From positions 395,297-459,296 of the forward strand of contig NEED01000023.1 of assembly GCA_002110465.1 (NCBI GenBank): a stretch of DNA of 64,000 nt, written 5' to 3'. Below are positions 1 to 64,000 of the stretch, piece after piece; positions within the stretch are counted from its first letter, which is position 1, and each line of letters begins with the position of its first letter. This DNA comes from an unicellular cyanobacterium SU2. Its GTDB lineage: Bacteria; Cyanobacteriota; Cyanobacteriia; Cyanobacteriales; Microcystaceae. The position numbers and the translations under genes are program-made. The notes under the pieces are model-generated. The model was not told the origin of the DNA and ran no database searches. It was given only the letters and a program-made list of their open reading frames with translations.

Positions 1-53
1 TGCTATATCTGTTGAGGAAGGGTTTTCCCTCCCTCTGATTCATTAAACCTTTC

Positions 54-209
54 TAAGTAGGTAGGTGTAATTCAACATACACTAGAAAAGTTCGTACTTC
101 GGCTTCGCTCAAGACTAAGTTGTCAGGGCTTAAGTATCCCACGATGTAACACTTTCTTGCTCTAAAGAGCTTACGACAAACCTTCGTTTATTGATACCCA
201 CTTACTTAT
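54..209. repeat. MITE-like intergenic repeat, full-length copy
   Basis: About 156 bp with imperfect terminal inverted repeats: TAAGTAGGTAGGTGTAATT at the left and its near-complement (TACCCACTTACTTA core) at the right. The interior has a GTTCGTA motif and a decayed palindromic centre. The same ends or core recur at about 15.94, 26.81, 41.87, 43.18, 56.86 and 63.92 kb. It carries no coding capacity and lies downstream of the minus-strand gene at 223-1215. Confidence 0.55.
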
Positions 210-222
210 TACTCAGTAAGAT

Positions 223-1215
223 TTACTTAACAAACTTAGGCATCATGTCTGCGGCAGTAAATAGTCCATAAATACCTCGACGATGTAACGCCATACCTGC
301 CTTAAGATAACCAAAAGCCGGTCCGCAAACATTAGCTGCCATACTGGTTTCATCTCCTAACGTAAAGGTATGGGTAGAAATTTTTCCCTCAAAGGTGCGT
401 CCGGTTACTTTAACATTAGTGCTTAAAGGTTTCTTGGGGTTGCGAGTATCCACCACACCCCCAACTGTTACCCGATCTCGATCGCAAATTCCCGCCAATT
501 CCAGCATAATATCATCGGCGTGTTCCATATTTTCTAGGGTTAAAATACCATTGGTTTTGTCTAAAAATGCTTCTACCTCAGCATCACTCATTCCCCTCGC
601 TGTCTCTACATCAAACCCTGGCAAATGAGCGATATCTTCCCGAATCGTAGCCCGATAAGCTTCCCAGTTAGCAATCCCTACGCCAAAAGTAATTTTAACA
701 CTATGAATCTCAGCGTAACTTTGGGCTGCTATCGTTGCAGCGGCGGTGAGTAACCCAGGAGTCGCACCACATCCGGTGAGGTAGGTAATTCCTGCCTGGG
801 CTAACTCGTCTTTTATCTGTAATAATTGTTCTACTGCACTGGTACGCTTGAGGGCATCTACTAAAACTCCTCGCCATCCTGACCCGATAAATTGCTTAGC
901 CACATCCGCCATAAAGGTATTAGGAAGGTTGGGTAAAGCTAAGAAATAGCCATCAACTGCCTTAGTTTCGAGTAAGTCTTGAATGCTGTTGTTACTGAGG
1001 GCTCCGTAGGGATCACAATAGCCAATTGATCCCTGATCATAATAGGCGGCGATCGCTTGATCAGGATCTAATCCCGTTTCACAATAAGCATAACCTTTGA
1101 GATCTGCTGTAGCTACCCAGGTCATTTCTTGTTTGGGGTTCAGAATTCGGGCTGCCGCTTGTCCGAGTCCTCCAAATCCTAATATCCCAACTTTAATCGT
1201 ACTATTCATCTTCAT
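223..1215 (-). CDS. saccharopine dehydrogenase-like oxidoreductase
   Basis: A 330-residue soluble protein with an N-terminal Rossmann nucleotide-binding motif ([13 protein letters not shown], about residues 10-22), then an alpha/beta domain that includes GCGATPGLL near residue 150. This architecture matches the cyanobacterial proteins annotated as saccharopine dehydrogenase-like oxidoreductases (Synechocystis Slr0049 type). Their substrate is not established, and lysine metabolism should not be assumed. The NAD(P)-binding loop is intact and the length is normal. ATG codons lie at residues 1 and 3, so either may be the start. It stands alone, followed downstream by an intergenic repeat. Confidence 0.75.
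1049..1056. repeat. HIP1 octamer GCGATCGC (example of many)
   Basis: The HIP1 palindrome GCGATCGC occurs here and at many other places in coding and spacer DNA, for example 2661-2668 and 4128-4135. Its abundance is a recognised cyanobacterial signature. I saw none in 13.7-15.8, 21.2-22.9 or 32.7-34.3 kb, which supports a different origin for those segments (inference). Confidence 0.8.
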
Positions 1216-1346
1216 TATTTGTGTCTCTCACTATTCCATTCATCTTTTATTATCAAGGTTTTGGGGAATGGTTTTTGTAATGGAATAATAACAAAGTAGC
1301 TAAACTAATAATTAATAACAGACTAAAGCCTGATTCTACAGCACAA

Positions 1347-1364
1347 AGTCCGCGAAGGCGGACT
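1347..1364. repeat. perfect hairpin repeat AGTCCGC-GAAG-GCGGACT
   Basis: A perfect 7-bp inverted repeat with a 4-nt loop lies in the spacer between the divergent reductase gene and the histidine kinase relic. There is no T-tract, so it is probably a dispersed palindromic repeat and not a terminator. The rest of 1216-1717 shows no gene or clear regulatory site to me. Confidence 0.5.
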
Positions 1365-1717
1365 AAATTAATAGGTTAGGTAGGCAACCTTTGTTTGTAT
1401 CGTTTAACTCTTGCCGAGTTCAAGTCCATTATTTGTAACAGCTTAGCATAACTGATCGTGTAGAACCCTAAATCTTCACCATTTTGTAGAAGTAAACAGC
1501 GATTTCTTAACCCCTTTAAATCTAATGAGAATCGAATTTTATTCAAGGCTTTGTTAACTAAATTTCATGACATGAAATCTATCAAGAACAATTGATGAAT
1601 GGTATCTGTCTCTTTTCCACAGTAATTAAAACTCACTTTTAAGTTTAATAACAGCTTCTAACAGTAATATTTAGTCAATTTAATCAGGAATCTAGGTAAA
1701 AGTCCCTTCCACACTAA

Positions 1718-1915
1718 TTGATAAATTGTTTAAGCTACATTGTCCCACACGATACTGAAAGAGCCGGGCGTTCTAGGGAAAGAGGAGGTTCCGGGTTAGG
1801 ATTATTGATCCCTAAAGCAATCGTACTTGCCCATAATGGTACAATCCAAGTGAAAAGCACCATTGGTAAAGGAAGCCTATTTATCCTTCAGTTACCGATT
1901 TTAGGTCAATTTTAA
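1718..1915 (+). pseudogene. histidine kinase relic (C-terminal HATPase fragment)
   Basis: The 65-codon frame carries the end of a sensor histidine kinase catalytic domain: RSRERGGSGLGL is the G2 box, followed by KAIVLAHNGTIQVKS and GKGSLFILQLP, the usual closing strands of HATPase_c. Nothing upstream in any frame resembles the HisKA domain, the N box or a sensor region, so only about 60 residues of a protein normally several hundred long remain. The ATG at 1718 is probably fortuitous, with recognisable homology starting near 1757. No response regulator gene is adjacent. I call it a decayed or truncated gene. Confidence 0.75.
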
Positions 1916-2005
1916 AAGCTGCACCGTCAACGGATTGTAGATTCAGATAATAGCTAAACTTAGAATTAAGTTTCTCTTAATAACATTAATTAATTTATTA
2001 AATCC

Positions 2006-3919
2006 ATGAAAAATGCCCTAAACTATTCATCAGTCAATACCTTACCTGAAATCTGGCCGTTAACAGCCGAAAAATTTAAGGATATTGTCGCTCTTGAAGA
2101 TCCCCATAGTAAGCCAAAAGTAAGTTTAACCTATGGTGAGTTATATCAAAAAATTAAAGACTTTGCCGCAGGATTACAAAGTTTAGGAGTAAAATACCCT
2201 TCAAAAATTGCTCTTTTCGCTGATAACAGTCCCCGTTGGTTCATCGCTGATCAAGGATCAATGATGGCGGGTGCGGCTAATGCAGTGCGTTCGTCCCAAG
2301 CAGATAAAGACGAATTACTCTATATCTTGAGTGATAGTGATAGTAATACCCTGATTGTAGAAAACCTAAAAACCTTAACCAAACTTCGGTCTGATCTCGA
2401 TGGGTTGCCCATTCAACTCATTATTTTATTAAGTGATGAAGCGGTCAAGTCAGATGACCCCATCAAAACCCTCAATTTTCAACAATTGATGGAACTCGGA
2501 AGCCAAGCTACCCTAGAACCCGTTAATCAAACCAAAGAAACACTAGCGACTCTAATTTATACTTCTGGAACCACTGGACGACCGAAAGGGGTTATGTTGT
2601 GTCACCGAAACTTACTCCATCAGGTGGTTCACTTAGAAGCAGTGATCCAACCCAAACCCGGCGATCGCGCCCTTAGTATTTTACCGTCATGGCACGCCTA
2701 CGAACGCAGTGCAGAATATTTTCTCCTTTCCCAAGGTTGTACCATAACTTATACCAGTATCCGTACCTTTAAAGCTGATCTCAAACGATTTAAGCCACAA
2801 CATATGGTGGGGGTTCCCCGTCTTTGGGAGTCCCTTTATGAAGGTATTCAAAAGCAATTTCGAGAACAAAGTCCCACCCAACAAAAAATCGTTCAATTTT
2901 TCCTGAATCTCTCAGAACAGTACATCCTCACCCGACGTATTGCTAATAATCTCAGTTTAGATCACTTCAACGCTTCAGGTGGAGAACGCTTTGTGGCTAA
3001 GATGAAAACAGCTTTATTAACTCCTCTTCATGGGCTAGGAGACAAACTGGTATACAGTAAAATTCGCCAAGGACTGGGAGGAAACTTTGAAACCCTTGTT
3101 AGTGGAGGAGGTTCTTTAGCCAGACACATCGACACCTTCTATGAAATTGTTAACATTCCCGTTTTAGTGGGATATGGGTTGACAGAAACCGCCCCCGTGA
3201 CCAACGCCCGCACTCACAGCCACAACCTACGGGGTTCATCAGGACAGCCCATTCCTGAAACCGAAGTTTGCATTGTTGATCCCGAAACGGGTAGCGTCCT
3301 TCCTCAAGGAGAACGGGGACTGGTATTAATTCGGGGAACTCAAGTAATGCAGGGCTACTACAAAAAACCAGAAGCCACCGCCAAAGCTATCAATGACGAC
3401 GGTTGGTTTAATTCAGGGGACTTAGGATGGTTAACCCCGATGGGTGATTTAGTAATTACGGGACGGGCTAAAGATACCATCGTTTTGAGTAACGGAGAAA
3501 ACATTGAACCCCAACCCATTGAAGACGCTTGCGCCCGCAGTCCCTATATTGATCAGATTATGTTAGTCGGTCAAGATCAAAAAGCATTAGGGGCGTTAAT
3601 TGTTCCTAACCTAGAAGCGTTAGACAAGTGGGGACAAAACCAAAAACTCACCCTAAACCTTCCTTATGGGTCTGAAACTCCTGAAGAAATTACCCGTAGT
3701 GATCTTTATAGTAAGCCAGTACAAACTCTATTTCGGGAAGAGTTGAACCGAGAAGTGAAAAACCGCCCAGGATATCGCCCTGACGACCAAATAAAGGCAT
3801 TTGAATTTATTTTAGAACCCTTTTCTCAAGAAAATGGCTTGATGACCCAAACATTTAAAATTAAACGGCCAGTGGTCACACAACGGTATCAGGGTATGAT
3901 TGACGGGATGTTTAATTAA
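2006..3919 (+). CDS. aas: acyl-[acyl carrier protein] synthetase / long-chain fatty acid-CoA ligase family
   Basis: A 637-residue ANL-superfamily adenylating enzyme. The P-loop-like AMP-binding motif TSGTTGRPKG is at residues 186-195. Later come the YGLTET motif and GWFNSGDLGWL with TGRAKDTIVLSNGENI, the adenylate-binding and hinge region. In cyanobacteria the single member of this family is acyl-ACP synthetase (Slr1609 type), which reactivates free fatty acids released from membrane lipids and takes up exogenous ones. Length is close to family members. Start ATG 2006 is chosen by alignment of the N-terminus; no strong Shine-Dalgarno is present. The gene at 3972 follows in the same direction and is probably co-transcribed. 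Confidence 0.88.
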   Translation: MKNALNYSSVNTLPEIWPLTAEKFKDIVALEDPHSKPKVSLTYGELYQKIKDFAAGLQSLGVKYPSKIALFADNSPRWFIADQGSMMAGAANAVRSSQADKDELLYILSDSDSNTLIVENLKTLTKLRSDLDGLPIQLIILLSDEAVKSDDPIKTLNFQQLMELGSQATLEPVNQTKETLATLIYTSGTTGRPKGVMLCHRNLLHQVVHLEAVIQPKPGDRALSILPSWHAYERSAEYFLLSQGCTITYTSIRTFKADLKRFKPQHMVGVPRLWESLYEGIQKQFREQSPTQQKIVQFFLNLSEQYILTRRIANNLSLDHFNASGGERFVAKMKTALLTPLHGLGDKLVYSKIRQGLGGNFETLVSGGGSLARHIDTFYEIVNIPVLVGYGLTETAPVTNARTHSHNLRGSSGQPIPETEVCIVDPETGSVLPQGERGLVLIRGTQVMQGYYKKPEATAKAINDDGWFNSGDLGWLTPMGDLVITGRAKDTIVLSNGENIEPQPIEDACARSPYIDQIMLVGQDQKALGALIVPNLEALDKWGQNQKLTLNLPYGSETPEEITRSDLYSKPVQTLFREELNREVKNRPGYRPDDQIKAFEFILEPFSQENGLMTQTFKIKRPVVTQRYQGMIDGMFN

Positions 3920-3971
3920 GGACAAGTTTCCTGATTAATTATCAACAGTGTATTAAAAGGATAAAAAACTA

Positions 3972-4421
3972 ATGGATGAGGCAAACACCAGCTTACTGCT
4001 AAAACGACCCATTACCCTGAAAATTATTGTTACCACTACTTGGAAACAAGAGGCGCAACAGCAACTTCAAGCGCAAATTGCCCAACTAGATGACCAGATG
4101 CAGCAAATCGAAATGCAAGGTCAACGAGCGATCGCAGAAATTCAAAAACAAAGTATTTCTCCTCCAGGTCCTGCGGTAACTGAACAAATTGATAACATTC
4201 AACTCCAGGTTAACGAAAAAAAAAGTGAGATGTTAGAACGGAAAAATCAGTTTTTACAGCAAATGCAGCAAGTTCAGTTGTTAGAGTTGGATCAAGAAGT
4301 TGTTCAAGGGCAAATGGAAAGTTTTTTCCGCTTGGAAAAGGGAGATAACTTACTCAAAAAGTTGAATGTAGAGATTGTCGTGCGTGATGGAGTCGTTGAA
4401 GAAATTCGCGGCGATATTTAA
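3972..4421 (+). CDS. YlqD-like coiled-coil protein
   Basis: A 149-residue, Gln/Glu-rich, soluble protein. After a short N-terminal strand (PITLKIIVTTTWK) it forms a long predicted coiled coil (about residues 25-120, heptad-rich with QLQAQIAQLDDQMQQI) and ends in a small beta segment (NVEIVVRDGVVEEIRGDI). This layout matches the YlqD family found in Bacillus and cyanobacteria, whose function is unknown. It starts 52 bp after aas and precedes a clear terminator, so the two probably form one unit. Whether it acts in lipid metabolism is only suggested by position. Confidence 0.6.
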   Translation: MDEANTSLLLKRPITLKIIVTTTWKQEAQQQLQAQIAQLDDQMQQIEMQGQRAIAEIQKQSISPPGPAVTEQIDNIQLQVNEKKSEMLERKNQFLQQMQQVQLLELDQEVVQGQMESFFRLEKGDNLLKKLNVEIVVRDGVVEEIRGDI

Positions 4422-4456
4422 AACTTTTACCCCAAATAACCCGATAAATTGCTTAA

Positions 4457-4497
4457 AATCAGTAATGGTTGCTTTAGCCCTTACTGATTATTTTTTT
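4457..4497 (+). terminator. rho-independent terminator after the aas unit
   Basis: AATCAGTAATGG pairs with CCTTACTGATT around a short loop and is followed by a run of seven T. It sits 36 bp after the stop of the YlqD-like gene and separates that unit from the ComFB gene. Confidence 0.75.
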
Positions 4498-4637
4498 GCG
4501 AGGGTACCTTCAGCCAATCAGAACAAACTAGGCTAAAATTAGACTAAATTTCAATAAATACGTCATAATAAGTCTAAGTTAAGTGACCTAATTAATTGCT
4601 AAATAGGTATGAAAAAAAACTTAAGATTGTTTAAGCT

Positions 4638-5159
4638 ATGACCATTCAAAACGTCGTCGAACAAGCTTTGAAAGATGGCTATCTCACCCCAACCATGGAA
4701 GCAGAAGTGGGGCGTATTTGTGAATCAGAAGCCGAACTTCCTCTCGAAGAATATATGGCTTTAGATAAACTGATGGGAGCCTTATTAGCGGGGGAAATAG
4801 CAGCTATGCCTCGCAAACAATTTATTAATGTGATGGAAGAATTAGTCTTGAGGGAAGCCATGAGTCGCATGGCTGAGTATGAATTGCAACAACCTAATCA
4901 GTTCGATGTAGGTGATATCGCAGCCTATGCCCTTAATCGTTTACCACCTCTTTATGCTACCACCGAAGAAGGCGCACAATATCAACGTCAGCGAGCCAAA
5001 GAAGAACTTCAAGTCTTAATTTCTGAACAGGTAGAAGAAGGAATTCAACGTTATCTTAAACTTCCTATCGTTCCTGATAGAAATCCAATTGAAAAAACTG
5101 ATCGTAGCGATATCCTTGCTAGAATGACTACTTTACTTAAATCCTTAGCATACGAGTAA
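4638..5159 (+). CDS. ComFB-domain protein, probable c-di-GMP receptor (CdgR-like)
   Basis: A 173-residue soluble protein. The central block (about residues 65-115, VMEELVLREAMSRMAEYE then DVGDIAAYALNRLPPLY) is the late-competence ComFB domain. Cyanobacterial ComFB proteins (Slr1970 type, CdgR in Anabaena) bind cyclic di-GMP and influence cell size, motility or competence (established for the family). The N-terminal 60 residues are helical and acidic. The following sigG begins 86 bp after this stop without a visible terminator, so the signalling protein and the sigma factor could be co-transcribed (inference). Confidence 0.78.
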   Translation: MTIQNVVEQALKDGYLTPTMEAEVGRICESEAELPLEEYMALDKLMGALLAGEIAAMPRKQFINVMEELVLREAMSRMAEYELQQPNQFDVGDIAAYALNRLPPLYATTEEGAQYQRQRAKEELQVLISEQVEEGIQRYLKLPIVPDRNPIEKTDRSDILARMTTLLKSLAYE

Positions 5160-5245
5160 AAAAAATAATGATTAAGGGAACCATCGGCACAATTTCGCCG
5201 TCTCAATAGGGTAATGTGAGGAGTAATCACGCATTGGGTAAGGTA

Positions 5246-5899
5246 ATGAGTCAAGCAATTCGAGCATCCTGGTCAACAGCACAAGGGAAACAAAATTCCC
5301 CCCAGCTATCTCCAGAGCAACTATCTAACTACGATCTAATTTTACGCTGTCAAGAAGGTCTTCAGCCTGATAGAGTAGCGTTTTCGGAGCTATTAAGCCG
5401 TTATAAAGGCCATGTGGATAGAATTTTGTACCATCTAGCCCCTGATTGGCAAGATAGAGCTGATCTAGCTCAAGAAGTCTGGATTCGGGTCTATCGTAAT
5501 ATTAAGCGTCTTAAAGAACCGGTAAAATTTCGCGGCTGGTTGAGTCGCATTGCTACTAATTTGTTTTACGACGAATTACGCAAGCGCAAACGCGTTAGTC
5601 ATCCCATCTCCTTAGATGCCCCTCGGCGCGTGGATGATGGTGAAATTGAATGGGATATCGAGTCCGATTATCCTAGTCCCGACGATAATTTAGCAACTCG
5701 GGAATTTTATGATCGACTAAAAGTGGCGATCGCAGATTTACCCGAAGCGTTTCGTACGACCATTGTCCTTAGAGAAATCGACGGCATGGCCTATGAAGAA
5801 ATTGCCCAAATGACAGGGGTTTCCCTCGGAACGGTCAAGTCTCGTATTGCTAGAGCAAGAACGAAATTACAATCAGTTCTCCAACAATATATAGACTAA
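5246..5899 (+). CDS. sigG: ECF sigma factor SigG
   Basis: A group 3/ECF sigma factor of about 217 residues from the chosen ATG. Region 2 is seen as DLAQEVWIRVYRNIKRL through FRGWLSRIATNLFYDELRKRKR. Region 4 is seen as LPEAFRTTIVLREIDGMAYEE followed by the helix-turn-helix VSLGTVKSRIARARTKL. A longer frame opens at 5216, but MSQAIRASW at 5246 with GGTAAGGT just upstream is a better start. The gene is followed directly by a membrane anti-sigma factor, as in Synechocystis slr1545-slr1546. SigG of cyanobacteria is linked to envelope or oxidative stress responses; here that is inferred from orthology. Confidence 0.88.
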   Translation: MSQAIRASWSTAQGKQNSPQLSPEQLSNYDLILRCQEGLQPDRVAFSELLSRYKGHVDRILYHLAPDWQDRADLAQEVWIRVYRNIKRLKEPVKFRGWLSRIATNLFYDELRKRKRVSHPISLDAPRRVDDGEIEWDIESDYPSPDDNLATREFYDRLKVAIADLPEAFRTTIVLREIDGMAYEEIAQMTGVSLGTVKSRIARARTKLQSVLQQYID

Positions 5900-6031
5900 A
5901 ATAGAGACGAACCAAGAGTATTACACCATTGTCTATTTTGGCAATCTGTGAGGGGTGTCATGACATATGCTATTATTAGCATCCGTCTCCGCAACCAAGT
6001 AATTTGGTTTCGCTCCTTGGAGAGGTCTATC

Positions 6032-6496
6032 ATGATGTCTAACTTTGAACAAGAGCATTGGCAATCAGCCGATTCGGGTGATATGAATAATCAGTTTGAG
6101 CGTTTTGAGTTGTTGAGTGCCTATTTAGATGGGGAAGTAACCGCCGAAGAACGCCGCCAAGTCCAGCAACTGCTCGACACTGATCCTCAATTTCATCAAT
6201 TATACGTCCAGCTTTCACGTCTACAACGAGAACTTCCAACGATTCCGGTTCCTCCAACTCCGGTTTCATCCCAAGAGTTATCCAACAGCGTTTTTGAAAA
6301 AGTTGATCGTCAAAACCATACCAAGCGACTAATCCGATGGGGAGGGGTAGCAATCGGTGCGCTTGTTGTTGGGGTGATTTCTAACGTCTATCTGCAAAGA
6401 CAGTCCCTTGCTCCTAATTTTGCTGAGGTTGAGCCAGAATCGTTAACCATTGCCTTAAATCGTCCAGTATTTGAAATTCCTCCCTCTGCTCAATGA
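6032..6496 (+). CDS. anti-sigma factor of SigG, single-pass membrane protein
   Basis: About 154 residues. The N-terminal cytoplasmic part holds ELLSAYLDGEVTAEERRQVQQLL, typical of anti-sigma domains, but lacks the HxxxCxxC zinc motif of ZAS proteins. One membrane helix follows (WGGVAIGALVVGVISNVYL), then a short extracytoplasmic tail. An upstream in-frame ATG exists at 5948, but ATGATG at 6032-6037 preceded by GGAGAGG is the likely start. Its position right after sigG makes it the probable cognate regulator that holds SigG at the membrane. Confidence 0.8.
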   Translation: MMSNFEQEHWQSADSGDMNNQFERFELLSAYLDGEVTAEERRQVQQLLDTDPQFHQLYVQLSRLQRELPTIPVPPTPVSSQELSNSVFEKVDRQNHTKRLIRWGGVAIGALVVGVISNVYLQRQSLAPNFAEVEPESLTIALNRPVFEIPPSAQ

Positions 6497-6502
6497 GGGT
6501 TA

Positions 6503-6901
6503 TTAAGGGGATGGTGTCCACCATCCTGAGTGAATCAGTGTCCCTCCCAATTCTTGGATTTTGGCTAGGGTCATAACGTAAGTCCAGGCTTCTCCGAGTG
6601 AATTTCCCGTCATAGTATAGATGGGAAGCGATCGCCGAAGATATTCGTTGTCTTGAGGCGATCTGTAGGGATTATACCCTTCTAGATCGTCTAACTGTTT
6701 AAGTCTTGTTGAGTCCCAAAAAGTGAGTAAATATCCGTGAACTTTTCCTTCTCCCACAATCATGGCAGGATACCCTAACTTGAGGTGATAGAGTTCTCCC
6801 TCGGCGTAGGCTCTCACTTTCTCGATCACGTAACCCTCACAATGGAGAAGATAGTTAGACTCTTCTGGTTTTAAGGTACCGTAAACAAAAACTCTCAACA
6901 T
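6503..6901 (-). CDS. gamma-glutamylcyclotransferase-like (AIG2/GGCT fold) protein
   Basis: From the chosen start the protein is about 132 residues and begins LRVFVYGTLKPEESN; YGTLK is the characteristic substrate-binding loop of the GGCT/AIG2 fold. LKQLDDLEGYNP carries the conserved acidic residue region. Such enzymes release 5-oxoproline from gamma-glutamyl or related amines, but the exact substrate cannot be read from sequence. Upstream in-frame ATGs at 6919 and 6943 add residues not typical of the family. It converges on the anti-sigma gene with only 6 bp between stops. Confidence 0.72.
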   Translation of the reverse strand: MLRVFVYGTLKPEESNYLLHCEGYVIEKVRAYAEGELYHLKLGYPAMIVGEGKVHGYLLTFWDSTRLKQLDDLEGYNPYRSPQDNEYLRRSLPIYTMTGNSLGEAWTYVMTLAKIQELGGTLIHSGWWTPSP

Positions 6902-7022
6902 CTCTAACGATTTTATCATCGAGCAAACCCTAGATGGTGTCACTCTCGTAAGTCCCTTGTCAATGTTTGCTCAATACAATCTGAGTACATCATTCGAGCA
7001 GACGAACCATTCCCAAACGATG

Positions 7023-8969
7023 TCAATTTGTCGGCACAACCATATTCATGATGTTAATTGGCTCTAATTTTTCTGCGGGTTCATAACCAAAAATTCGAGC
7101 ATAAAAATAAAATTCTCCGTCTAAAGCACGTTTAATATTTTCCGCGCGACGAAACCCATGTTGTTCTTCTTCAAAGGGAACATAAGCAACCGGAAGCCCT
7201 TTTTCCTTGATAGCATCCACCATCATTTGTGCTTGGGAAGGAGGAACTACTTTATCTTCTAACCCTTGAAAGAAAATGACAGGACAGTTTAAACCTTCAG
7301 TAAAATAAATTGGCGATCGCTCTTCATAAACAGCTTTTTCTTCAGGATATTTCCCAATTAATCGATCTAAATAACGACTCTCAAACTTGTGGGTATCTTT
7401 AGCCAAGGCTTCTAAATCACTGACTCCATAGTAGCTTGCTCCAGCTTTAAAGGTATCGCGAAACGTTAAAGCAGCAAGAGTCGTATATCCTCCGGCACTT
7501 CCTCCAGAAATAGCTAGGCGATCGCCATCAACTAACCCCTGTTCTACTAAATATTTAGCTCCATTAACACAATCATCCACATCCACAATTCCCCACTTGC
7601 CATCTAACCGTTGACGATATTCTCGTCCGAACCCCGTACTTCCCCCGTAATTCACATCAAAATAACCAAACCCCCGACTCGTCCAATATTGAATCCGTAA
7701 ATTGAAACTAGGGGAGGCACAGGCCGTCGGTCCTCCATGACTTTTAACTAATAACGGAGGTAATTCTTGATTAGGCGCAATGTAATCTTTATTGTTCGGG
7801 GGATAGTACCAACCGTAAGCCGTTAAGCCATTTTCGGTGGGAAAGGCAATCATTTCAGGGGTAGATAGATAACCCGAATCAATGTCTAAATCATTAGATC
7901 GTTTGAGAATGGTTGTTTCTCCCGTCTTCAGGTTAAAATGAACAACTGCTGTGGGTTGAGTGGGACACCCTGCGATCAAAACAATTTGATGGTCTCTCGC
8001 TTGAACTGAAGCCATATTGGTGTAGGGAGTTTCGAGGAGGGTTAATTGTTTTTTCTCAGTATCCAAGGTGGCTAAATACCATTGTCCCTGTTGAGAGAAG
8101 GTACAAACCAGGGTTTTGGCTGAAATAAAGCTATAGGTAGACAAGCCAAATACCCAATGAGGATAGGCAAATTCTCCATTGAGGGGGAATAAAGGATCAA
8201 CTGCCCCTTTTTTGGTATAGCGATAGAGATTCCACCATCCCATGCGATCGCTCGAAAAATATAGTTGACCGTCGGGAGACCATCGTGGTTCAGAAATAGA
8301 CTCATCAACAGTTCCCACAATATGAGTTGAGTTTTCCAAAGATCCCATTGACGTGATAGTTCCTAACCACAATTCCGTACCATCCCAAGGTAAATTAGGA
8401 TGATTCCAACTAATCCAAGCTAGTTGAGTACCATCGGGACTCAGACGAGGACTTGAATAAAAATCCGCTCCAGAGACTAGGGTATTAACGTCACCTGTAT
8501 TGATATCGATGGTGACTAGGGTGTTTTCGGGTTCTTCTTCTGGGTTGCTGTGGTCTTCACATACACTAATTAAACGGTTATGGTGGCGATCTAAAATAAA
8601 GTCAGCATAACGCCGTTGACTTTCGGGGGTTAAGGGTTCGGGGTCACGATTGGGTAATTGTTTATAGATGCGTTGGTCTTTAAAGTTAACAAAATAAATG
8701 GTTCCTTCAACAATTAAAAATGCTCCTCCTCCATATTCATGGACACGGGTACGCACATTAAACGGTTGGGGGGTAATTTGTGTGAGTTGGCCATCAGGAC
8801 TACGTTTGACGAGAAGGTTACGTCCTCCTTCTGTGGGCCGCGATTCTAACCAATAAATATTTTCATTATCGAACCTTACTCCCCCCAGTCCGATACTTCC
8901 AGCTACAATAAGATCGGTCGTTATAGGGGACTTCCAAGAACCAAAAGGGACAACTGTTGGGGATTTCAT
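7023..8969 (-). CDS. S9 family peptidase (prolyl oligopeptidase / acylaminoacyl-peptidase type)
   Basis: A 648-residue protein with a beta-propeller-like N-terminal half (repeated SPRLSPDGTQLAWIS and SEPRWSPDGQLYFSS motifs) and a C-terminal alpha/beta hydrolase. The nucleophile lies in GGSAGG (Ser491), the acid in GLEDKVVPP (Asp572) and the base in EEEQHGFRR (His604), so the triad is complete. There is no signal peptide, so it is probably cytosolic, cleaving small peptides (family knowledge). Length is typical. It is monocistronic. Confidence 0.87.
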   Translation of the reverse strand: MKSPTVVPFGSWKSPITTDLIVAGSIGLGGVRFDNENIYWLESRPTEGGRNLLVKRSPDGQLTQITPQPFNVRTRVHEYGGGAFLIVEGTIYFVNFKDQRIYKQLPNRDPEPLTPESQRRYADFILDRHHNRLISVCEDHSNPEEEPENTLVTIDINTGDVNTLVSGADFYSSPRLSPDGTQLAWISWNHPNLPWDGTELWLGTITSMGSLENSTHIVGTVDESISEPRWSPDGQLYFSSDRMGWWNLYRYTKKGAVDPLFPLNGEFAYPHWVFGLSTYSFISAKTLVCTFSQQGQWYLATLDTEKKQLTLLETPYTNMASVQARDHQIVLIAGCPTQPTAVVHFNLKTGETTILKRSNDLDIDSGYLSTPEMIAFPTENGLTAYGWYYPPNNKDYIAPNQELPPLLVKSHGGPTACASPSFNLRIQYWTSRGFGYFDVNYGGSTGFGREYRQRLDGKWGIVDVDDCVNGAKYLVEQGLVDGDRLAISGGSAGGYTTLAALTFRDTFKAGASYYGVSDLEALAKDTHKFESRYLDRLIGKYPEEKAVYEERSPIYFTEGLNCPVIFFQGLEDKVVPPSQAQMMVDAIKEKGLPVAYVPFEEEQHGFRRAENIKRALDGEFYFYARIFGYEPAEKLEPINIMNMVVPTN

Positions 8970-9283
8970 GAGATTATCTAAAATATTGATAAGAGTGAAT
9001 TAATGGGATTACTTGAGTAATTTGTCTTGTCAGGAACTTCCCTCATAAAAAGGGATATAACCACTTGGTAATTGGTCAAATGATACTAACAGTATTTCGT
9101 TTGGAACCTGAACTCCGCAATGGGTTAACCTTAATTTTGTGAAGATGCCATGATTTTACCCCAGTATTGAAGTTGATCGAGAAAATTTCTTATAGTTTTT
9201 ATCTTTGGCAATGAATCATCAGTTTACGAATATTTAGATGATTTAATAAAATGAAAGAATGTAAAATAAGTTAGGATAAATGA
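8970..9283. other. spacer between divergent genes, no feature recognised
   Basis: This 314-bp AT-rich spacer separates the start of the S9 peptidase gene from the GUN4-domain gene. I see no convincing ORF, RNA fold or repeat. It should hold the promoters of both genes. Confidence 0.5.
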
Positions 9284-9778
9284 ATGAATCTAGAAATAAA
9301 ACTTCAAAGTAACAAAGAAGTTAACTATACTAAACTTCATCGCTTTTTAGCAGAAAAAAACTGGTATGAAGCTGACCAAGAAACCTATCAAGTTATGTTG
9401 AAAGTCGCTGATCGAGTTGAGGAAGACTATTTAACAGAAGAAGATATTGATAATTGTTCTAGTTGGGATTTAAAGATAATTAATCAGCTTTGGTTACATT
9501 ACAGTGAAGGAAACTATGGTTTTAGTATTCAAGCGCAAATCTATCGTTCATTAGGTGGAACTAGAAATTATAATGAGAAAGTATGGGAAAATTTTTGTGA
9601 GCAAGTGGGTTGGTGTCAAGGCGGAAGATGGTTATTTTATTCAGAAATATTCGACAATAAAAAGTTACAAAATTGTACAACTAAAGGACATCTTCCTGTG
9701 TGTTTTGGGGGGGGTTGGGGTGTGGGAGGAGTTTTGGGAATGGGAGGAGAGTGTCTTTTGTCACGCCAAGACTTATAA
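9284..9778 (+). CDS. GUN4-domain protein
   Basis: A 164-residue protein made almost entirely of a GUN4 domain: YTKLHRFLAEKNWYEADQET at the start, IINQLWLHYSEGNYGFS in the middle, and GHLPV...LLSRQDL at the end, the family's C-terminal signature. GUN4 proteins bind protoporphyrin IX and Mg-protoporphyrin and stimulate Mg-chelatase. Cyanobacteria also carry paralogues of unknown role, often fused to kinases. This copy lacks the extra N-terminal helical domain of canonical Gun4, so it may be a paralogue. Its C-terminal coding sequence contains a run of eight G (9707-9714) within a G-rich stretch. Confidence 0.8.
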   Translation: MNLEIKLQSNKEVNYTKLHRFLAEKNWYEADQETYQVMLKVADRVEEDYLTEEDIDNCSSWDLKIINQLWLHYSEGNYGFSIQAQIYRSLGGTRNYNEKVWENFCEQVGWCQGGRWLFYSEIFDNKKLQNCTTKGHLPVCFGGGWGVGGVLGMGGECLLSRQDL

Positions 9779-10011
9779 TTTATAATTGCTTATAAATAAC
9801 AATCACGGTTCTTTTGGAATGTTTAATTAGGCTTTGCTGAATAATTCCTGAAGAACAGTTTTTTAAATGATTTTGTTCGTTTAATCAACGCTAAAAGTAT
9901 CAATCAGCAACAGCTAACAACAAAAATATAAACTTAAAATATTTACCTTTAATTGTCTGGTTGATAAGGCTAAATAAAAAACTTTTTTATTGAAAAACAA
10001 CCTAAATTATT

Positions 10012-11583
10012 ATGAATAATACTAACCGATTTAATCTAGTCGATGAACTACAAAAACCAGAATTTTATTCTCATTCGGTTCAACTTCCTATTCAAGTTAT
10101 TCAAACTCATATTTCTTGGGTATTTTTAACGGGAGATTATGCTTATAAACTCAAAAAAACTGTCGATTTTGGATTTCTTGATTTTTCAACTCTTGAAAAA
10201 AGAAAATATTTTTTAAATCAAGAATTAGAAATGAATCGCCTTTTAGCACCCGATATTTATTTAGAGGTTTTACCCATTGCTTTGTCTGGGGATCACTTAG
10301 TTTTAAATGGTAGTGGTCAACCCATTGAATATGTTCTAAAAATGCGGCAGTTTCCTCAAGAGTCTATATTTATCAATCTTTTTAAACAAGGAAAATTAAC
10401 AGCAAATAATCTCCGAGAATTGGCTAAAGTTGTAGCTGAATTTCATGGCAAAACTAGAACAGATGAATATGTTATAAGCTTTGGAAGTATAGATAAAATA
10501 AAAGAATCTATTGATGAAAACTATCAGATTACCAAACCTTATATTGGGATTGTACAAACCTTAAAAAAATATCAAGAAACACAACAGTTTACAGATTTAT
10601 TTTTAATAGAAAAAAAAGGAATTTTTGAGAGTCGAAAGAATCAAGGAAAAATCAAAGAATGTCATGGAGACTTACATCTTAAAAATATTTGTTTATGGAA
10701 AAACAAAATTCAACTGTTTGATCGCATTGAATTCAATGAAGAATTTCGCTTTGTGGATGTTATGTATGATATTGCTTTCACCGTGATGGATTTAGACGTG
10801 AGAGGAAGAAAAGATCTCAGTAATATTTTTTTAAATAGTTATCTAGAACAAACCGGAGATTGGGAAGGGTTACAAGTCTTACCTTTATACCTCAGCCGTC
10901 AAGCTTATGTGAGGGCAAAAGTCACCTCAATGTTACTCGATGATCCTAATATTTCTTCTGAAGAAAAACAAGAAGCCAGCCAAACCGCTAGAGACTATTA
11001 TCATCTCGCTTGGGAGTATACAAAACAATCTTCAGGTTGTATGATTTTAATGTCGGGGTTATCAGGGTCAGGAAAAACAACAGTTGCCCAATATTTAGCT
11101 CCAAAAATAAACGCTATCCATATTCGTTCTGATGCAGTTCGTAAACATTTAGCTCAAATTTCTTTAACAGAAACAGGAAGCGAAAATCTGTATACTCCAC
11201 AGATGAATGAAAAAACCTACAATTATCTCTTGGATTTAGGTATAATGCTGTCTATTGAAGGCTTTCAGGTGATTTTAGACGCTAAATTTGATCGCCTCTA
11301 TTGGCGAGAAAAAGCACTAACTATCGGGAAAAATCATCAACTGCCTGTGTACATTATCCATTGTCAGGCACCGCTAGAAATTTTAAGCGATCGCCTCAGT
11401 GAACGTCAGGGAGATATTTCTGATGCAACCCCTAATCTATTACAACAGCAACAAGAAACCGCAGACCCGTTGACAGACACCGAACAAACCTACGTTAAAA
11501 CCCTAGACACTACCAAGGATTGGCAACAGGAACTCGATTTTTGGTTAGACTCAAAACAGGATCTATTGGGCAATCGTTCCTGA
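10012..11583 (+). CDS. fusion protein: APH-like kinase domain plus P-loop (gluconate kinase-like) domain
   Basis: A 523-residue two-domain protein. Residues about 1-330 are an aminoglycoside phosphotransferase-like fold with the Brenner motif CHGDLHLKNI and a following DRIEFNEEFRFVDVMYD segment. Residues about 340-500 form a P-loop kinase with Walker A GLSGSGKTT and IRSDAVRKHLA, as in gluconate or shikimate kinases. The combination is known as a conserved bacterial bifunctional family without an assigned substrate. It is not evidence of antibiotic resistance. No signal peptide. ftsH begins 138 bp downstream in the same direction. Confidence 0.82.
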   Translation: MNNTNRFNLVDELQKPEFYSHSVQLPIQVIQTHISWVFLTGDYAYKLKKTVDFGFLDFSTLEKRKYFLNQELEMNRLLAPDIYLEVLPIALSGDHLVLNGSGQPIEYVLKMRQFPQESIFINLFKQGKLTANNLRELAKVVAEFHGKTRTDEYVISFGSIDKIKESIDENYQITKPYIGIVQTLKKYQETQQFTDLFLIEKKGIFESRKNQGKIKECHGDLHLKNICLWKNKIQLFDRIEFNEEFRFVDVMYDIAFTVMDLDVRGRKDLSNIFLNSYLEQTGDWEGLQVLPLYLSRQAYVRAKVTSMLLDDPNISSEEKQEASQTARDYYHLAWEYTKQSSGCMILMSGLSGSGKTTVAQYLAPKINAIHIRSDAVRKHLAQISLTETGSENLYTPQMNEKTYNYLLDLGIMLSIEGFQVILDAKFDRLYWREKALTIGKNHQLPVYIIHCQAPLEILSDRLSERQGDISDATPNLLQQQQETADPLTDTEQTYVKTLDTTKDWQQELDFWLDSKQDLLGNRS

Positions 11584-11721
11584 GAAAGGTTAACATAAAT
11601 TAACAAGTGTTTATGTTCTGGGGATGTTTCCCAACATTTCCCAAGCTTATTATCTAGGTAAAACCTTGGTATACATTCAAAAAATAACAATTCCTTTACC
11701 CTCATCTAGGAGGCTTACAGC

Positions 11722-13572
11722 GTGAACAAAAATAATAAAAAATGGCGTAATGCTGGACTGTATGCACTATTGTTAATAGTCGTATTAGCCTTAGCGTCTG
11801 CCTTTTTTGATCAACAACCCCAAAGTCGGGAACCCCTAACTTATAGCGAATTTATTAACAAAGTCGAAAATAATCAAGTTACACGAGTTACTCTAAGTGC
11901 CGATCGCACCGAAGCAAGAGTCCCTAACCCTAATGGTGGTGCGCCCTTAGTGGTCAACCTTCCCAACGACCCTGACTTAATCAACATTTTGACGCAAAAC
12001 AATGTTGATATCGCGGTTCAACCCCAAAGCGATGAAGGACTATGGTTTCGGGTAGCCAGTAGTCTGTTTCTCCCCATATTATTATTAGTGGGACTGTTCC
12101 TATTACTCCGTCGCGCCCAAAGTGGCCCCGGATCTCAAGCAATGAACTTTGGTAAGTCCAAAGCGCGGGTACAAATGGAACCCCAAACCCAAGTTACCTT
12201 TGGCGATGTAGCGGGTATTGAACAAGCAAAATTAGAATTAGCCGAAGTCGTAGACTTCCTGAAAAATGCCGATCGCTTCACAGCTATTGGGGCAAAAATT
12301 CCTAAAGGGGTTCTTCTCGTTGGACCTCCTGGAACTGGTAAAACCCTTTTAGCGCGGGCTGTGGCAGGAGAAGCGGGTGTTCCTTTCTTCTCTATCTCTG
12401 GATCGGAATTCGTTGAAATGTTCGTTGGTGTTGGGGCTTCTCGGGTACGAGATCTCTTTGAACAAGCCAAAGCTAACGCCCCCTGTATCGTCTTTATCGA
12501 TGAAATTGATGCGGTTGGTCGTCAACGGGGTGCAGGTTTAGGCGGTGGTAACGATGAACGGGAACAAACCTTAAACCAATTACTCACCGAAATGGATGGG
12601 TTTGAAGGAAATACTGGTATTATAATCGTTGCTGCTACGAACCGTCCCGATGTTCTTGATGCTGCTTTATTACGTCCAGGACGTTTTGACCGTCAAGTAG
12701 TAGTTGATCGTCCTGACTATGCAGGTCGTCAAGAAATTCTTAAAGTCCACGCCCGTGGTAAGACCTTATCTCAGGATGTTGACTTAGATAAAATTGCCCG
12801 TCGTACTCCTGGGTTTACTGGGGCTGACCTATCCAACCTGTTAAACGAAGCCGCTATTTTAGCCGCCCGTCGCAACTTAACAGAAATTTCCATGGATGAA
12901 GTTAACGATGCTATTGATCGCGTCTTAGCAGGTCCTGAGAAGAAAAACCGTGTCATGAGTGAGAAACGTAAGACCCTAGTGGCTTACCATGAAGCGGGTC
13001 ATGCTTTAGTTGGGGCGTTAATGCCTGACTATGATCCCGTGCAGAAAATTAGCATTATTCCCCGTGGTCGCGCTGGTGGGTTAACCTGGTTCACTCCTAG
13101 TGAAGATCGCATGGAGTCAGGGTTGTATTCTCGTTCCTATCTGCAAAACCAAATGGCCGTCGCTTTGGGTGGTCGTGTGGCAGAAGAGATCATTTTTGGG
13201 GAAGAAGAAGTTACTACGGGTGCTTCTAATGACTTACAACAGGTAGCGCGAGTTGCCCGTCAAATGGTGTCTCGCTTTGGTATGAGCGATCGCCTAGGTC
13301 CTGTGGCTTTGGGTCGTCAAAATGGTAACGTTTTCTTAGGTCGTGATATTGCTTCTGATCGAGACTTTTCTGATGAAACAGCTGCCGCGATCGATGAAGA
13401 AGTCCGTCAATTGGTAGATAGTGCTTACAAACGTGCCAAGGATGTTTTAGCCAATAACCGTCATATTCTTGACAAATTGGCTGATATGTTAGTGGAAAAA
13501 GAAACCGTTGATTCAGAAGAGTTACAAAATATCTTAACCAGTAATGAGGTGAAAATGGCAGCTTTAGCCTAA
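11722..13572 (+). CDS. ftsH3: ATP-dependent zinc metalloprotease FtsH (FtsH3 type)
   Basis: A 616-residue membrane AAA+ protease. It has TM1 at about residues 10-30, a lumen/periplasm-facing domain, and TM2 near 115-130. The AAA+ module has Walker A GPPGTGKT (201-208) and Walker B IVFIDEID, and the zinc site is HEAGH (423-427) with Asp504 as third ligand. Translation starts at GTG 11722 behind a strong TAGGAGG at 11707-11713. The N-terminus ([13 protein letters not shown]) and length match cyanobacterial FtsH3 (Slr1604), which pairs with FtsH1 or FtsH2 in hexamers. FtsH1/3 is linked to iron acclimation and FtsH2/3 to PSII repair (established). A terminator follows. Confidence 0.92.
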
Positions 13573-13610
13573 TATCTCTTGGTTAAAAAGTTAGATTTTA
13601 ACTCTTTATT

Positions 13611-13651
13611 TACCCCGCTTAATTCGTAAGTTAGCGGGGTATTTATTTCAG
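13611..13651 (+). terminator. rho-independent terminator after ftsH3
   Basis: The stem TACCCCGCT pairs perfectly with AGCGGGGTA around a loop of about 13 nt and is followed by a T-rich tail. It lies 38 bp past the ftsH3 stop. Confidence 0.75.
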
Positions 13652-13703
13652 AAAAATTGTAGACTATTGATAAGATGACAAAAATAAAGTGGGATTATAG
13701 CGA

Positions 13704-14504
13704 TTAGTAAACTGTTATAGAATTTGCAGATTGTCGCAATTTCATAGATGAATCTAGCCAATTTTTTAACTCTATAAAAAGAAATTCTGCTATTTTTGAA
13801 TGACCAGCTTTATTGATGTGATCGTTATCTACTTCAACATAAATAGATTGATTTATAATTGATTGCAGATCGATGAAAGTAATATTATCGATAACCTTAC
13901 CTAAATTTTCATTATTTAAAAAGCTAGAAACGTCAAGTCTATTTAATCTTGAACCAGATAAGGGAAAACATGGTAAAAGAACAAAAAGTTTGATTTTTCT
14001 CGAATTACAGAAAACAGCAATATCTTTGATAATCTCTGCTGATACTGATTCAGATTTTTTGGAAAACCCAAATATAGTTCCTAATGTTCTCCTCCCTCGT
14101 TTTGTCAAATGTTTGAATGGTTGAGCAAATATTCCTACATTAATTGAAAAAATATTTCCATTATTGAAGAATGGATTAATTAAAAGTTTGTCTTCAAAAA
14201 AACCAAAAGGTGAACAGAGATTACTATAGATATGAGGACGAAGTTGAAATATCAGACAATCAATGTTTTTATTACTAAGTTTTAAAATTTTAGATTGAAT
14301 TTCTGCTTTCAGTTCCTCAGTAGAAAAGAACGCACTAAGGGGTTTAAACTCACCATAACTCTCTAAGTGAATTTTATTGTTAATTTGAAGGTCTTGTTTT
14401 AATCTTTTTCTAACAATTTGATGATAAATAGCACTTCTTGGAACATTAAGCCAACCTGAATTGAGACAACCACCTAAAATGCCAATCTTAATTGTGTTTT
14501 CCAT
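13704..14504 (-). CDS. SGNH-hydrolase-like protein
   Basis: A 266-residue protein with an N-terminal strand-loop (IKIGILGGCLNSGW) at the place where SGNH/GDSL hydrolases carry GDS, and a C-terminal DNDHINKAGHSKIAEFL block that matches their Asp-x-x-His motif. The canonical GDS serine is not obvious: GGCLNS offers a Cys or a Ser instead, so activity is uncertain. No signal peptide or membrane helix is seen. It lies 50 bp downstream of the CitE-like gene on the same strand, probably in one operon. The pair is AT-rich and has no HIP1 sites, unlike its neighbours, suggesting acquisition. Confidence 0.5.
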   Translation of the reverse strand: MENTIKIGILGGCLNSGWLNVPRSAIYHQIVRKRLKQDLQINNKIHLESYGEFKPLSAFFSTEELKAEIQSKILKLSNKNIDCLIFQLRPHIYSNLCSPFGFFEDKLLINPFFNNGNIFSINVGIFAQPFKHLTKRGRRTLGTIFGFSKKSESVSAEIIKDIAVFCNSRKIKLFVLLPCFPLSGSRLNRLDVSSFLNNENLGKVIDNITFIDLQSIINQSIYVEVDNDHINKAGHSKIAEFLFIELKNWLDSSMKLRQSANSITVY

Positions 14505-14554
14505 AATTGATTTGTTAATTAAATTCTTTAATGAAGATACAAAAGCTTTAGTTT

Positions 14555-15541
14555 CTAATCACTAATATCTTTGCCAATAGATTCAGTAGAAATTAGAAAA
14601 TTAACGGCAGCTTTATATTCATGGGGAGGAATAAAACGACCAGTTTCGGTTAGGGCAAAACTCCTATCACTGTTCTCTCTTCTCGATTGTTCAAATTTTT
14701 CAATAACTTCTTGAGCGAGTCGTTGTTTTTGTTTTAGATCAAGATTTCTTTTGACTAGGTTAATCAATTTGGGAGATACAGATTTTAATAAAACATCTGT
14801 TTGATTTTCACCAATGGATACCATTCCGAATGGAGATTCAGAGTTAGCTAAAAGCATGGCCTTAAATTCAAGTAAAGGTCTTTCAGTAGTATAGTTTATT
14901 GGTGGAGCGACAAACATAAAACTGTATTTTTCTACTTTCTTCTTAAAAGGAAGGATTAAATCCCAATAACCTTGGTGATTATATTCACTAAAAGGAAATA
15001 GGTTGGCATCTAATGAATAATCGAAAAAACCTAAACCAATTTTTGGCTGATTCTCTAAATCTAAACAACTGATAGCATTTAAGATTTTATCCAAGTTATC
15101 CCAGCCTTTTATGGTTTCGATAATTATATGAAGATCAAATTGTTTGCTGAATTTTTCTTTGAACTCTTTGGCTGTAAACAAAATCTCCTCGGTTGTTTCT
15201 ACTTTAGTTAAATTGATTTTAGGATATAGATTTTGATTCTTCACTAATAAGGATATGACCTTGAAATCATCATGAAAATATTGACTTTGAAAGCTATTAA
15301 CTCGAATCCATATTTGATCTTTAACTTTACTCCAAAAGGGCTTGATTGAAATTTCTTTTAATCCTTCCCTTGCTTGTTGCTTTAAATCAAATGTTCTTTG
15401 TTCAGAAAAAGGATCTCCTACACTATCTTCTAAATCAAGGATAATTTCAACATTATCATTTAAAAGACGTTTGTAAATTCTAGGGAAGATTCGCCATTTA
15501 CTTAAAGAATGATAATGGTATATGGTAAAGGAGTTATTCAT
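14555..15541 (-). CDS. HpcH/HpaI aldolase / citrate lyase beta-subunit (CitE)-like protein
   Basis: A 328-residue TIM-barrel-type protein. CitE-family signatures are visible in order: ILDLEDSVGDP (about residues 34-44), IWIRVNS, LTKVETTEEI, IIIETIKGWDN and IGLGFFDYSLD, covering the acidic metal ligands and the substrate-phosphate arginine. The C-terminus has IPPHEYKAAVNFL. Family members cleave or form C-C bonds of acyl-CoA or keto acids; the substrate here is unknown. No other citrate lyase or CoA gene is near. It is the first gene of a likely two-gene operon with the SGNH-like gene. Confidence 0.68.
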   Translation of the reverse strand: MNNSFTIYHYHSLSKWRIFPRIYKRLLNDNVEIILDLEDSVGDPFSEQRTFDLKQQAREGLKEISIKPFWSKVKDQIWIRVNSFQSQYFHDDFKVISLLVKNQNLYPKINLTKVETTEEILFTAKEFKEKFSKQFDLHIIIETIKGWDNLDKILNAISCLDLENQPKIGLGFFDYSLDANLFPFSEYNHQGYWDLILPFKKKVEKYSFMFVAPPINYTTERPLLEFKAMLLANSESPFGMVSIGENQTDVLLKSVSPKLINLVKRNLDLKQKQRLAQEVIEKFEQSRRENSDRSFALTETGRFIPPHEYKAAVNFLISTESIGKDISD

Positions 15542-15937
15542 TAGATTAATTAGTTGATTTAATATTAGAAGATTCCCGAAGAAAGTCCCCGAAAAATAAA
15601 CTTTTGCACAAACTTGAAGCTTGCTGTTGGTGAGTTAAAAAAAGGGTTGTGATTTCACAAAATTAAATTACCTAGGATTGTAGCATAGATTATTCCCACT
15701 GGCTCAAAAAATCTTAACAAATTGGGACAAAAATTTAGGTCTATAGGGCAAATCAGTAATTTTATCGAGTTCTTAAGTCATTCGTGCTTCAATGGCTGTT
15801 GACCCCTACTCGAATAAAGAATAAAACCCAGATATACAAAAATGGCGATCACTCAAGATGTACCCGTAGCGATCGCACTAATTTCACTTCAATTGTTTAA
15901 CCAGCCAAATATTTCTCCTAGTGTAAGCTGAACTTTT

Positions 15938-16053
15938 TTAAGTAAGTAGGCATAATTAAACGTAAAACATAAAAGTTCGTAGTTGGGGCTTTAGCCTTTA
16001 CGAAACAAGGTTACTACAAACTTGAAAATATTTTTACCCACCTATTTAGCTAA
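15938..16053. repeat. MITE-like intergenic repeat, second full-length copy
   Basis: The left end TTAAGTAAGTAGGCATAATT and a right end reading TTTACCCACCTATTTAGC are imperfect inverted repeats, the same termini as at 54-209. The centre has GTTCGTAGTTGGGGCTTTAGCC. It sits in the 606-bp spacer 15542-16147; the remainder of that spacer holds one HIP1 site (15869-15876) and no gene I can recognise. Confidence 0.6.
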
Positions 16054-16147
16054 CTTTAGTAGGGATAATATGGCAATCAGTAATGGTTTATGAGAAATTA
16101 TTTTTTCTCAAATTAGTATTTTTAAACTAAGTCAGTACTTATTTTAT

Positions 16148-16441
16148 TTACTGAGTATGTAACGCCATGGTAATTAATCCTTGCTGTCCTAATAAAATCT
16201 CCCGTAATAGACTACAAATTCCCACCCAAATAATTGGGCTAATATCCACACCACCCAAAGGAGGAACCAGGTTACGAACAGGAATTAATAAAGGTTCTGT
16301 TGGCCAAGAAATTAAGGTCCAAGGAAATTGATTTAATTCTATTTGGGGGTACCAAGTTAAAACAATTCTTAGAATAAAGAAAAAGGTCATTAATCCCAAA
16401 AATAGTCCTAATCCCCAACTCATTATCTCAGCAAGCGTCAT
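16148..16441 (-). CDS. YggT/YlmG family membrane protein
   Basis: A 97-residue membrane protein with two hydrophobic helices (about residues 8-28 and 66-90) and the family's central motif: LRIVLTWYPQIELNQFPW, then PTEPLLIPVRNLVPPLGGVDISP. YggT/YlmG proteins of cyanobacteria and chloroplasts influence nucleoid distribution and cell division (established for the family). Length and motifs are complete. The spacer upstream (16442-16773) separates it from the divergent channel gene and shows no other gene or repeat. Confidence 0.85.
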   Translation of the reverse strand: MTLAEIMSWGLGLFLGLMTFFFILRIVLTWYPQIELNQFPWTLISWPTEPLLIPVRNLVPPLGGVDISPIIWVGICSLLREILLGQQGLITMALHTQ

Positions 16442-16773
16442 AGATATGATTAATAATTTTAGTTGACCAAATGCAAGCTATAATCCTCCTGACTTAATCA
16501 GAATTAAATATTGCTCTGTTAGCATTATATCGTTTTTTCTTTAACCTTATTTTACAGACGCAACAGAAAAATCTAAAGAAATCATTCAGGGAAAATAGCC
16601 CTCAATTACTTTTTGACAACGATAGGGTTAATGTTTCCCTTGACTCAAAGACTTCAATGGAAATAACAATTTTCCAATAATTCTTATACAATGATGAGTA
16701 ACAATTGTCAACCTAAATCAGTGGTTTCAACGAGGCTCACCATAATTGATTAATACGCTTATACTCTTATTCA

Positions 16774-17934
16774 ATGATTTTGTTTAACCAAATTTCCATG
16801 TTTAGTAAACCCGCTTTTGTCTTAACGCTTTGTGTTTCCCTAATTATTCCGTCTCCTACTATTGCCCAACCTGAACCCACTGAAGATAAAATAACCTTAA
16901 AAGTTGGTGTGGCGGGATCCCCTCCTTTTGTTAATCAGACTAATGATATTTTTAAAGGGATTAGTGTAGAAATTTGGCAAGAACTCGCGGAGGCTGAACA
17001 ACTAGATTATGAGTTGATTCGACAGCCAGGGGTTAAAGCTGGTATTGATAGGGTAGCCAACGGAGAACTTGATGTATTAATTGGGCCTGTGAGTATTACC
17101 GCAGACCGTTTCGAGCGGGTCACTTTTACCCAACCTTATTTCACTGCAAATATTGGATTACTGATTTCTGGAGAAAATCCTACCGTTTGGAGTCGCATTA
17201 GACCTTTATTTCGACTAGCGGTTATTTCTTCGGTGGGGGGTTTATTTCTAGTATTATTTATTGTCGGAAACTTAATCTGGTTTGCAGAACATCGACGCAA
17301 CGATCAACAGTTTCCTAAAGAATATGTTCGAGGGGTAGGTAGTGGAATGTGGTTTGCTTTGGTCACTTTAACAACGGTCGGTTATGGGGATAAAGCCCCT
17401 GTTACTAAAACAGGTAAGGCAATTACCAGTCTCTGGATGTTAATTACTATGGTGGCTGCATCTTCTTTGACGGCGGGTATTGCTACTGTATTAACCCTTT
17501 TATTATCTAAAGAAACGGTTGAACCCTTTGCTAAAGTAGAAGATATTAAAAATAAACAGATTGCTATTATTACTGGAACGACAGGGGAACAATGGGCGAA
17601 AAGTTATCAAGCTCGCTTATTACAATCTTCTGGGTTAGAAGAGGCTATTTATCGGTTAAAATCGGGTCAGGCAAAGGGGGTTTTGTTTGATGTTCCCGCC
17701 TTAAAATACTATTTATACCAACATCCTGAAGTTCCTTTTCAACTAGCGAATATATCAGTTGCAGTTGAAGATTATGGATTTGTTTTACCCTTAGAAAGTG
17801 AGTTAGTGAATGACATCAATGTTAGTCTAATTGAATTAAAAGAATCAGGAAGATTAAAAGAAATTATTGAGCGTGAAATACAAGGCAAGAAACAAACGGA
17901 CAATCAAGTCACTCAGTTAAAGATTGGATTTTAA
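16774..17934 (+). CDS. GluR0-type ligand-gated potassium channel
   Basis: A 386-residue protein with a signal peptide (to about residue 31) and a periplasmic-binding-like lobe S1 containing GPVSITADRFERVTFTQPYF, whose Arg112 region corresponds to the agonist-binding arginine. A membrane helix (about 148-170), a pore loop with the K+ filter TVGYGD (201-206), a second helix (about 216-244) and lobe S2 (IAIITGTTGEQW, GVLFDVPALKYY) follow. This is the architecture of Synechocystis GluR0, a glutamate-gated K+ channel. A second possible start is Met9. It converges on another K+ channel gene with 13 bp between them. Confidence 0.87.
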   Translation: MILFNQISMFSKPAFVLTLCVSLIIPSPTIAQPEPTEDKITLKVGVAGSPPFVNQTNDIFKGISVEIWQELAEAEQLDYELIRQPGVKAGIDRVANGELDVLIGPVSITADRFERVTFTQPYFTANIGLLISGENPTVWSRIRPLFRLAVISSVGGLFLVLFIVGNLIWFAEHRRNDQQFPKEYVRGVGSGMWFALVTLTTVGYGDKAPVTKTGKAITSLWMLITMVAASSLTAGIATVLTLLLSKETVEPFAKVEDIKNKQIAIITGTTGEQWAKSYQARLLQSSGLEEAIYRLKSGQAKGVLFDVPALKYYLYQHPEVPFQLANISVAVEDYGFVLPLESELVNDINVSLIELKESGRLKEIIEREIQGKKQTDNQVTQLKIGF

Positions 17935-17947
17935 CAATTATTATTAC

Positions 17948-19024
17948 TTACTTATGTCTTGGCGGACGTAACGCAGGAGAAGGACGAATCGGCCCTAAAA
18001 TTTGATTGAGTTGGCGCAATTGTTCAGGGGTTCCCATGCAAATTAATAAGTCTCCAGACAATAGGGGAGTATCTCCCGTTGGACCTCCTAATAGGGTTCC
18101 ATCAGACCGACGAATGGCTAAAACTAACGCCCCTGATTGTAACCTTAATCTCGCTTCGCTTAGGGTTTTTCCTACACAGGGACAAAATTGCGGATCGAGC
18201 AGAAATTCTTCCATATAAAAGGTGCGATCAGTTCCGGTTAAAATTCCATCCACAAAGTCCATTACTTGAGGTCGTAAGGCCGCGGCGGCTAACCGTTTTC
18301 CCCCTGTAATATAGGGAGAGACTACTGCATCAGCCCCAGCCCTTTGTAATTTGAGAACCGCCTCTTCGGTACTAGCGCGGGCGATCGCCCGAATCTTGGG
18401 GTTAAGGGTTTTCGCCGATAACACGGTGTAAAGATTTTCCGCGTCAGAGGTTAAGGCTGATACAATACAGGCGGCTTTATCGATTTTGGCACTAATGAGA
18501 CATTCATCGAGGGTTGCATCCCCTTGAATCACAATGTAGCCTAGTTGCTTGGCTTCTTCTAGTTGTTCGGTACGCGAATCAATAATGACAAAGGGAACGT
18601 CTTCGGCGGTAAATTCTAGGGCTACCTGACGGGCGGTACGTCCATAACCACAGACTATACAATGATGTTCTAATGTATCAATCAAGCGTTTCTCCTGTCG
18701 TTGTTTAATTCCTTCTTGAAAATACCCTTGAATTAGGGCTTCAGTTAGACGATTAACAATATAACCAATGGTAATCAATCCCATCAAGATTAAGACAATG
18801 GTGAATAATCTCGACCGATCATCAAGGGGCCGAATTTCCCCAAAGCCAACCGTGGAAAGGGTGATCATGGTCATGTAGGCTGCATCAATGACTGACCATT
18901 TCTCGATCAAAGAATACCATAAGGTGCCCAGTCCAAATACGCCTCCTAAAGCCAACGCTCCAAATAATAATTCCTGTCGTAAGCGTCGATATTTATCTTG
19001 AAAGGAGTATAATGTCATCTCCAC
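17948..19024 (-). CDS. two-helix potassium channel with RCK (TrkA-N/TrkA-C) domain
   Basis: A 358-residue MthK-like channel subunit. The outer helix lies at about residues 20-40, the pore carries the filter TVGFGE (58-63), and the inner helix at about 75-98. The cytoplasmic RCK domain starts with CIVCGYGRTARQVALEF, a Rossmann nucleotide-binding motif; a TrkA-C domain closes the protein. The same layout is seen in Synechocystis SynCaK. GFGE instead of GYGD is a tolerated filter variant. RCK domains gate channels by Ca2+ or nucleotides; the ligand cannot be read here. Confidence 0.85.
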   Translation of the reverse strand: MEMTLYSFQDKYRRLRQELLFGALALGGVFGLGTLWYSLIEKWSVIDAAYMTMITLSTVGFGEIRPLDDRSRLFTIVLILMGLITIGYIVNRLTEALIQGYFQEGIKQRQEKRLIDTLEHHCIVCGYGRTARQVALEFTAEDVPFVIIDSRTEQLEEAKQLGYIVIQGDATLDECLISAKIDKAACIVSALTSDAENLYTVLSAKTLNPKIRAIARASTEEAVLKLQRAGADAVVSPYITGGKRLAAAALRPQVMDFVDGILTGTDRTFYMEEFLLDPQFCPCVGKTLSEARLRLQSGALVLAIRRSDGTLLGGPTGDTPLLSGDLLICMGTPEQLRQLNQILGPIRPSPALRPPRHK

Positions 19025-19568
19025 CTACCTAAATATTTAATCATTTTGGTTTCTTTAAGTTCCGATTGAAATTGAATTTTCTAACTACAATCTTAAACAA
19101 CTAAGATTACTTTTCAAGGTTCTCTCTTAACTACTTATTCCAATAGAGATTATCGTCTAATTTCTCGACAATTATTTAATTAAATTGTTAAAATTTACCA
19201 ATAAATACCGCAAAAATTTATCCTCTCTCATTGGTCAACGTCGCAGGTAATACATTAAGATAGATTTAGTTGTAATAAAGGTTACGAAATAATTATTTCT
19301 TTAGGTAATTATTTTTTTGATATTCCTCAAATCTTAATCTGTAATCTTTTCTGGATTAATCTTACCACTTTATTTTGTGTTATTCCTTGATAATTTACTC
19401 TATTCAGAATTAAATATGAAGATGACTCGGAGATAGTTTCCGAGCCATCCTAGAAATAAAGGTTAAGGTAGTCTAAACTAAAATTGAGAATGAATAAAGA
19501 TCAATTCAAAATCGTTTTCTATGATTCAGTTTTAATGATTACTTGTTCTAACTCCCCAATCTAGTCAA
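19025..19568. other. gene-free spacer of 544 bp
   Basis: It is AT-rich, with no supported ORF. It contains the promoter side of the RCK channel gene (near 19025-19150) and the region downstream of the small secreted protein gene. I see no tRNA, strong hairpin or member of the repeat families described elsewhere. Confidence 0.45.
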
Positions 19569-19955
19569 CTATGATTGCAATAAGGGTGTTTCTTCCGCTA
19601 CGATTTGCTGGGGTTCGGTAGATTTGAGAAAGACATACAAGTTGGGGATCATTTGTCCTTTTCGTTCAAAGCGAATCATTCTTGCTTCTTCAACCCCATA
19701 AACTCGATTTAGTTCAGCTAATGCTTGATATAATGGCTGTCCAGAAGAATCTCCTGTTACTGCTTGATCAGGGTGATAGAAGTAGCCATAATTAGGTTCT
19801 ACAATAGCAACATTGGTTTTTGGATGGAGTTTAATAAAGTAGTCTTGATCTTCAACACTTGAGTTGGCTAATCCTTTAAGATTTAAACCGATCGCCGTTA
19901 AGCTAGTTAAAGCGATCGCAATGGCTATCATAGGGGCGATTAATCTTTTCAACAT
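19569..19955 (-). CDS. hypothetical secreted protein
   Basis: A 128-residue protein I do not recognise. An N-terminal hydrophobic segment (residues about 4-28, IAPMIAIAIALTSLTAIGLNL) looks like a signal peptide or anchor. The mature part is mixed alpha/beta, with NYGYFYHPDQAVTG, an ELNRVYGVEEARMIRFERKG helix and a C-terminal VFLKSTEPQQIV. It has no cysteines and no catalytic motif I can name. It is monocistronic. Confidence 0.6.
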   Translation of the reverse strand: MLKRLIAPMIAIAIALTSLTAIGLNLKGLANSSVEDQDYFIKLHPKTNVAIVEPNYGYFYHPDQAVTGDSSGQPLYQALAELNRVYGVEEARMIRFERKGQMIPNLYVFLKSTEPQQIVAEETPLLQS

Positions 19956-20137
19956 AATTTCACTCTTTGATTTGCTTTAATTAGGTATTGCTGTTATGGT
20001 TTGCCAACATTCTTAAGTAAAGCTTAACGCATATTAAGTTTTATTGCATTGTTATCAAGCATACATTAAAGTGTGGTAAAGACTATTCCATAGTAGATCA
20101 GGTTTAAAGACAGTGATGTCCAGTAAAAGCAAGGAAT

Positions 20138-21052
20138 ATGATGACTTTTGAGTCCTTTAGTTTAAAAAACTCTGCCTCAAATAGTCTGTGGCAAAATACT
20201 TGGCGACGGTTTCGCCGTGATCGCCTAGGATTATTAGGGTTAAGTCTGCTAAGTTTGATTATTCTCAGTGTGGTGATAGGTCCGTTTTTATATACAGTGC
20301 CTATTGATGCTATTGATTTTGGTCAAGCGTCTGCTCCTCCAAGTTGGCAACATCCTTTTGGAACAAATGATCTCGGACAAGATCAATTAGCTAGAGTTTT
20401 GTTTGGGGGACGTATTTCCTTAACAGTCGGAATTACCTCTATGGTGGTGGCAATTTTTTTAGGAACGACCATCGGAGCGATCGCGGGGTTTTATGGAGGT
20501 TTAATAGATAGTTTATTGATGCGCTTGACGGATTTATTTTTATCTTTACCCCAATTACCTTTATTGTTACTGGTGGTTTATTTATTTAGAGATACCATTA
20601 AAGCGATCGCAGGACCTGAGTTAGGCATCTTTATCTTAGTGGTTGTTGTCATCGGCGGACTTAATTGGATGTCTGTAGCGCGACTGGTGAGAGCAAATGT
20701 TCTCAAATTAAGGGAACTCGAATTTATGAATGCAGCTAAGGCTTTGGGGGCTAGTCCCTTACGACTGATCTCAGTGCATATTTTGCCCAATGTCCTTGGT
20801 ATTGTGATTGTGGCTGCTACTCTAGCCGTGGGTAATGGCATTATTACCGAGTCTACCTTAAGTTTTCTAGGACTAGGATTTCCTCCCGATGTGCCAACCT
20901 GGGGACAAATGCTATTTCAAGCGAAAGATTATCTTACCTGGTCTCCTCATATGGCTTTATTTCCAGGGTTAGCTATTTTTTTGACAGTTTTGAGCATTAA
21001 CTATGTTGGAGATGGTTTGCGTGATGCTCTCGACCCCAAAACCCGTCGTTAA
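20138..21052 (+). CDS. peptide/nickel-type ABC transporter permease (DppC/OppC family)
   Basis: A 304-residue inner-membrane protein with about six helices. An N-terminal OppC_N segment (WRRFRRDRLGLLGLSLLSLI) is followed by HPFGTNDLGQDQLARVLFGGRISL, typical of DppC. The EAA loop reads NAAKALGASPLRLISVHILPN, which contacts the ATPase. The partner permease, ATPase and binding-protein genes are not in this window, so the transporter is either split over the genome or uses distant partners, as is common in cyanobacteria. ATG codons lie at residues 1 and 2. The tRNA-Arg gene follows 57 bp downstream. Confidence 0.88.
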   Translation: MMTFESFSLKNSASNSLWQNTWRRFRRDRLGLLGLSLLSLIILSVVIGPFLYTVPIDAIDFGQASAPPSWQHPFGTNDLGQDQLARVLFGGRISLTVGITSMVVAIFLGTTIGAIAGFYGGLIDSLLMRLTDLFLSLPQLPLLLLVVYLFRDTIKAIAGPELGIFILVVVVIGGLNWMSVARLVRANVLKLRELEFMNAAKALGASPLRLISVHILPNVLGIVIVAATLAVGNGIITESTLSFLGLGFPPDVPTWGQMLFQAKDYLTWSPHMALFPGLAIFLTVLSINYVGDGLRDALDPKTRR

Positions 21053-21109
21053 GTTTTCATTAACGATCAGCGACTTATAGTAAAGAATGTTATTCTAGGG
21101 ATTAGTTGT

Positions 21110-21182
21110 GGGTGCGTAGCTCAGTGGATAGAGCACCAGGTTCCGGTCCTGGGTGTCGGGGGTTCAAATCCCTCCGTACTCG
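21110..21182 (+). tRNA. tRNA-Arg (anticodon CCG)
   Basis: A 73-nt cloverleaf. Acceptor GGGTGCG pairs with CGTACTC (two G-U pairs), followed by discriminator G. The D arm is AGCTCAGTGGATAGAGCA. The anticodon stem CCAGG/CCTGG encloses TTCCGGT, giving anticodon CCG at 21143-21145. The T arm has GGTTCAAATCC. CCA is not encoded. An accessory patch with direct repeats begins about 25 bp downstream. Confidence 0.93.
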
Positions 21183-21206
21183 TTCGTATTAAACCCTGAT
21201 GATATA

Positions 21207-21275
21207 AAGGTTTGAGAATGCCTTACTCCCTCTTAGGGGCGTTCCTTACTCAGTCCTTACTCAATTTTACCTGAT
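21207..21275. repeat. 69-bp direct repeat, left copy
   Basis: It starts AAGGTTTGAGAATGCCTTAC and is about 59/69 identical by eye to 22777-22845, in the same orientation. The two copies bracket the 1.5-kb restriction-modification relic, and this copy begins 25 bp after the tRNA-Arg gene. They could be remnant attachment sites or a duplication. Confidence 0.8.
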
Positions 21276-21366
21276 TGGGTGGGGGTAGCTGAGTAACCTA
21301 ACCTTAGTTTCGTGATGCTATTATATACATTCCCTAAAATAGGACTAAAAATAGTTAGTAATCTTT

Positions 21367-21528
21367 TTTACTTGTTAAAGGAGTAATAAATTTACTTCTT
21401 TTTATTCTTGTTTTTTTACTTCCCAAAGTAGTATACTAAATTGCTTGTTTTCTGTGAGAGTGTGTCTATACCAAAAGAGTAATAAATTTACTTGTTAAAA
21501 GAGTAATGTTTTTTACTCCCCAAAATAG
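21367..21528. repeat. iteron-like cluster of 17-bp direct repeats
   Basis: Four copies of a 17-mer in one orientation: TTTACTTGTTAAAGGAG (21367-21383), TTTACTTCCCAAAGTAG (21415-21431), TTTACTTGTTAAAAGAG (21487-21503) and TTTACTCCCCAAAATAG (21512-21528). A partial TTTACTT is at 21391. Spacing is irregular (48, 72 and 25 bp), which argues against CRISPR. Iteron-like or integrase-arm-type binding sites are possible. Confidence 0.6.
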
Positions 21529-21625
21529 CAGTGTTTTTGGAGAATATATACTATAAAGCGGTGTATCCTTCTAGTTGTTTTACTAATTGACCAGATCGCA
21601 TAATAAGATTTGCTGAATATTTTTC

Positions 21626-21897
21626 TTATTTCACGGTGATCAAATAAGACGGAAATTTTTTGTGAATTGCCACAGCACCTTTTGCAGCATTAATCCCAGA
21701 AATTACTAAATCTCCAGGTCTAATAAGAATCATATTTGTTTTGGTTTTTCCATCTTCTCGAAGATAAATTTTTCCATTACTAAATTGTATTTTTTCAACA
21801 ATAGGAGTTTTGCCGCTAATTAAATCTTCAATTTGTGGAGTTTCTTTTCTTCGGTTAAAATTTCTTCTAATGGTACTAAATCCCAATTCTTACTCAT
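21626..21897 (-). pseudogene. hsdS: type I restriction-modification specificity subunit (HsdS) fragment, frameshifted
   Basis: The frame ending at 21626 encodes TPQIEDLISGKTPIVEKI followed by KIYLREDGKTKTNMILIRPGD and LVISGINAAKGAVAI, which is the N-terminal target-recognition-domain pattern of HsdS. A better start lies in another frame: ATG at 21897 gives MSKNWDLVPLEEILTEEKK, so a single-base frameshift near codon 19 separates the start from the rest. The protein stops after about 90 codons, where a complete HsdS needs about 400. Both defects make it a relic. It lies 62 bp downstream of the DUF5615 toxin gene on the same strand. Confidence 0.72.
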
Positions 21898-21959
21898 ATT
21901 AGTAATCTCCTCATACGAAAAGATTTATCAGTAACAGAAATAATCACACCTGTTTCTAA

Positions 21960-22256
21960 TTAAGACTCAAAGCGATTTAAAACTTCTGCTAAAAATTGAT
22001 TCATTACTTCATAAGTTTCATTTCCTAATCTAAAAAGGACTACACTAGGCAAAAATTCTTGACCGATCGCTAATAATTGAGCAAAGTCTAAATCTACAGT
22101 TAAGATGATTCTTTGTTCATTACGCGCTTTAATTAAAATTTCATCATCTGGTAATTTTTCTAATCCTTGTTCTACTAAATGAATAGCATCATAACCATTA
22201 GATTTTAACCAACTAACAATACGTGGAGATATTCCCATATCTGCTAAAAACTTCAT
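21960..22256 (-). CDS. DUF5615 PIN-like toxin of a toxin-antitoxin pair
   Basis: A 98-residue protein with the PIN-like fold of the DUF5615/Mut7-C type: an N-terminal strand with acid (MKFLADMG), SWLKSNGYDAIHL, acidic PDDEILIKA, and ILTVDLDFAQLLA with the second acidic pair. PIN-like toxins are metal-dependent RNases (family knowledge). Its ATG overlaps the stop of the upstream DUF433 gene by 4 nt (ATGA), the usual antitoxin-first order. It appears intact although both neighbouring restriction-modification genes are decayed. Confidence 0.82.
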   Translation of the reverse strand: MKFLADMGISPRIVSWLKSNGYDAIHLVEQGLEKLPDDEILIKARNEQRIILTVDLDFAQLLAIGQEFLPSVVLFRLGNETYEVMNQFLAEVLNRFES

Positions 22257-22507
22257 TTTACTTTCTCTTTAAAAATTGGAAAAACTTGTTCTCTTGCCAA
22301 CAAAGCTGCATACATCAAAGATTGTCGAATATCCTCTGGTTCAAGATAGGGATAATCTTCAATAATTTCTTTAGTAGTTTTACCATTTGCGACTAAATTA
22401 ACAATTAAAGAAACAGGAGTACGCATCCCACGAATGCAAGCTTGTCCTACCATAATGCGAGGATTAAAGGTAATGCGGTCTAAATCTGAAAGATGATAAT
22501 TGCTCAT
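22253..22507 (-). CDS. DUF433 antitoxin
   Basis: An 84-residue DUF433 protein: DRITFNPRIMVGQACIRGMR then TPVSLIVNLVANGKTTKEII and DYPYLEPEDIRQSLMYAALLA, covering the winged-helix-like DNA-binding fold of these VapB-type partners. It overlaps the hsdM relic stop by 4 nt at its start and the DUF5615 toxin start by 4 nt at its end, so all three were translated as a coupled operon. It probably neutralises the toxin and represses the operon (family knowledge). Confidence 0.82.
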   Translation of the reverse strand: MSNYHLSDLDRITFNPRIMVGQACIRGMRTPVSLIVNLVANGKTTKEIIEDYPYLEPEDIRQSLMYAALLAREQVFPIFKEKVK

Positions 22508-22695
22508 TGTTCGTTAATAATTAAATTAATTTCATTCATTATTGTAGCTATTTTCCGATCCTTTTCTAAAATATCGGCTAATAACTGTTCTGGTGGTAAA
22601 TGTTCAAAATCTTGTCCTGAATTGGGATTTTTGCGATCAAGATTATAAATTGCCCAAAAGATAACCGACAGCGAGTACATTGCCCAAACTCCCAA
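22504..22695 (-). pseudogene. hsdM: type I restriction-modification methylase (HsdM) C-terminal fragment
   Basis: The 63-codon frame ends in YNLDRKNPNSGQDFEHLPPE followed by QLLADILEKDRKIATIMNEI, the characteristic C-terminal tail of HsdM proteins, where a coiled-coil helix follows an NxxNPN-type motif. The first 15 or so residues do not fit and the N6-adenine methylase core (NPPY) is absent, so the gene has lost well over 400 codons. Its stop overlaps the DUF433 start (ATGA), showing the original operon order hsdM-DUF433-DUF5615-hsdS. Confidence 0.75.
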
Positions 22696-22776
22696 GGATT
22701 ACAGCCGACGACATTAATTTGTCATAATGTCATTTAATAAATATGTCACTGTACATATTCAAATTCTTATGAGACC

Positions 22777-22845
22777 AAGGTTTGAGAATTCCTTACACCC
22801 TCTTAGAGGCCTTCTTTACTCAGTCTTGACTCAATCTGACCTCAT
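22777..22845. repeat. 69-bp direct repeat, right copy
   Basis: Second copy of the repeat at 21207-21275, beginning AAGGTTTGAGAATTCCTTAC. It marks the right boundary of the relic patch, 120 bp before the sugar transferase gene. No tRNA fragment accompanies this copy. Confidence 0.8.
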
Positions 22846-22964
22846 AACGGATATTTACTCCCCACTGTGCAATTCTCTGAAAAAGTTTTTTCGTAAATCT
22901 TCATATTTTATCCAATTAAGGGGAAGATTCGGTATGCTCAAACTAGAGACTTTCCCGAGTTATT

Positions 22965-24407
22965 ATGAAGAATTTACAGTCTCAGAGCCGTCAATGGTTA
23001 GCTGATATTCGCGCTCCTCAGGGACAACGTTGGTTAAATCTGCCCAATAAACAAAAATATCGAATTTTAATCTTAGTATTAAGCGATCTCATAGCAGTAG
23101 GGGGTGCTTGGTTAATTGCCCGCTATTGGAATCAATTTTATTCTCCCATCCCGTCTGAGCTAGTCTGGTGGACATGGTTAGGAATGCCGAGTCTATTTTG
23201 GGTATTTGCGACCATTACTTTCATCTTTTTTGCCTATGGGGGATTGTATAGTCCCTCTCAAAGAAGTCAAAATTATGTCCGTTCCGCCAAAATTATTAGC
23301 TTAGTTTATCTATTGTCCTTGGTGATTAGTTATTTTTATGATCCTAAAATTGACCCGCCGCGATCGCTGTTTTTTACCGCTTGGGTTAGCAGTATTATTC
23401 TTGTTATGGGGTTTAGGCTATTAATTACTTTAGTTTTCGGACAATACTCTGCAAAAGCCAAAAAAGTCTCTGTTTTTATCGTTGCTAGTGCTTCTCGCTT
23501 GAATAAATTGTCTCAAGTTCTCCAAAAACGTTCCTATTACCAGATTGTGGGAGCAGCCCTAGCATCAACAGCGAATAGTCCGGCTACCCTTCAAGCAATT
23601 TTGCGCTCACAGGCGGTGGAGGTACTGGCCGAAGATTTACCTCAGACAGCCCTAGCATCGACCTTATACTGGAATTTACGTCGCGCTGGCATTGCTTTAC
23701 GCTTACTTCCATCAAGTCGAGAAATTCTCTACCGTCGAGGGGTTCCTGAAATTTTTGCGGGCCTACCTACTTTAAGAATGGAAACATCTTTACTGGTGGG
23801 GTGGGACTATCGTTTAAAGCGTTGGATGGATTTTTGGGGAGCGTTAATCGGGATAATTGTTCTTTCTCCTTTGTTTTTAACGGTAGCTATTCTTATTCAA
23901 GTCTCATCTCCAGGTTCTGTGTTCTTTTGTCAAGAACGAATTGGCTTACATGGCAAGGTTTTTCAGATGTGGAAATTTCGCACGATGGTTCCCAATGCAG
24001 CCAAATTACAGGCACAATTGGAATCCCAAAATGAATCAGAAGATGGGATCTTATTTAAAATGAAGAACGATCCTCGGATTATTCGCTTTGGTCATTTCAT
24101 GCGACAAACCAGTATTGATGAATTACCTCAATTGTTTAATGTTGTCTTGGGACAAATGAGTTTAGTCGGTCCACGTCCTTTACCGTTGCGAGATGTGGAA
24201 CGATTTGAGGAATGGCACCATATTCGCCATCAAGTATTACCAGGGATTACTGGATTGTGGCAAATTTCAGGACGCTCTGATATTGAAGATTTTAGCGATG
24301 CTGCCCGTTTAGATCTTTACTATATTGATAATTGGTCACTAAATTTAGATTTAGACATTTTAGTAGAAACCGTTAGAATTGTTCTATTTGGGAAAGGAGC
24401 ATATTAA
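22965..24407 (+). CDS. polyprenyl-phosphate sugar-1-phosphate transferase (WbaP/WcaJ-type)
   Basis: A 480-residue membrane enzyme. The N-terminal part has about four helices (residues 28-140) and a CoA-binding-like Rossmann segment. A reentrant helix (about 285-312, FWGALIGIIVLSPLFLTVAI) precedes the bacterial sugar transferase domain with CQERIGLHGKVFQMWKFRTM, DELPQLFNVVLGQMSLVGPRP and GITGLWQISGRS. It moves a sugar-phosphate onto undecaprenyl phosphate to start exopolysaccharide or O-antigen synthesis. No other polysaccharide genes are nearby. The start context is ordinary. Confidence 0.88.
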   Translation: MKNLQSQSRQWLADIRAPQGQRWLNLPNKQKYRILILVLSDLIAVGGAWLIARYWNQFYSPIPSELVWWTWLGMPSLFWVFATITFIFFAYGGLYSPSQRSQNYVRSAKIISLVYLLSLVISYFYDPKIDPPRSLFFTAWVSSIILVMGFRLLITLVFGQYSAKAKKVSVFIVASASRLNKLSQVLQKRSYYQIVGAALASTANSPATLQAILRSQAVEVLAEDLPQTALASTLYWNLRRAGIALRLLPSSREILYRRGVPEIFAGLPTLRMETSLLVGWDYRLKRWMDFWGALIGIIVLSPLFLTVAILIQVSSPGSVFFCQERIGLHGKVFQMWKFRTMVPNAAKLQAQLESQNESEDGILFKMKNDPRIIRFGHFMRQTSIDELPQLFNVVLGQMSLVGPRPLPLRDVERFEEWHHIRHQVLPGITGLWQISGRSDIEDFSDAARLDLYYIDNWSLNLDLDILVETVRIVLFGKGAY

Positions 24408-24454
24408 GGTAAAGCTAACCCAAAGACTTTTATCCATCAAATTGAGACTAAACG

Positions 24455-24661
24455 ATGAATATACTTAACAATCAAATTGGTTTTCTGAGCAAAGTGTTAG
24501 GGCTTTCAGCCGTTGTTTCCATAATCATTAAGTATGGAGGTCAAGCGGTAGAAATCACCCCGACTACTTTTAATGCTATTGTGGGAATTAGTATTCCTCC
24601 CCTATTGATGATTTTTGCTTTAGTCTGGAGATTAGGAAATCAATCATCAATTGATCTTTAA
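24455..24661 (+). CDS. small conserved-type membrane protein
   Basis: A 68-residue protein with two likely helices (about residues 10-27 and 40-60), separated by YGGQAVEITPTTFNA. I do not recognise a family. It sits 47 bp after the sugar transferase and 20 bp before the AI-2E transporter, all co-oriented, so the three genes may be one transcript. Role unknown. Confidence 0.6.
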   Translation: MNILNNQIGFLSKVLGLSAVVSIIIKYGGQAVEITPTTFNAIVGISIPPLLMIFALVWRLGNQSSIDL

Positions 24662-24681
24662 ATTGATAACGATTCAATAAG

Positions 24682-25707
24682 ATGAATTTTTCTCAATGGC
24701 TTGGCTTTATTATTTTATCTATCTCTCTCTATATTTTGTGGCAAATTCGCCAACTGTTATTGTTGTTTTTTACAGCAGTTGTGATTGCTAATGGATTAAA
24801 TCATTTAGTTAAGTGGTTTCAAAATAAGGGGATTAGACGGATCTATGGGATCTTAATTTCTGTGGGATTATTACTGACTACTTTAGTCAGTTTTTTTTGG
24901 CTCATTGTTCCTCCTTTTACTCAGCAATTTCCAGAATTAATTCAGCTAGTTCCCCAAGGAATTGAACAGTTAATTATCAGCCTTCAAGAGTTTGTTTCTA
25001 AACTTGATCCAGAATTAATTCAAGATCTTCCTAATACACAAGAAATTACCCAACAACTACAACCATTAGTTAATCAAATTGCCGGTCAAGGTTTATCAGT
25101 CTTTTATAATACCCTTGCTATTCCCCTAAGTTTACTTTTATTGTTAGCATTAACTTTAATGTTGTTAGCTAATCCCAGACCTTATCGGCAAGGATTTATT
25201 CGCTTATTCCCCTCATTTTATCGACAAAAAGTTGACAATATTTTATATCAATGTGATGAGGAATTACAGGGATGGTTACTTAGTGTCTTGTTTGATATGA
25301 TAATGATTGCTTTATTAAGTTTTCTGGGATTATTAATTTTAAGAATTCCCTTAGCACTTGCTCAAGCGATGTTAGCAGGACTTCTGACTTTTATTCCTAA
25401 TATTGGCTACCTCTTAAGTGTTATTCCTCCGATAGCGATCGCCCTTTTAGAAAGTCCCTGGAAATCAATAATTGTCATTATTTTTTATATTTCAATATAC
25501 CAAATACAAATTCATTTTTTAAATCCCTTGATTATACACAAAAAAGTTTCTTTGCTACCAGCAATTATTCTCCTATCACAACTATTCTTTTGGATTATTT
25601 TTGGAGTGTTAGGATTTTTTCTAGCTTTACCATTAGCAGTAGTTGGTAAAGTTTGGTTTAAGGAAATCTTGATTGCAGACATACTAGATTCTTGGTATCC
25701 TAAATAA
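24682..25707 (+). CDS. AI-2E family (PerM/UPF0118) transporter
   Basis: A 341-residue polytopic protein with about seven to eight helices. Family marks are the N-terminal helix pair with VIANGLNHLVKWFQNKGI, an amphipathic middle region (residues 90-130) and the C-terminal LAGLLTFIPNIGYLLSVIPP with PLAVVGKVWFKE. Members export small molecules or Na+; substrate assignments such as autoinducer-2 hold for only a few. Length is typical. It follows the small membrane protein gene by 20 bp. Confidence 0.85.
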   Translation: MNFSQWLGFIILSISLYILWQIRQLLLLFFTAVVIANGLNHLVKWFQNKGIRRIYGILISVGLLLTTLVSFFWLIVPPFTQQFPELIQLVPQGIEQLIISLQEFVSKLDPELIQDLPNTQEITQQLQPLVNQIAGQGLSVFYNTLAIPLSLLLLLALTLMLLANPRPYRQGFIRLFPSFYRQKVDNILYQCDEELQGWLLSVLFDMIMIALLSFLGLLILRIPLALAQAMLAGLLTFIPNIGYLLSVIPPIAIALLESPWKSIIVIIFYISIYQIQIHFLNPLIIHKKVSLLPAIILLSQLFFWIIFGVLGFFLALPLAVVGKVWFKEILIADILDSWYPK

Positions 25708-25811
25708 TAATTCATGATTCTAATTCTTGGTTAAAAAAATATGATTTAGATGTCATAAAACAGTACAATAAGTATAAGACAATCTCATCTCTAGACTGGG
25801 TTTAGATTATT

Positions 25812-26813
25812 ATGGAATCAGGTCAAATACGCCTCAATAAAGCTACAGGAGAATGGGTAATTTATGCCCCCAGTCGGCGCAAACGTCCCCAAGATTTTCA
25901 ACAAGCGAGTCAAGATAAACCAGAGCTTATTAACCATCATAAATCATGCCCTTTTTGTGATGGTAATGAAATGGAGAAAGAACCCATTCTCTTAGAAATT
26001 ATTAATCCTGATCATTCCCATTGGCAAACCAGAGTAGTTGCTAATAAATTTCCGGCATTAACCACATTAGAAAGCCCTGAAAGAACCCTCAATGGGATTT
26101 ATATGATTATGCCTGGTTATGGTTGTCATGAAGTAGTAATTGAAAGCCCAGAACATCAACAAACTTTAGCAACTATGCCAGTAACCGAGGTAGAAATTGT
26201 CATTGAAACTTATCATCAACGTTATCTAAAATTGATGGAAGATCCCCAAACCATGATGGTAATTATTTTTCGCAATCATGGCAAAGGAGCAGGAGCTTCT
26301 TTACGTCATCCTCATTCTCAGATCATTGCCACTGGAATTGTTCCTAGTCATCGCCGTTGGCAAGAAACAGAAGCTCAAAGATATTTTGATCACTGGGGAA
26401 GATGTGTTTATTGTGATATTTTAGCTTTTGAAAAACAAGAAAAAAAACGTATTATTGAAGAGAATGATTTATTTGTAGCATTTATTCCTTTTGCAGCAGA
26501 AGTTCCCTGTGAAATTATGATTATTCCTAAACAACATCAAGCAGACTTTGGGAGTATTAGTGAGGCAGAAAAAACAGCGTTTACTCAAATTTTACACGAT
26601 GTTTTAGGGCGTTTATATCATAAACTAAATAATCCTGATTATAATTATGTTATCAATACCGCTGCCCGTTATAAAGCCGATGAACCTCAGCTACATTGGT
26701 ATTGTCAGATTCAACCCCGCTTAACCACTCCCGCAGGCTTTGAAATGGGTTCAGGTATTAGAATTAATCCCTCAATTCCTGAAGTAGATGCAGCTTTTTT
26801 AAGGGATAAGTAA
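25812..26813 (+). CDS. galT: galactose-1-phosphate uridylyltransferase family protein
   Basis: A 333-residue HIT-superfamily nucleotidyltransferase. It begins IRLNKATGEWVIYAPSRRKR, has a CPFC zinc pair and FPALTT, and carries the catalytic HPHSQ (His166-Pro-His168). A second half-domain has CVYCDI and LHWYCQIQPRL. GalT swaps UMP between UDP-glucose and galactose-1-phosphate; some relatives are ADP-glucose phosphorylases, which cannot be excluded. The TAA stop is embedded in the left end of an intergenic repeat (GATAAGTAAGTAAG). Confidence 0.8.
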   Translation: MESGQIRLNKATGEWVIYAPSRRKRPQDFQQASQDKPELINHHKSCPFCDGNEMEKEPILLEIINPDHSHWQTRVVANKFPALTTLESPERTLNGIYMIMPGYGCHEVVIESPEHQQTLATMPVTEVEIVIETYHQRYLKLMEDPQTMMVIIFRNHGKGAGASLRHPHSQIIATGIVPSHRRWQETEAQRYFDHWGRCVYCDILAFEKQEKKRIIEENDLFVAFIPFAAEVPCEIMIIPKQHQADFGSISEAEKTAFTQILHDVLGRLYHKLNNPDYNYVINTAARYKADEPQLHWYCQIQPRLTTPAGFEMGSGIRINPSIPEVDAAFLRDK

Positions 26814-26906
26814 GTAAGTAAAATTAATTGCCCGTTTATGGGAAATCATTATTGAACTTCTCTGAGAGAGCTAAAGCCCTCACTACCAACTTTAAAAAGG
26901 TAAACA
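26807..26906. repeat. MITE-like intergenic repeat copy overlapping the galT stop
   Basis: The left end TAAGTAAGTAAGTAAAATTA matches the terminal sequence of the copy at 43179, and the core AGCTAAAGCCCTCACTACC followed by AACTTTAAAAAGG matches the family centre. The right end is degenerate. It supplies the last codons and stop region of galT. Confidence 0.5.
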
Positions 26907-27013
26907 AATCAACTATGTAGTTACAGATAAGTTTTTATAAATAAAATCAAAGTGGTATAATAAAAGAATTTGCATCAGACACAACTAAAATTTACAAAAA
27001 AAGGTTAAGATTT

Positions 27014-27367
27014 ATGATTGATTTTTTTGCTCTTGGTGAATTTTCCCGTAACAACTGTATTGCTATTTGTTCAGCTTTAGTTCCTGCTAATTTAATTGCT
27101 AGTTTATTAACCTTGATTTTTGTTTTTTTTGAGCGTCCCCGAAATCACCTTCGAGTCTCTGCCCTTATTGCTATTAGTTTCGCCATTATTCTTGCTCTTC
27201 ATGTTGCCAGTTGGTGGGTTATTGGAGTTGTGCAACCCCCTACTTTTATTTTATTAGCATTGTCAGCAGTTTGTTTAGGATTAAATGGATGGGGAATGGC
27301 ACAAAAAGGACATTGGAAAAACTTTGTTTTTAAACGAATAGGATTACTCAAATATAACTTTGAATAA
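27014..27367 (+). CDS. hypothetical membrane protein
   Basis: A 117-residue protein with three hydrophobic helices (about residues 15-38, 48-72 and 76-93) and a short basic C-terminal tail (KGHWKNFVFKRIGL). I do not recognise a defined family, though it has the look of a conserved cyanobacterial membrane protein. There is a GGTTAAG upstream of the ATG. It is followed by a hairpin near 27390 and then by the carotenoid oxygenase gene. Confidence 0.6.
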   Translation: MIDFFALGEFSRNNCIAICSALVPANLIASLLTLIFVFFERPRNHLRVSALIAISFAIILALHVASWWVIGVVQPPTFILLALSAVCLGLNGWGMAQKGHWKNFVFKRIGLLKYNFE

Positions 27368-27380
27368 ACAGTAAAAACTA

Positions 27381-27404
27381 TTTTAAGGGGGAATTTCCCC
27401 TAAA
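27381..27404 (+). terminator. possible hairpin terminator
   Basis: TTTAAGGGG pairs with CCCCTAAA around a short loop, 14 bp after the stop of the preceding gene. The following sequence is AT-rich without a clean T-tract, so termination is only plausible. Confidence 0.4.
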
Positions 27405-27460
27405 TTTAATTTTAGTTATAATGTTAATAATAAAAACCTCAAAAATTATACTTTTAAACT

Positions 27461-28867
27461 ATGCCAACTTGGTCAAAAGCCATTGCCCAACCAGCCCAAG
27501 AATTTCCCTTAAAACCTTTACCGATTTTATCAGGACAAATTCCTGATGGACTAAGAGGAACTCTCTATCGCAATGGACCAGCAAGACTAGAACGAGGAGG
27601 AAAAAGAGTCGGACACTGGTTTGATGGAGATGGTGCTATTTTAGCAGTCCATTTCACTGATGAGGGCGCAACAGCCACCTATCGTTACGTTCAAACCGAA
27701 GGCTATCAACAAGAAACCCAAGCTAACAGTTTTTTATACCCTAATTATGGCATGACTGTTCCAGGGGGATTTTGGAAGACTTGGGGAAAAGAGGCCAAAA
27801 ATTCAGCCAATACCTCAGTTTTAGCTGTACAAAATAAGTTATTAGCCCTTTGGGAAGGGGGTTTTCCCCATAGTTTAGATTTAGAAACATTAGAAACCTT
27901 TGAACTAGATCATTTATCTCAATTAAAGCCAGGAGAACCCTTTTCTGCCCATCCCAAGATTGATTCAAGAACAGGAAATATTTATAATTTTGGTGTATCT
28001 ATTGGAGCAAAAATAACCCTTAATCTCTATCAAAGTGATGTGACAGGAAAAGTTATTAAAAAATCATCTCATTCCTTAAAAAGAGTGCCAATGATCCATG
28101 ATTTTGTGATGGCTGGACAGTATTTAGTCTTTTTCGTTTCTCCTGTTAGTCTTAATTTATTGCCAGCCGCTTTAGGATTTAAAAGTTTTAGCGATGCTAT
28201 GGAATGGAAACCCGAATTAGGAACCGAAGTTTTAATCTTTGATCGTGATACTTTGTCTTTAGTTAGTCGGAGTGAAACTGATCCTTGGTTTCAATGGCAC
28301 TATGGGAATGGATGGGTTAATAATGAGGGAAATATTATTGTTGAAATTGTTCGCTATCCTGACTTTACAACCAATCAAAATTTAAAAGAAGTTGGGACAG
28401 GAAAACTCCACACCCCTGCGAAAGGAACTCTTTGGAATATACATCTTGATCCGCAAACAGGAAAAGTTTTAAACGCAGAACAATTATTAGATCGTGGCTG
28501 TGAATTTCCCATTGTTCCCTCCCATCAAGTCGGAGAAAATTGGCGTTATACCTATCTTTCAATTTATCGAGATCATGCAGATATTAGTCAAGAACTGTTA
28601 GGGGCGATCGCCCGTTTTGATCGTCAACAAGAAACCCTAACCATCGCAGATATGGGAGAGACAGGTTATCCATCGGAACCGATTTTTGTGCCTTATTCCC
28701 CCAATTCAGAACAAGGATGGGTGTTAACTGTGGTTTATGATGGAAGTGATCATCATAGCGAGGTGAGGATCTATGATAGTGAAAGCTTAAATCATGATCC
28801 CCTATGTCGTTTAATGTTACCGAGTGTTATTCCCCCTGGGTTTCATGGGACTTGGACATCCAGATAA
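27461..28867 (+). CDS. carotenoid oxygenase (apocarotenoid-cleaving dioxygenase)
   Basis: A 468-residue seven-bladed-propeller enzyme of the retinal pigment epithelium protein family. It opens with GTLYRNGPARLERGG and HWFDGDGAI. The four iron-binding histidines are visible as FSAHPKID, PMIHDFV, FQWHYGNGW and the terminal GFHGTW. Length and layout match the Synechocystis apocarotenoid 15,15'-oxygenase (Diox1/ACO), which makes retinal from apocarotenals. No retinal-binding rhodopsin gene is in the window, so the fate of the product is unknown. It converges on a small secreted-protein gene 10 bp away. Confidence 0.87.
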   Translation: MPTWSKAIAQPAQEFPLKPLPILSGQIPDGLRGTLYRNGPARLERGGKRVGHWFDGDGAILAVHFTDEGATATYRYVQTEGYQQETQANSFLYPNYGMTVPGGFWKTWGKEAKNSANTSVLAVQNKLLALWEGGFPHSLDLETLETFELDHLSQLKPGEPFSAHPKIDSRTGNIYNFGVSIGAKITLNLYQSDVTGKVIKKSSHSLKRVPMIHDFVMAGQYLVFFVSPVSLNLLPAALGFKSFSDAMEWKPELGTEVLIFDRDTLSLVSRSETDPWFQWHYGNGWVNNEGNIIVEIVRYPDFTTNQNLKEVGTGKLHTPAKGTLWNIHLDPQTGKVLNAEQLLDRGCEFPIVPSHQVGENWRYTYLSIYRDHADISQELLGAIARFDRQQETLTIADMGETGYPSEPIFVPYSPNSEQGWVLTVVYDGSDHHSEVRIYDSESLNHDPLCRLMLPSVIPPGFHGTWTSR

Positions 28868-28877
28868 TTAATAATCT

Positions 28878-29345
28878 CTAGTATAGATAAATCCCTCCAT
28901 TTTTTTGTAAATTAATGGCTCGATGTCCTAAAAAAGTCGGGTCATTTTGACTAATTTCCCCTTTTTTAATTGTAACCATAATTTGATTATCCTCTTCTAC
29001 TTTCACCTTAAATCTAAGGGTTAAAGGATCATTAGGATCAACAGAAATGGTTGGATAAACAACAATATAAGCAGAGTCACCAAAGTTTTTTAAAGTGCCT
29101 GTCTCTCCTGCTTTCAGGGATTGAGGATTAATGGATTCTAGATCGGTTAAATCATATTCTAGGGGAATGTTTGTGTTATTAATTAATTGAACTTGTACCG
29201 AACGTTTAACATCAAATCTATCTACAGGCTGCCAATAGCCAGGTTGATAGGTTTCAGCCGGTGGATTTTGTCCCATGATCTGACTAGGAAAACCAATGGT
29301 AAGTATGGCTAATAAAGCAGCAATTTTCTGAGAATTTATTTTCAT
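28878..29345 (-). CDS. hypothetical secreted protein
   Basis: A 155-residue protein with a signal peptide (residues 1 to about 25, KIAALLAILTIGFPSQIMG). The mature part reads as beta-rich: VKRSVQVQLINNTNIPLEYD, GETGTLKNFGDSAYIVVYP, LTLRFKVKVEEDNQIMVTIKK. It resembles small Ig-like periplasmic proteins, but I cannot name a family. No cysteines are seen. It is convergent with the carotenoid oxygenase gene and divergent from gdhA across 249 bp. Confidence 0.6.
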   Translation of the reverse strand: MKINSQKIAALLAILTIGFPSQIMGQNPPAETYQPGYWQPVDRFDVKRSVQVQLINNTNIPLEYDLTDLESINPQSLKAGETGTLKNFGDSAYIVVYPTISVDPNDPLTLRFKVKVEEDNQIMVTIKKGEISQNDPTFLGHRAINLQKNGGIYLY

Positions 29346-29594
29346 TTTCAGAGCAAGTTCTCACAGAAAACAAACAACGGAAAATATTTTAACATACATT
29401 GAGCAAAAAATATTTTATTTTTTTAAATCTTATTGTCAAAATAACAGTTAAGTTCAAGGGTAAAATAAGAAAAGAGGGATAGAAGCTTCCTCAACAAAAA
29501 TACCTAATAACTGACTAAATAACTTTCTAATTAGAAGTAAGTTAAAGAATTTATCATTTTAATATTAACCAGAATCTAAAGGATTTCAAAAACA

Positions 29595-30887
29595 ATGGAT
29601 AGACTGTTAGCTGATGCTAGTAAAAGACTCGAAGAAGCGTTAAAATATGTTGAGATTTCTGAGGATGCCAGCGAGCGTTTAAAATACCCGAAAACTAGCT
29701 TAAGCGTCTCAATTCCCGTGCGTATGGATGATGGTTCCCTGCGAATTTTTCAAGGCTATCGAGTGCGCTATGATGACACTAGAGGACCTGGTAAAGGAGG
29801 TGTGCGTTATCACCCTAATGTTACCATGGATGAGGTACAATCTTTAGCATTTTGGATGACTTTTAAATGTGCCTTATTAAATCTTCCCTTTGGAGGAGCA
29901 AAAGGCGGAATTACCCTTAACCCTAAAGAACTTTCAAAACAAGAATTAGAACGATTAAGTCGGGGTTATATTGAAGGAATTGCTGACTTTATTGGTCCTG
30001 ATATGGATATCCTTGCGCCGGATGTTTATACTAATGAAATAATTATGGGTTGGATGATGGATCAATATAGCATTATTCAACGTAAAATTAGTCCTGGGGT
30101 AGTCACAGGAAAACCTCAAACCATGGGAGGAAGTCAGGGAAGAAATAAAGCCACGGGAACGGGAGCTTTTTATGTTATTCAAGCTATGTTAGCTAAATTT
30201 GATCGAGTTCCTGAAGACACGACTATTGCAGTTCAAGGGTTTGGTAATGCGGGTAGTGTGGTCGCCCAATTATTAGCAAAAGCTGGTTATAAAGTGGTGG
30301 CAGTCAGTGATTCTCAAGGGGGAATTTACGCGAAAATGGGACTCGATATTCCTAGTATTAGTCAATATAAAAAAGAAAATCGAGGTATTAAAGCCGTTTA
30401 TTGTGAAGATAGTGTGTGTAATATTGTTGAACATCAAATTTTGACTAATGAAGATTTATTAAAACTAGACGTTGATGTCTTAATTCCGGCGGCTTTAGAA
30501 AACCAAATTACGGAAAAAAATGCTGATGATGTGAAAGCAAGATATATTTTTGAAGTAGCGAATGGTCCAATTAATTCAGCCGCAGATATTATCCTTAATC
30601 AAAAAGGAATTGAGATTTTTCCTGATATTTTAGTCAACGCGGGAGGGGTAACAGTAAGTTATTTTGAATGGGTACAAAATCGGAGTGGTTTGTATTGGAC
30701 TAATACAGAAGTTAATGAAAGATTGAAAGAAAAAATGGTGGTTGAAGCTGAAAAAGTTTGGTCAATTGCTCAACAACATAGTGTTTCTATGCGAACGGCA
30801 GCCTATATACACGCCTTAAACCGTCTAGGAGAAGCGTTAGATGCTAAAGGCACAAGAGATTATTATGTTAATGGTTTAAGTCATTAA
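29595..30887 (+). CDS. gdhA: glutamate dehydrogenase
   Basis: A 430-residue enzyme that interconverts 2-oxoglutarate plus ammonia and glutamate. The catalytic segment FKCALLNLPFGGAKGGI contains both active-site lysines, and APDVYTNEIIMGWMMD contains the catalytic aspartate. The Rossmann motif GFGNAGSVVAQLLA and NAGGVTVSYFEW complete the fold. Length equals the hexameric cyanobacterial enzyme (Slr0710 type, NADP-linked). AAAGGA precedes the ATG. A hypothetical gene converges on it with 3 bp between stops. Confidence 0.92.
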   Translation: MDRLLADASKRLEEALKYVEISEDASERLKYPKTSLSVSIPVRMDDGSLRIFQGYRVRYDDTRGPGKGGVRYHPNVTMDEVQSLAFWMTFKCALLNLPFGGAKGGITLNPKELSKQELERLSRGYIEGIADFIGPDMDILAPDVYTNEIIMGWMMDQYSIIQRKISPGVVTGKPQTMGGSQGRNKATGTGAFYVIQAMLAKFDRVPEDTTIAVQGFGNAGSVVAQLLAKAGYKVVAVSDSQGGIYAKMGLDIPSISQYKKENRGIKAVYCEDSVCNIVEHQILTNEDLLKLDVDVLIPAALENQITEKNADDVKARYIFEVANGPINSAADIILNQKGIEIFPDILVNAGGVTVSYFEWVQNRSGLYWTNTEVNERLKEKMVVEAEKVWSIAQQHSVSMRTAAYIHALNRLGEALDAKGTRDYYVNGLSH

Positions 30888-30890
30888 ACA

Positions 30891-31391
30891 TTATTGAGAG
30901 TTAGGAGTAAAAGTCTTGACTTTTTGTTGTAACTTAATTAAGGTTTGATAAACAGATTCATGGGTGTATTCATCATCGGGATGGGCTGGTTGTCCAGGTT
31001 GTTGAAAATAGGGTCTTTCTCCATAAATTTGTCCCCATTTAAAATCAACTTGTTTGACTAATTCATACAAAAGGTGTTGGTTATTGATGATAGCGTCTAG
31101 AATCTCATCCAAAGCGAGAATAGGGGCGTTTAAATGTTTACTAATATTAGCTTCATCTCCTTTAACCCAGGTTTGCAAAACTGCCTGTAAAGCCCCCGAA
31201 GAATCTACCAAATTTTGAGCAATAAAAACGTTAATTTCCGTAGTTGCTTGCACTAATTTAGGAACAGGAGATTCCCCTTTTAAAAAATCTCCTCCCTCTC
31301 GAGCAATTAATTCTGCTAATGAAAATTCTCGTCCCGCTAAAATTTCTTGTCGAATGTCTTGGTTTCTCTCGTTTTCTTGGTCGGGTGTCAT
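30891..31391 (-). CDS. conserved-type hypothetical protein
   Basis: A 166-residue soluble, helix-rich, acidic protein with no motif I can assign. Notable segments are REFSLAELIAREGGDFLKGE near the N-terminus, a long central helical region and the tyrosine-rich YGERPYFQQPGQPAHPDDEY. No signal peptide. It lies between gdhA (convergent) and ald (divergent). Confidence 0.6.
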   Translation of the reverse strand: MTPDQENERNQDIRQEILAGREFSLAELIAREGGDFLKGESPVPKLVQATTEINVFIAQNLVDSSGALQAVLQTWVKGDEANISKHLNAPILALDEILDAIINNQHLLYELVKQVDFKWGQIYGERPYFQQPGQPAHPDDEYTHESVYQTLIKLQQKVKTFTPNSQ

Positions 31392-31564
31392 AGGTTAAGA
31401 TAATTAGAAAAAGTAAGCCGTGGGATGGATCAGTGGTTAAATTTTAATCCCTAATGACACGGTGATAAAGGGGAAAACTGTCAGGAATTGTTTATACAAG
31501 CGATCGCATCACCTTCAATTCTCGTTAAATTATGATAGATAGCATTGAGTGAATGAGGACAAAC

Positions 31565-32650
31565 ATGGAGATAGGCGTTCCTAAAGAAATTAAAGACCAA
31601 GAATTTCGCGTTGGGTTGAGTCCCAGTAGTGTTAGGGTATTGCGCGATCGCGGACATCTTGTCTTCGTAGAAACCAATGCAGGGATGGGTGCAGGGTTTT
31701 CCGATGCAGACTATCAACAAGCAGGGGCAAATATAGTCCCGACGGCGATCGATGCTTGGAGTCGGGAATTAGTGGTCAAAGTCAAAGAACCCCTTGCCGA
31801 AGAATATCCTTATTTGAAAAAACCGAAGTTATTATTTACCTATCTTCACCTAGCGGCTGATCGCCATCTCACCGAAGCATTGATGGACTCAGGAATTACC
31901 GCGATCGCCTACGAAACCGTTGAACTAGCAGACGGAAAACTCCCCCTTTTAACCCCCATGAGTGTCATTGCAGGACGGTTAGCAGTGCAATTTGGGGCAA
32001 GATATCTAGAGAAACAACAGGGGGGACGAGGAGTCCTGTTAGGGGGCATTCCTGGGGTGCGATCGGGTCGTGTTACTATCCTAGGCGGTGGTGTGGTCGG
32101 CACTGAAGCGGCAAAAATAGCCGTCGGAATGGGCGCACAGGTGGAAATTCTAGATATTAGTGTTGATCGCTTGTCTTATTTAGAAACCCTATTCGGATCT
32201 AGGGTTGAATTACTTTACAGCAATGCTTCTAATATTGAACGAATTGTCCCTCAAGCAGATTTATTAATTGGGGCGGTGTTAGTGTTAGGAAAACGCGCTC
32301 CGATTTTGGTTTCACGGGAATTAGTAGGCAAAATGAAACCAGGTTCGGTGATTATTGATGTTGCAGTGGATCAAGGGGGTTGTATTGAAACTTTGCGGAC
32401 AACATCCCATACTAAACCTACTTATGTTGAAGAAGGCGTGGTTCATTTTGGGGTTCCTAATATGCCTGGGGCGGTTCCTTGGACAGCTACCCAAGCCCTT
32501 AACCATAGTACCTTACCCTATGTGATTAAATTAGCTAATCAGGGGTTAGATGCCTTAGACAAAGATGTTGCATTAGGGAAAGGGTTAAATGTTAAAGGGG
32601 GTCGTGTAGTACATCCGGCTGTATTAGATGTTTTTCCTGATTTAATTTAA
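31565..32650 (+). CDS. ald: alanine dehydrogenase
   Basis: A 361-residue NAD-dependent enzyme that interconverts pyruvate plus ammonia and L-alanine. MEIGVPKEIKDQEFRVGL is the canonical start, so ATG 31565 is preferred to the in-frame ATG at 31553. The pyruvate-binding region has VKVKEPLAEEY with the catalytic lysine and FTYLHLAAD with the histidine. The NAD site reads VTILGGGVVGTEAAKIAVGMG and the C-terminal part has GAVPWTATQALNH. Together with gdhA 0.7 kb upstream it gives the region an amino-nitrogen theme. Confidence 0.92.
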   Translation: MEIGVPKEIKDQEFRVGLSPSSVRVLRDRGHLVFVETNAGMGAGFSDADYQQAGANIVPTAIDAWSRELVVKVKEPLAEEYPYLKKPKLLFTYLHLAADRHLTEALMDSGITAIAYETVELADGKLPLLTPMSVIAGRLAVQFGARYLEKQQGGRGVLLGGIPGVRSGRVTILGGGVVGTEAAKIAVGMGAQVEILDISVDRLSYLETLFGSRVELLYSNASNIERIVPQADLLIGAVLVLGKRAPILVSRELVGKMKPGSVIIDVAVDQGGCIETLRTTSHTKPTYVEEGVVHFGVPNMPGAVPWTATQALNHSTLPYVIKLANQGLDALDKDVALGKGLNVKGGRVVHPAVLDVFPDLI

Positions 32651-32718
32651 GTTGTTAGATAAGTTCAGAAAGTTGCTTACAAATTAATTCACTTTCAGCA
32701 CTTCAAAATTACGTTGCT

Positions 32719-33837
32719 ATGCTCCAAAGATTGTATGTACATAACTTTAGATGTCTGGAGAATTTTGACTTCTCTCTTAAGGAAATGTCATCTGCACTGT
32801 TAATTGGGAAAAATGGTGTAGGTAAATCAACTATTGCTAGTGCATTAGAATTACTTCAGAGTATTGGTCGAGGTATTAATAGACTTAGTCAGCTACAAGA
32901 AAATAAGCTGATTGGTTCTAAAGATTTTTCTCTTGGTAGATCTAAGGTTCCGATCCGATTTGAAATAGAAGTATTACTTAAAGACAACTTATACAAGTAT
33001 ACTCTTGCATTAGACTTACCAGAGAACTTTAGAGAGCTTAGAGTATCTGAAGAACAATTGTTAGTTGAAGGAGAGCCAATTTATAATAGACAAGAAGCAC
33101 AAGTTCTCCTCACTTCACAAAATCGTGAAGCTAAGTTTTTAGTAGATTGGCATCTTATAGCTCTTCCAGTGATTCAGGAACAATCAGATACTGATCCGCT
33201 TCATATTTTTAGGACTTGGCTGGCACGAATGATCATTTTAGCTCCAATTCCAAGTCTAATAACGGGAGAATCTAACGGTGAAACCCTTGAACCTAAGCGA
33301 GATGGTTCAAACTTTGGAGAATGGTTTTCTGGATTACTTAGTCGCTATCCTGCTGCATACAAGGAAGTTGATCGGTATCTTGAATCAGTAATGCCGGATC
33401 TTACTGATATCCAAAATGAATTGATCGGCAAAAATTTCAAAAGTATGATTGTTAGGTTTGAAAAAAATAAGACAAACCTCAATGTTGACTTTCAAGATTT
33501 ATCTGATGGGGAAAAATGCTTTTTTCTTTGTGCTATTGTTATAGCTGCTAATCAATACTATGGTCCACTTTTTTGTTTTTGGGATGAACCAGATAGTCAT
33601 CTTTCTTTATCAGAAGTTGGACATTTTATTATGTCATTACGTCGCTCGTTTGAGAATGGTGGACAGCTTTTAGTAACCTCACACAATGAAGAAGCAATCC
33701 GAAAATTTTCTAGTGAGAAAACTTTTTTACTAGATCGTAAAAGTCATCTAGAACCGACTTTAATCCGACTCCTCAGTGAAGTATCTATCGAAGGCGATCT
33801 CATCGAAAACTTGATTCTTGGTGATGCAGAATTATGA
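32719..33837 (+). CDS. AAA/ABC-like ATPase (OLD/RecF-type), partner of the TOPRIM-like gene
   Basis: A 372-residue SMC/RecF-like ATPase without a long coiled coil. Walker A is GKNGVGKST (residues 30-38) after LQRLYVHNFRCLENFDFSL, typical of OLD- and RecF-like proteins. The signature is LSDGEK near 262. Walker B is FCFWDEPDSHLSL with Asp289/Glu290, and the switch histidine is in TSHNEEA near 322. It has no fused TOPRIM nuclease. The downstream gene overlaps by 4 nt (ATGA), so the two proteins are translationally coupled. There is no HIP1 site in the pair. A role in defence is inferred from family resemblance only. Confidence 0.82.
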   Translation: MLQRLYVHNFRCLENFDFSLKEMSSALLIGKNGVGKSTIASALELLQSIGRGINRLSQLQENKLIGSKDFSLGRSKVPIRFEIEVLLKDNLYKYTLALDLPENFRELRVSEEQLLVEGEPIYNRQEAQVLLTSQNREAKFLVDWHLIALPVIQEQSDTDPLHIFRTWLARMIILAPIPSLITGESNGETLEPKRDGSNFGEWFSGLLSRYPAAYKEVDRYLESVMPDLTDIQNELIGKNFKSMIVRFEKNKTNLNVDFQDLSDGEKCFFLCAIVIAANQYYGPLFCFWDEPDSHLSLSEVGHFIMSLRRSFENGGQLLVTSHNEEAIRKFSSEKTFLLDRKSHLEPTLIRLLSEVSIEGDLIENLILGDAEL

Positions 33838-34325
33838 GTGTAAACAATTATTCACCCCATCTTGTTGTATTACCTGAAGATAAAGCTAATTCAGACATCG
33901 CAAACGCATTTTTACTTCATCCCCAAATCGATCTACGATCAACTCAAGTTTTACCCTATATCGGTGGTTGGGGTGCAGTGGTAAAGCATTTTACGGACAA
34001 GCACATATCTAAAATGCGACAGTATTCTGAAAGAAGAATTGTATTATTAATTGATTTTGATGAAGAACAAAATCGATGTGATTATGTAAAACGAGAGATT
34101 CCAGAAGATCTAATAGATAGAGTATTTGTTTTGGGTGTTTTCTCTGAACCCGAAGAATTAAGAAATATAACTAGACAGAGTTATGAAAAGATTGGAAAAT
34201 CTCTAGCAAATGATTGTGCTGAAAATACCGATAAGCTATGGAAACACGATCTTCTTAAACATAATGAAGCTGAATTAAAGCGTATAATTTCTTCTATTAA
34301 ACCATTTCTTTTTAATGAAAGTTAG
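33834..34325 (+). CDS. small TOPRIM-like protein coupled to the ATPase
   Basis: A 163-residue protein I cannot assign to a named family. Its layout fits a minimal TOPRIM fold: strand plus acid LVVLPEDKANSD (Glu15), IGGWGAVVKHF, strand RRIVLLIDFDEEQ with a DxD pair (Asp74, Asp76), then RVFVLGVFSEPEELRN (Glu105/107/108), like the acidic segment of OLD-family nucleases. The C-terminal 50 residues are helical. It overlaps the ATPase stop by 4 nt. The pair looks like a split OLD-type system, resembling in layout ATPase/TOPRIM defence modules such as PARIS; nuclease activity is inference. Confidence 0.6.
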   Translation: MSVNNYSPHLVVLPEDKANSDIANAFLLHPQIDLRSTQVLPYIGGWGAVVKHFTDKHISKMRQYSERRIVLLIDFDEEQNRCDYVKREIPEDLIDRVFVLGVFSEPEELRNITRQSYEKIGKSLANDCAENTDKLWKHDLLKHNEAELKRIISSIKPFLFNES

Positions 34326-34419
34326 ATAATGATTTTTATCTGATAAACATCTATATTATGACTAAAGCTTAATTAATCATTATTTTTGTGTCAATCGTTT
34401 AACTTAGGACTTAGGAACT

Positions 34420-35808
34420 ATGACATTAACCACTGACTCCAAATCACCTCAAAAATATTCCTTGCCTCAAGGGTTAAGTTATTACGGAATTGGAGAGGCA
34501 CTCAAACTAATTTTTAATCCGTTACCGAATCTAGAAAAATATCGCGATCGCTATGGGGATATTTATTATTCTCCTAAATTTTTTGCATTTAATCCCTTTA
34601 TTGTTATTGGAAATTCTCAGGGGGTAGAAGAATTATTTAATCTTGATCCTGATCTCTTAGAATGCGGAACGTCTAATGCTTCCTTAAAAACCTTATTAGG
34701 AGATCAATCAATTTTACAATTAGATGGAACTCCGCATCAACAACGCCGCAAATTATTAATGCCATCTTTTCATGGACAACGGTTACAAAGTTATGGAAAA
34801 ATTATCACTGAAGTTACGCAAAATATCATCAATAGCTGGCAAAAATATTATGTTTTTTCTATGAGAAACGTAACTCAATAAATAACACTTAAGGTGATTC
34901 TAAGAGCCGTTTTCGGTATAAATAAAGGAGTTTACTATAATGAATTAGGAAAACGGTTTAGTCAGTTTCTTGATTTATTTAATTCTCCTATATATACTAC
35001 GACTTTATTTTTACCTTTCTTGCAAAAGAATTTAGGGAAATGGAGTCCTTGGGGAAATTTCAAATATCAACAGCAAGCCATTTACACGCTTTTAGAACAA
35101 GAAATTGAACAACGAAAAGAAGTAAAAAATGGAGAAGATATTCTAAGTTTATTGTTATCAGCAACTGATGAAGAAGGACATCATCTAAGTAAAGCAGAAA
35201 TCATGGATGAGTTAGTAACTTTATTGTTTGCTGGTCATGAAACGACTGCATCATCATTAGCTTGGGCATTTTATTGGGTGCATTCTCAACCTGAAGTTTA
35301 TCATAATTTGATGGATGAATTAGCTACTATTAATCCTGAAACCGACCCGACAGAAATTGCTAAACTTCCCTATTTAAGTGCCGTTGTTTCTGAAAGTTTA
35401 CGAATTTATCCCAGTGTTATTTTTGCTTTTGGTCGAACTTTAAAAACGCCTTTAGAGTTTATGGGTTATGCTTTAGAAAAAGGATTGACTTTAGTGCCTT
35501 CTATTTATTTAGTTCATCATCACCCCGATATCTACCCTGATTCTAAAAAATTTAAACCAGAACGCTTTTTGGAACGTCAATTTTCTCCCTATGAATTCAT
35601 CCCATTTGCAGGAAGTAACCGCCGTTGTTTAGGGTATGCTTTAGCCTTGTACGAAATGAAATTAGTCCTAGCAACGGTGTTAAAACAAGTTGACTTAACT
35701 TTAGCTAATCCCCGTCCTATTTTACCTGTAAGAAGAGGCTTTACTCTGAGTCCTTCAGGTGGGGTAAAAATGAAAATAGCTAATAAATATCAATTTATTC
35801 ACCGATAA
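34420..35808 (+). pseudogene. cytochrome P450 (CYP110-like) interrupted by an in-frame stop
   Basis: A single 462-codon P450 frame is broken only by TAA at 34879-34881. Both sides are in the same frame and join smoothly as SMRNVTQ-stop-ITLKVILRAVFG, where family members have a glutamate (GAA). All P450 marks survive: I-helix AGHETTASSLAW, ExxR as ESLRIYP, and the haem loop PFAGSNRRCLGYAL with the cysteine ligand. A GTG at 34894 could start a separate C-terminal product, but that would lack the substrate-entry region. It ends in a 14-bp overlap with the convergent pmbA-like gene. The substrate is unknown. Confidence 0.85.
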
Positions 35809-37081
35809 CTGATAATCCTTCTACCACTAACGATGGTGTATAACAAGATCCATTCCATCGAGAATCATTCCCCAACCCAATCACTTGTTTCAGGGCGGTA
35901 TAGACATTCCCAGCTACCATTGTATCCTTAACTCGACCCGTAATTTCTCCTTTTTCGATCCGATATCCTAGATCAACATTAATGGAAAATTCTCCCGAAA
36001 TATCTGCCCCACCTCCTAACATTTGATCTACAATTAAGGCGTTATCTAATTGACTAATTAATTCCTCAAAAGACTGGTTTCCTGACTCAATGATCATATT
36101 GACTAAACTGGGAGTGGGATAACGCCCTAACCCTGGTCGGAAGCCATTTCCGCTACTATTTTGACCTAATTCCCTGGCAATGGTGCGATCGCTGTAAAAT
36201 TGCTTTAACTGTCCTTGGGTAATTAAAGATAGGAGTTGGGTAAGGGTTCCTTCATCATCAAAGGGACAGGTGTAGGGATCACGCTTAGGATCTTGAAATA
36301 GGGTAATTTTAGGGGACATAACCACCTCTCCTAATTTTTCACTCCAAGGAGAAGAGTTTTCTAAGACTCGCTTCCCATTTATTGCATCAGCAACCGTTCC
36401 CCACAACATGGTAACCGCATCAGGGGTAAACAGAATGGGAATTTTTCCAGTGGGGGGACTCACATTTTTGTTAGCCCATTGTAGACGTTGTAGAATACGT
36501 TTAATTACTTCATTGGGGTTAAGTTCATTTCGGGTTAATTCCCCATCATAAATGCCTAAAAAATCTTCTCCCCTGACCCATTCTAATCCTAAATAATAGT
36601 TGATAGATGTTTCTTGATATTGACAATGGAGTCCTTGGGAATTGATTAATAAAGTCGTATCTTGTTCACAACTAAACTCACCGTTACAAATCGCATCAGG
36701 GTAAGCATCTCGGAGTTGGGCGATCGCGGTTTTTCCTGTTTCGATTAAAGTTTCAACCGCAATAGAGTCTCCAATATTAGGATAAATAGCTGTGCGGGGT
36801 TCACTCAATTCTATCGTTTCGGGAGGGTTTAATTGAGACAGGGCGATCGCTTTATTCACTAATTCTTGAGGATTGATAGAACCGTAGGCTACTGCTAACC
36901 CTGGACATCCTTCTTTCCACAGTCGTAATGCGGTTCCTTGAGACTGTTCACTTTCTAATTGTTTGAGACGGTTCGCTTCAAAAAAAACTGGATGAGATAG
37001 GGAACTTGATTGATAAACTTCTGCGTCAGATGCACCATATTTTAAGGCTATGTCAATGAGTTGTTGCGGGTTAATAGTCAT
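35795..37081 (-). CDS. pmbA: TldD/PmbA family metalloprotease (PmbA/TldE-like)
   Basis: A 428-residue protein with the family N-terminus LIDIALKYGASDAEVYQS and the C-terminal core GNGFRPGLGRYPTPSLVNM, DQMLGGGADISGEFSINVDLGY and DTMVAGNVY. PmbA/TldE forms a heterodimer with TldD that degrades or matures small peptides. PmbA lacks the HExxxH zinc site of TldD and none is seen here, which supports the PmbA side. The TldD partner gene is not in the window. Length is normal. Confidence 0.82.
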   Translation of the reverse strand: MTINPQQLIDIALKYGASDAEVYQSSSLSHPVFFEANRLKQLESEQSQGTALRLWKEGCPGLAVAYGSINPQELVNKAIALSQLNPPETIELSEPRTAIYPNIGDSIAVETLIETGKTAIAQLRDAYPDAICNGEFSCEQDTTLLINSQGLHCQYQETSINYYLGLEWVRGEDFLGIYDGELTRNELNPNEVIKRILQRLQWANKNVSPPTGKIPILFTPDAVTMLWGTVADAINGKRVLENSSPWSEKLGEVVMSPKITLFQDPKRDPYTCPFDDEGTLTQLLSLITQGQLKQFYSDRTIARELGQNSSGNGFRPGLGRYPTPSLVNMIIESGNQSFEELISQLDNALIVDQMLGGGADISGEFSINVDLGYRIEKGEITGRVKDTMVAGNVYTALKQVIGLGNDSRWNGSCYTPSLVVEGLSVIGE

Positions 37082-37172
37082 AAAATCGATAATTAAGTTT
37101 ATGTTTAATTTTTAATTCAAAACTATAAATTTACTAGCTATTCTAGCATAAGTATGATGAGATTTTTGGGGG

Positions 37173-38591
37173 TTAAAATTGATAACTAATTCCTGTGGTG
37201 AAAAATACCTCAAGCTTCGGATTATCGGTAATAATCCTTTGGTTTCTATAGCGAAGCCATAAAGTGTTATTTAATGACCATCTATCATTGAGGGGAAAAG
37301 AAAATTTATTTCGAGAAGTCAACGTATAATTATCTGTATCGTTCAGGGTAGTAACAACGGCAAAAATTGTATCCACTTTCCCCTTACCTACAGCAAATCC
37401 TTTTCCATAAATATTAAAAAATAAAGCCGGGTCAACTTCATCACGACGTTTTTCAAAATTAATATAATCATATTCATAGTGAGGACCTACTCCTAATTGT
37501 AAATCCAAAAATTCTTGAGGTGAATCTCCTCTCCATACATTCAAGCCACCTCCTAGGGCTAAACTTCCTAGAAAACTGAGATCTTCATCATCATTTTCTG
37601 AAGCAAATATAGATTGATTACCCGCCATGAAAATAGTTGTAAAATAATTCCATTGGGAAGAAAAATGATGGCGATAAACTCCTAACAGTAATCCTCCTGG
37701 TTTATAGTTATTAACTAAACGACTGCTATCAAAATCAGTATATAAACTAGCACTTAAATCAATATCATCTCTTGACCATTGCTGGTTTAAACTTAAATTA
37801 ATGCCAGCAAACCCAGTAGTATCTCGGAAAGAACTGACGGAACCATTAAAGCCGAAACTTCTCACTAAAGGAGTTGCTTGAAATGGAAAATCTGCGACAG
37901 GGGCGTTTGCTTCTTCCCTTAACCTTTGACTTTGGGTTAGTAGGGTATCAAATTGTTTTTCTTCCCCTATTGCTATGTAATTCAGAGAAAGTTTCATCAA
38001 TAATTGAGACTTCAGCAATTTATCTTCAACAGTATTCGCTAATTCTACGCTTTCCTCTAGAATTTGATTGGCTTTAGATGACTGATCAATTTCCCGATAC
38101 TGTTTAGCAATGGTTATCATTAAGATAACTTTTTCATCGAGGTTATCTACGAGTCTAGCTGCTTGCAAAGACTGATTAAGCAATTGTTTCGTTTTTTCTA
38201 CATTTCCAAAATTGGCATAATTAATTGCTAAATCAATTAATAAATTTGCTTTTATTTTTTGATTGGTAATTTCCTGAATAGTTTCTAATGTTTGAGAAAA
38301 GCTTTGATTTAAGTCGATATTTTGAGACGCAATAAAACGATGACCAGAATCTCGAAAAATTTTTGAAGAGATTTGATTGATTTTTTGGGGGCGTTTCTTA
38401 TGTTTTTCGGAGATTTTGTTTTGAAAGAGACTAATTTCTTGAGTAAAATTTTTATTATTTGATGGTTTGCGAAAATAATGCGATGTTAACTCTAAATTAC
38501 TGTTCTCAGCTTTGACTGTCTGATTGAATTTTCCTGTAACCAATATGGTTGAAATAAATCCGAGACACAATAATGGAGAGATTAACCGCAT
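37173..38591 (-). CDS. outer-membrane DUF481 beta-barrel protein with TPR-like N-terminal region
   Basis: From the preferred start (ATG 38591, MRLISPLLCLGFISTILVTG) the protein has about 472 residues: a signal peptide, a low-complexity linker, a TPR-like helical region (about residues 110-225; LINYANFGN-type and AKQYREIDQSSKANQILEES repeats), and a C-terminal beta-rich domain of about 230 residues ending in FFTTGISYQF with a terminal Phe, as in outer-membrane barrels. DUF481 barrels are salt-induced in other bacteria. A longer frame opens at 38666 but would bury the signal peptide. The combination of a TPR region with DUF481 is unusual. Confidence 0.68.
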   Translation of the reverse strand: MRLISPLLCLGFISTILVTGKFNQTVKAENSNLELTSHYFRKPSNNKNFTQEISLFQNKISEKHKKRPQKINQISSKIFRDSGHRFIASQNIDLNQSFSQTLETIQEITNQKIKANLLIDLAINYANFGNVEKTKQLLNQSLQAARLVDNLDEKVILMITIAKQYREIDQSSKANQILEESVELANTVEDKLLKSQLLMKLSLNYIAIGEEKQFDTLLTQSQRLREEANAPVADFPFQATPLVRSFGFNGSVSSFRDTTGFAGINLSLNQQWSRDDIDLSASLYTDFDSSRLVNNYKPGGLLLGVYRHHFSSQWNYFTTIFMAGNQSIFASENDDEDLSFLGSLALGGGLNVWRGDSPQEFLDLQLGVGPHYEYDYINFEKRRDEVDPALFFNIYGKGFAVGKGKVDTIFAVVTTLNDTDNYTLTSRNKFSFPLNDRWSLNNTLWLRYRNQRIITDNPKLEVFFTTGISYQF

Positions 38592-38821
38592 TACGAATAA
38601 AAAAGATAGAGACAAGATTTCAGTACAAACAGTAACAAAAAAATATTTTTTTAACAAGTTAGCCAAATCCGTTAGTTTAATGTCGGATTCATACTTAAGA
38701 AATCAAAGCCAATTTTGAAGAGAATGAGCATCTCTTGACAACTCCTACAATTTGCCTTGACAGATGGCTGTGAAAAGTGTTGTTATTGGCATAGACCCCT
38801 CCCTTGTCGTAGGTATTAGAA

Positions 38822-39256
38822 ATGCGAGAACTAGATCGCGAAAAAACCAACAAACTCCTAAATTTAATTATGGAGTATGAACTAGCCGGAGTTGTCCGCT
38901 ACACCCACTACAGTTTAATGGTCACAGGACCTCATCGCATTCCTATTGTGCAGTTTTTCCAACAACAGGCTACGGAATCTCTTGTTCATGCTCAACAGGT
39001 CGGAGAAATTTTAACTGGCTTAGAAGGTCATCCGAGTCTATCAATTGCTCCCATGGAAGAAACGAATGAGCATAGCTTGCACGCAATTTTGATGGAAAGT
39101 CTTAACCATGAAGCGAAAGCCTTAGATTTGTATAAGGAATTGTTAGAAGTGGTAGAGAATGCAAGTATCTATATCGAAGAGTTTGCTCGCGGAATGATTG
39201 GACAAGAAGAAGTTCACAATATTGAACTCAAGAAAATGTTACGGGATTACGTCTAG
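38822..39256 (+). CDS. ferritin-like (bacterioferritin-type) protein
   Basis: A 144-residue four-helix-bundle protein. Candidate di-iron ligands fall in EYELAGVVRYTHYS (helix 1), TESLVHAQQVGE (helix 2), LNHEAKALDLYKELLE (helix 3) and GMIGQEEVHNIELKKML (helix 4), the usual E, ExxH, E, ExxH pattern. It lacks the obvious haem-ligand methionine region of typical bacterioferritin and is slightly shorter than the usual 155-160 residues. An iron permease gene follows 196 bp downstream after a probable terminator, giving the locus an iron theme. A Dps-like role is an alternative. Confidence 0.72.
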   Translation: MRELDREKTNKLLNLIMEYELAGVVRYTHYSLMVTGPHRIPIVQFFQQQATESLVHAQQVGEILTGLEGHPSLSIAPMEETNEHSLHAILMESLNHEAKALDLYKELLEVVENASIYIEEFARGMIGQEEVHNIELKKMLRDYV

Positions 39257-39289
39257 TTCCCAATCTAAGCTTAATAGCAGAAATTATTA

Positions 39290-39320
39290 AGGGGCTTAAT
39301 TGAATTAGGCCTCTTTCTTC
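39290..39320 (+). terminator. probable terminator after the ferritin-like gene
   Basis: AGGGGCTTAATT pairs with AATTAGGCCTCT (two G-U pairs) and is followed by a T-rich TTTCTTC tail, 33 bp after the stop. The loop is tight, so the top of the stem probably opens. Confidence 0.5.
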
Positions 39321-39452
39321 ATTCCCTAATAAAAATGTTATAATAAGTGTTAAACCGAAGTCATAGTTTATGAGCTAGTTATGGAGTAATAAAATTTCTA
39401 TTGCTTTAAGGCTCAAAGATACAATAAATGTAATCATTAGTAACTAAGAATT

Positions 39453-40400
39453 ATGGACTTAAGTGCTGCATTACCAACCTTTGTGGTAACGTTGAGAGAA
39501 GGCTTTGAAGCTGCTTTAATTGTTGGAATTGTTTTAGTTTGTTTGAAAAAAGTAGGACAAACGCAACTGAACCGTTGGGTCTATCAAGGAATTGCAGGAG
39601 GTATTGTTGCGAGTGTAATGGTGGGATTTCTTTTAGGAGGAATTCTCCAAGGAATCGACTCTTATCAAAGTCCTTATACCCCCGTTATTAAACAACTATT
39701 AGCCAGTTTATTTGGGTTAGTAGCCATTGGAATGTTAAGCTGGATGTTGATTTGGATGACGCAACAGGGAAAGTCAATTAAAACAGAAGTTGAAGGGGAA
39801 ATTAAAGCCGCATTAATCGAGAAAACAGGCGCAGCAAAAGGTGTTTTTATTTTAGTTTTTATTGCTGTGTTGAGGGAAGGCTTTGAAACCGTCTTATTTA
39901 TTATCGCTAAATTTCAAGAAGGATGGAAAATTCCCAGTGTGGGAGCGATCGTGGGGTTAGTAACCGCTAGTTTTCTGGGATTTTTATTGTTTAAATTAGG
40001 GGTTAAAATTAATATCCGCCTGTTTTTTCAAGTGATGGGAATCTTCTTATTATTAATTGTGGGCGGTCTCGTTATTGGCCTTTTAAAACATACCGATAGC
40101 GCGGTTTATTTACTCTCCCAACTTGATCCTCGCTTTGCGAATTGGTGTATCTCTCCAGAAGATTCTTGTCTGTTGGGTTCTGTGGTTTGGGATGGGTCAG
40201 CGATTTTGAGCGATCGCCAATTTCCGGGGGTCGTTCTTAAAGCAATGTTTGGCTATAGACAAACGCTTTATTTAGGACAAATTATTGCTTATTTCTTGTT
40301 TTTAATCAGTGTGGGAGGTATTTATTTCAGAAGCTTATCCGACCAACCACAAAATAAAGTGATTCCTCAGAAATCTTTAGAAAAAGCCCAAGAATCTTAG
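39453..40400 (+). CDS. FTR1 family iron permease
   Basis: A 315-residue protein with seven predicted helices and the duplicated FTR1 iron-binding motif: REGFE at residues 15-19 (TLREGFEAALIVG) and REGFE at 141-145 (VLREGFETVLFI). FTR1/EfeU proteins import ferric iron together with an oxidase or periplasmic partners. No EfeO, EfeB or multicopper oxidase gene is in the window. The protein carries an extended loop near residues 225-250 with two cysteines (WCISPEDSCLLG). A transposase relic begins just 19 bp after the stop. Confidence 0.85.
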   Translation: MDLSAALPTFVVTLREGFEAALIVGIVLVCLKKVGQTQLNRWVYQGIAGGIVASVMVGFLLGGILQGIDSYQSPYTPVIKQLLASLFGLVAIGMLSWMLIWMTQQGKSIKTEVEGEIKAALIEKTGAAKGVFILVFIAVLREGFETVLFIIAKFQEGWKIPSVGAIVGLVTASFLGFLLFKLGVKINIRLFFQVMGIFLLLIVGGLVIGLLKHTDSAVYLLSQLDPRFANWCISPEDSCLLGSVVWDGSAILSDRQFPGVVLKAMFGYRQTLYLGQIIAYFLFLISVGGIYFRSLSDQPQNKVIPQKSLEKAQES

Positions 40401-40418
40401 GTAAGTCGATAAAGAAAA

Positions 40419-40505
40419 ATATCCTCGAATGCGTTGAGCAAACTCGACGGCTGATTCTGTTAAATCTGAAATATAATAACAAGTCTCTTTTTGTGTTTTA
40501 TAGAA
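40419..40505 (-). pseudogene. ISAs1-type transposase relic
   Basis: About 29 codons on the minus strand read FYKTQKETCYYISDLTESAV followed by EFAQRIRGY, the conserved region of ISAs1/H-repeat transposases just before the WGxEN catalytic motif. Homology stops there (the frame continues FSLSTYL), and the region above 40505 is AT-rich and unrelated. No terminal inverted repeats were found. The rest of the 370-bp spacer 40401-40770 holds no gene. Confidence 0.6.
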
Positions 40506-40770
40506 CCCTGCCAAAATACTTATAATTATGTACTTTTTATTTGTTATACTTTGTGTCTCTAATCCAATATACGGGTTGATTTTCAATTAAAGATTTTAAA
40601 AATAAAAAAACTATAAAACAACAGTGAAATTTTTACTCAGGGAATATTTGTCAAACTAACTGGTCTTATAGTTCCGTATTTATCCAATATACGACAGAAA
40701 ACCCTTAAAGAAACTTTTTATGGGTCAAAAATGGATTACACTTAGAGTAGTTTCTTTACTCAAGCGATAC

Positions 40771-41790
40771 TTACCGTAAATATTCGAGAATTCCATTAGC
40801 GATCGCTTCTGCTAATTGTTGACGATAACTCGGATTAGATAAATTACGATTATCAATACTTCCAGTAACAAAACCCACTTCAATTAAAGCGGCTGGCATG
40901 GAAGTTTTTCGTAATACATAAAATCGTCCCCGTTTAACCCCACGGTTATCAACAACTCTGACTTTTCTTAAAATATTACGATGAATACTTAAAGCTAAAC
41001 GATACCCCGAAGAATAATAATAACTTTCCATCCCATTGACCTGAGAATTATTGCCTCCCACCGCATTCGCATGGATGCTGACAAACACATTCCCATTAGC
41101 CTGTTCTGCCTTTTGAACCCGTCCTCTGAGGGAAACCGAAGAATCCCCCGAACGAGTCATAACCACTCTCATACCGCGTTTTCGCAGGATTTCAGCGACT
41201 TCTAGAGAAATAGGTAAAACAACTCGCTTTTCTTGTAACCCTCCAATGCCGATCGCCCCTGGATCTCGTCCTCCATGGCCAGGATCAATGACAACGGTAT
41301 AACCTGATGATCGCCCATAGGTGGTCGGGTAGGGTTTTGGAGAGGGAACCGCGATCGCTACCGGTTCTTCTTCTACGGGGAGGGAATAAACATGATGGGG
41401 TTGAAAGTCTGATAATTGGACAAACCAACGGTTAGGGGCTAAGCTACGAACTTTAACTTCCCAAGGACGCATCGAATAGGGTGTTCCTAATTCTACGACA
41501 ATTCGAGTTGTATAGGGGCTAAACTGTCCAACCCGAACCTGATTAACATAACGGCTAATATTTCCCTGACGAACACTAGGTTTCCCCAATTTTACCCCTG
41601 GTAAATCGATAATAAGACGGGTTGGGTTAGCGATCATTTGGGCTTTGGGACGAACATCTCCATTGGTGACAATTTCAACCCGATTTTGTCGAACATCAAA
41701 ATCCCAATATTCTAAACTATTAGCATTAGCAGAAACACACACGGTTTGAGACGCGACTATTCCCCAGACCATTCCTTGGAGTTGCTTCAT
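40771..41790 (-). CDS. amiC: N-acetylmuramoyl-L-alanine amidase with AMIN domain
   Basis: A 339-residue secreted cell-wall hydrolase. A short signal peptide (to about residue 24) precedes an AMIN domain (about 28-125, DLPGVKLGKPSVRQGNISRY type) that targets septal peptidoglycan, a proline-rich linker (about 135-160) and an Amidase_3 domain. Zinc and catalytic residues are all present: His172 (DPGHGG), Glu187 (LQEKRV), His240 (SIHANA) and Glu304 (IEVGF). AmiC-type enzymes split daughter cells and, in filamentous cyanobacteria, make septal nanopores. It has a single AMIN domain, whereas some relatives carry two. Confidence 0.9.
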   Translation of the reverse strand: MKQLQGMVWGIVASQTVCVSANANSLEYWDFDVRQNRVEIVTNGDVRPKAQMIANPTRLIIDLPGVKLGKPSVRQGNISRYVNQVRVGQFSPYTTRIVVELGTPYSMRPWEVKVRSLAPNRWFVQLSDFQPHHVYSLPVEEEPVAIAVPSPKPYPTTYGRSSGYTVVIDPGHGGRDPGAIGIGGLQEKRVVLPISLEVAEILRKRGMRVVMTRSGDSSVSLRGRVQKAEQANGNVFVSIHANAVGGNNSQVNGMESYYYSSGYRLALSIHRNILRKVRVVDNRGVKRGRFYVLRKTSMPAALIEVGFVTGSIDNRNLSNPSYRQQLAEAIANGILEYLR

Positions 41791-41864
41791 CTAATTCATC
41801 CTCACACCAATATTAAGATTTAATCAATAATAATATGACAGCTTACACTATACTCCTCATCCTG

Positions 41865-41926
41865 AAGGTAGGTTGTAGTGAGTTTATTAGGGCTAAAGCC
41901 CCTACTACGAACTTTGATATTTTACC
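41865..41926. repeat. MITE-like intergenic repeat copy, partial
   Basis: It contains the family core GGTTGTAGTGAG followed by GGGCTAAAGCCCCTACTACG and AACTTTGATATTTTACC. Terminal inverted repeats are reduced. It ends 2 bp before the stop of the acetyltransferase gene. Confidence 0.5.
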
Positions 41927-41927
41927 T

Positions 41928-42425
41928 TTAATGATGTTTACTTATCATTAAGGATTTACGATAAGCGCGATCGCATCTTTTTGTTTCTACTTCTATGACA
42001 GCTTGATAGCCATAATTTTCGTACAAGTTAACGGCTTGTTTTAAAACACTAGCTGTCTCGATAAAAATTTCTTTAAATCCTCTATTTTTAATCGTTGTTT
42101 CTAATTCTTTTAATAAAAATTTTCCTAATCCTTGTCCTCGTCCTTGAGGTAATAAATACATTTTGCGAATTTCTACTGTCTTAGAATGATTTGGACGAGG
42201 ATAATAAGAGGCTGTTCCAATAATTTTATTTTCATACTCCACCACCCAAAATTCTCCCCCAACAGCAGTATAAAATCGTTCTATTTCTAAGACATCTTTG
42301 TCAGCTTCTTGGGGTTGCCATGGTAAGTTATATTCTTTTAATACCGTTTCAATTACTTTCGCTGCTGCTAGGCGATCGCTGTCTTGCCAATCTCTGATTA
42401 AATAGTCTTTATAGTAGGTTCTCAC
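41928..42425 (-). CDS. GNAT family acetyltransferase
   Basis: A 165-residue N-acetyltransferase. The acetyl-CoA pyrophosphate loop is PQGRGQGLGKFLL, followed by the helix LLKELETTIKN and the beta-5 strand FKEIFIETA, and the C-terminal YENYGYQAV motif. The substrate cannot be assigned. It sits 15 bp downstream of miaE on the same strand, so the two genes are probably co-transcribed. Confidence 0.82.
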   Translation of the reverse strand: MRTYYKDYLIRDWQDSDRLAAAKVIETVLKEYNLPWQPQEADKDVLEIERFYTAVGGEFWVVEYENKIIGTASYYPRPNHSKTVEIRKMYLLPQGRGQGLGKFLLKELETTIKNRGFKEIFIETASVLKQAVNLYENYGYQAVIEVETKRCDRAYRKSLMISKHH

Positions 42426-42440
42426 GGAAGTTATCTTAAC

Positions 42441-43037
42441 TCAACTATGAATTCTCGGTTTAGGGTATAAAGTAGATAAAATATCGCTTTCCACTTGGGA
42501 TAATTCCTCAAGTCTTTGTTGGACTAAAGTTCTTTCAAAGTAAGTATCGGCTAATGTCCAGTACAACCCATAATGTCTGGCTTCTGATGCCATTAAACTG
42601 CGGTAAAATTTCCCTAATTCTTGATCCCGACAGTGAGTCCCTAGTAACCCCAATCTTTCATGAGATCTGGCTTCAATCAATGCTGATACTAATAATGAAT
42701 CTAATAAACGATCGGGTTCTTGAGGTCTGATTTGTGAGTTTAATTTTTTACCATAGGGAGGAGGAGAAAGGGACGTTAAAGGGATATTTTTCTTGTCTAA
42801 CCATTGATTAACTTGTTCAAAATGTTCTAATTCTTCTTGAGCGATCGCTGTTAATTTCCGCACTAATAAAGCACTCGATGGATAGCGAAACATTAGATTT
42901 AAAGCTACCCCTGCGGCTTTTCTTTCACACTGGGAATGATCAAGTAAAATAGTCTCTATATTTCCGATTGCTTGTTCAATCCAATCTTGTTGAGTTGGCG
43001 TTTTAAGAATATTAATCGTAGCCGTTTTAGTAGACAC
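42441..43037 (-). CDS. miaE: tRNA-(ms2io6A37) hydroxylase
   Basis: A 198-residue ferritin-fold di-iron monooxygenase that hydroxylates the isopentenyl group of ms2i6A37 in tRNA. Iron-ligand segments are visible as DHSQCERKAAGVAL, AQEELEHFEQV, LIEARSHERLGLL and MASEARHYGLYW, matching the duplicated ExxH pattern of MiaE. Length is normal. The GNAT gene follows in the same operon. Confidence 0.87.
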   Translation of the reverse strand: MSTKTATINILKTPTQQDWIEQAIGNIETILLDHSQCERKAAGVALNLMFRYPSSALLVRKLTAIAQEELEHFEQVNQWLDKKNIPLTSLSPPPYGKKLNSQIRPQEPDRLLDSLLVSALIEARSHERLGLLGTHCRDQELGKFYRSLMASEARHYGLYWTLADTYFERTLVQQRLEELSQVESDILSTLYPKPRIHS

Positions 43038-43178
43038 TTGATAATTAATCCTAATTAAATCATCCCGATTATTCAGTTACTCTTTAAATCTTAACACATA
43101 AGACTAAATAAAAAAATAAATTAAGATCTATCTTGTTGCTTTAAGTTGAGTGATTTTGGTTTAAATTGATAACGATTA

Positions 43179-43272
43179 ACTAAGTAGGTAAGTACAATTA
43201 ATTGTATGTTTGTAGTGAGTCATGATCGGACTGATGTGATAGGACTAAAGTCCTTACTACGAACTTTGAAAA
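43179..43272. repeat. MITE-like intergenic repeat copy
   Basis: The left end TAACTAAGTAGGTAAGTACA carries the family terminus. The core GACTAAAGTCCTTACTACGA with a flanking TTTGTAGTGAGT forms the usual palindrome. The right end is degenerate. It occupies most of the 397-bp spacer 43038-43434, where I see no gene. Confidence 0.55.
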
Positions 43273-43434
43273 ATGCACAAAAAATACACAAATAATTTTG
43301 CCTTGGTACTGATTAATTTTTGATGATATTTAATTCTAAAACCAAGGTAAAGAACTCCCACCACAGCATCAGCTTGATGGCAGGAGTATCAATCAAATCA
43401 ATTAAGCGATCGCTAAACAATATTCACACAATCA

Positions 43435-43827
43435 TTAAAATTCAATTAAAGGAATCCGTTGTGCTGGACGTTCCCCATCCCCTAAATTCGGATCATAGTC
43501 TTCTAGGGTGATATTTAACCGATCTGTGTTAGCTTTATAGGCATTTCGATCAACTTGATAGCCAGGGATTTCCTCTGTGGTTTCTTCTGTGGTTTCCTCT
43601 GTCGCAGCATATTCGCCGCCAACACCTCCTAACCATTCTTCTCTAGTTTGAGATTGGATTCCGTTTAAATCTTGAACGGTTCCGGTATGAATTTCGAGGG
43701 GTTTTGGATCAGTAATGATCTCTTCTTGAGCAAGTGCAGACATAGAATTGGTCATTGTCCCCATTGCTAAGATAAATCCCCCTAGGCAAATTTTAATTGA
43801 GTGAGTTAAACTATTACAAAGACCCAT
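43435..43827 (-). CDS. hypothetical secreted protein with Thr-Glu repeat
   Basis: A 130-residue protein with a signal peptide (about residues 1-33, ending NSMSALAQ). The mature part is acidic and carries an ATEETTEETTEEIPG run built from a tandem DNA repeat at about 43570-43605. No family is recognised, and no cysteine or catalytic motif is seen in the mature part. Its leader (43828-43960) has no gene. Confidence 0.55.
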   Translation of the reverse strand: MGLCNSLTHSIKICLGGFILAMGTMTNSMSALAQEEIITDPKPLEIHTGTVQDLNGIQSQTREEWLGGVGGEYAATEETTEETTEEIPGYQVDRNAYKANTDRLNITLEDYDPNLGDGERPAQRIPLIEF

Positions 43828-44181
43828 GATTTTTACCTAAAATTTCAATAAAATATCTTTTAGCGACTTTCTCGCCCAACTCCTCAAGACAACTCTCTTA
43901 AACACCACACTCAAATCATCTCTTCAAGATAGAAAGGCAGCCTTTGGGTTCTCTTACCTCCACTTGAAGTGTAAGAAAAAAAGGGTTGCCAATATCTTTA
44001 AATCACTTTCATTATCCTTAAAAATACAATCAATAGCCATTAAAAGAAACAAAAATTTTCTGTTTTGCCTTTTAAGTCAGACTTTGATCACTGAAAAGAC
44101 AGGTCTAGGGGAGTGATATTGGTTAGTGTCCCCTACACCCTATCTTGATGAAAACTTCTGTTAATCCAACCAAAAATCAGA
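43828..44181. other. 354-bp spacer with no recognised feature
   Basis: This region lies upstream of the minus-strand gene at 43435-43827 and downstream of the minus-strand gene at 44182-44505. It contains no ORF I can support. A structured leader is possible (several short complementary segments) but matches no riboswitch I know. Confidence 0.4.
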
Positions 44182-44505
44182 TTAACTGGTCGCTTCAGCT
44201 GGCTTTTGACCGGCTGGCTTAACGCTTCTGCGTGAAGAAGACCGAGTGCTTTCGGCTGCTTCTATAGGAGTAAACTCAATATGATTGAGCAAAGTAGTCA
44301 CAAATGCAAAGAGTAAGAAGGGTAAGGATAGCACTAAAACAAGTCCCACCACAGCCAAGGCATAAATTTGACGGGTACTACTCCATAACCCCAAAGCACT
44401 AGCCAATGTTAGAAAAATAACGATTAACCAAACGATAATTTGACCGTAGATATCCCCAAAAGTAAGGGTACAAACCATGCGGTAATTTTGAGCCTCTTTA
44501 TCCAT
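44182..44505 (-). CDS. small membrane protein of cyanobacterial type
   Basis: A 107-residue protein with two helices (about residues 20-41 and 48-73) and a polar C-terminal tail rich in Ser, Arg and Pro (STRSSSRRSVKPAGQKP). The N-terminus reads VCTLTFGDIYGQIIVWLIVI. I cannot name a family or function. The spacer 44506-44866 separates it from the divergent VWA gene; the minus-strand ORF lying there has no recognisable features. Confidence 0.6.
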   Translation of the reverse strand: MDKEAQNYRMVCTLTFGDIYGQIIVWLIVIFLTLASALGLWSSTRQIYALAVVGLVLVLSLPFLLFAFVTTLLNHIEFTPIEAAESTRSSSRRSVKPAGQKPAEATS

Positions 44506-44866
44506 TTTTGAAATCCGGTAACAATCTGCTTCTGATGTTCTACGTTAATGCGAGGATTGGGGCTGAGCTTATATTTAAAGATTTTTATAAAGTCTTGCAA
44601 TATCCCTTTACAATTTTGGGGTTTTATGTGACAAAATCTTAACCAATAACTGGCGATTGAGATTAACCTTCTTTTCAAGAAGAGGCAAGGAAATTTGGTC
44701 ACTGCTCCCTTAATTATTGATATTTTAGTGTTGAAAATCAGAGTTAGTTTTGGTAATCCTCTCAAATCAATTCTGATGAAATTCGGGATTTTTAGGGGAA
44801 ATCCATCAAGGTCGTAATAGGCTATAAAACAAAAGCAATGATCAACCCTAGGAGGTTATTTCCCTT

Positions 44867-45487
44867 ATGCCAGGAGACTCAATTATCGAGAATCGGGACT
44901 ATACCCTGATGATCGACAAAAGTGCCAGTATGGCTACCTCTGATGACCCCAATGGCAAGACTCGTTGGGAAATTGCCCAGGAGTCTACCCACGCCTTGGC
45001 TAAGAAGTGTGAAGAAATTGATCCTGATGGGATCACTGTCTATCTGTTTTCGGGTCGCTTCAGACGATATGACAACGTGACCTCAGATAAAGTCACAAAA
45101 ATTTATGAAGAAAACGAACCAATGGGACAGACAGACTTAGCCACAGTTCTTCAAGATGGCCTTGATAACTATTTTGAGCGTAAAGCGGCTGGAACAGCCC
45201 AACCGAATGGGGAAACCTTTCTCGTCATTACCGATGGGGAACCTACCGATCGCAAAGCAGTCATTCGGGTCATTATTGATGCTTCCCAAAAAATTGAGCG
45301 TGATGAGGAATTGGCTATATCTTTGATTCAAGTTGGTCACGATAAGAAAGCAACGGCATTCTTCAAAGCATTAGATGACGAATTACAAGGAGCAGGGGCT
45401 ACGTTTGATATTGTCGATACAGTGACGGTGGATGATATGAAAGATATGTCCTTAGCTGACGTTCTACTCAATGCCATTATCGATTAG
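44867..45487 (+). CDS. von Willebrand factor A domain protein
   Basis: A 206-residue protein that is almost entirely a VWA domain. The metal-ion-dependent adhesion site is seen as MIDKSASMA (DxSxS), with the threonine in GQTDLATVL and the acidic ITDGEPTD. No signal peptide, so it is cytosolic; VWA proteins usually act as scaffolds for metal- or protein-dependent assembly. A strong TAGGAGGT (44849-44856) precedes the ATG and a strong terminator follows, suggesting a well-expressed single-gene unit. No MoxR ATPase or Ter genes are nearby. Confidence 0.8.
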   Translation: MPGDSIIENRDYTLMIDKSASMATSDDPNGKTRWEIAQESTHALAKKCEEIDPDGITVYLFSGRFRRYDNVTSDKVTKIYEENEPMGQTDLATVLQDGLDNYFERKAAGTAQPNGETFLVITDGEPTDRKAVIRVIIDASQKIERDEELAISLIQVGHDKKATAFFKALDDELQGAGATFDIVDTVTVDDMKDMSLADVLLNAIID

Positions 45488-45510
45488 ATTATTTGAGTTA
45501 ATCATTAAGG

Positions 45511-45552
45511 GTTCATTGTTTATAGGCAATCTATAAATGATGAACTTTTTTT
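45511..45552 (+). terminator. strong rho-independent terminator after the VWA gene
   Basis: A 15-bp stem GTTCATTGTTTATAG / CTATAAATGATGAAC with two mismatches, a 5-nt loop and seven T. It lies 23 bp past the stop. Confidence 0.85.
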
Positions 45553-45644
45553 AATACGCTTGAGTGATGGGAGTATGTCAAAAATTGTCTGTAAGTAACT
45601 TCGATTCAACTCAAAAATTGTTAAGATTCTAATAGCAAGTATTA

Positions 45645-45816
45645 GAGACTGTTTATAAAGTAAATCTTAAGAGAACTGTAGGGTGTATCAAAGTGCAATA
45701 ATACACACAAAAGCGATTCTGGCGCGTTACGGCAGAAAAAAAAGGAGAGAAATTCGCCAAAAAACCGTAGTTGGACTAATGCACCCAACAATCATGTTTT
45801 ATTTAGGAACAGTCTC
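45645..45816. mobile_element. 172-bp MITE, IS5/IS1031-like ends, TTA target duplication
   Basis: The element begins GAGACTGTTTATAAAGTAAA and ends in the near-complement TTTTATTTAGGAACAGTCTC, giving about 20-bp inverted repeats. TTA flanks it on both sides (45642-45644 and 45817-45819), consistent with a TNA target duplication. The interior has GGGTGTAT/ATACAC and GCACCC palindromic pieces but no ORF. It lies between the VWA terminator and the L,D-transpeptidase gene. Confidence 0.72.
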
Positions 45817-45941
45817 TTAGAGATTGAATGTTTAACGATGTTATTCATACCTCAGATAAAATCAAAAAATTATTTAGTGGTAATTGGCAAAAACATCGAA
45901 ACAACTAATAATAAATAACTTAGATTAAGGAGAGCTTCAAG

Positions 45942-46463
45942 ATGACGAACAATAAAGCTCTAGATCAATTACTCCGCAGTGGAATAATATTGCTTTCGGC
46001 CACTACCTTAACCTTACTGTCAGCAACCTTAGTCACGATCGCTGATGAGGCTTTGGCTTTAGAACCTAGTCCCAAAATTTCTCAAGAAATGATCGCCTTA
46101 AAAACCTCAGAAAAACGTTGGATTGAAATTAACTTATCCACTCAGCGTTTAATTGCTTGGGAGGGAGAAAACCCAGTTTATGCAGTTATTATTTCCACAG
46201 GAAAAAAAGCAACACCAACCCTTCCAGGGGTCTTTTCTGTTTATTCTCAACGTCGCCTTGATCGAATGCGAGGAGCAGATTACGATGTCCCTGATGTTCC
46301 CTATGCCATGTATTATGATCGCGGCTATGCGATTCATGGTGCATACTGGCATAATCGTTTTGGAACGCCGGTGAGTCATGGTTGCATTAATGTAGCGGTT
46401 GATCATGCTCAATGGCTTTTTGACTGGGCTTCTGTGGGAACACCTGTGGTGATTCATCATTAA
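45942..46463 (+). CDS. L,D-transpeptidase (YkuD domain)
   Basis: A 173-residue exported protein. A signal peptide or anchor (about residues 12-39) precedes a YkuD domain beginning RWIEINLSTQRLIAWEGENP. The catalytic motif is His132 (YAIHGAY) with SHGCIN, nucleophile Cys148, and all residues are present. These enzymes make 3-3 peptidoglycan cross-links or anchor proteins in the periplasm. AAGGAGAG lies ahead of the ATG. The TPR-CHAT gene converges 13 bp away. Confidence 0.87.
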   Translation: MTNNKALDQLLRSGIILLSATTLTLLSATLVTIADEALALEPSPKISQEMIALKTSEKRWIEINLSTQRLIAWEGENPVYAVIISTGKKATPTLPGVFSVYSQRRLDRMRGADYDVPDVPYAMYYDRGYAIHGAYWHNRFGTPVSHGCINVAVDHAQWLFDWASVGTPVVIHH

Positions 46464-46476
46464 AAATGGGAATTTT

Positions 46477-49206
46477 CTAAAGCCAATTTCCTAATAAAAT
46501 GTAAGGAGACCAATAAAAAGGATGTCGAAACCAACGATTTTTTAAAAGAGCTAATTGAGCTTGTCTCAAAGCTTCGGCTTTAGAGAGTTTATTAGTAGCT
46601 AACTGGCGATAAAATTCTTTTATTAGTAAAGCAGCCCCTTGATCATTGACAGACCAAAGCGTCCCTAGGGTACTTCTCGCCCCCGCCCGTACTGCGAACC
46701 CAGACAACCCCAAAGCAGCGCGGCGATCGCCAGCCGCCGTTTCACAAGCACTCAAAATTAATAACTCAATCCCTGCATTTTTTGTTACCTCATTTTCCCT
46801 TAATAATTGTTCTAATTCTAAAATATTAATGCGGCTATTCCAAGTAACAAGAAAAGTTTCTTCAAATTGAGAACTAAACTGACCGTGAGTAGCAAAATGA
46901 ACAATGGGGAAAGAGGTATTTTTTAACTTGTCTTTGACAGCCGTTAACGTAAACTCTTGATTGATTAGGGAGGTACTAGGAACATAAGCGCGAACGGCTT
47001 CTAATTCTTCTTCAACATAAAAGAGCGGTGTAAATCTTGGTTGGGAACTCACTTCAATGAGTCCGCCAAATAGGGTATTTAATCCCTTGTTTTGTAAAGA
47101 TTCAGGAAAAAGTAACGTTAAACTAGGAGCCAAAGAAACCCCATAGGCTTCAATCAAATATTGTTGACCATCATATAAGGCAGACATCGGGATATTTCTT
47201 AACATCCCATTAGGAATAAAAACCAGGGTTTGAATATCATTTACTTGTAATTTTTCAGTCAAGGGACGAATTAACCAATCATAAAGTTGTTCTGCTTGTT
47301 GGAAAAATTTTCGTTGACTTCGTATTACTATATTATAGCGAAAATCTTTGATTGTCTGTTCTATTTGTTTTTGGTCTACTTGAGAGACATAAACCTCTAA
47401 TGGTTGGTTAGGAAGGCTCAAAAGAATCACCAAGCGATCGCTTAAAATAATCGGATATAAAACCGCTGCATTTCCATCAATTTCTTCAATAGAAACAGGT
47501 TTACTTTGAACACAAATATCCCGAAAAAAGTTATTTAATTCTGCCGCTTGTAGGGCTTCAATTTGTTGACGTGCTTGTTTTAATTTTTCTTGAGAAACAG
47601 ACTCTTGATTATTTTTAGGTAATAATAAACTCAATAATTCTTCATAAACCGGTTCTACTTGCTCTTGAAAAGAAAACTGAAACTCTCTACTATTTCCTAA
47701 ATCACGAGTCAAGGTTTCGAGGGTATTCACTGCTTCTAAATAAACTTTAATTGCCTCGGTTTTGTTCCCTGATGCTGCTAAAATTCTCCCCAGTTGCCAT
47801 TGCCATAAATAGATGATTTCTGGGGCTTGAATTGCCAGAGATTGAATGAGAGCGTTTTGGGTGAAAGCTTGGGCTTTTCCCCAGATTTGTCTGGAATCTT
47901 CTTCTAATTGGTCAATATCTTCAAATTGATAAACAGCACGACAGTTATCTAATTCCTGGTCTTGGCAAGTTTGAGCTAATGCCAACTGTTCATAAAGGTG
48001 ACCGCGATCGCCCATAGCATAGGCTTGACCTTTTTTATATCCAATACTTTGGGCGTTTTGTTGGGCTTGGCTTAATAATTCTTCAATCTTGACCCAAGAA
48101 GGGGTCATTTGACCTAAATTATTAGGATTGCCTCCTTCAATTAACAGTTGGGCTAAATGGAGTTGAGCATCAATTTTTGTTTGATTGAGGGGTAAATTGT
48201 GCAGATCATGGATTAATTCCTCAGACAAATTTCGGGCGGTATCCCAGTTTTTTTCGGCGATTAATAGTTTAAGTTGGGCAAGTTGGGCGTTAACTTGGGT
48301 TTCGTAATTGGTAGCCTCAGCGATCGCCTGTTGATAGATCTCCTTGGCTTGTTTGACTTTCCCTTGTAATTCTAGGGTTTGACCTAAACTCAATAGCAAA
48401 GCCCCTTGATTATTTCTAGGGGGTAACTGTTGAAAGAGTTGATCTAAAATAGCGAACGACTCCTCTAATTGACCCCTTTGACCTAAGACTTCTCCCAAAC
48501 TTCTCCAACCAGCTCTCTGCAACGGAGTTAGAGACAAAAGAGAATTTGATAAATGTTGGGTGAGGGTTTCAGCCGTAACATGGTCACACCTCAAGTCTCC
48601 ATCCGTGAGAACCGTCAACAATTTTTCGCATGATCGCCGATACAGTCCTAACTGTTGTAATGCCCTACTTTGGTTAATTTGAGTACGAAGGCTTCCTATT
48701 TTGTGGTTAACCTGTTGATAGATAGCCGTAGCTTGTTCCCAACTTGATAAGGCTGATAAAACATCCCCTTTCCCTAACTGTAATGTTCCCTGAACGTTGA
48801 AGGCTTCGGCTAAGGTTGATGAGAGACTTGGATCAGAAGTTAGTGTATTTTGTTGCTGAAGTATGTCTAAACTATGGTTGATCGTCTGATCGGCTTTTCC
48901 CCATTGCCCTAATTGAGAATAGGCTAAGGCTATGTAAGTTAAAATTCGAGCTTGATTGACTTTTTGTTGTTTATTTTGATAGTTAAAAGCTATTTTTTGC
49001 CAATTTTCAATGGCTAAAAACAATTTTCCTTCTTTATACCACGTTTTAGCCTGTTTTTCTCTTTGACTTAGATGATCTTGTTGAACTTCTAAAGGAGGAC
49101 TTGCCATAATAACCGATAGCCAGGGATGAACAGTCAAAGATAGACTTAACCCTAAACTGAGTACCATCAGTAACAACAAGCGTAAATAATGACGAAACGG
49201 AATCAT
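46477..49206 (-). CDS. TPR-CHAT protein (caspase-like peptidase), secreted or membrane anchored
   Basis: About 909 residues from ATG 49206, chosen because MIPFRHYLRLLLLMVLSLGL then forms a signal peptide; an in-frame ATG at 49281 would add 25 residues. The N-terminal and central 550 residues hold multiple tetratricopeptide repeats (AYSQLGQWGKADQTINHSLD, GQTLELQGKVKQAKEIYQQA and others). The C-terminal CHAT domain has the catalytic dyad: His774 in HFATHGQF and Cys821 in LSACETAAGD, plus GTLWSVND. CHAT proteases act in regulated proteolysis, and some are defence effectors. No partner gene is adjacent. The export signal suggests a periplasmic role. Confidence 0.83.
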   Translation of the reverse strand: MIPFRHYLRLLLLMVLSLGLSLSLTVHPWLSVIMASPPLEVQQDHLSQREKQAKTWYKEGKLFLAIENWQKIAFNYQNKQQKVNQARILTYIALAYSQLGQWGKADQTINHSLDILQQQNTLTSDPSLSSTLAEAFNVQGTLQLGKGDVLSALSSWEQATAIYQQVNHKIGSLRTQINQSRALQQLGLYRRSCEKLLTVLTDGDLRCDHVTAETLTQHLSNSLLSLTPLQRAGWRSLGEVLGQRGQLEESFAILDQLFQQLPPRNNQGALLLSLGQTLELQGKVKQAKEIYQQAIAEATNYETQVNAQLAQLKLLIAEKNWDTARNLSEELIHDLHNLPLNQTKIDAQLHLAQLLIEGGNPNNLGQMTPSWVKIEELLSQAQQNAQSIGYKKGQAYAMGDRGHLYEQLALAQTCQDQELDNCRAVYQFEDIDQLEEDSRQIWGKAQAFTQNALIQSLAIQAPEIIYLWQWQLGRILAASGNKTEAIKVYLEAVNTLETLTRDLGNSREFQFSFQEQVEPVYEELLSLLLPKNNQESVSQEKLKQARQQIEALQAAELNNFFRDICVQSKPVSIEEIDGNAAVLYPIILSDRLVILLSLPNQPLEVYVSQVDQKQIEQTIKDFRYNIVIRSQRKFFQQAEQLYDWLIRPLTEKLQVNDIQTLVFIPNGMLRNIPMSALYDGQQYLIEAYGVSLAPSLTLLFPESLQNKGLNTLFGGLIEVSSQPRFTPLFYVEEELEAVRAYVPSTSLINQEFTLTAVKDKLKNTSFPIVHFATHGQFSSQFEETFLVTWNSRINILELEQLLRENEVTKNAGIELLILSACETAAGDRRAALGLSGFAVRAGARSTLGTLWSVNDQGAALLIKEFYRQLATNKLSKAEALRQAQLALLKNRWFRHPFYWSPYILLGNWL

Positions 49207-49599
49207 AGGGGGTTTAACATCCAAGGAACAGCATTTATTTAGAAACAACTCAATCAATGGTGCTATAGAATCAATAATCACTTTAACTGATCCCTATTTA
49301 TCAATAAAAGAGATATTTATAGAAAACAAATGGCTAAATTTTAGATCTCCACGTTTTCTCCTTTAGAGTCCTCTGGTATTTTAAGCTTTAATCACACTGT
49401 CTTGATTGTATTTCCTAGAAAAATCTGATAGGATAAAGTATGTTTTTTTAGACAAACACAGTTTAATTGAATCTCCCTCAAGATTAACTAACAATAAGTT
49501 TGTATATTTTTATCTAGAAAATTTTGATAGTCAGTTAAAGGTAGTTCCCTATTTACTTTCTGTCAACCCCTTTTTGCCGATAATCAACTTTTATTACCT

Positions 49600-51423
49600 A
49601 TGACAACTAAAATTGGTGCAAATTATCACAAGGATGGTTGGAGTGAGTTTATTCTTTGGGGTCCTCACTTATCTCAAGTAGACCTAAAAATGGTAACGTC
49701 TAATGAACGAATAATTGCGATGGAATGCGATGATAGAGGATACTGGAGAACTCATCTTAAAATTGAGCCTGATACCCTATATTTTTATCAAATTAATCAG
49801 GAAAAAAGTTTTCCAGATCCAGCATCTCATTATCAACCTTATGGCGTACATAAAGCTTCTCAAGTAATTGATCATCATCACTTTCAGTGGCAAGATAGAG
49901 ATTGGTGTAATCTACCGTTAGATGAATTGATTATCTATGAACTTCATGTAGGAACCTTTACAAAAAAAGGAACTTTTACCGCAATTATTGATCGTTTAAG
50001 TCAACTCAAAGACTTAGGAATTAATGCCATTGAATTAATGCCGGTAGCTCAATTTCCAGGCGATCGCAATTGGGGTTATGATGGAGTTTATCCTTTTGCG
50101 GTTCAACAGTCTTATGGCGGCGTAAACGGACTTAAAGAATTAGTTAATGCCTGTCATCAACAAGGAATAGCCGTGATTCTTGATGTGGTTTATAATCACT
50201 TTGGACCAGAAGGGAATTATACCGGCAATTTTGCTCCCTACTTTAGTGACAAGTACCAAACACCTTGGGGGAATGCCCTTAATTTTGATGGTGCTTATAG
50301 TTATGGCGTTCGCAACTTCTTTATTGAAAATGCCCTATATTGGCTGCGAGACTATCATATTGATGGCTTAAGATTAGATGCTATTCATGGTATTTATGAC
50401 TTTGGTGCTAAGCATTTTTTATGGGAATTAAAAGAAGAAGTCAATCAATTGTCTAAAGAAGTTAACCGTTCCTTTTATTTGATAGCAGAAAGTGACTTAA
50501 ATGATGTGCGTATTATTCGTCCCCATCACTTAGGAGGCTATGGAATGGATGCCCAATGGAGTGATGATTTTCATCACTGTTTGCACACAATATTAACTGG
50601 AGAAAATAAAGGATATTATCAAGATTTTGGGAAGAGTGAACAGTTAGTTAAAGCCTATAGAGAAAGCTTTGTGTATTCTTGGAATTATTCCCCCCATCGT
50701 CAACGATATCATGGAAATTTTGGCGGCGATCGCCCTCCTTCTCAATTTGTTGTTTATTCTCAAAATCATGACCAAATTGGGAATCGAATGTTAGGAGAAA
50801 GATTGTCCACATTAGTTTCTTTTGATGCCCTTAAATTAGCCGCAGGATCGATTATAATCTCTCCTTATATCCCGATGATATTTATGGGAGAAGAATATGG
50901 AGAAGAAGCCCCATTTTTATACTTTATTAGTCATAATGATCCTGATTTAGTAGAAGCTGTGAGACAAGGAAGAAAAGCAGAATTTAAAAGTTTTAACTGG
51001 GAAACAGAACCCCCTGACCCCTATGATATTGAAACCTTTAATCAATGTCAGCTAAATTGGGATAAATGGACTCAAGGAAAGTATCAAGTTTTACGGAATT
51101 TTTATATCAAATTAATCAAAATGCGTCGTCAAATACCGGCTTTAAAGGATTTAACCCGAGAAAATTTAGAAGCTAAAAATTGGGAGAATACTAACGTTAT
51201 TTCTGTCCATAGATGGAATAAAAATAGCCAAGTTTTTTGTATCATGAACTTTGATTCAGAGGAAATTGAGATTAATCTTAATCCTCCAGAGGGAAACTGG
51301 ACAAAAAAATTAGATTCCAATGAACATCAATGGTTGGGAAAAGGGGTTAATCTATCTCAAACATTAAGCAAAGAACAAAGGTTGAAAATTCCAGAATATA
51401 GCTTTATTATTTATGAAGATTAA
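49600..51423 (+). CDS. treZ: malto-oligosyltrehalose trehalohydrolase
   Basis: A 607-residue GH13 enzyme that releases trehalose from maltooligosyltrehalose. It has an N-terminal beta-sandwich (residues 1 to about 95), a (beta/alpha)8 barrel with VVYNHFGPEGN, nucleophile Asp260 in LRLDAIHG and acid Glu297 in IAESDLND, then YSQNHDQIGNR, and a C-terminal beta domain. DRNWGYDGVYPFAV is a TreZ signature. It is the first gene of treZ-treY-treX, all on the plus strand with gaps of 70 and 139 bp. Confidence 0.92.
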   Translation: MTTKIGANYHKDGWSEFILWGPHLSQVDLKMVTSNERIIAMECDDRGYWRTHLKIEPDTLYFYQINQEKSFPDPASHYQPYGVHKASQVIDHHHFQWQDRDWCNLPLDELIIYELHVGTFTKKGTFTAIIDRLSQLKDLGINAIELMPVAQFPGDRNWGYDGVYPFAVQQSYGGVNGLKELVNACHQQGIAVILDVVYNHFGPEGNYTGNFAPYFSDKYQTPWGNALNFDGAYSYGVRNFFIENALYWLRDYHIDGLRLDAIHGIYDFGAKHFLWELKEEVNQLSKEVNRSFYLIAESDLNDVRIIRPHHLGGYGMDAQWSDDFHHCLHTILTGENKGYYQDFGKSEQLVKAYRESFVYSWNYSPHRQRYHGNFGGDRPPSQFVVYSQNHDQIGNRMLGERLSTLVSFDALKLAAGSIIISPYIPMIFMGEEYGEEAPFLYFISHNDPDLVEAVRQGRKAEFKSFNWETEPPDPYDIETFNQCQLNWDKWTQGKYQVLRNFYIKLIKMRRQIPALKDLTRENLEAKNWENTNVISVHRWNKNSQVFCIMNFDSEEIEINLNPPEGNWTKKLDSNEHQWLGKGVNLSQTLSKEQRLKIPEYSFIIYED

Positions 51424-51493
51424 CCATATTTATTAATTTAAGACTGATTGGAAAAGACCAATTTACCCTATCGATTTCAGCAAGGATAAAAAA

Positions 51494-54319
51494 ATGAATA
51501 TTCCAACTTCTACCTACAGACTACAATTTAATAAAAATTTTAATTTTCAAGCGGCTCAAAATATTGTTAATTACCTCAACCAATTGGGAATTTCTGATGT
51601 CTATGCGTCCCCTATTTTAAAAGCAAAAGCAGGAAGTAATCATGGTTATGATGTAGTTGATTATAAAAAAATCAATCCAGAATTAGGAACTCAAGAAGAA
51701 TTTGAAGAATTAATTGAGCAATTACAACAGTTAGAAATGGGATGGTTACAGGATATTGTCCCGAACCATATGGCCTATGATAGTCAAAATAAATTGTTAA
51801 TGGATGTTTTAGAAAATGGTCCTTATTCAGATTATTTTCATTATTTTGATATTGATTGGGAACATCCTTATGTTGACATTAAAGGTAAAATATTAACCCC
51901 ACTTTTGGGAGACTTTTATAGCACTTGTTTAGACAACGGAGAAATTAAACTTAGCTATGATGAATTAGGGTTTAGTGTTAACTATTATCAATTTAAAATC
52001 CCCCTAAGAATTGAATCTTACACCAAAATTATTGCCTATGATTTAGACAAAGTTGCCAACTTGTTAGGGGAAAAACATAATGATCTTGTGAAGATTTTAG
52101 GAACCCTTTACATTATCAATGATATTGTCGAAGTTACGGATAAACAACAACGAAAAGAGCGAGCTAGTTTTGTGAAAACAGTCCTTTGGGAACTGTATAG
52201 AGACAATCCAATCATTAAAGACTATGTTGATACAACCATTACCATATTCAATAATGAAGGGGAACCTAAAAATGACTTTAACCTGTTAGATGAACTTCTT
52301 AATGATCAATTTTTTCGGTTGTCTTTCTGGAAAGTTGGGGCGGAAGAATTAAACTATCGACGCTTTTTTACAATTAATGAGTTAATCTGTTTAAAGAATG
52401 AAAACCATGAAGTTTTTAATGATAGCCATAGTCTAGTTGTTGACTTAGTTAATAACAAAAAGATTACTGGACTAAGAATTGATCATATTGACGGAATGTA
52501 TAATCCTACCAAATATCTCCAAAGATTACGAGAAAAAGTAGGAGATATTTATATCGTTGTTGAGAAAATAATTGAACTAGAAAAAGAATATTTTTCCCGT
52601 AATGAAGAAATGCCAAGATCTTGGCCAATTCAAGGAACATCAGGCTATGATTTTTTAAACTGTGTCAATAGTGTCCTGGTATCTTCTCAAGAGGAAGCTA
52701 CGAAGAAAATTAGCGAAATTTATAAAAAATTTACGGCTAACCCAATAGATTATTCAACCCTAATTTTAAACAATAAAAGATTGATTGCCGATAAAAACTT
52801 AGCCGGAGATGTAGAGAATTTAGCAAATCTTCTCAAAAAAATTGCTGGAAAATATCGTTATGGAAGAGATTTTACCCTCAATGGATTAAGAAAAGCGATT
52901 TTAGAAGTCTTGATCTTATTTCCGATTTATCGGACTTATATCACCTGTGAAGAAATCCGAGAAAGTGATAGAAACTGTATAGAAGAAGTAATTCAAAAAG
53001 CGAAATTGCAAATTCCTGAGTTAGTCAATGAATTAAACTTTATTCAAAAAATTCTCCTGCTAGAAGATCAAAAAAATCTCACCCCAGAAGAACAAGAATT
53101 ATGGCTCCGCTTTGTGATGAAATTCCAGCAATTTTCGAGTCCCTTAACGGCCAAAGGAATAGAAGATACAACGCTCTATGTTTATAATCGGTTAATCTCC
53201 TTAAACGAAGTGGGAGGAACACCCGATTTATTTGGGATTTCTACCGCAGTCTTTCATAACTTTAATCAAAAAAGGCAAGATCATTGGCCTCACTCGATGA
53301 ACGCCACATCTACCCATGATACGAAACGAAGTGAAGACGTGCGATCGCGGATCAATGTAATTTCAGAAATTCCTGAAGAATGGGAAACTCAAATAAAAAC
53401 TTGGCGTGAACTTAATGCCCCCCATAAACATAAAATCAAACAACAAATCATTCCTGATGCTAATGATGAATACTTTTTATACCAAACCCTAATCGGTGCT
53501 TTTCCCTTTGATGAAGGAGAATATTCTGAGTTTGTTGAACGCATCAAAACCTATGTCGTGAAAGCCGTTCGAGAAGCCAAAGTTCATACTGCTTGGTTAA
53601 AACCTGATGAAGAATATGAAGATAAATTTAGGTATTTTGTAGAGCAAATCCTAAAACCATCAGAAGAAAATCAGTTTTTGCAAAAACTAAAATTGTTTCA
53701 GGAAAAAATTGCCTATTATGGTGTTTTTAATTCCCTGTCACAAACCTTATTAAAAATGACCGCCCCAGGTGTTCCTGACTTTTATCAAGGAAGTGAATTG
53801 TGGGACTTTAGCTTAGTTGATCCTGATAACCGCCATCCCGTTGATTTTGAAAAACGCGCCTACTTTTTAAACGAAATTCAACAGCAAGGACAAACGGATA
53901 TTGTAGGATTAATCGAGCAATTGATGACCAACTACCAAGACGGACGACTTAAGCTATTCTTAATCAATCAGGTATTATCAGCCAGAAAAGAAAACTCAGC
54001 CGTCTTTCAACAAGGGGCTTATATTCCCCTAGAAGTCACCGGACAATATCGAGAAAACCTGATCGCCTTTGCCAGACATCATGGTAACACCACCGCGATC
54101 GCCATTGCCCCCCGATTTCTCACCCGCTTAGTTGATGAAGATACCTATCCCCTCGGACAGGAAGTGTGGGAAGATACGAGCATCATTATTCCCCAAAAAC
54201 TACAAGCCCCCTGGCAAGAAATCATCAGCGATCGCCAAATTTCCCTAGGGGATATTTTATCGATTGGAGAAGTCTTGCAACATTTTCCCGTTGCTTTATT
54301 GATCGGAGAGTCAGGTTAA
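51494..54319 (+). CDS. treY: maltooligosyl trehalose synthase
   Basis: A 941-residue GH13 enzyme that converts the reducing-end alpha-1,4 bond of maltodextrins to alpha,alpha-1,1. The N-terminus STYRLQFNKNFNFQAAQNIV and DVYASPILKAKAGSNHGYDV are TreY signatures. Catalytic residues are Asp330 (LRIDHIDG) and Glu357 (VVEKIIE), followed by the long helical insertion typical of the family, then TSTHDTKRSEDVRSR and PGVPDFYQGSELWD. Length is slightly above average. It works directly upstream of TreZ in the pathway. Confidence 0.92.
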   Translation: MNIPTSTYRLQFNKNFNFQAAQNIVNYLNQLGISDVYASPILKAKAGSNHGYDVVDYKKINPELGTQEEFEELIEQLQQLEMGWLQDIVPNHMAYDSQNKLLMDVLENGPYSDYFHYFDIDWEHPYVDIKGKILTPLLGDFYSTCLDNGEIKLSYDELGFSVNYYQFKIPLRIESYTKIIAYDLDKVANLLGEKHNDLVKILGTLYIINDIVEVTDKQQRKERASFVKTVLWELYRDNPIIKDYVDTTITIFNNEGEPKNDFNLLDELLNDQFFRLSFWKVGAEELNYRRFFTINELICLKNENHEVFNDSHSLVVDLVNNKKITGLRIDHIDGMYNPTKYLQRLREKVGDIYIVVEKIIELEKEYFSRNEEMPRSWPIQGTSGYDFLNCVNSVLVSSQEEATKKISEIYKKFTANPIDYSTLILNNKRLIADKNLAGDVENLANLLKKIAGKYRYGRDFTLNGLRKAILEVLILFPIYRTYITCEEIRESDRNCIEEVIQKAKLQIPELVNELNFIQKILLLEDQKNLTPEEQELWLRFVMKFQQFSSPLTAKGIEDTTLYVYNRLISLNEVGGTPDLFGISTAVFHNFNQKRQDHWPHSMNATSTHDTKRSEDVRSRINVISEIPEEWETQIKTWRELNAPHKHKIKQQIIPDANDEYFLYQTLIGAFPFDEGEYSEFVERIKTYVVKAVREAKVHTAWLKPDEEYEDKFRYFVEQILKPSEENQFLQKLKLFQEKIAYYGVFNSLSQTLLKMTAPGVPDFYQGSELWDFSLVDPDNRHPVDFEKRAYFLNEIQQQGQTDIVGLIEQLMTNYQDGRLKLFLINQVLSARKENSAVFQQGAYIPLEVTGQYRENLIAFARHHGNTTAIAIAPRFLTRLVDEDTYPLGQEVWEDTSIIIPQKLQAPWQEIISDRQISLGDILSIGEVLQHFPVALLIGESG

Positions 54320-54458
54320 CTAAAAAATAGGTGGTTGATGCCCCCAAATCTCTTATGATGATCATAGAAAACAAATCCTCCAATCTTTAATCCCTCACCC
54401 TTTCACTCCCTCAGTCTTAACGTATGCCAGGGGAGGGCAAATTATTATTGCAACCGAG

Positions 54459-56597
54459 ATGAACATACCGATGAACATCAAACTTTGGCCAGGAAATCCC
54501 TATCCTTTAGGAGCAAGTTGGGACGGAAAAGGAACAAACTTTGCCATATTTTCTGAAAATGCAACGGGAGTTGATCTTTGTTTATTTGATAACCAAGGGA
54601 AAGAGACATCTATCCCCTTAACAGAAGTGTCCAACTTTATTTGGCATGGTTATATCCCTGGAATAACACCAGGACAACACTATGGGTTTCGAGTTTACGG
54701 TCCATTTAACCCCTTAGAAGGCGATCGCTTCAACCCGGCTAAATTGTTGATTGATCCCTATGCTAAAGCCATCACCGCCGATGTAGAACACGGAGAAGCT
54801 ATCTTTGGTTATCCTTGGGACAGTGAAGATAAAGATCTGACAGCTTCAGAAATAGACGATGCTCCCTGGGTTCCCAAAGCAGTTGTGGTCGATGAAAGTT
54901 TTGATTGGGAAGGGGATCAATTACTTCAACATCCTTGGCATGAAACCATTATCTACGAAGTTCACGTCAAAGGATTTACGAAACAACACCCAAAAATTCC
55001 CGAAAACCTGCGGGGAACCTATGCAGGACTGGCTCATCCGACGGCGATCGCCCATTTAAAATCGTTAGGAATAACTGCTGTTGAATTACTCCCTGTTCAC
55101 CACTTTTTTGTGCAACAAGGGCACTTAATCGACAAAGGATTAAGCAATTACTGGGGTTACGACTCCTTGGGGTATTTTGCTCCTCATTCGAGTTACAGCG
55201 CGTCAGGAACCCAAGGACAACAGGTCACAGAATTTAAAAATATGGTCAAAACCCTCCACCAAGCAGGGATTGAAGTCATTCTGGATGTGGTTTATAACCA
55301 TACAGGGGAAGGAAACCAATTAGGGCCGACCCTCTTTTTACGGGGGATCGATAACCAAGCTTACTATCGTTTAGATGAAGAAAATCCCCGCTATTACGTT
55401 GATTTTACAGGGTGCGGAAATTCCCTGAATGTTAGCCATCCCCAAGTCCTTAAGTTAATGATGGACAGTCTACGGTATTGGGTTCTAGAAATGCACGTTG
55501 ATGGCTTTCGATTTGATTTAGCGGCAGCTTTGGCTAGAGAACTTTATGAAGTGGGAACTTTAGCAACTTTTTTTGATATTATCCATCAAGATCCTGTTTT
55601 ATCAGATGTAAAATTAATTGCTGAACCTTGGGATCTCGGAGAAGGAGGTTATCAAGTTGGACAATTCCCCCTGTTATGGTCAGAATGGAACGGGCAATAT
55701 CGGGATGAAATGCGGAATTTTTGGCGGGGATTAGATAGTAATCTTTCTGCTTTTGCTTATCGCTTTACCGGAAGCTCTGATCTCTACGAAATTGCCGGAA
55801 AACGACCCCACGCAAGTATTAATTTTATTACAGCCCATGATGGGTTTACGTTAGCCGATTTGGTTAGTTACAACGAAAAACATAACGAAGCTAACGGGGA
55901 AGATAATAATGATGGGGAAACCTATAACCACTCTTGGAATTGTGGAGAGGAAGGAGAAACCGATGATTCCGAAATTCTAGCGTTACGGGAGCAACAAAAA
56001 CGTAACTTTTTAACCACCTTGATGCTATCTCAAGGAGTTCCGATGATGCTAGGGGGCGACGAAATGGGACGCACCCAACAGGGGAATAATAATGGCTATT
56101 GTCAAGATAATGAAATTTCCTGGTTTGATTGGAATTTAACGCAAGTTGATCAAGACTTTTGGGGTTTTACCCAACAATTGATTCAGTTTCGTCATCAACA
56201 TCCCGTTTTGCGACGACGTAAGTGGTTCCAAGGGCAAGCCCTTCACGGATCAGATGCAACGGATATTGCTTGGTTTAACCCCGATGGGGAAGAAATGACA
56301 GAAGAACAATGGGAAGAAGGAACCGTGAGGGCGATCGCAATTTTTCTTAACGGAGAAGGGATTGAAAGCCCCGATATTCATGGCGATCGTTTTATTGATG
56401 ATAGTTTTCTCTTGTTATTTAATGGAGAAGAAGACACCATGGACTTTACAGTCTCTTCTAAATTTGAACACTCATCATGGAAAGTGGTAATTGATACAAC
56501 TAAAACCCATTGGATTGAACAAGGACAACTCTATGGAGGAAATCAATTAGTGATTACAGTTGAAGGGCGATCATTAATGGTTTTACAGTCTGTTTAA
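54459..56597 (+). CDS. glgX: glycogen debranching enzyme (GlgX/TreX, isoamylase type)
   Basis: A 712-residue GH13 isoamylase-type enzyme. It has the N-terminal CBM48-like domain (NPYPLGASWDGKGTNFAIFS), then VVYNHTGEGN, nucleophile Asp353 in FRFDLAAAL, acid Glu389 in IAEPWDLG and ITAHDGFTLADL. It cuts alpha-1,6 branches of glycogen to yield the linear dextrins used by TreY and TreZ, hence the operon. Start ATG 54459; an in-frame ATG four codons later (MNIKLWPG) is also plausible. Confidence 0.92.
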   Translation: MNIPMNIKLWPGNPYPLGASWDGKGTNFAIFSENATGVDLCLFDNQGKETSIPLTEVSNFIWHGYIPGITPGQHYGFRVYGPFNPLEGDRFNPAKLLIDPYAKAITADVEHGEAIFGYPWDSEDKDLTASEIDDAPWVPKAVVVDESFDWEGDQLLQHPWHETIIYEVHVKGFTKQHPKIPENLRGTYAGLAHPTAIAHLKSLGITAVELLPVHHFFVQQGHLIDKGLSNYWGYDSLGYFAPHSSYSASGTQGQQVTEFKNMVKTLHQAGIEVILDVVYNHTGEGNQLGPTLFLRGIDNQAYYRLDEENPRYYVDFTGCGNSLNVSHPQVLKLMMDSLRYWVLEMHVDGFRFDLAAALARELYEVGTLATFFDIIHQDPVLSDVKLIAEPWDLGEGGYQVGQFPLLWSEWNGQYRDEMRNFWRGLDSNLSAFAYRFTGSSDLYEIAGKRPHASINFITAHDGFTLADLVSYNEKHNEANGEDNNDGETYNHSWNCGEEGETDDSEILALREQQKRNFLTTLMLSQGVPMMLGGDEMGRTQQGNNNGYCQDNEISWFDWNLTQVDQDFWGFTQQLIQFRHQHPVLRRRKWFQGQALHGSDATDIAWFNPDGEEMTEEQWEEGTVRAIAIFLNGEGIESPDIHGDRFIDDSFLLLFNGEEDTMDFTVSSKFEHSSWKVVIDTTKTHWIEQGQLYGGNQLVITVEGRSLMVLQSV

Positions 56598-56671
56598 AAG
56601 ACGGAGGCGGTTAAAGTTTTGTTAGGGAAAACATCTAAAACTCTGTCATTCAATTATATTTAATTTCAAGG

Positions 56672-56848
56672 ATGGTAAAATTCAAAAATTGTGACTATTG
56701 CTCCCAAAGTTCTCAGATTCGCTACCGAATTCAATATGATTCCAGTAACCAATGGCAATTAGTTTGTCCCACTTGTCAGACTCATCTGTCCCAGGATAAT
56801 CCCTACTATCGTTATGGTGGTACTTGGAAAGGGTCTAGAAAAGCTTGA
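56672..56848 (+). CDS. small zinc-ribbon protein, 58 residues
   Basis: A short frame with start AAGGATGG reads MVKFKNCDYCSQSSQIRYRI at its N-terminus and has CDYC (residues 7-10) and CPTC (residues 32-35), a four-cysteine zinc ribbon. The tail is NPYYRYGGTWKGSRKA. The even cysteine spacing and aromatic-rich tail suggest a real conserved cyanobacterial protein of unknown function. It lies 74 bp after glgX and could be the last gene of that transcript. Confidence 0.65.
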   Translation: MVKFKNCDYCSQSSQIRYRIQYDSSNQWQLVCPTCQTHLSQDNPYYRYGGTWKGSRKA

Positions 56849-56862
56849 TGTGTATTGTTTCA

Positions 56863-56925
56863 AGGTTTGTCGTGAGGGCTTTAGTCTTCACCAAAGAAGT
56901 CCTAGAGGCTTACCGATAAAATTAT
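56863..56925. repeat. MITE-like intergenic repeat copy, degenerate
   Basis: GGTTTGTCGTGAGGGCTTTA followed by GTCTTCACC resembles the family core GTTCGTAGTGAGGGCTTTAG. The complementary arm and the ends are worn. It lies between the zinc-ribbon gene and cysE. Confidence 0.4.
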
Positions 56926-56998
56926 GTAGAGTAGTTGACCTGAGTCAAAGAATGATAGGATAGAATCAAGACCTGTATTGAGACATAGGAATTCCTAG

Positions 56999-57760
56999 GT
57001 GCTATCTTCTCTGATTGCTGACTTTCGCATCATCTTTGAACGCGACCCTGCAGCCCGTAATTGGCTGGAGGTTCTAATCTGCTATCCAGGTTTACAAGCC
57101 TTAGTTTGTCATCGCTTAGCCCATGGCTTATACCGTCTGGGACTTCCCTTCATTCCCCGATTAATTTCCCATCTCGGCCGATTTTTTACTGGCATTGAAA
57201 TTCATCCAGGGGCGCAGATTGGTAACGGGGTATTTATCGATCATGGCATGGGAGTGGTGATTGGAGAGACTGCCATTGTCGGAGATTATACCTTAATTTA
57301 TCAAGGGGTTACTTTAGGAGGAACGGGTAAAGAAACGGGAAAACGTCACCCTACCCTCGGGAATAATGTGGTAGTCGGGGCAGGTGCTAAAGTTCTTGGT
57401 AATCTCGAAATTGGCAATAATGTCCGCATTGGCGCAGGATCAGTGGTGTTACGGGATGTTCCCTCTGATTGTACTGTAGTGGGGATTCCAGGGCGTATTA
57501 TTTATCAATCAGGGGTTCGGGTTAATCCTTTAGCTCATAATAATCTTCCTGATTCAGAAGCTAAAGTGGTACGATTGTTGCTCGATCGCATCGAATCTTT
57601 AGAACGGGAAGTGCAACAATTAAAGCAAGCTCAGTCAAGAGATTGGGATTTAGTGGCTACGTCGGTGGCTTCATCTTCTTCTGAAAGTGCTTCTGTTTCC
57701 AGTCAAAGTTGTAATTTGAGTGATAAAGAGATTGAGGAGTTCCTCGGAGGAACCATTTAA
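56999..57760 (+). CDS. cysE: serine O-acetyltransferase
   Basis: A 253-residue left-handed beta-helix acetyltransferase that makes O-acetylserine, the precursor of cysteine. It starts at GTG 56999. The catalytic region is [20 protein letters not shown] followed by GETA, with [17 protein letters not shown] in the next coils and a [14 protein letters not shown] cap. The C-terminal 60 residues are an added tail with a coiled-coil segment ([20 protein letters not shown]) and a Ser-rich stretch, longer than in enteric CysE. That tail may tune binding to cysteine synthase (inference). Confidence 0.9.
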
Positions 57761-57797
57761 AGCAACTAGGAAAAAGTATCAATAGCTATACAAATTT

Positions 57798-58859
57798 TTA
57801 TTCTTGAGTCGGGTGATAAATTTTGCTAACACTATGATCAGGTTTAATTTCAATAACTAAATCAACTAATTTAGGGTTTTGAATTAAAGGTGTAATGAAT
57901 AATTCTGGGTGTAGCGATCGCCAAAAATAATTGACAAATTCCTCAATTTCTGTGTCAGTCATTCCCGTTTTTCCTGAAGCAATCATTTTGTGTTCTGCTT
58001 CTTTTCGCCATTGTTTACTCAGTTGATAGTTAATAGGATAAAGGACAATTAAACGGTCTAATCGTTCCCACAAGGGTAAATAATCTTTTAATTTCTCGTT
58101 CATATCCCTAGCAAATTTCTGATCAGCTTCGGTTAAAATCGGTGGTAAAGGATAATTAAACCTCGTTTCTTCTACTGGCTGTACTCCTACAAACCATCCT
58201 TCAAATAACACGATATCTGCTTTATTAATCGTTTCAAATTTAACTCTATCTCCTGCCCCATTGTGTAAAGATTTATCAAAACGGGGAACTAAAATCGGTT
58301 GGTTTTTATTAGTTTGACGAAACTGATCTAAGAGTTTAATTCCTAATTGAATATCGTGGGTTCCTGGGGGACCACGCCAAATTAAACGAGAATCAATAGT
58401 TTGAACTTGTTGACGTTCAGCATAGGTTTTATATAAGTCATCAAGGGAAATTCCAACGGTAGTATAACCCAAATAGCTAAGAATTAATTGACACACTTTA
58501 GCTAAGGTGGTTTTTCCCGTTCCTTGTCCCCCTAAAATTCCTTGAATTAAGGGTCTGTTTAATTGTTGTTTTGCTTGGACTAATTGTAATGCTAACGGTA
58601 GCCATAACCGCCATAACATTAATAAAATTGGCTGAGATTCTTTAAATCCTAACTGTTGACATAATTGTTGAACCTCCCCTTGGACGGTTTTAAAAAGTTG
58701 CGATCGCGTCTTGATTTTTTCTAGTCCATTTTCTGGAGTAATACTAAAGGCGTTGGCTTCTTGAGATTTTTCTAATGCTTCAGTTAGTAGAAATTCTAAG
58801 TCTTGTAAATGGGGTGGGATTCCATGACACCAATTTTCTAGAATATTGAAGGAGTTCAT
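57798..58859 (-). CDS. D-glycerate 3-kinase (plant-type GLYK)
   Basis: A 353-residue P-loop kinase. Walker A is GGQGTGKTTLAKV, followed by LSYLGYTTVGISLDDLYKTY, then WRGPPGTHDIQLG, VPRFDKSLHNGAGDR and VLFEGWFVG, all typical of the plant/cyanobacterial glycerate kinase of the photorespiratory cycle. It converts glycerate to 3-phosphoglycerate. There is no targeting signal. It converges with cysE across a 37-bp gap and is followed upstream by a Ycf20-like gene on the same strand. Confidence 0.85.
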   Translation of the reverse strand: MNSFNILENWCHGIPPHLQDLEFLLTEALEKSQEANAFSITPENGLEKIKTRSQLFKTVQGEVQQLCQQLGFKESQPILLMLWRLWLPLALQLVQAKQQLNRPLIQGILGGQGTGKTTLAKVCQLILSYLGYTTVGISLDDLYKTYAERQQVQTIDSRLIWRGPPGTHDIQLGIKLLDQFRQTNKNQPILVPRFDKSLHNGAGDRVKFETINKADIVLFEGWFVGVQPVEETRFNYPLPPILTEADQKFARDMNEKLKDYLPLWERLDRLIVLYPINYQLSKQWRKEAEHKMIASGKTGMTDTEIEEFVNYFWRSLHPELFITPLIQNPKLVDLVIEIKPDHSVSKIYHPTQE

Positions 58860-58905
58860 CAGCTAGACGTGAAAAGATACGAAGATAAAAAGTCAATTCA
58901 ACCAA

Positions 58906-59238
58906 TCATGAACCAAGTTTTAAAGCTTCTAAATACAGACTATAAACAAAGCCGATTTTAAAGATATTCAAAATATCAAGCCAGAGAGATTTTTTTAACT
59001 GTTGTATTTGACGATAAGCAATGCGGCTAACTGTTTCCGTAAAGAAAATCAGAAAGACAGCAATAGTGATATCCCAATAGGCTTCTTGTCCTGCTGTTGT
59101 AGAGACAGCTTGACCAACAAAAAACCCTAATAAAAGACTAATTAAACTCAGAGAAATACGCCGCCAAGGGTTACTAAATACTTCATTGAGACGGGTTTGA
59201 GTATTATCAAAGAGGGTACTTAAGCGAGTTCTTTGCAT
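58906..59238 (-). CDS. Ycf20-like (DUF565) membrane protein
   Basis: A 110-residue protein with the DUF565/Ycf20 pattern: RLSTLFDNTQTRLNEVFSNP then WRRISLSLISLLLGFFVGQA, three helices (about residues 26-45, 52-70 and 90-106) and ETVSRIAYRQ. Ycf20 proteins occur in cyanobacteria and plastids and are tied to photoprotection in plants (family knowledge). It precedes the glycerate kinase by 46 bp on the minus strand and may be co-transcribed with it. Confidence 0.82.
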   Translation of the reverse strand: MQRTRLSTLFDNTQTRLNEVFSNPWRRISLSLISLLLGFFVGQAVSTTAGQEAYWDITIAVFLIFFTETVSRIAYRQIQQLKKSLWLDILNIFKIGFVYSLYLEALKLGS

Positions 59239-59324
59239 GGTGGACGATTAACCATAATCAACAATTCAAGACAGTATCTTCTCACTTGATCAGTCCTTAG
59301 AGATCAACATTAGCCGATCTTGAC

Positions 59325-59891
59325 CTATTTTGTAATACGACTAAGTAACCATAAAGAAATCCCAATTCCAATAAAATGGGCAGTCACTGCCGTTGAATTG
59401 GCTTGAATACTAAAAATATCCGCCGCTACTACTAAACATCCTGCACCCCCTCGTACTGCCCCAGTCTGTCTTACCGATTTCAATAAGACATTACCCACAA
59501 CCGATTGAGTTCCCACTAAAGACAATAACATCCCGATCAGATTAATAATCAATCCCCAACGAATCACTTGGACAGTATCGATACGTTTTGGACGACGGGC
59601 TGGATCAGGACTTCGTAGGAGTTCAGCAATTTTAGTGTAACGGAAGGAAAAATAAATGCTAATGCCGAGGACGACTAAGCCACAAATGGCGAAAAAGATG
59701 CCAAACCCTGTGCCTGGGCTTTTTTCTCCTTCTCCTAATGAACCCGTCCCTAGGGCTAACAAGGAAATAATCCCGAGGACAATTTGCGCCCAAAAGCTAC
59801 GCCACCCCCACCATTTTAAGGTTGAGGAAGCTTCTAATACAGCTTCAGGTAAGGGACGGGCAATTTCGGGTTTTTCGCGGTTGTCGTTCAT
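59325..59891 (-). CDS. DUF3611 (Tic21/PIC1-type) membrane protein
   Basis: A 188-residue membrane protein with four helices (about residues 33-50, 65-85, 112-128 and 165-184). The start TLKWWGWRSFWAQIVLGIIS and the central VIRWGLIINLIGMLLSLVGT are characteristic. DUF3611 includes the chloroplast Tic21/PIC1 protein, implicated in protein import and iron transport. It stands between the tandem Usp gene and the Ycf20-like gene, all on the minus strand. Confidence 0.75.
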   Translation of the reverse strand: MNDNREKPEIARPLPEAVLEASSTLKWWGWRSFWAQIVLGIISLLALGTGSLGEGEKSPGTGFGIFFAICGLVVLGISIYFSFRYTKIAELLRSPDPARRPKRIDTVQVIRWGLIINLIGMLLSLVGTQSVVGNVLLKSVRQTGAVRGGAGCLVVAADIFSIQANSTAVTAHFIGIGISLWLLSRITK

Positions 59892-59948
59892 GGGACTGTT
59901 ATCATTGTTTCAAGGTATTACTGATTTAGTAGGAGATTCAGAGATATT

Positions 59949-60827
59949 TTATTTTTTCGGGGAGAAAAATAATACTGGAAACCAACTACGGCGAAGAACT
60001 TCGTTCGCTAAACTAGGGGTTGTCCATTCTAAGATAGTGTTACGGTAATCTGAGGCAATAGCGATCGCGCTAATATCAAAATTTAAGGCGGTATCGAGGA
60101 TTTTGGCTAGGGGGTTTCCTTGGACGACTTTAGTATCAACGGTTACATTGAATGCTTCTAAGTCTGTTTTGGCCCTACTTAGTTTCTCCTGGGCTTCTTG
60201 ATAGTGATAGTCAGCAATTTCTTCGGTTCGTCCTCCATCATCAATCACCCATAATAGCAAGCATTGCTTACAAGTGTTGTCAGGATAATTTTTCAGGTGA
60301 TTTTTAACTTCTTCAAGCAAATATTCCCCAGATTGTTCCCCATTGTAGGGAATCAGCAAGTAACGCCACAGATGTTCACAACGTAGGGCTAATTCTTCAC
60401 AGGTATAAGTGGAGATTAACTGAGGACGGAGAATCATTAAAGGGGTTGAGGTTAATTGGGCTAACTCTAGGGTATGACTTCCGAAAATTCTCGTTTCTAT
60501 GGCACTGCGGATGGGCATTCCTGTGAAGACTACATCAATGTCATAGGTATCAATTAATCGTAAGATTACGTCTTTAGGCTGTCCTGAGAGGACTTCAACT
60601 TTCACTTCTACACCGTTAGGAACCTCTTTTAACGCCGGTGCCAGGCGTTCTTTTGCCTCAGCAATTTGGTTTTCGTCAACTCGGGCTGCTTTTTCGGATT
60701 GCCAAACCGAGATACTGTGTAAGAATACGATTCGTTGGAGTCCGCTACTAGCTAGATGGGGGATAAAATTAACTAGACGATGCAAGCCATCAGTGAAGTC
60801 GGTACAAATTAAACAGTTATGGAACAT
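59949..60827 (-). CDS. tandem universal stress protein
   Basis: A 292-residue protein built of two Usp domains. Domain 1 (residues 1 to about 138) has CLICTDFTDGLHRLVNF, VLSGQPKDVILRLID and DVVFTGMP...IFGSHTLELAQ. Domain 2 (about 150-292) has YLLIPYNGE, VVQGNPLAKILDTA and ISAIAIASDYRN. The ATP-binding loop GxxGx9GS is incomplete in both, so nucleotide binding is uncertain. Its exact stress is not known. Confidence 0.8.
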   Translation of the reverse strand: MFHNCLICTDFTDGLHRLVNFIPHLASSGLQRIVFLHSISVWQSEKAARVDENQIAEAKERLAPALKEVPNGVEVKVEVLSGQPKDVILRLIDTYDIDVVFTGMPIRSAIETRIFGSHTLELAQLTSTPLMILRPQLISTYTCEELALRCEHLWRYLLIPYNGEQSGEYLLEEVKNHLKNYPDNTCKQCLLLWVIDDGGRTEEIADYHYQEAQEKLSRAKTDLEAFNVTVDTKVVQGNPLAKILDTALNFDISAIAIASDYRNTILEWTTPSLANEVLRRSWFPVLFFSPKK

Positions 60828-61101
60828 AAGGACGGGTCTTCATTTTGCAGCAAACCACTCAAGACTACTATAGCAAGAATAAATCATCCTATTGCTGTTA
60901 TGAATATTAAAGTTTAAGAAAACTAACACAGAAATAGAAATCTAAAATCTAAAGACTTTTCTCAAGGGGAAACCCAAACAGAACAACTATGTAAATTCTT
61001 TTGAACATCTATCGAGACAATCTTTCAAGATTTTTTTCACAACAACTTAGTAAGATTATTCTTAGTTCTATCGTGTTGATGATAGGGTTGTTAATCTTCA
61101 A

Positions 61102-61404
61102 TTAATTGTTGAGTTGATTCTTTTTCTTGTATTCAAGAATTCCTTGACGAAATCCCAAAACCACTAAAATATTAGAAATACTTAAAAAAGACTCTGCACT
61201 TCCGTGTAACCAATCAATATTAGCTAACTGATCTCCATAGTGGATTTTAGCGTAAATTCCAGCCGGAATGGTGATAGCGACAAAGATTAACAATACATAA
61301 AACCCAATCAAAGCTAACTTAGGCGTTTTTTGAGAACGGGTGAGGAACCACAAAAACCCTAAATAGGGAAACAAAGAGAGGGCAAATAAATTATCTTTAG
61401 ACAT
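61102..61404 (-). CDS. DUF3593 membrane protein
   Basis: A 100-residue protein with three helices: LFALSLFPYLGFLWFLT, LIGFYVLLIFVAITIPAG and SISNILVVLGFRQGI. DWLHGSAESFLSISNILVV is the conserved centre of DUF3593, found in cyanobacteria and plants without known function. It is 29 bp downstream of the DUF2499 gene on the same strand. Confidence 0.75.
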   Translation of the reverse strand: MSKDNLFALSLFPYLGFLWFLTRSQKTPKLALIGFYVLLIFVAITIPAGIYAKIHYGDQLANIDWLHGSAESFLSISNILVVLGFRQGILEYKKKNQLNN

Positions 61405-61433
61405 AACCTAAAAACTCAATAAAATCTTAATCA

Positions 61434-61742
61434 TTAATTAGCAATATCTTGACTCGAACAACGCCAAATCCACCAAGCGGCAGCACAGAGAGTACAATTA
61501 CCCACAACTGTCATGGCTGCTTGCAACGTGACTAACCAATTTAAAGAGGAGGGATTATCAAAAAAGTGCCAAGTACAAGCACACATCGCACTGACTAAAG
61601 CGGGTAACATCCCTAAAGATAGCCATCGCCAATAATAATTTTTAGTCACTTCCCCATAAGTCCAAATTAACCAAATTGCTGCTATCCACTCAATGACACT
61701 AGAAACGTGAACTATCCAGGTAGGAATTGAAAGTGCGTTCAT
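61434..61742 (-). CDS. DUF2499 (Ycf49-like) membrane protein
   Basis: A 102-residue protein with three helices and the DUF2499 pattern: LSIPTWIVHVSSVIEWIAAI then WRWLSLGMLPALVSAMCACT and WHFFDNPSSLNWLVTLQAAM. It is conserved in cyanobacteria and plastid lineages (Ycf49-like). It is paired with the DUF3593 gene. Its 5' leader carries a heptamer repeat (61748-61790) that runs into the stop of gshB. Confidence 0.78.
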   Translation of the reverse strand: MNALSIPTWIVHVSSVIEWIAAIWLIWTYGEVTKNYYWRWLSLGMLPALVSAMCACTWHFFDNPSSLNWLVTLQAAMTVVGNCTLCAAAWWIWRCSSQDIAN

Positions 61743-61747
61743 AAGTA

Positions 61748-61790
61748 GTTGGTAGTTAATAAGTTGATAGTTAATAGTTGATAGTTGATT
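61748..61790. repeat. heptamer repeat GTTRRTA, six units
   Basis: Six near-identical 7-mers (GTTGGTA, GTTAATA, GTTGATA, GTTAATA, GTTGATA, GTTGATT), with a one-base slip after the second. It fills the whole gap between gshB and the DUF2499 gene. Confidence 0.8.
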
Positions 61791-62745
61791 ATTTTTCTAG
61801 CCAATCAATGACTTTTTTGCCTAAATTAGTGTTATCTAGGCGATCAATTTCTCTAATACCAGTGGGACTGGTAACATTAACTTCTGTTAGATAACCACCT
61901 ATCACATCAATCCCCACAAAATACAAGCCATTTTCTCGTAATCTTGGCCCCACAACTTCACAAATTTCTAATTCTCTGGGGGTAATTTCTGTTTTTTCAC
62001 TTCTTCCTCCAACGGCCATATTTCCCCGAAATTCTTTACCCGTTGGAACTCGATTAACAGCCCCAATGGGTTGACCATCAAGGAGAATAATTCGTTTATC
62101 CCCGTCCTTTGCTTCAGGAATAAAACGCTGTACCATCACGGGTTCTTGTCCATAAAAGGTACTAACTTCAATGAGAGAATTAAAATTGCGATCACTAGGA
62201 TCTAAAAATAAAATTCCTTCCCCTGCTTTGCCCCCCAAAGGTTTGAGAATCGCCAATTTTTTCTCTTCTACAAACTTCCGAATAATCGTCTTATCCAAAC
62301 TGACGACGGTTTCCGGCATCACTGAATAAAATTGCAGAGTATACATTTTTTCATTGGCTTCGCGCAACCCTTGGGGGGAATTAATCACTAAGGTTTTTTC
62401 AGGATTAATTAACTCTAAAATATAGGTAGCATAGAGATAGCGAACAGTGACAGGGGGGTCTTTTCTCATGAACACTGCATCCATGTCTTCTAGACACATT
62501 AAAACTGTCTCGGAAATTTCATACCACTTGGGAACCGCCACCCATTTTTGAGCTTGTAATTTAACAGGAGTTAGCTGAACTTGAGATAAGGTAGCCCAAG
62601 CTTTTCCTTCAATAACACTGAGTTGATGAACTTGTGTTACCCAAACTTCATGACCGGCTGTTTGGGCTGCTTCCATAATGGCTACTGTGCTATCATGGCC
62701 AGGGTCTAAGCGAGATAGGGGATCAATAATAAAGGCAAATTTCAT
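61789..62745 (-). CDS. gshB: glutathione synthetase
   Basis: A 318-residue ATP-grasp enzyme that joins gamma-glutamylcysteine and glycine. It begins KFAFIIDPLSRLDPGHDSTV. The ATP-grasp loop is LKPLGGKAGEGILFL, followed by VQRFIPEAKDGDKRIILLDG and EVNVTSPTGIREID. Length matches the cyanobacterial enzyme. The start is ATG 62745 and mtnP lies upstream on the same strand, 64 bp away. Confidence 0.92.
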   Translation of the reverse strand: MKFAFIIDPLSRLDPGHDSTVAIMEAAQTAGHEVWVTQVHQLSVIEGKAWATLSQVQLTPVKLQAQKWVAVPKWYEISETVLMCLEDMDAVFMRKDPPVTVRYLYATYILELINPEKTLVINSPQGLREANEKMYTLQFYSVMPETVVSLDKTIIRKFVEEKKLAILKPLGGKAGEGILFLDPSDRNFNSLIEVSTFYGQEPVMVQRFIPEAKDGDKRIILLDGQPIGAVNRVPTGKEFRGNMAVGGRSEKTEITPRELEICEVVGPRLRENGLYFVGIDVIGGYLTEVNVTSPTGIREIDRLDNTNLGKKVIDWLEK

Positions 62746-62750
62746 TTGAC

Positions 62751-62771
62751 AGGAAATAGGAAATAGGAAAT
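62751..62771. repeat. heptamer repeat AGGAAAT, three units
   Basis: Three exact tandem copies of AGGAAAT lie in the gap between gshB and mtnP, a few bases from the gshB start. Confidence 0.75.
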
Positions 62772-62809
62772 GGGGAACATCATAGATATCCTAATTTATC
62801 AGCGTTGTG

Positions 62810-63682
62810 CTATAAATATTTTTGGATTAATACAGCTAATTTTTCCTTGGTTGTCGGTGGAATTTTATCCCAAGGAGTCAAACCCGCATATTTTAGGGCA
62901 TTATGGGCTTCGGACACCGGGGGATTTTTACTCAACCGTCTTACTGTCTCTAGAATAACCTTCTGGGCGTTAATGGCATTGTGGTTTAAATTATCAATGA
63001 TCATCTCCACAGTGACATGATCATGGTCTGGATGCCAGCAATCATAGTCCGTCACTAATGCTAGGGTAGCATAGGCAATTTCTGCTTCTCTGGCTAGTTT
63101 GGCTTCGGGTAAATTGGTCATTCCGATGATAGACGCGCTCCAACTGCGATAAAGGTTAGACTCTGCAATGGTAGAAAAAGCTGGCCCTTCCATGCACACA
63201 TAGGTTCCTCCTCGGTGTAAGGTGGTGTCAGGTAAGTCAAGACTTTCTACCGCATCCCCTAAAATAGCGGCTAACTGGTTACAAACGGGATGACCAAAAC
63301 CAATATGGGCAACCATTCCTTCTCCAAAAAACGTGGAAATTCGGTTACGGGTGCGATCAATAAATTGATCAGGGATAATCAAATCACGGGGCTTAATTTC
63401 AGCTTTGAGAGACCCTACCGCAGATGCTGAGATAAGGTATTCTACCCCTAACTGTTTCATGCCGTGGATATTAGCACGAAAGGGTAATTCTGAGGGGATT
63501 AAATGATGATTTCGTCCGTGACGGGCGAGAAAGGCGACAGGCGTTCCTTCAAGGGTTCCTACAATGTAAGCATCGGAGGGGGAACCAAAGGGCGTGTCGA
63601 GGTGGACTTCTTGGACATCTTGGAGGGCATCCATTTTATATAGACCACTACCGCCTAGAATACCAATTTTTGCTTGAGTCAT
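62810..63682 (-). CDS. mtnP: S-methyl-5'-thioadenosine phosphorylase
   Basis: A 290-residue purine nucleoside phosphorylase-fold enzyme of the methionine salvage pathway. It has the N-terminal phosphate loop [12 protein letters not shown], phosphate-binding RHGRNHH, base-binding [11 protein letters not shown] and [14 protein letters not shown], and [10 protein letters not shown]. Length is normal. No other salvage genes (mtnA to mtnD) are in the window. Confidence 0.9.
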
Positions 63683-63741
63683 GACTTAATTTAGAATAGA
63701 GCCAACAATAATCATACCCCTTAACAGAACCTGAGTTCGGT

Positions 63742-63776
63742 GTTAGAAGTTAGAAGTTGAGAGTTAAGAGTTAGGA
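63742..63776. repeat. heptamer repeat GTTAGAA-type, five units
   Basis: Five tandem 7-mers (GTTAGAA twice, GTTGAGA, GTTAAGA, GTTAGGA) sit upstream of mtnP. It is the third such array in 2 kb. Confidence 0.8.
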
Positions 63777-63918
63777 AATCTTCAACGAAAGAATGAGGAA
63801 TACGGACTGACAATGGTTGCAAGTTATCCTTCGTTTGGCTTACGTCGAACTTAAGTTTAACAGAACACAAAAGACTACACGCGACAGGCTATTTCAACAA
63901 GTCTCTAAAATAATATTG

Positions 63919-63945
63919 AGTTCGTAGTAAAGGCTTTAGCCTCTT
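63919..63945. repeat. MITE-like intergenic repeat core, partial
   Basis: GAGTTCGTAGTAAAGGCTTT followed by AGCCTCT matches the core of the repeat family. The terminal repeats are not evident. Confidence 0.4.
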
Positions 63946-63986
63946 TCATTACTTAAAAAATATATTAATCACCAAAGGTAACAATT

Positions 63987-64000
63987 ATGACTAAAAACAT
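63987..64000 (+). CDS. possible start of a gene cut by the window edge
   Basis: An ATG followed by ACTAAAAAC lies 8 nt after AAAGG (63974-63978), a good ribosome-binding distance. Only four codons are visible, so the product is unknown. Confidence 0.35.

Follow-up and report, generated by a model that had tools for sequence, protein, structure and literature searches.

A two-gene cassette of an ABC ATPase and a predicted minimal TOPRIM-fold protein, apparently horizontally spread and probably a conflict module

What is the function of a small two-gene cassette that lies beside ordinary metabolic genes in the unicellular cyanobacterium SU2? In the window, by which we mean the whole 64,000-nucleotide stretch of DNA that was analysed, ORFs for a 372-aa ATPase and a 163-aa protein follow each other on the + strand between ald and a P450 gene. 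An earlier note on this DNA had read them as a split OLD-type ATPase/TOPRIM module with a minimal effector, serving in anti-phage defence. Both ORFs and their ATGA overlap are present as that note described. The features used below are:

32651..34419, no strand: interval between ald (end 32650) and the P450 gene (start 34420) that holds the pair, from congener comparison
32719..33837, +: gene for the ABC-type (RecF/OLD/SMC-like, Pfam AAA_21) ATPase, 372 aa, from the ORF, Pfam and a 71-homologue alignment
32806..32832, +: Walker A GKNGVGKST, residues 30-38, from the sequence and conserved in 71 homologues
33499..33516, +: ABC signature LSDGEK, residues 261-266, from the sequence and the homologue alignment
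33583..33600, +: Walker B and catalytic Glu, DEPDSH, residues 289-294, with D289 and E290 invariant
33682..33684, +: H-loop histidine H322 (in TSHNEEA), invariant in 71 sequences
33834..33837, +: ATGA start/stop overlap, 4 nt, the same in 69 of 78 homologous pairs
33834..34325, +: gene for the predicted minimal TOPRIM-fold protein, 163 aa, the proposed effector, from the ORF, conservation and a model
33876..33878, +: E15, proposed TOPRIM catalytic/metal-binding Glu after strand 1 (75/76 homologues; model)
34053..34061, +: D74-x-D76, proposed TOPRIM metal-binding DxD after strand 3 (76/76 and 75/76; model)
34149..34154, +: P106-E107, conserved acidic position after strand 4 (75/76 and 72/76)

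A scan for promoters and terminators gave a signal equal to that of shuffled sequences.

The upstream protein matched the Pfam families AAA_21 (1.4e-21) and SMC_N (1.7e-14). The OLD/RecF-like motifs pointed out earlier are all present, and the key residues K36, E265, D289, E290 and H322 were unchanged in all 71 aligned homologues. Among PADLOC models, AbiLi was matched best (2e-23); HEC-01A matched at 3.7e-21 and PtuA at 1.3e-16, and the ATPase of retron Ec83 matched the window ATPase at 8.4e-9. Mean column identity within the cyanobacterial set was 85%, and identity to the window copy ranged from 47 to 82% across all loci. By these measures the ATPase is unusually conserved, more than expected of a fast-evolving sensor; such slow evolution could reflect either a trigger that is itself conserved or a function other than defence. 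The structure model of the ATPase was of low confidence (pLDDT 43.9), and the structural statements that follow cover the small protein alone.

An AlphaFold2 model of the small protein, built from 29 sequences, reached a pLDDT of 87.5 and a pTM of 0.83. It comprises strand 10-14, helix 17-26, strand 37-39, helix 46-63, strand 68-72, helix 80-87 and strand 97-100, with E15 following the first strand and D74-x-D76 the third. Such an order of strands and helices with a Glu and a DxD is the TOPRIM arrangement. When Foldseek candidates were realigned (VIA), the best structural match was the C-terminal TOPRIM domain (residues 369-525) of the Thermus OLD protein TsOLD (6p74), with a Z of 8.1 over 128 residues at 3.6 Å; the C-terminal regions of BpOLD and XccOLD gave Z values of 5.5-6.5. 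Lumazine synthases scored 6.9, and the margin of 6p74 over generic Rossmann-like folds is therefore modest. A Foldseek search of the model against PDB and BFVD returned nothing below 0.001; the lumazine synthases and septins in its list were set aside as generic Rossmann-like matches, with the DnaG TOPRIM listed among them.

The TOPRIM assignment is nevertheless firm, because the residues expected of this fold are conserved: E15 was found in 75, D74 in 76 and D76 in 75 of the 76 small-protein homologues, and the acidic pattern that had been proposed by eye is thus not a chance one. The EPEE at residues 105-108, included in the same proposal, held in part: P106 (75/76) and E107 (72/76) are conserved, whereas position 105 is often N and position 108 is variable. 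Outside the triad, C128, W136 and N144 occur in 76/76 and H143 in 75/76 homologues (residues 128-144, window 34215-34265; homologues L031-L110), which suggests an additional interface or site. From model and alignment together, the small protein is predicted to be a minimal TOPRIM-fold protein; the predicted structure thus has the TOPRIM-like core that the earlier reading called for.

To which family, then, does it belong? The small protein had no match in Pfam, including DUF4435 (PF14491), RloB (PF13707) and DUF4276 (PF14103), and nothing significant among NCBIfam, PHROGs or PDB sequences; for PF14491, none of 33 members matched at E<1. Below threshold, it matched the HEC-01B model PDLC04191 (0.0022, hmmscan), which 2 of the 33 members matched at E<1, and a PRK04017-like model (0.027). 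Profile-profile comparison (hhalign) with profiles built from cyanobacterial genomes gave E values that were all non-significant, 0.022 for DUF4276, 0.055 for the OLD TOPRIM and 0.31 for DUF4435, and in each of these alignments E15 and the DxD fell on the corresponding motifs. With RloB, which aligned over 18 columns only, and with an unrelated control, they did not. By these comparisons, the effector family lies outside the libraries searched and appears to be neither DUF4435 nor RloB, in line with the earlier statement that it is no close match to AriB/DUF4435 in length or motif spacing; AriB is known as a DUF4435 protein. The same pair may have been published before.

The combination of an ABC ATPase with a separate TOPRIM effector is itself of a known kind, shared by PARIS, AbiL/RloB and HEC-01/DUF4276, and examples of this defence or toxin architecture have been tested (PMC10440598, PMC12409363). 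PARIS ("class 4 OLD") likewise has adjacent, separate genes for the two proteins, but the frames of cyanobacterial DUF4435 matches are about 300 aa long, against 163 aa here. HEC-01, a PADLOC candidate system of an ATPase and a small DUF4276 protein, is alike in layout, with a small TOPRIM-like protein of some 200 aa encoded immediately after an ATPase of about 400 aa, and it supplies the best, still weak, profile matches given above; the small protein here is shorter, however, resembles it only around the DxD region and lacks a DUF4276 match, and the ATPase is equally close to the AbiLi and AAA_21 models. AbiL/RloB provides the best PADLOC match of the ATPase and is also bicistronic (PMC10440598), yet the effector here is without an RloB match. 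The closest structural match of the small protein is with class 1 OLD proteins (TsOLD, BpOLD, XccOLD), which likewise combine an ABC ATPase and a TOPRIM domain; in these and in GajA the two form one polypeptide, whereas all loci with both genes here have two ORFs and the TOPRIM part is minimal. Septu and retron PtuA proteins are related through the ATPase, but PtuB is an HNH nuclease (PMC10440598) and the partner here is TOPRIM-like. Gabija carries the helicase GajB beside GajA, in contrast to the present loci, where the only third genes that recur nearby do so by vertical descent within Microcoleus/Tychonema. The features of the OLD superfamily are found in the pair, namely ABC ATPase motifs and a linked TOPRIM domain with Glu and DxD, the latter not significant by sequence profile alone. 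A literature search, which covered no preprints and few subscription papers, found nothing on DUF4276 and HEC-01 mentioned only in passing.

Two related observations were made during these comparisons. In 38 of 149 cyanobacterial genomes, the PADLOC HEC-01B models match small proteins of roughly 200 aa (L136-L165). Immediately ahead of nearly every one lies an ORF of about 330-460 aa that often contains a Walker A motif, and the four longer small proteins tested all match DUF4276. Together these form a second, large family in which an ATPase is paired with a small TOPRIM-like protein. The window's own genome also encodes a separate, single-chain OLD-like protein (L170, G000:C22:70593-70775; 588-aa frame, OLD-like_TOPRIM 4.5e-6).

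When 84,980 species genomes (GTDB) were scanned with an alignment, 80 loci were found; a scan of GTDB contigs with the single small protein gave no match, its exact peptide patterns being too specific. The ATPase gene lies directly upstream on the same strand in 78 of the 80 loci, 69 of them with the 4-nt overlap, and in the other two the small gene starts at a contig edge or close to one. The genes form an obligate pair. Together with the confident model and the OLD TOPRIM as top structural match, this invariant pairing supports the proposal of a split OLD-type module with a minimal effector. Some copies are disrupted: a complete small ORF stands beside an ATPase without its N-terminal part, including Walker A, in L046, L128 and L129, and beside a frameshifted ATPase in L108, while L130 and L133 have a full ATPase next to a small gene that is broken. 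Sequencing errors may account for individual cases, L108 for example. In 11 of 11 near pairs, dN/dS was below 1 for both genes, and both are under purifying selection.

The pair occurs in at least seven phyla (Cyanobacteriota, Chlorobiota, Thermodesulfobacteriota, Pseudomonadota, Acidobacteriota, Calditrichota and Armatimonadota) and in bins titled KSB1, Planctomycetota and Nealsonbacteria; some carriers are metagenome bins and possibly contaminated, but the carriers also include long contigs and isolates, among them Desulfamplus magnetovallimortis. It is patchy, being found in 67 of 391 genomes of the order (17%) and 2 of 50 of the family. In a concatenated tree the phyla interleave, 11 phylum changes being needed where 6 would be the minimum, and the copy of the window falls with Leptolyngbyaceae (support 99); this is a single tree made by a quick method, with several long branches. 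The ATPase of the window is 82% identical to that of Leptolyngbyaceae versus 74% to that of congener G036, in which the pair lies near groESL, far from ald, flanked by a PfpI-like gene without counterpart in the genus. Congener G038 has an ald-P450 junction of about 90 bp with no pair between, an absence that could reflect loss as well as lack of gain, and in four other congeners, also without the pair, ald adjoins a later gene of the window. A plasmid copy was found in Kovacikia. Taken together, the tree and the genome comparisons point to a horizontally spread, mobile pair. In a Desulfatirhabdium bin (L053), a copy is nested among cyanobacterial sequences, from recent transfer or bin contamination.

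Composition was left out as evidence of transfer, since the G+C of the two genes (35.7% and 32.7%) is close to the window mean (37.9%) and to the P450 gene (33.9%). The earlier note had also remarked that the pair lacks HIP1 sites. The absence is real, but as a sign of foreign origin it was rejected: with 47 sites per 64 kb, 1.3 are expected in the interval and the probability of none is about 0.27, so that about one in four such intervals would be empty by chance, and several HIP1-free gaps in the window are longer.

The neighbourhood of the pair was compared with genes further off. The 140 genes within two positions of the pair matched 70 PADLOC models at E 1e-12, versus 135 for the 140 genes lying 5-8 genes away in the same loci, so no defence-island enrichment was seen in this small sample and there is no guilt by association. 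The near matches are scattered (methyltransferases, PD-Lambda-2_A, single candidates), and the Pfam content of the neighbours is general and heterogeneous. The surroundings thus lend nothing to the defence role suggested earlier; nor do they share a pathway that would indicate housekeeping metabolism. A defence role is likely by analogy with known systems and from phyletic behaviour, not from context.

We favour the reading that the two genes form a conflict module, spread horizontally and working in the manner of PARIS or AbiL, to which we assign a probability of roughly 0.6. In PARIS, the ATPase AriA holds the TOPRIM protein AriB and releases it on a phage trigger, which leads to tRNA cleavage (PMC12409363). 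The PARIS ATPase sequesters its effector as a hexamer. By analogy, the present pair probably follows the scheme of known phage-defence modules made of an ATPase and a nuclease; complex formation and defence are parts that we infer, as are the nuclease activity, its substrate and the trigger. The ABC ATPase would act as sensor or regulator, di- or multimerising on ATP, and would hold or license the small TOPRIM protein until phage or foreign nucleic acid is encountered. The latter would then serve as a two-metal-ion phosphodiesterase using E15, D74 and D76, cleaving tRNA as AriB does or DNA as GajA does, and would stop phage growth, probably by abortive infection. Against the conflict-module reading count the conservation of the ATPase above that expected for a sensor, the modest structural margin over Rossmann-like folds, the absence of PADLOC enrichment beside the pair, and the lack of any copy in 50,697 phage records or in one pattern-based IMG/VR scan.

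That same ATPase conservation, together with the lack of a defence-island context, would suit a nuclease of DNA repair or genome maintenance, in which a RecF/Rad50-like ATPase loads the small TOPRIM nuclease at damaged DNA; an archaeal OLD protein, Cran1, has a published non-defence role in cell-cycle progression (PMC12796447). We regard this as rather unlikely, since a core repair function is ill-suited to the patchiness, the interleaved phyla, the empty site in a congener and the disrupted copies. The disrupted copies bear also on a classical toxin-antitoxin or addiction pair, in which an ATPase antitoxin would neutralise a TOPRIM toxin and the two together would maintain mobile DNA and not sense phage. 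The two-gene operon with 4-nt overlap, horizontal spread and plasmid copy are as such a pair would have them, and AAA antitoxins that neutralise TOPRIM_OLD toxins have been tested in E. coli (PMC10440598). However, either partner is disrupted alone in some loci, so that neither protein is obviously lethal by itself, the small ORF being intact beside a defective ATPase; this is mild evidence against a simple toxin-antitoxin pair and in favour of an effector that depends on its ATPase. As no mobility gene recurs beside the pair either, we consider the addiction pair improbable. Last, the strong conservation of C128, W136, H143 and N144 could be that of a non-catalytic TOPRIM-like regulator or adaptor, with the ATPase carrying the activity, but the conservation of E15, D74 and D76 equals that of any other residue. 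Without metal binding this is difficult to account for, and we regard such an adaptor as highly improbable.

Going beyond the conflict-module reading, the pair could, though we consider this doubtful, be a widespread and so far undescribed immune system of the ATPase-TOPRIM type. Its dedicated TOPRIM effector would be among the smallest, and its unusually conserved ATPase would recognise, in at least seven phyla, a phage or nucleic-acid feature that does not vary, and not a fast-changing trigger protein. The effector family has no Pfam model, no solved-structure relative by sequence and no significant NCBIfam, PADLOC or PHROGs model, yet the pair is carried by about one-sixth of the genomes in a large order of cyanobacteria and recurs across many further phyla. 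Should it be an immune system, surveys based on Pfam, NCBIfam, PADLOC and PHROGs overlook it, and it would offer a very small TOPRIM protein for studying how ATPase partners silence and release TOPRIM effectors. The conservation of the ATPase could expose what such sensors recognise, or reveal a non-defence role for split OLD proteins.

Two minor features were noted at the flanks of the pair. A 9-bp direct repeat, GTTAGATAA, occurs at 32654-32662, just after ald, and at 34321-34329, at the end of the pair; it is possibly a chance occurrence in AT-rich DNA or an insertion trace. The P450 gene directly downstream (34420-35808) is split into two ORFs in one frame by an in-frame TAA at 34879-34881, and the homologous P450 gene in congener G038 (L220) is open throughout.
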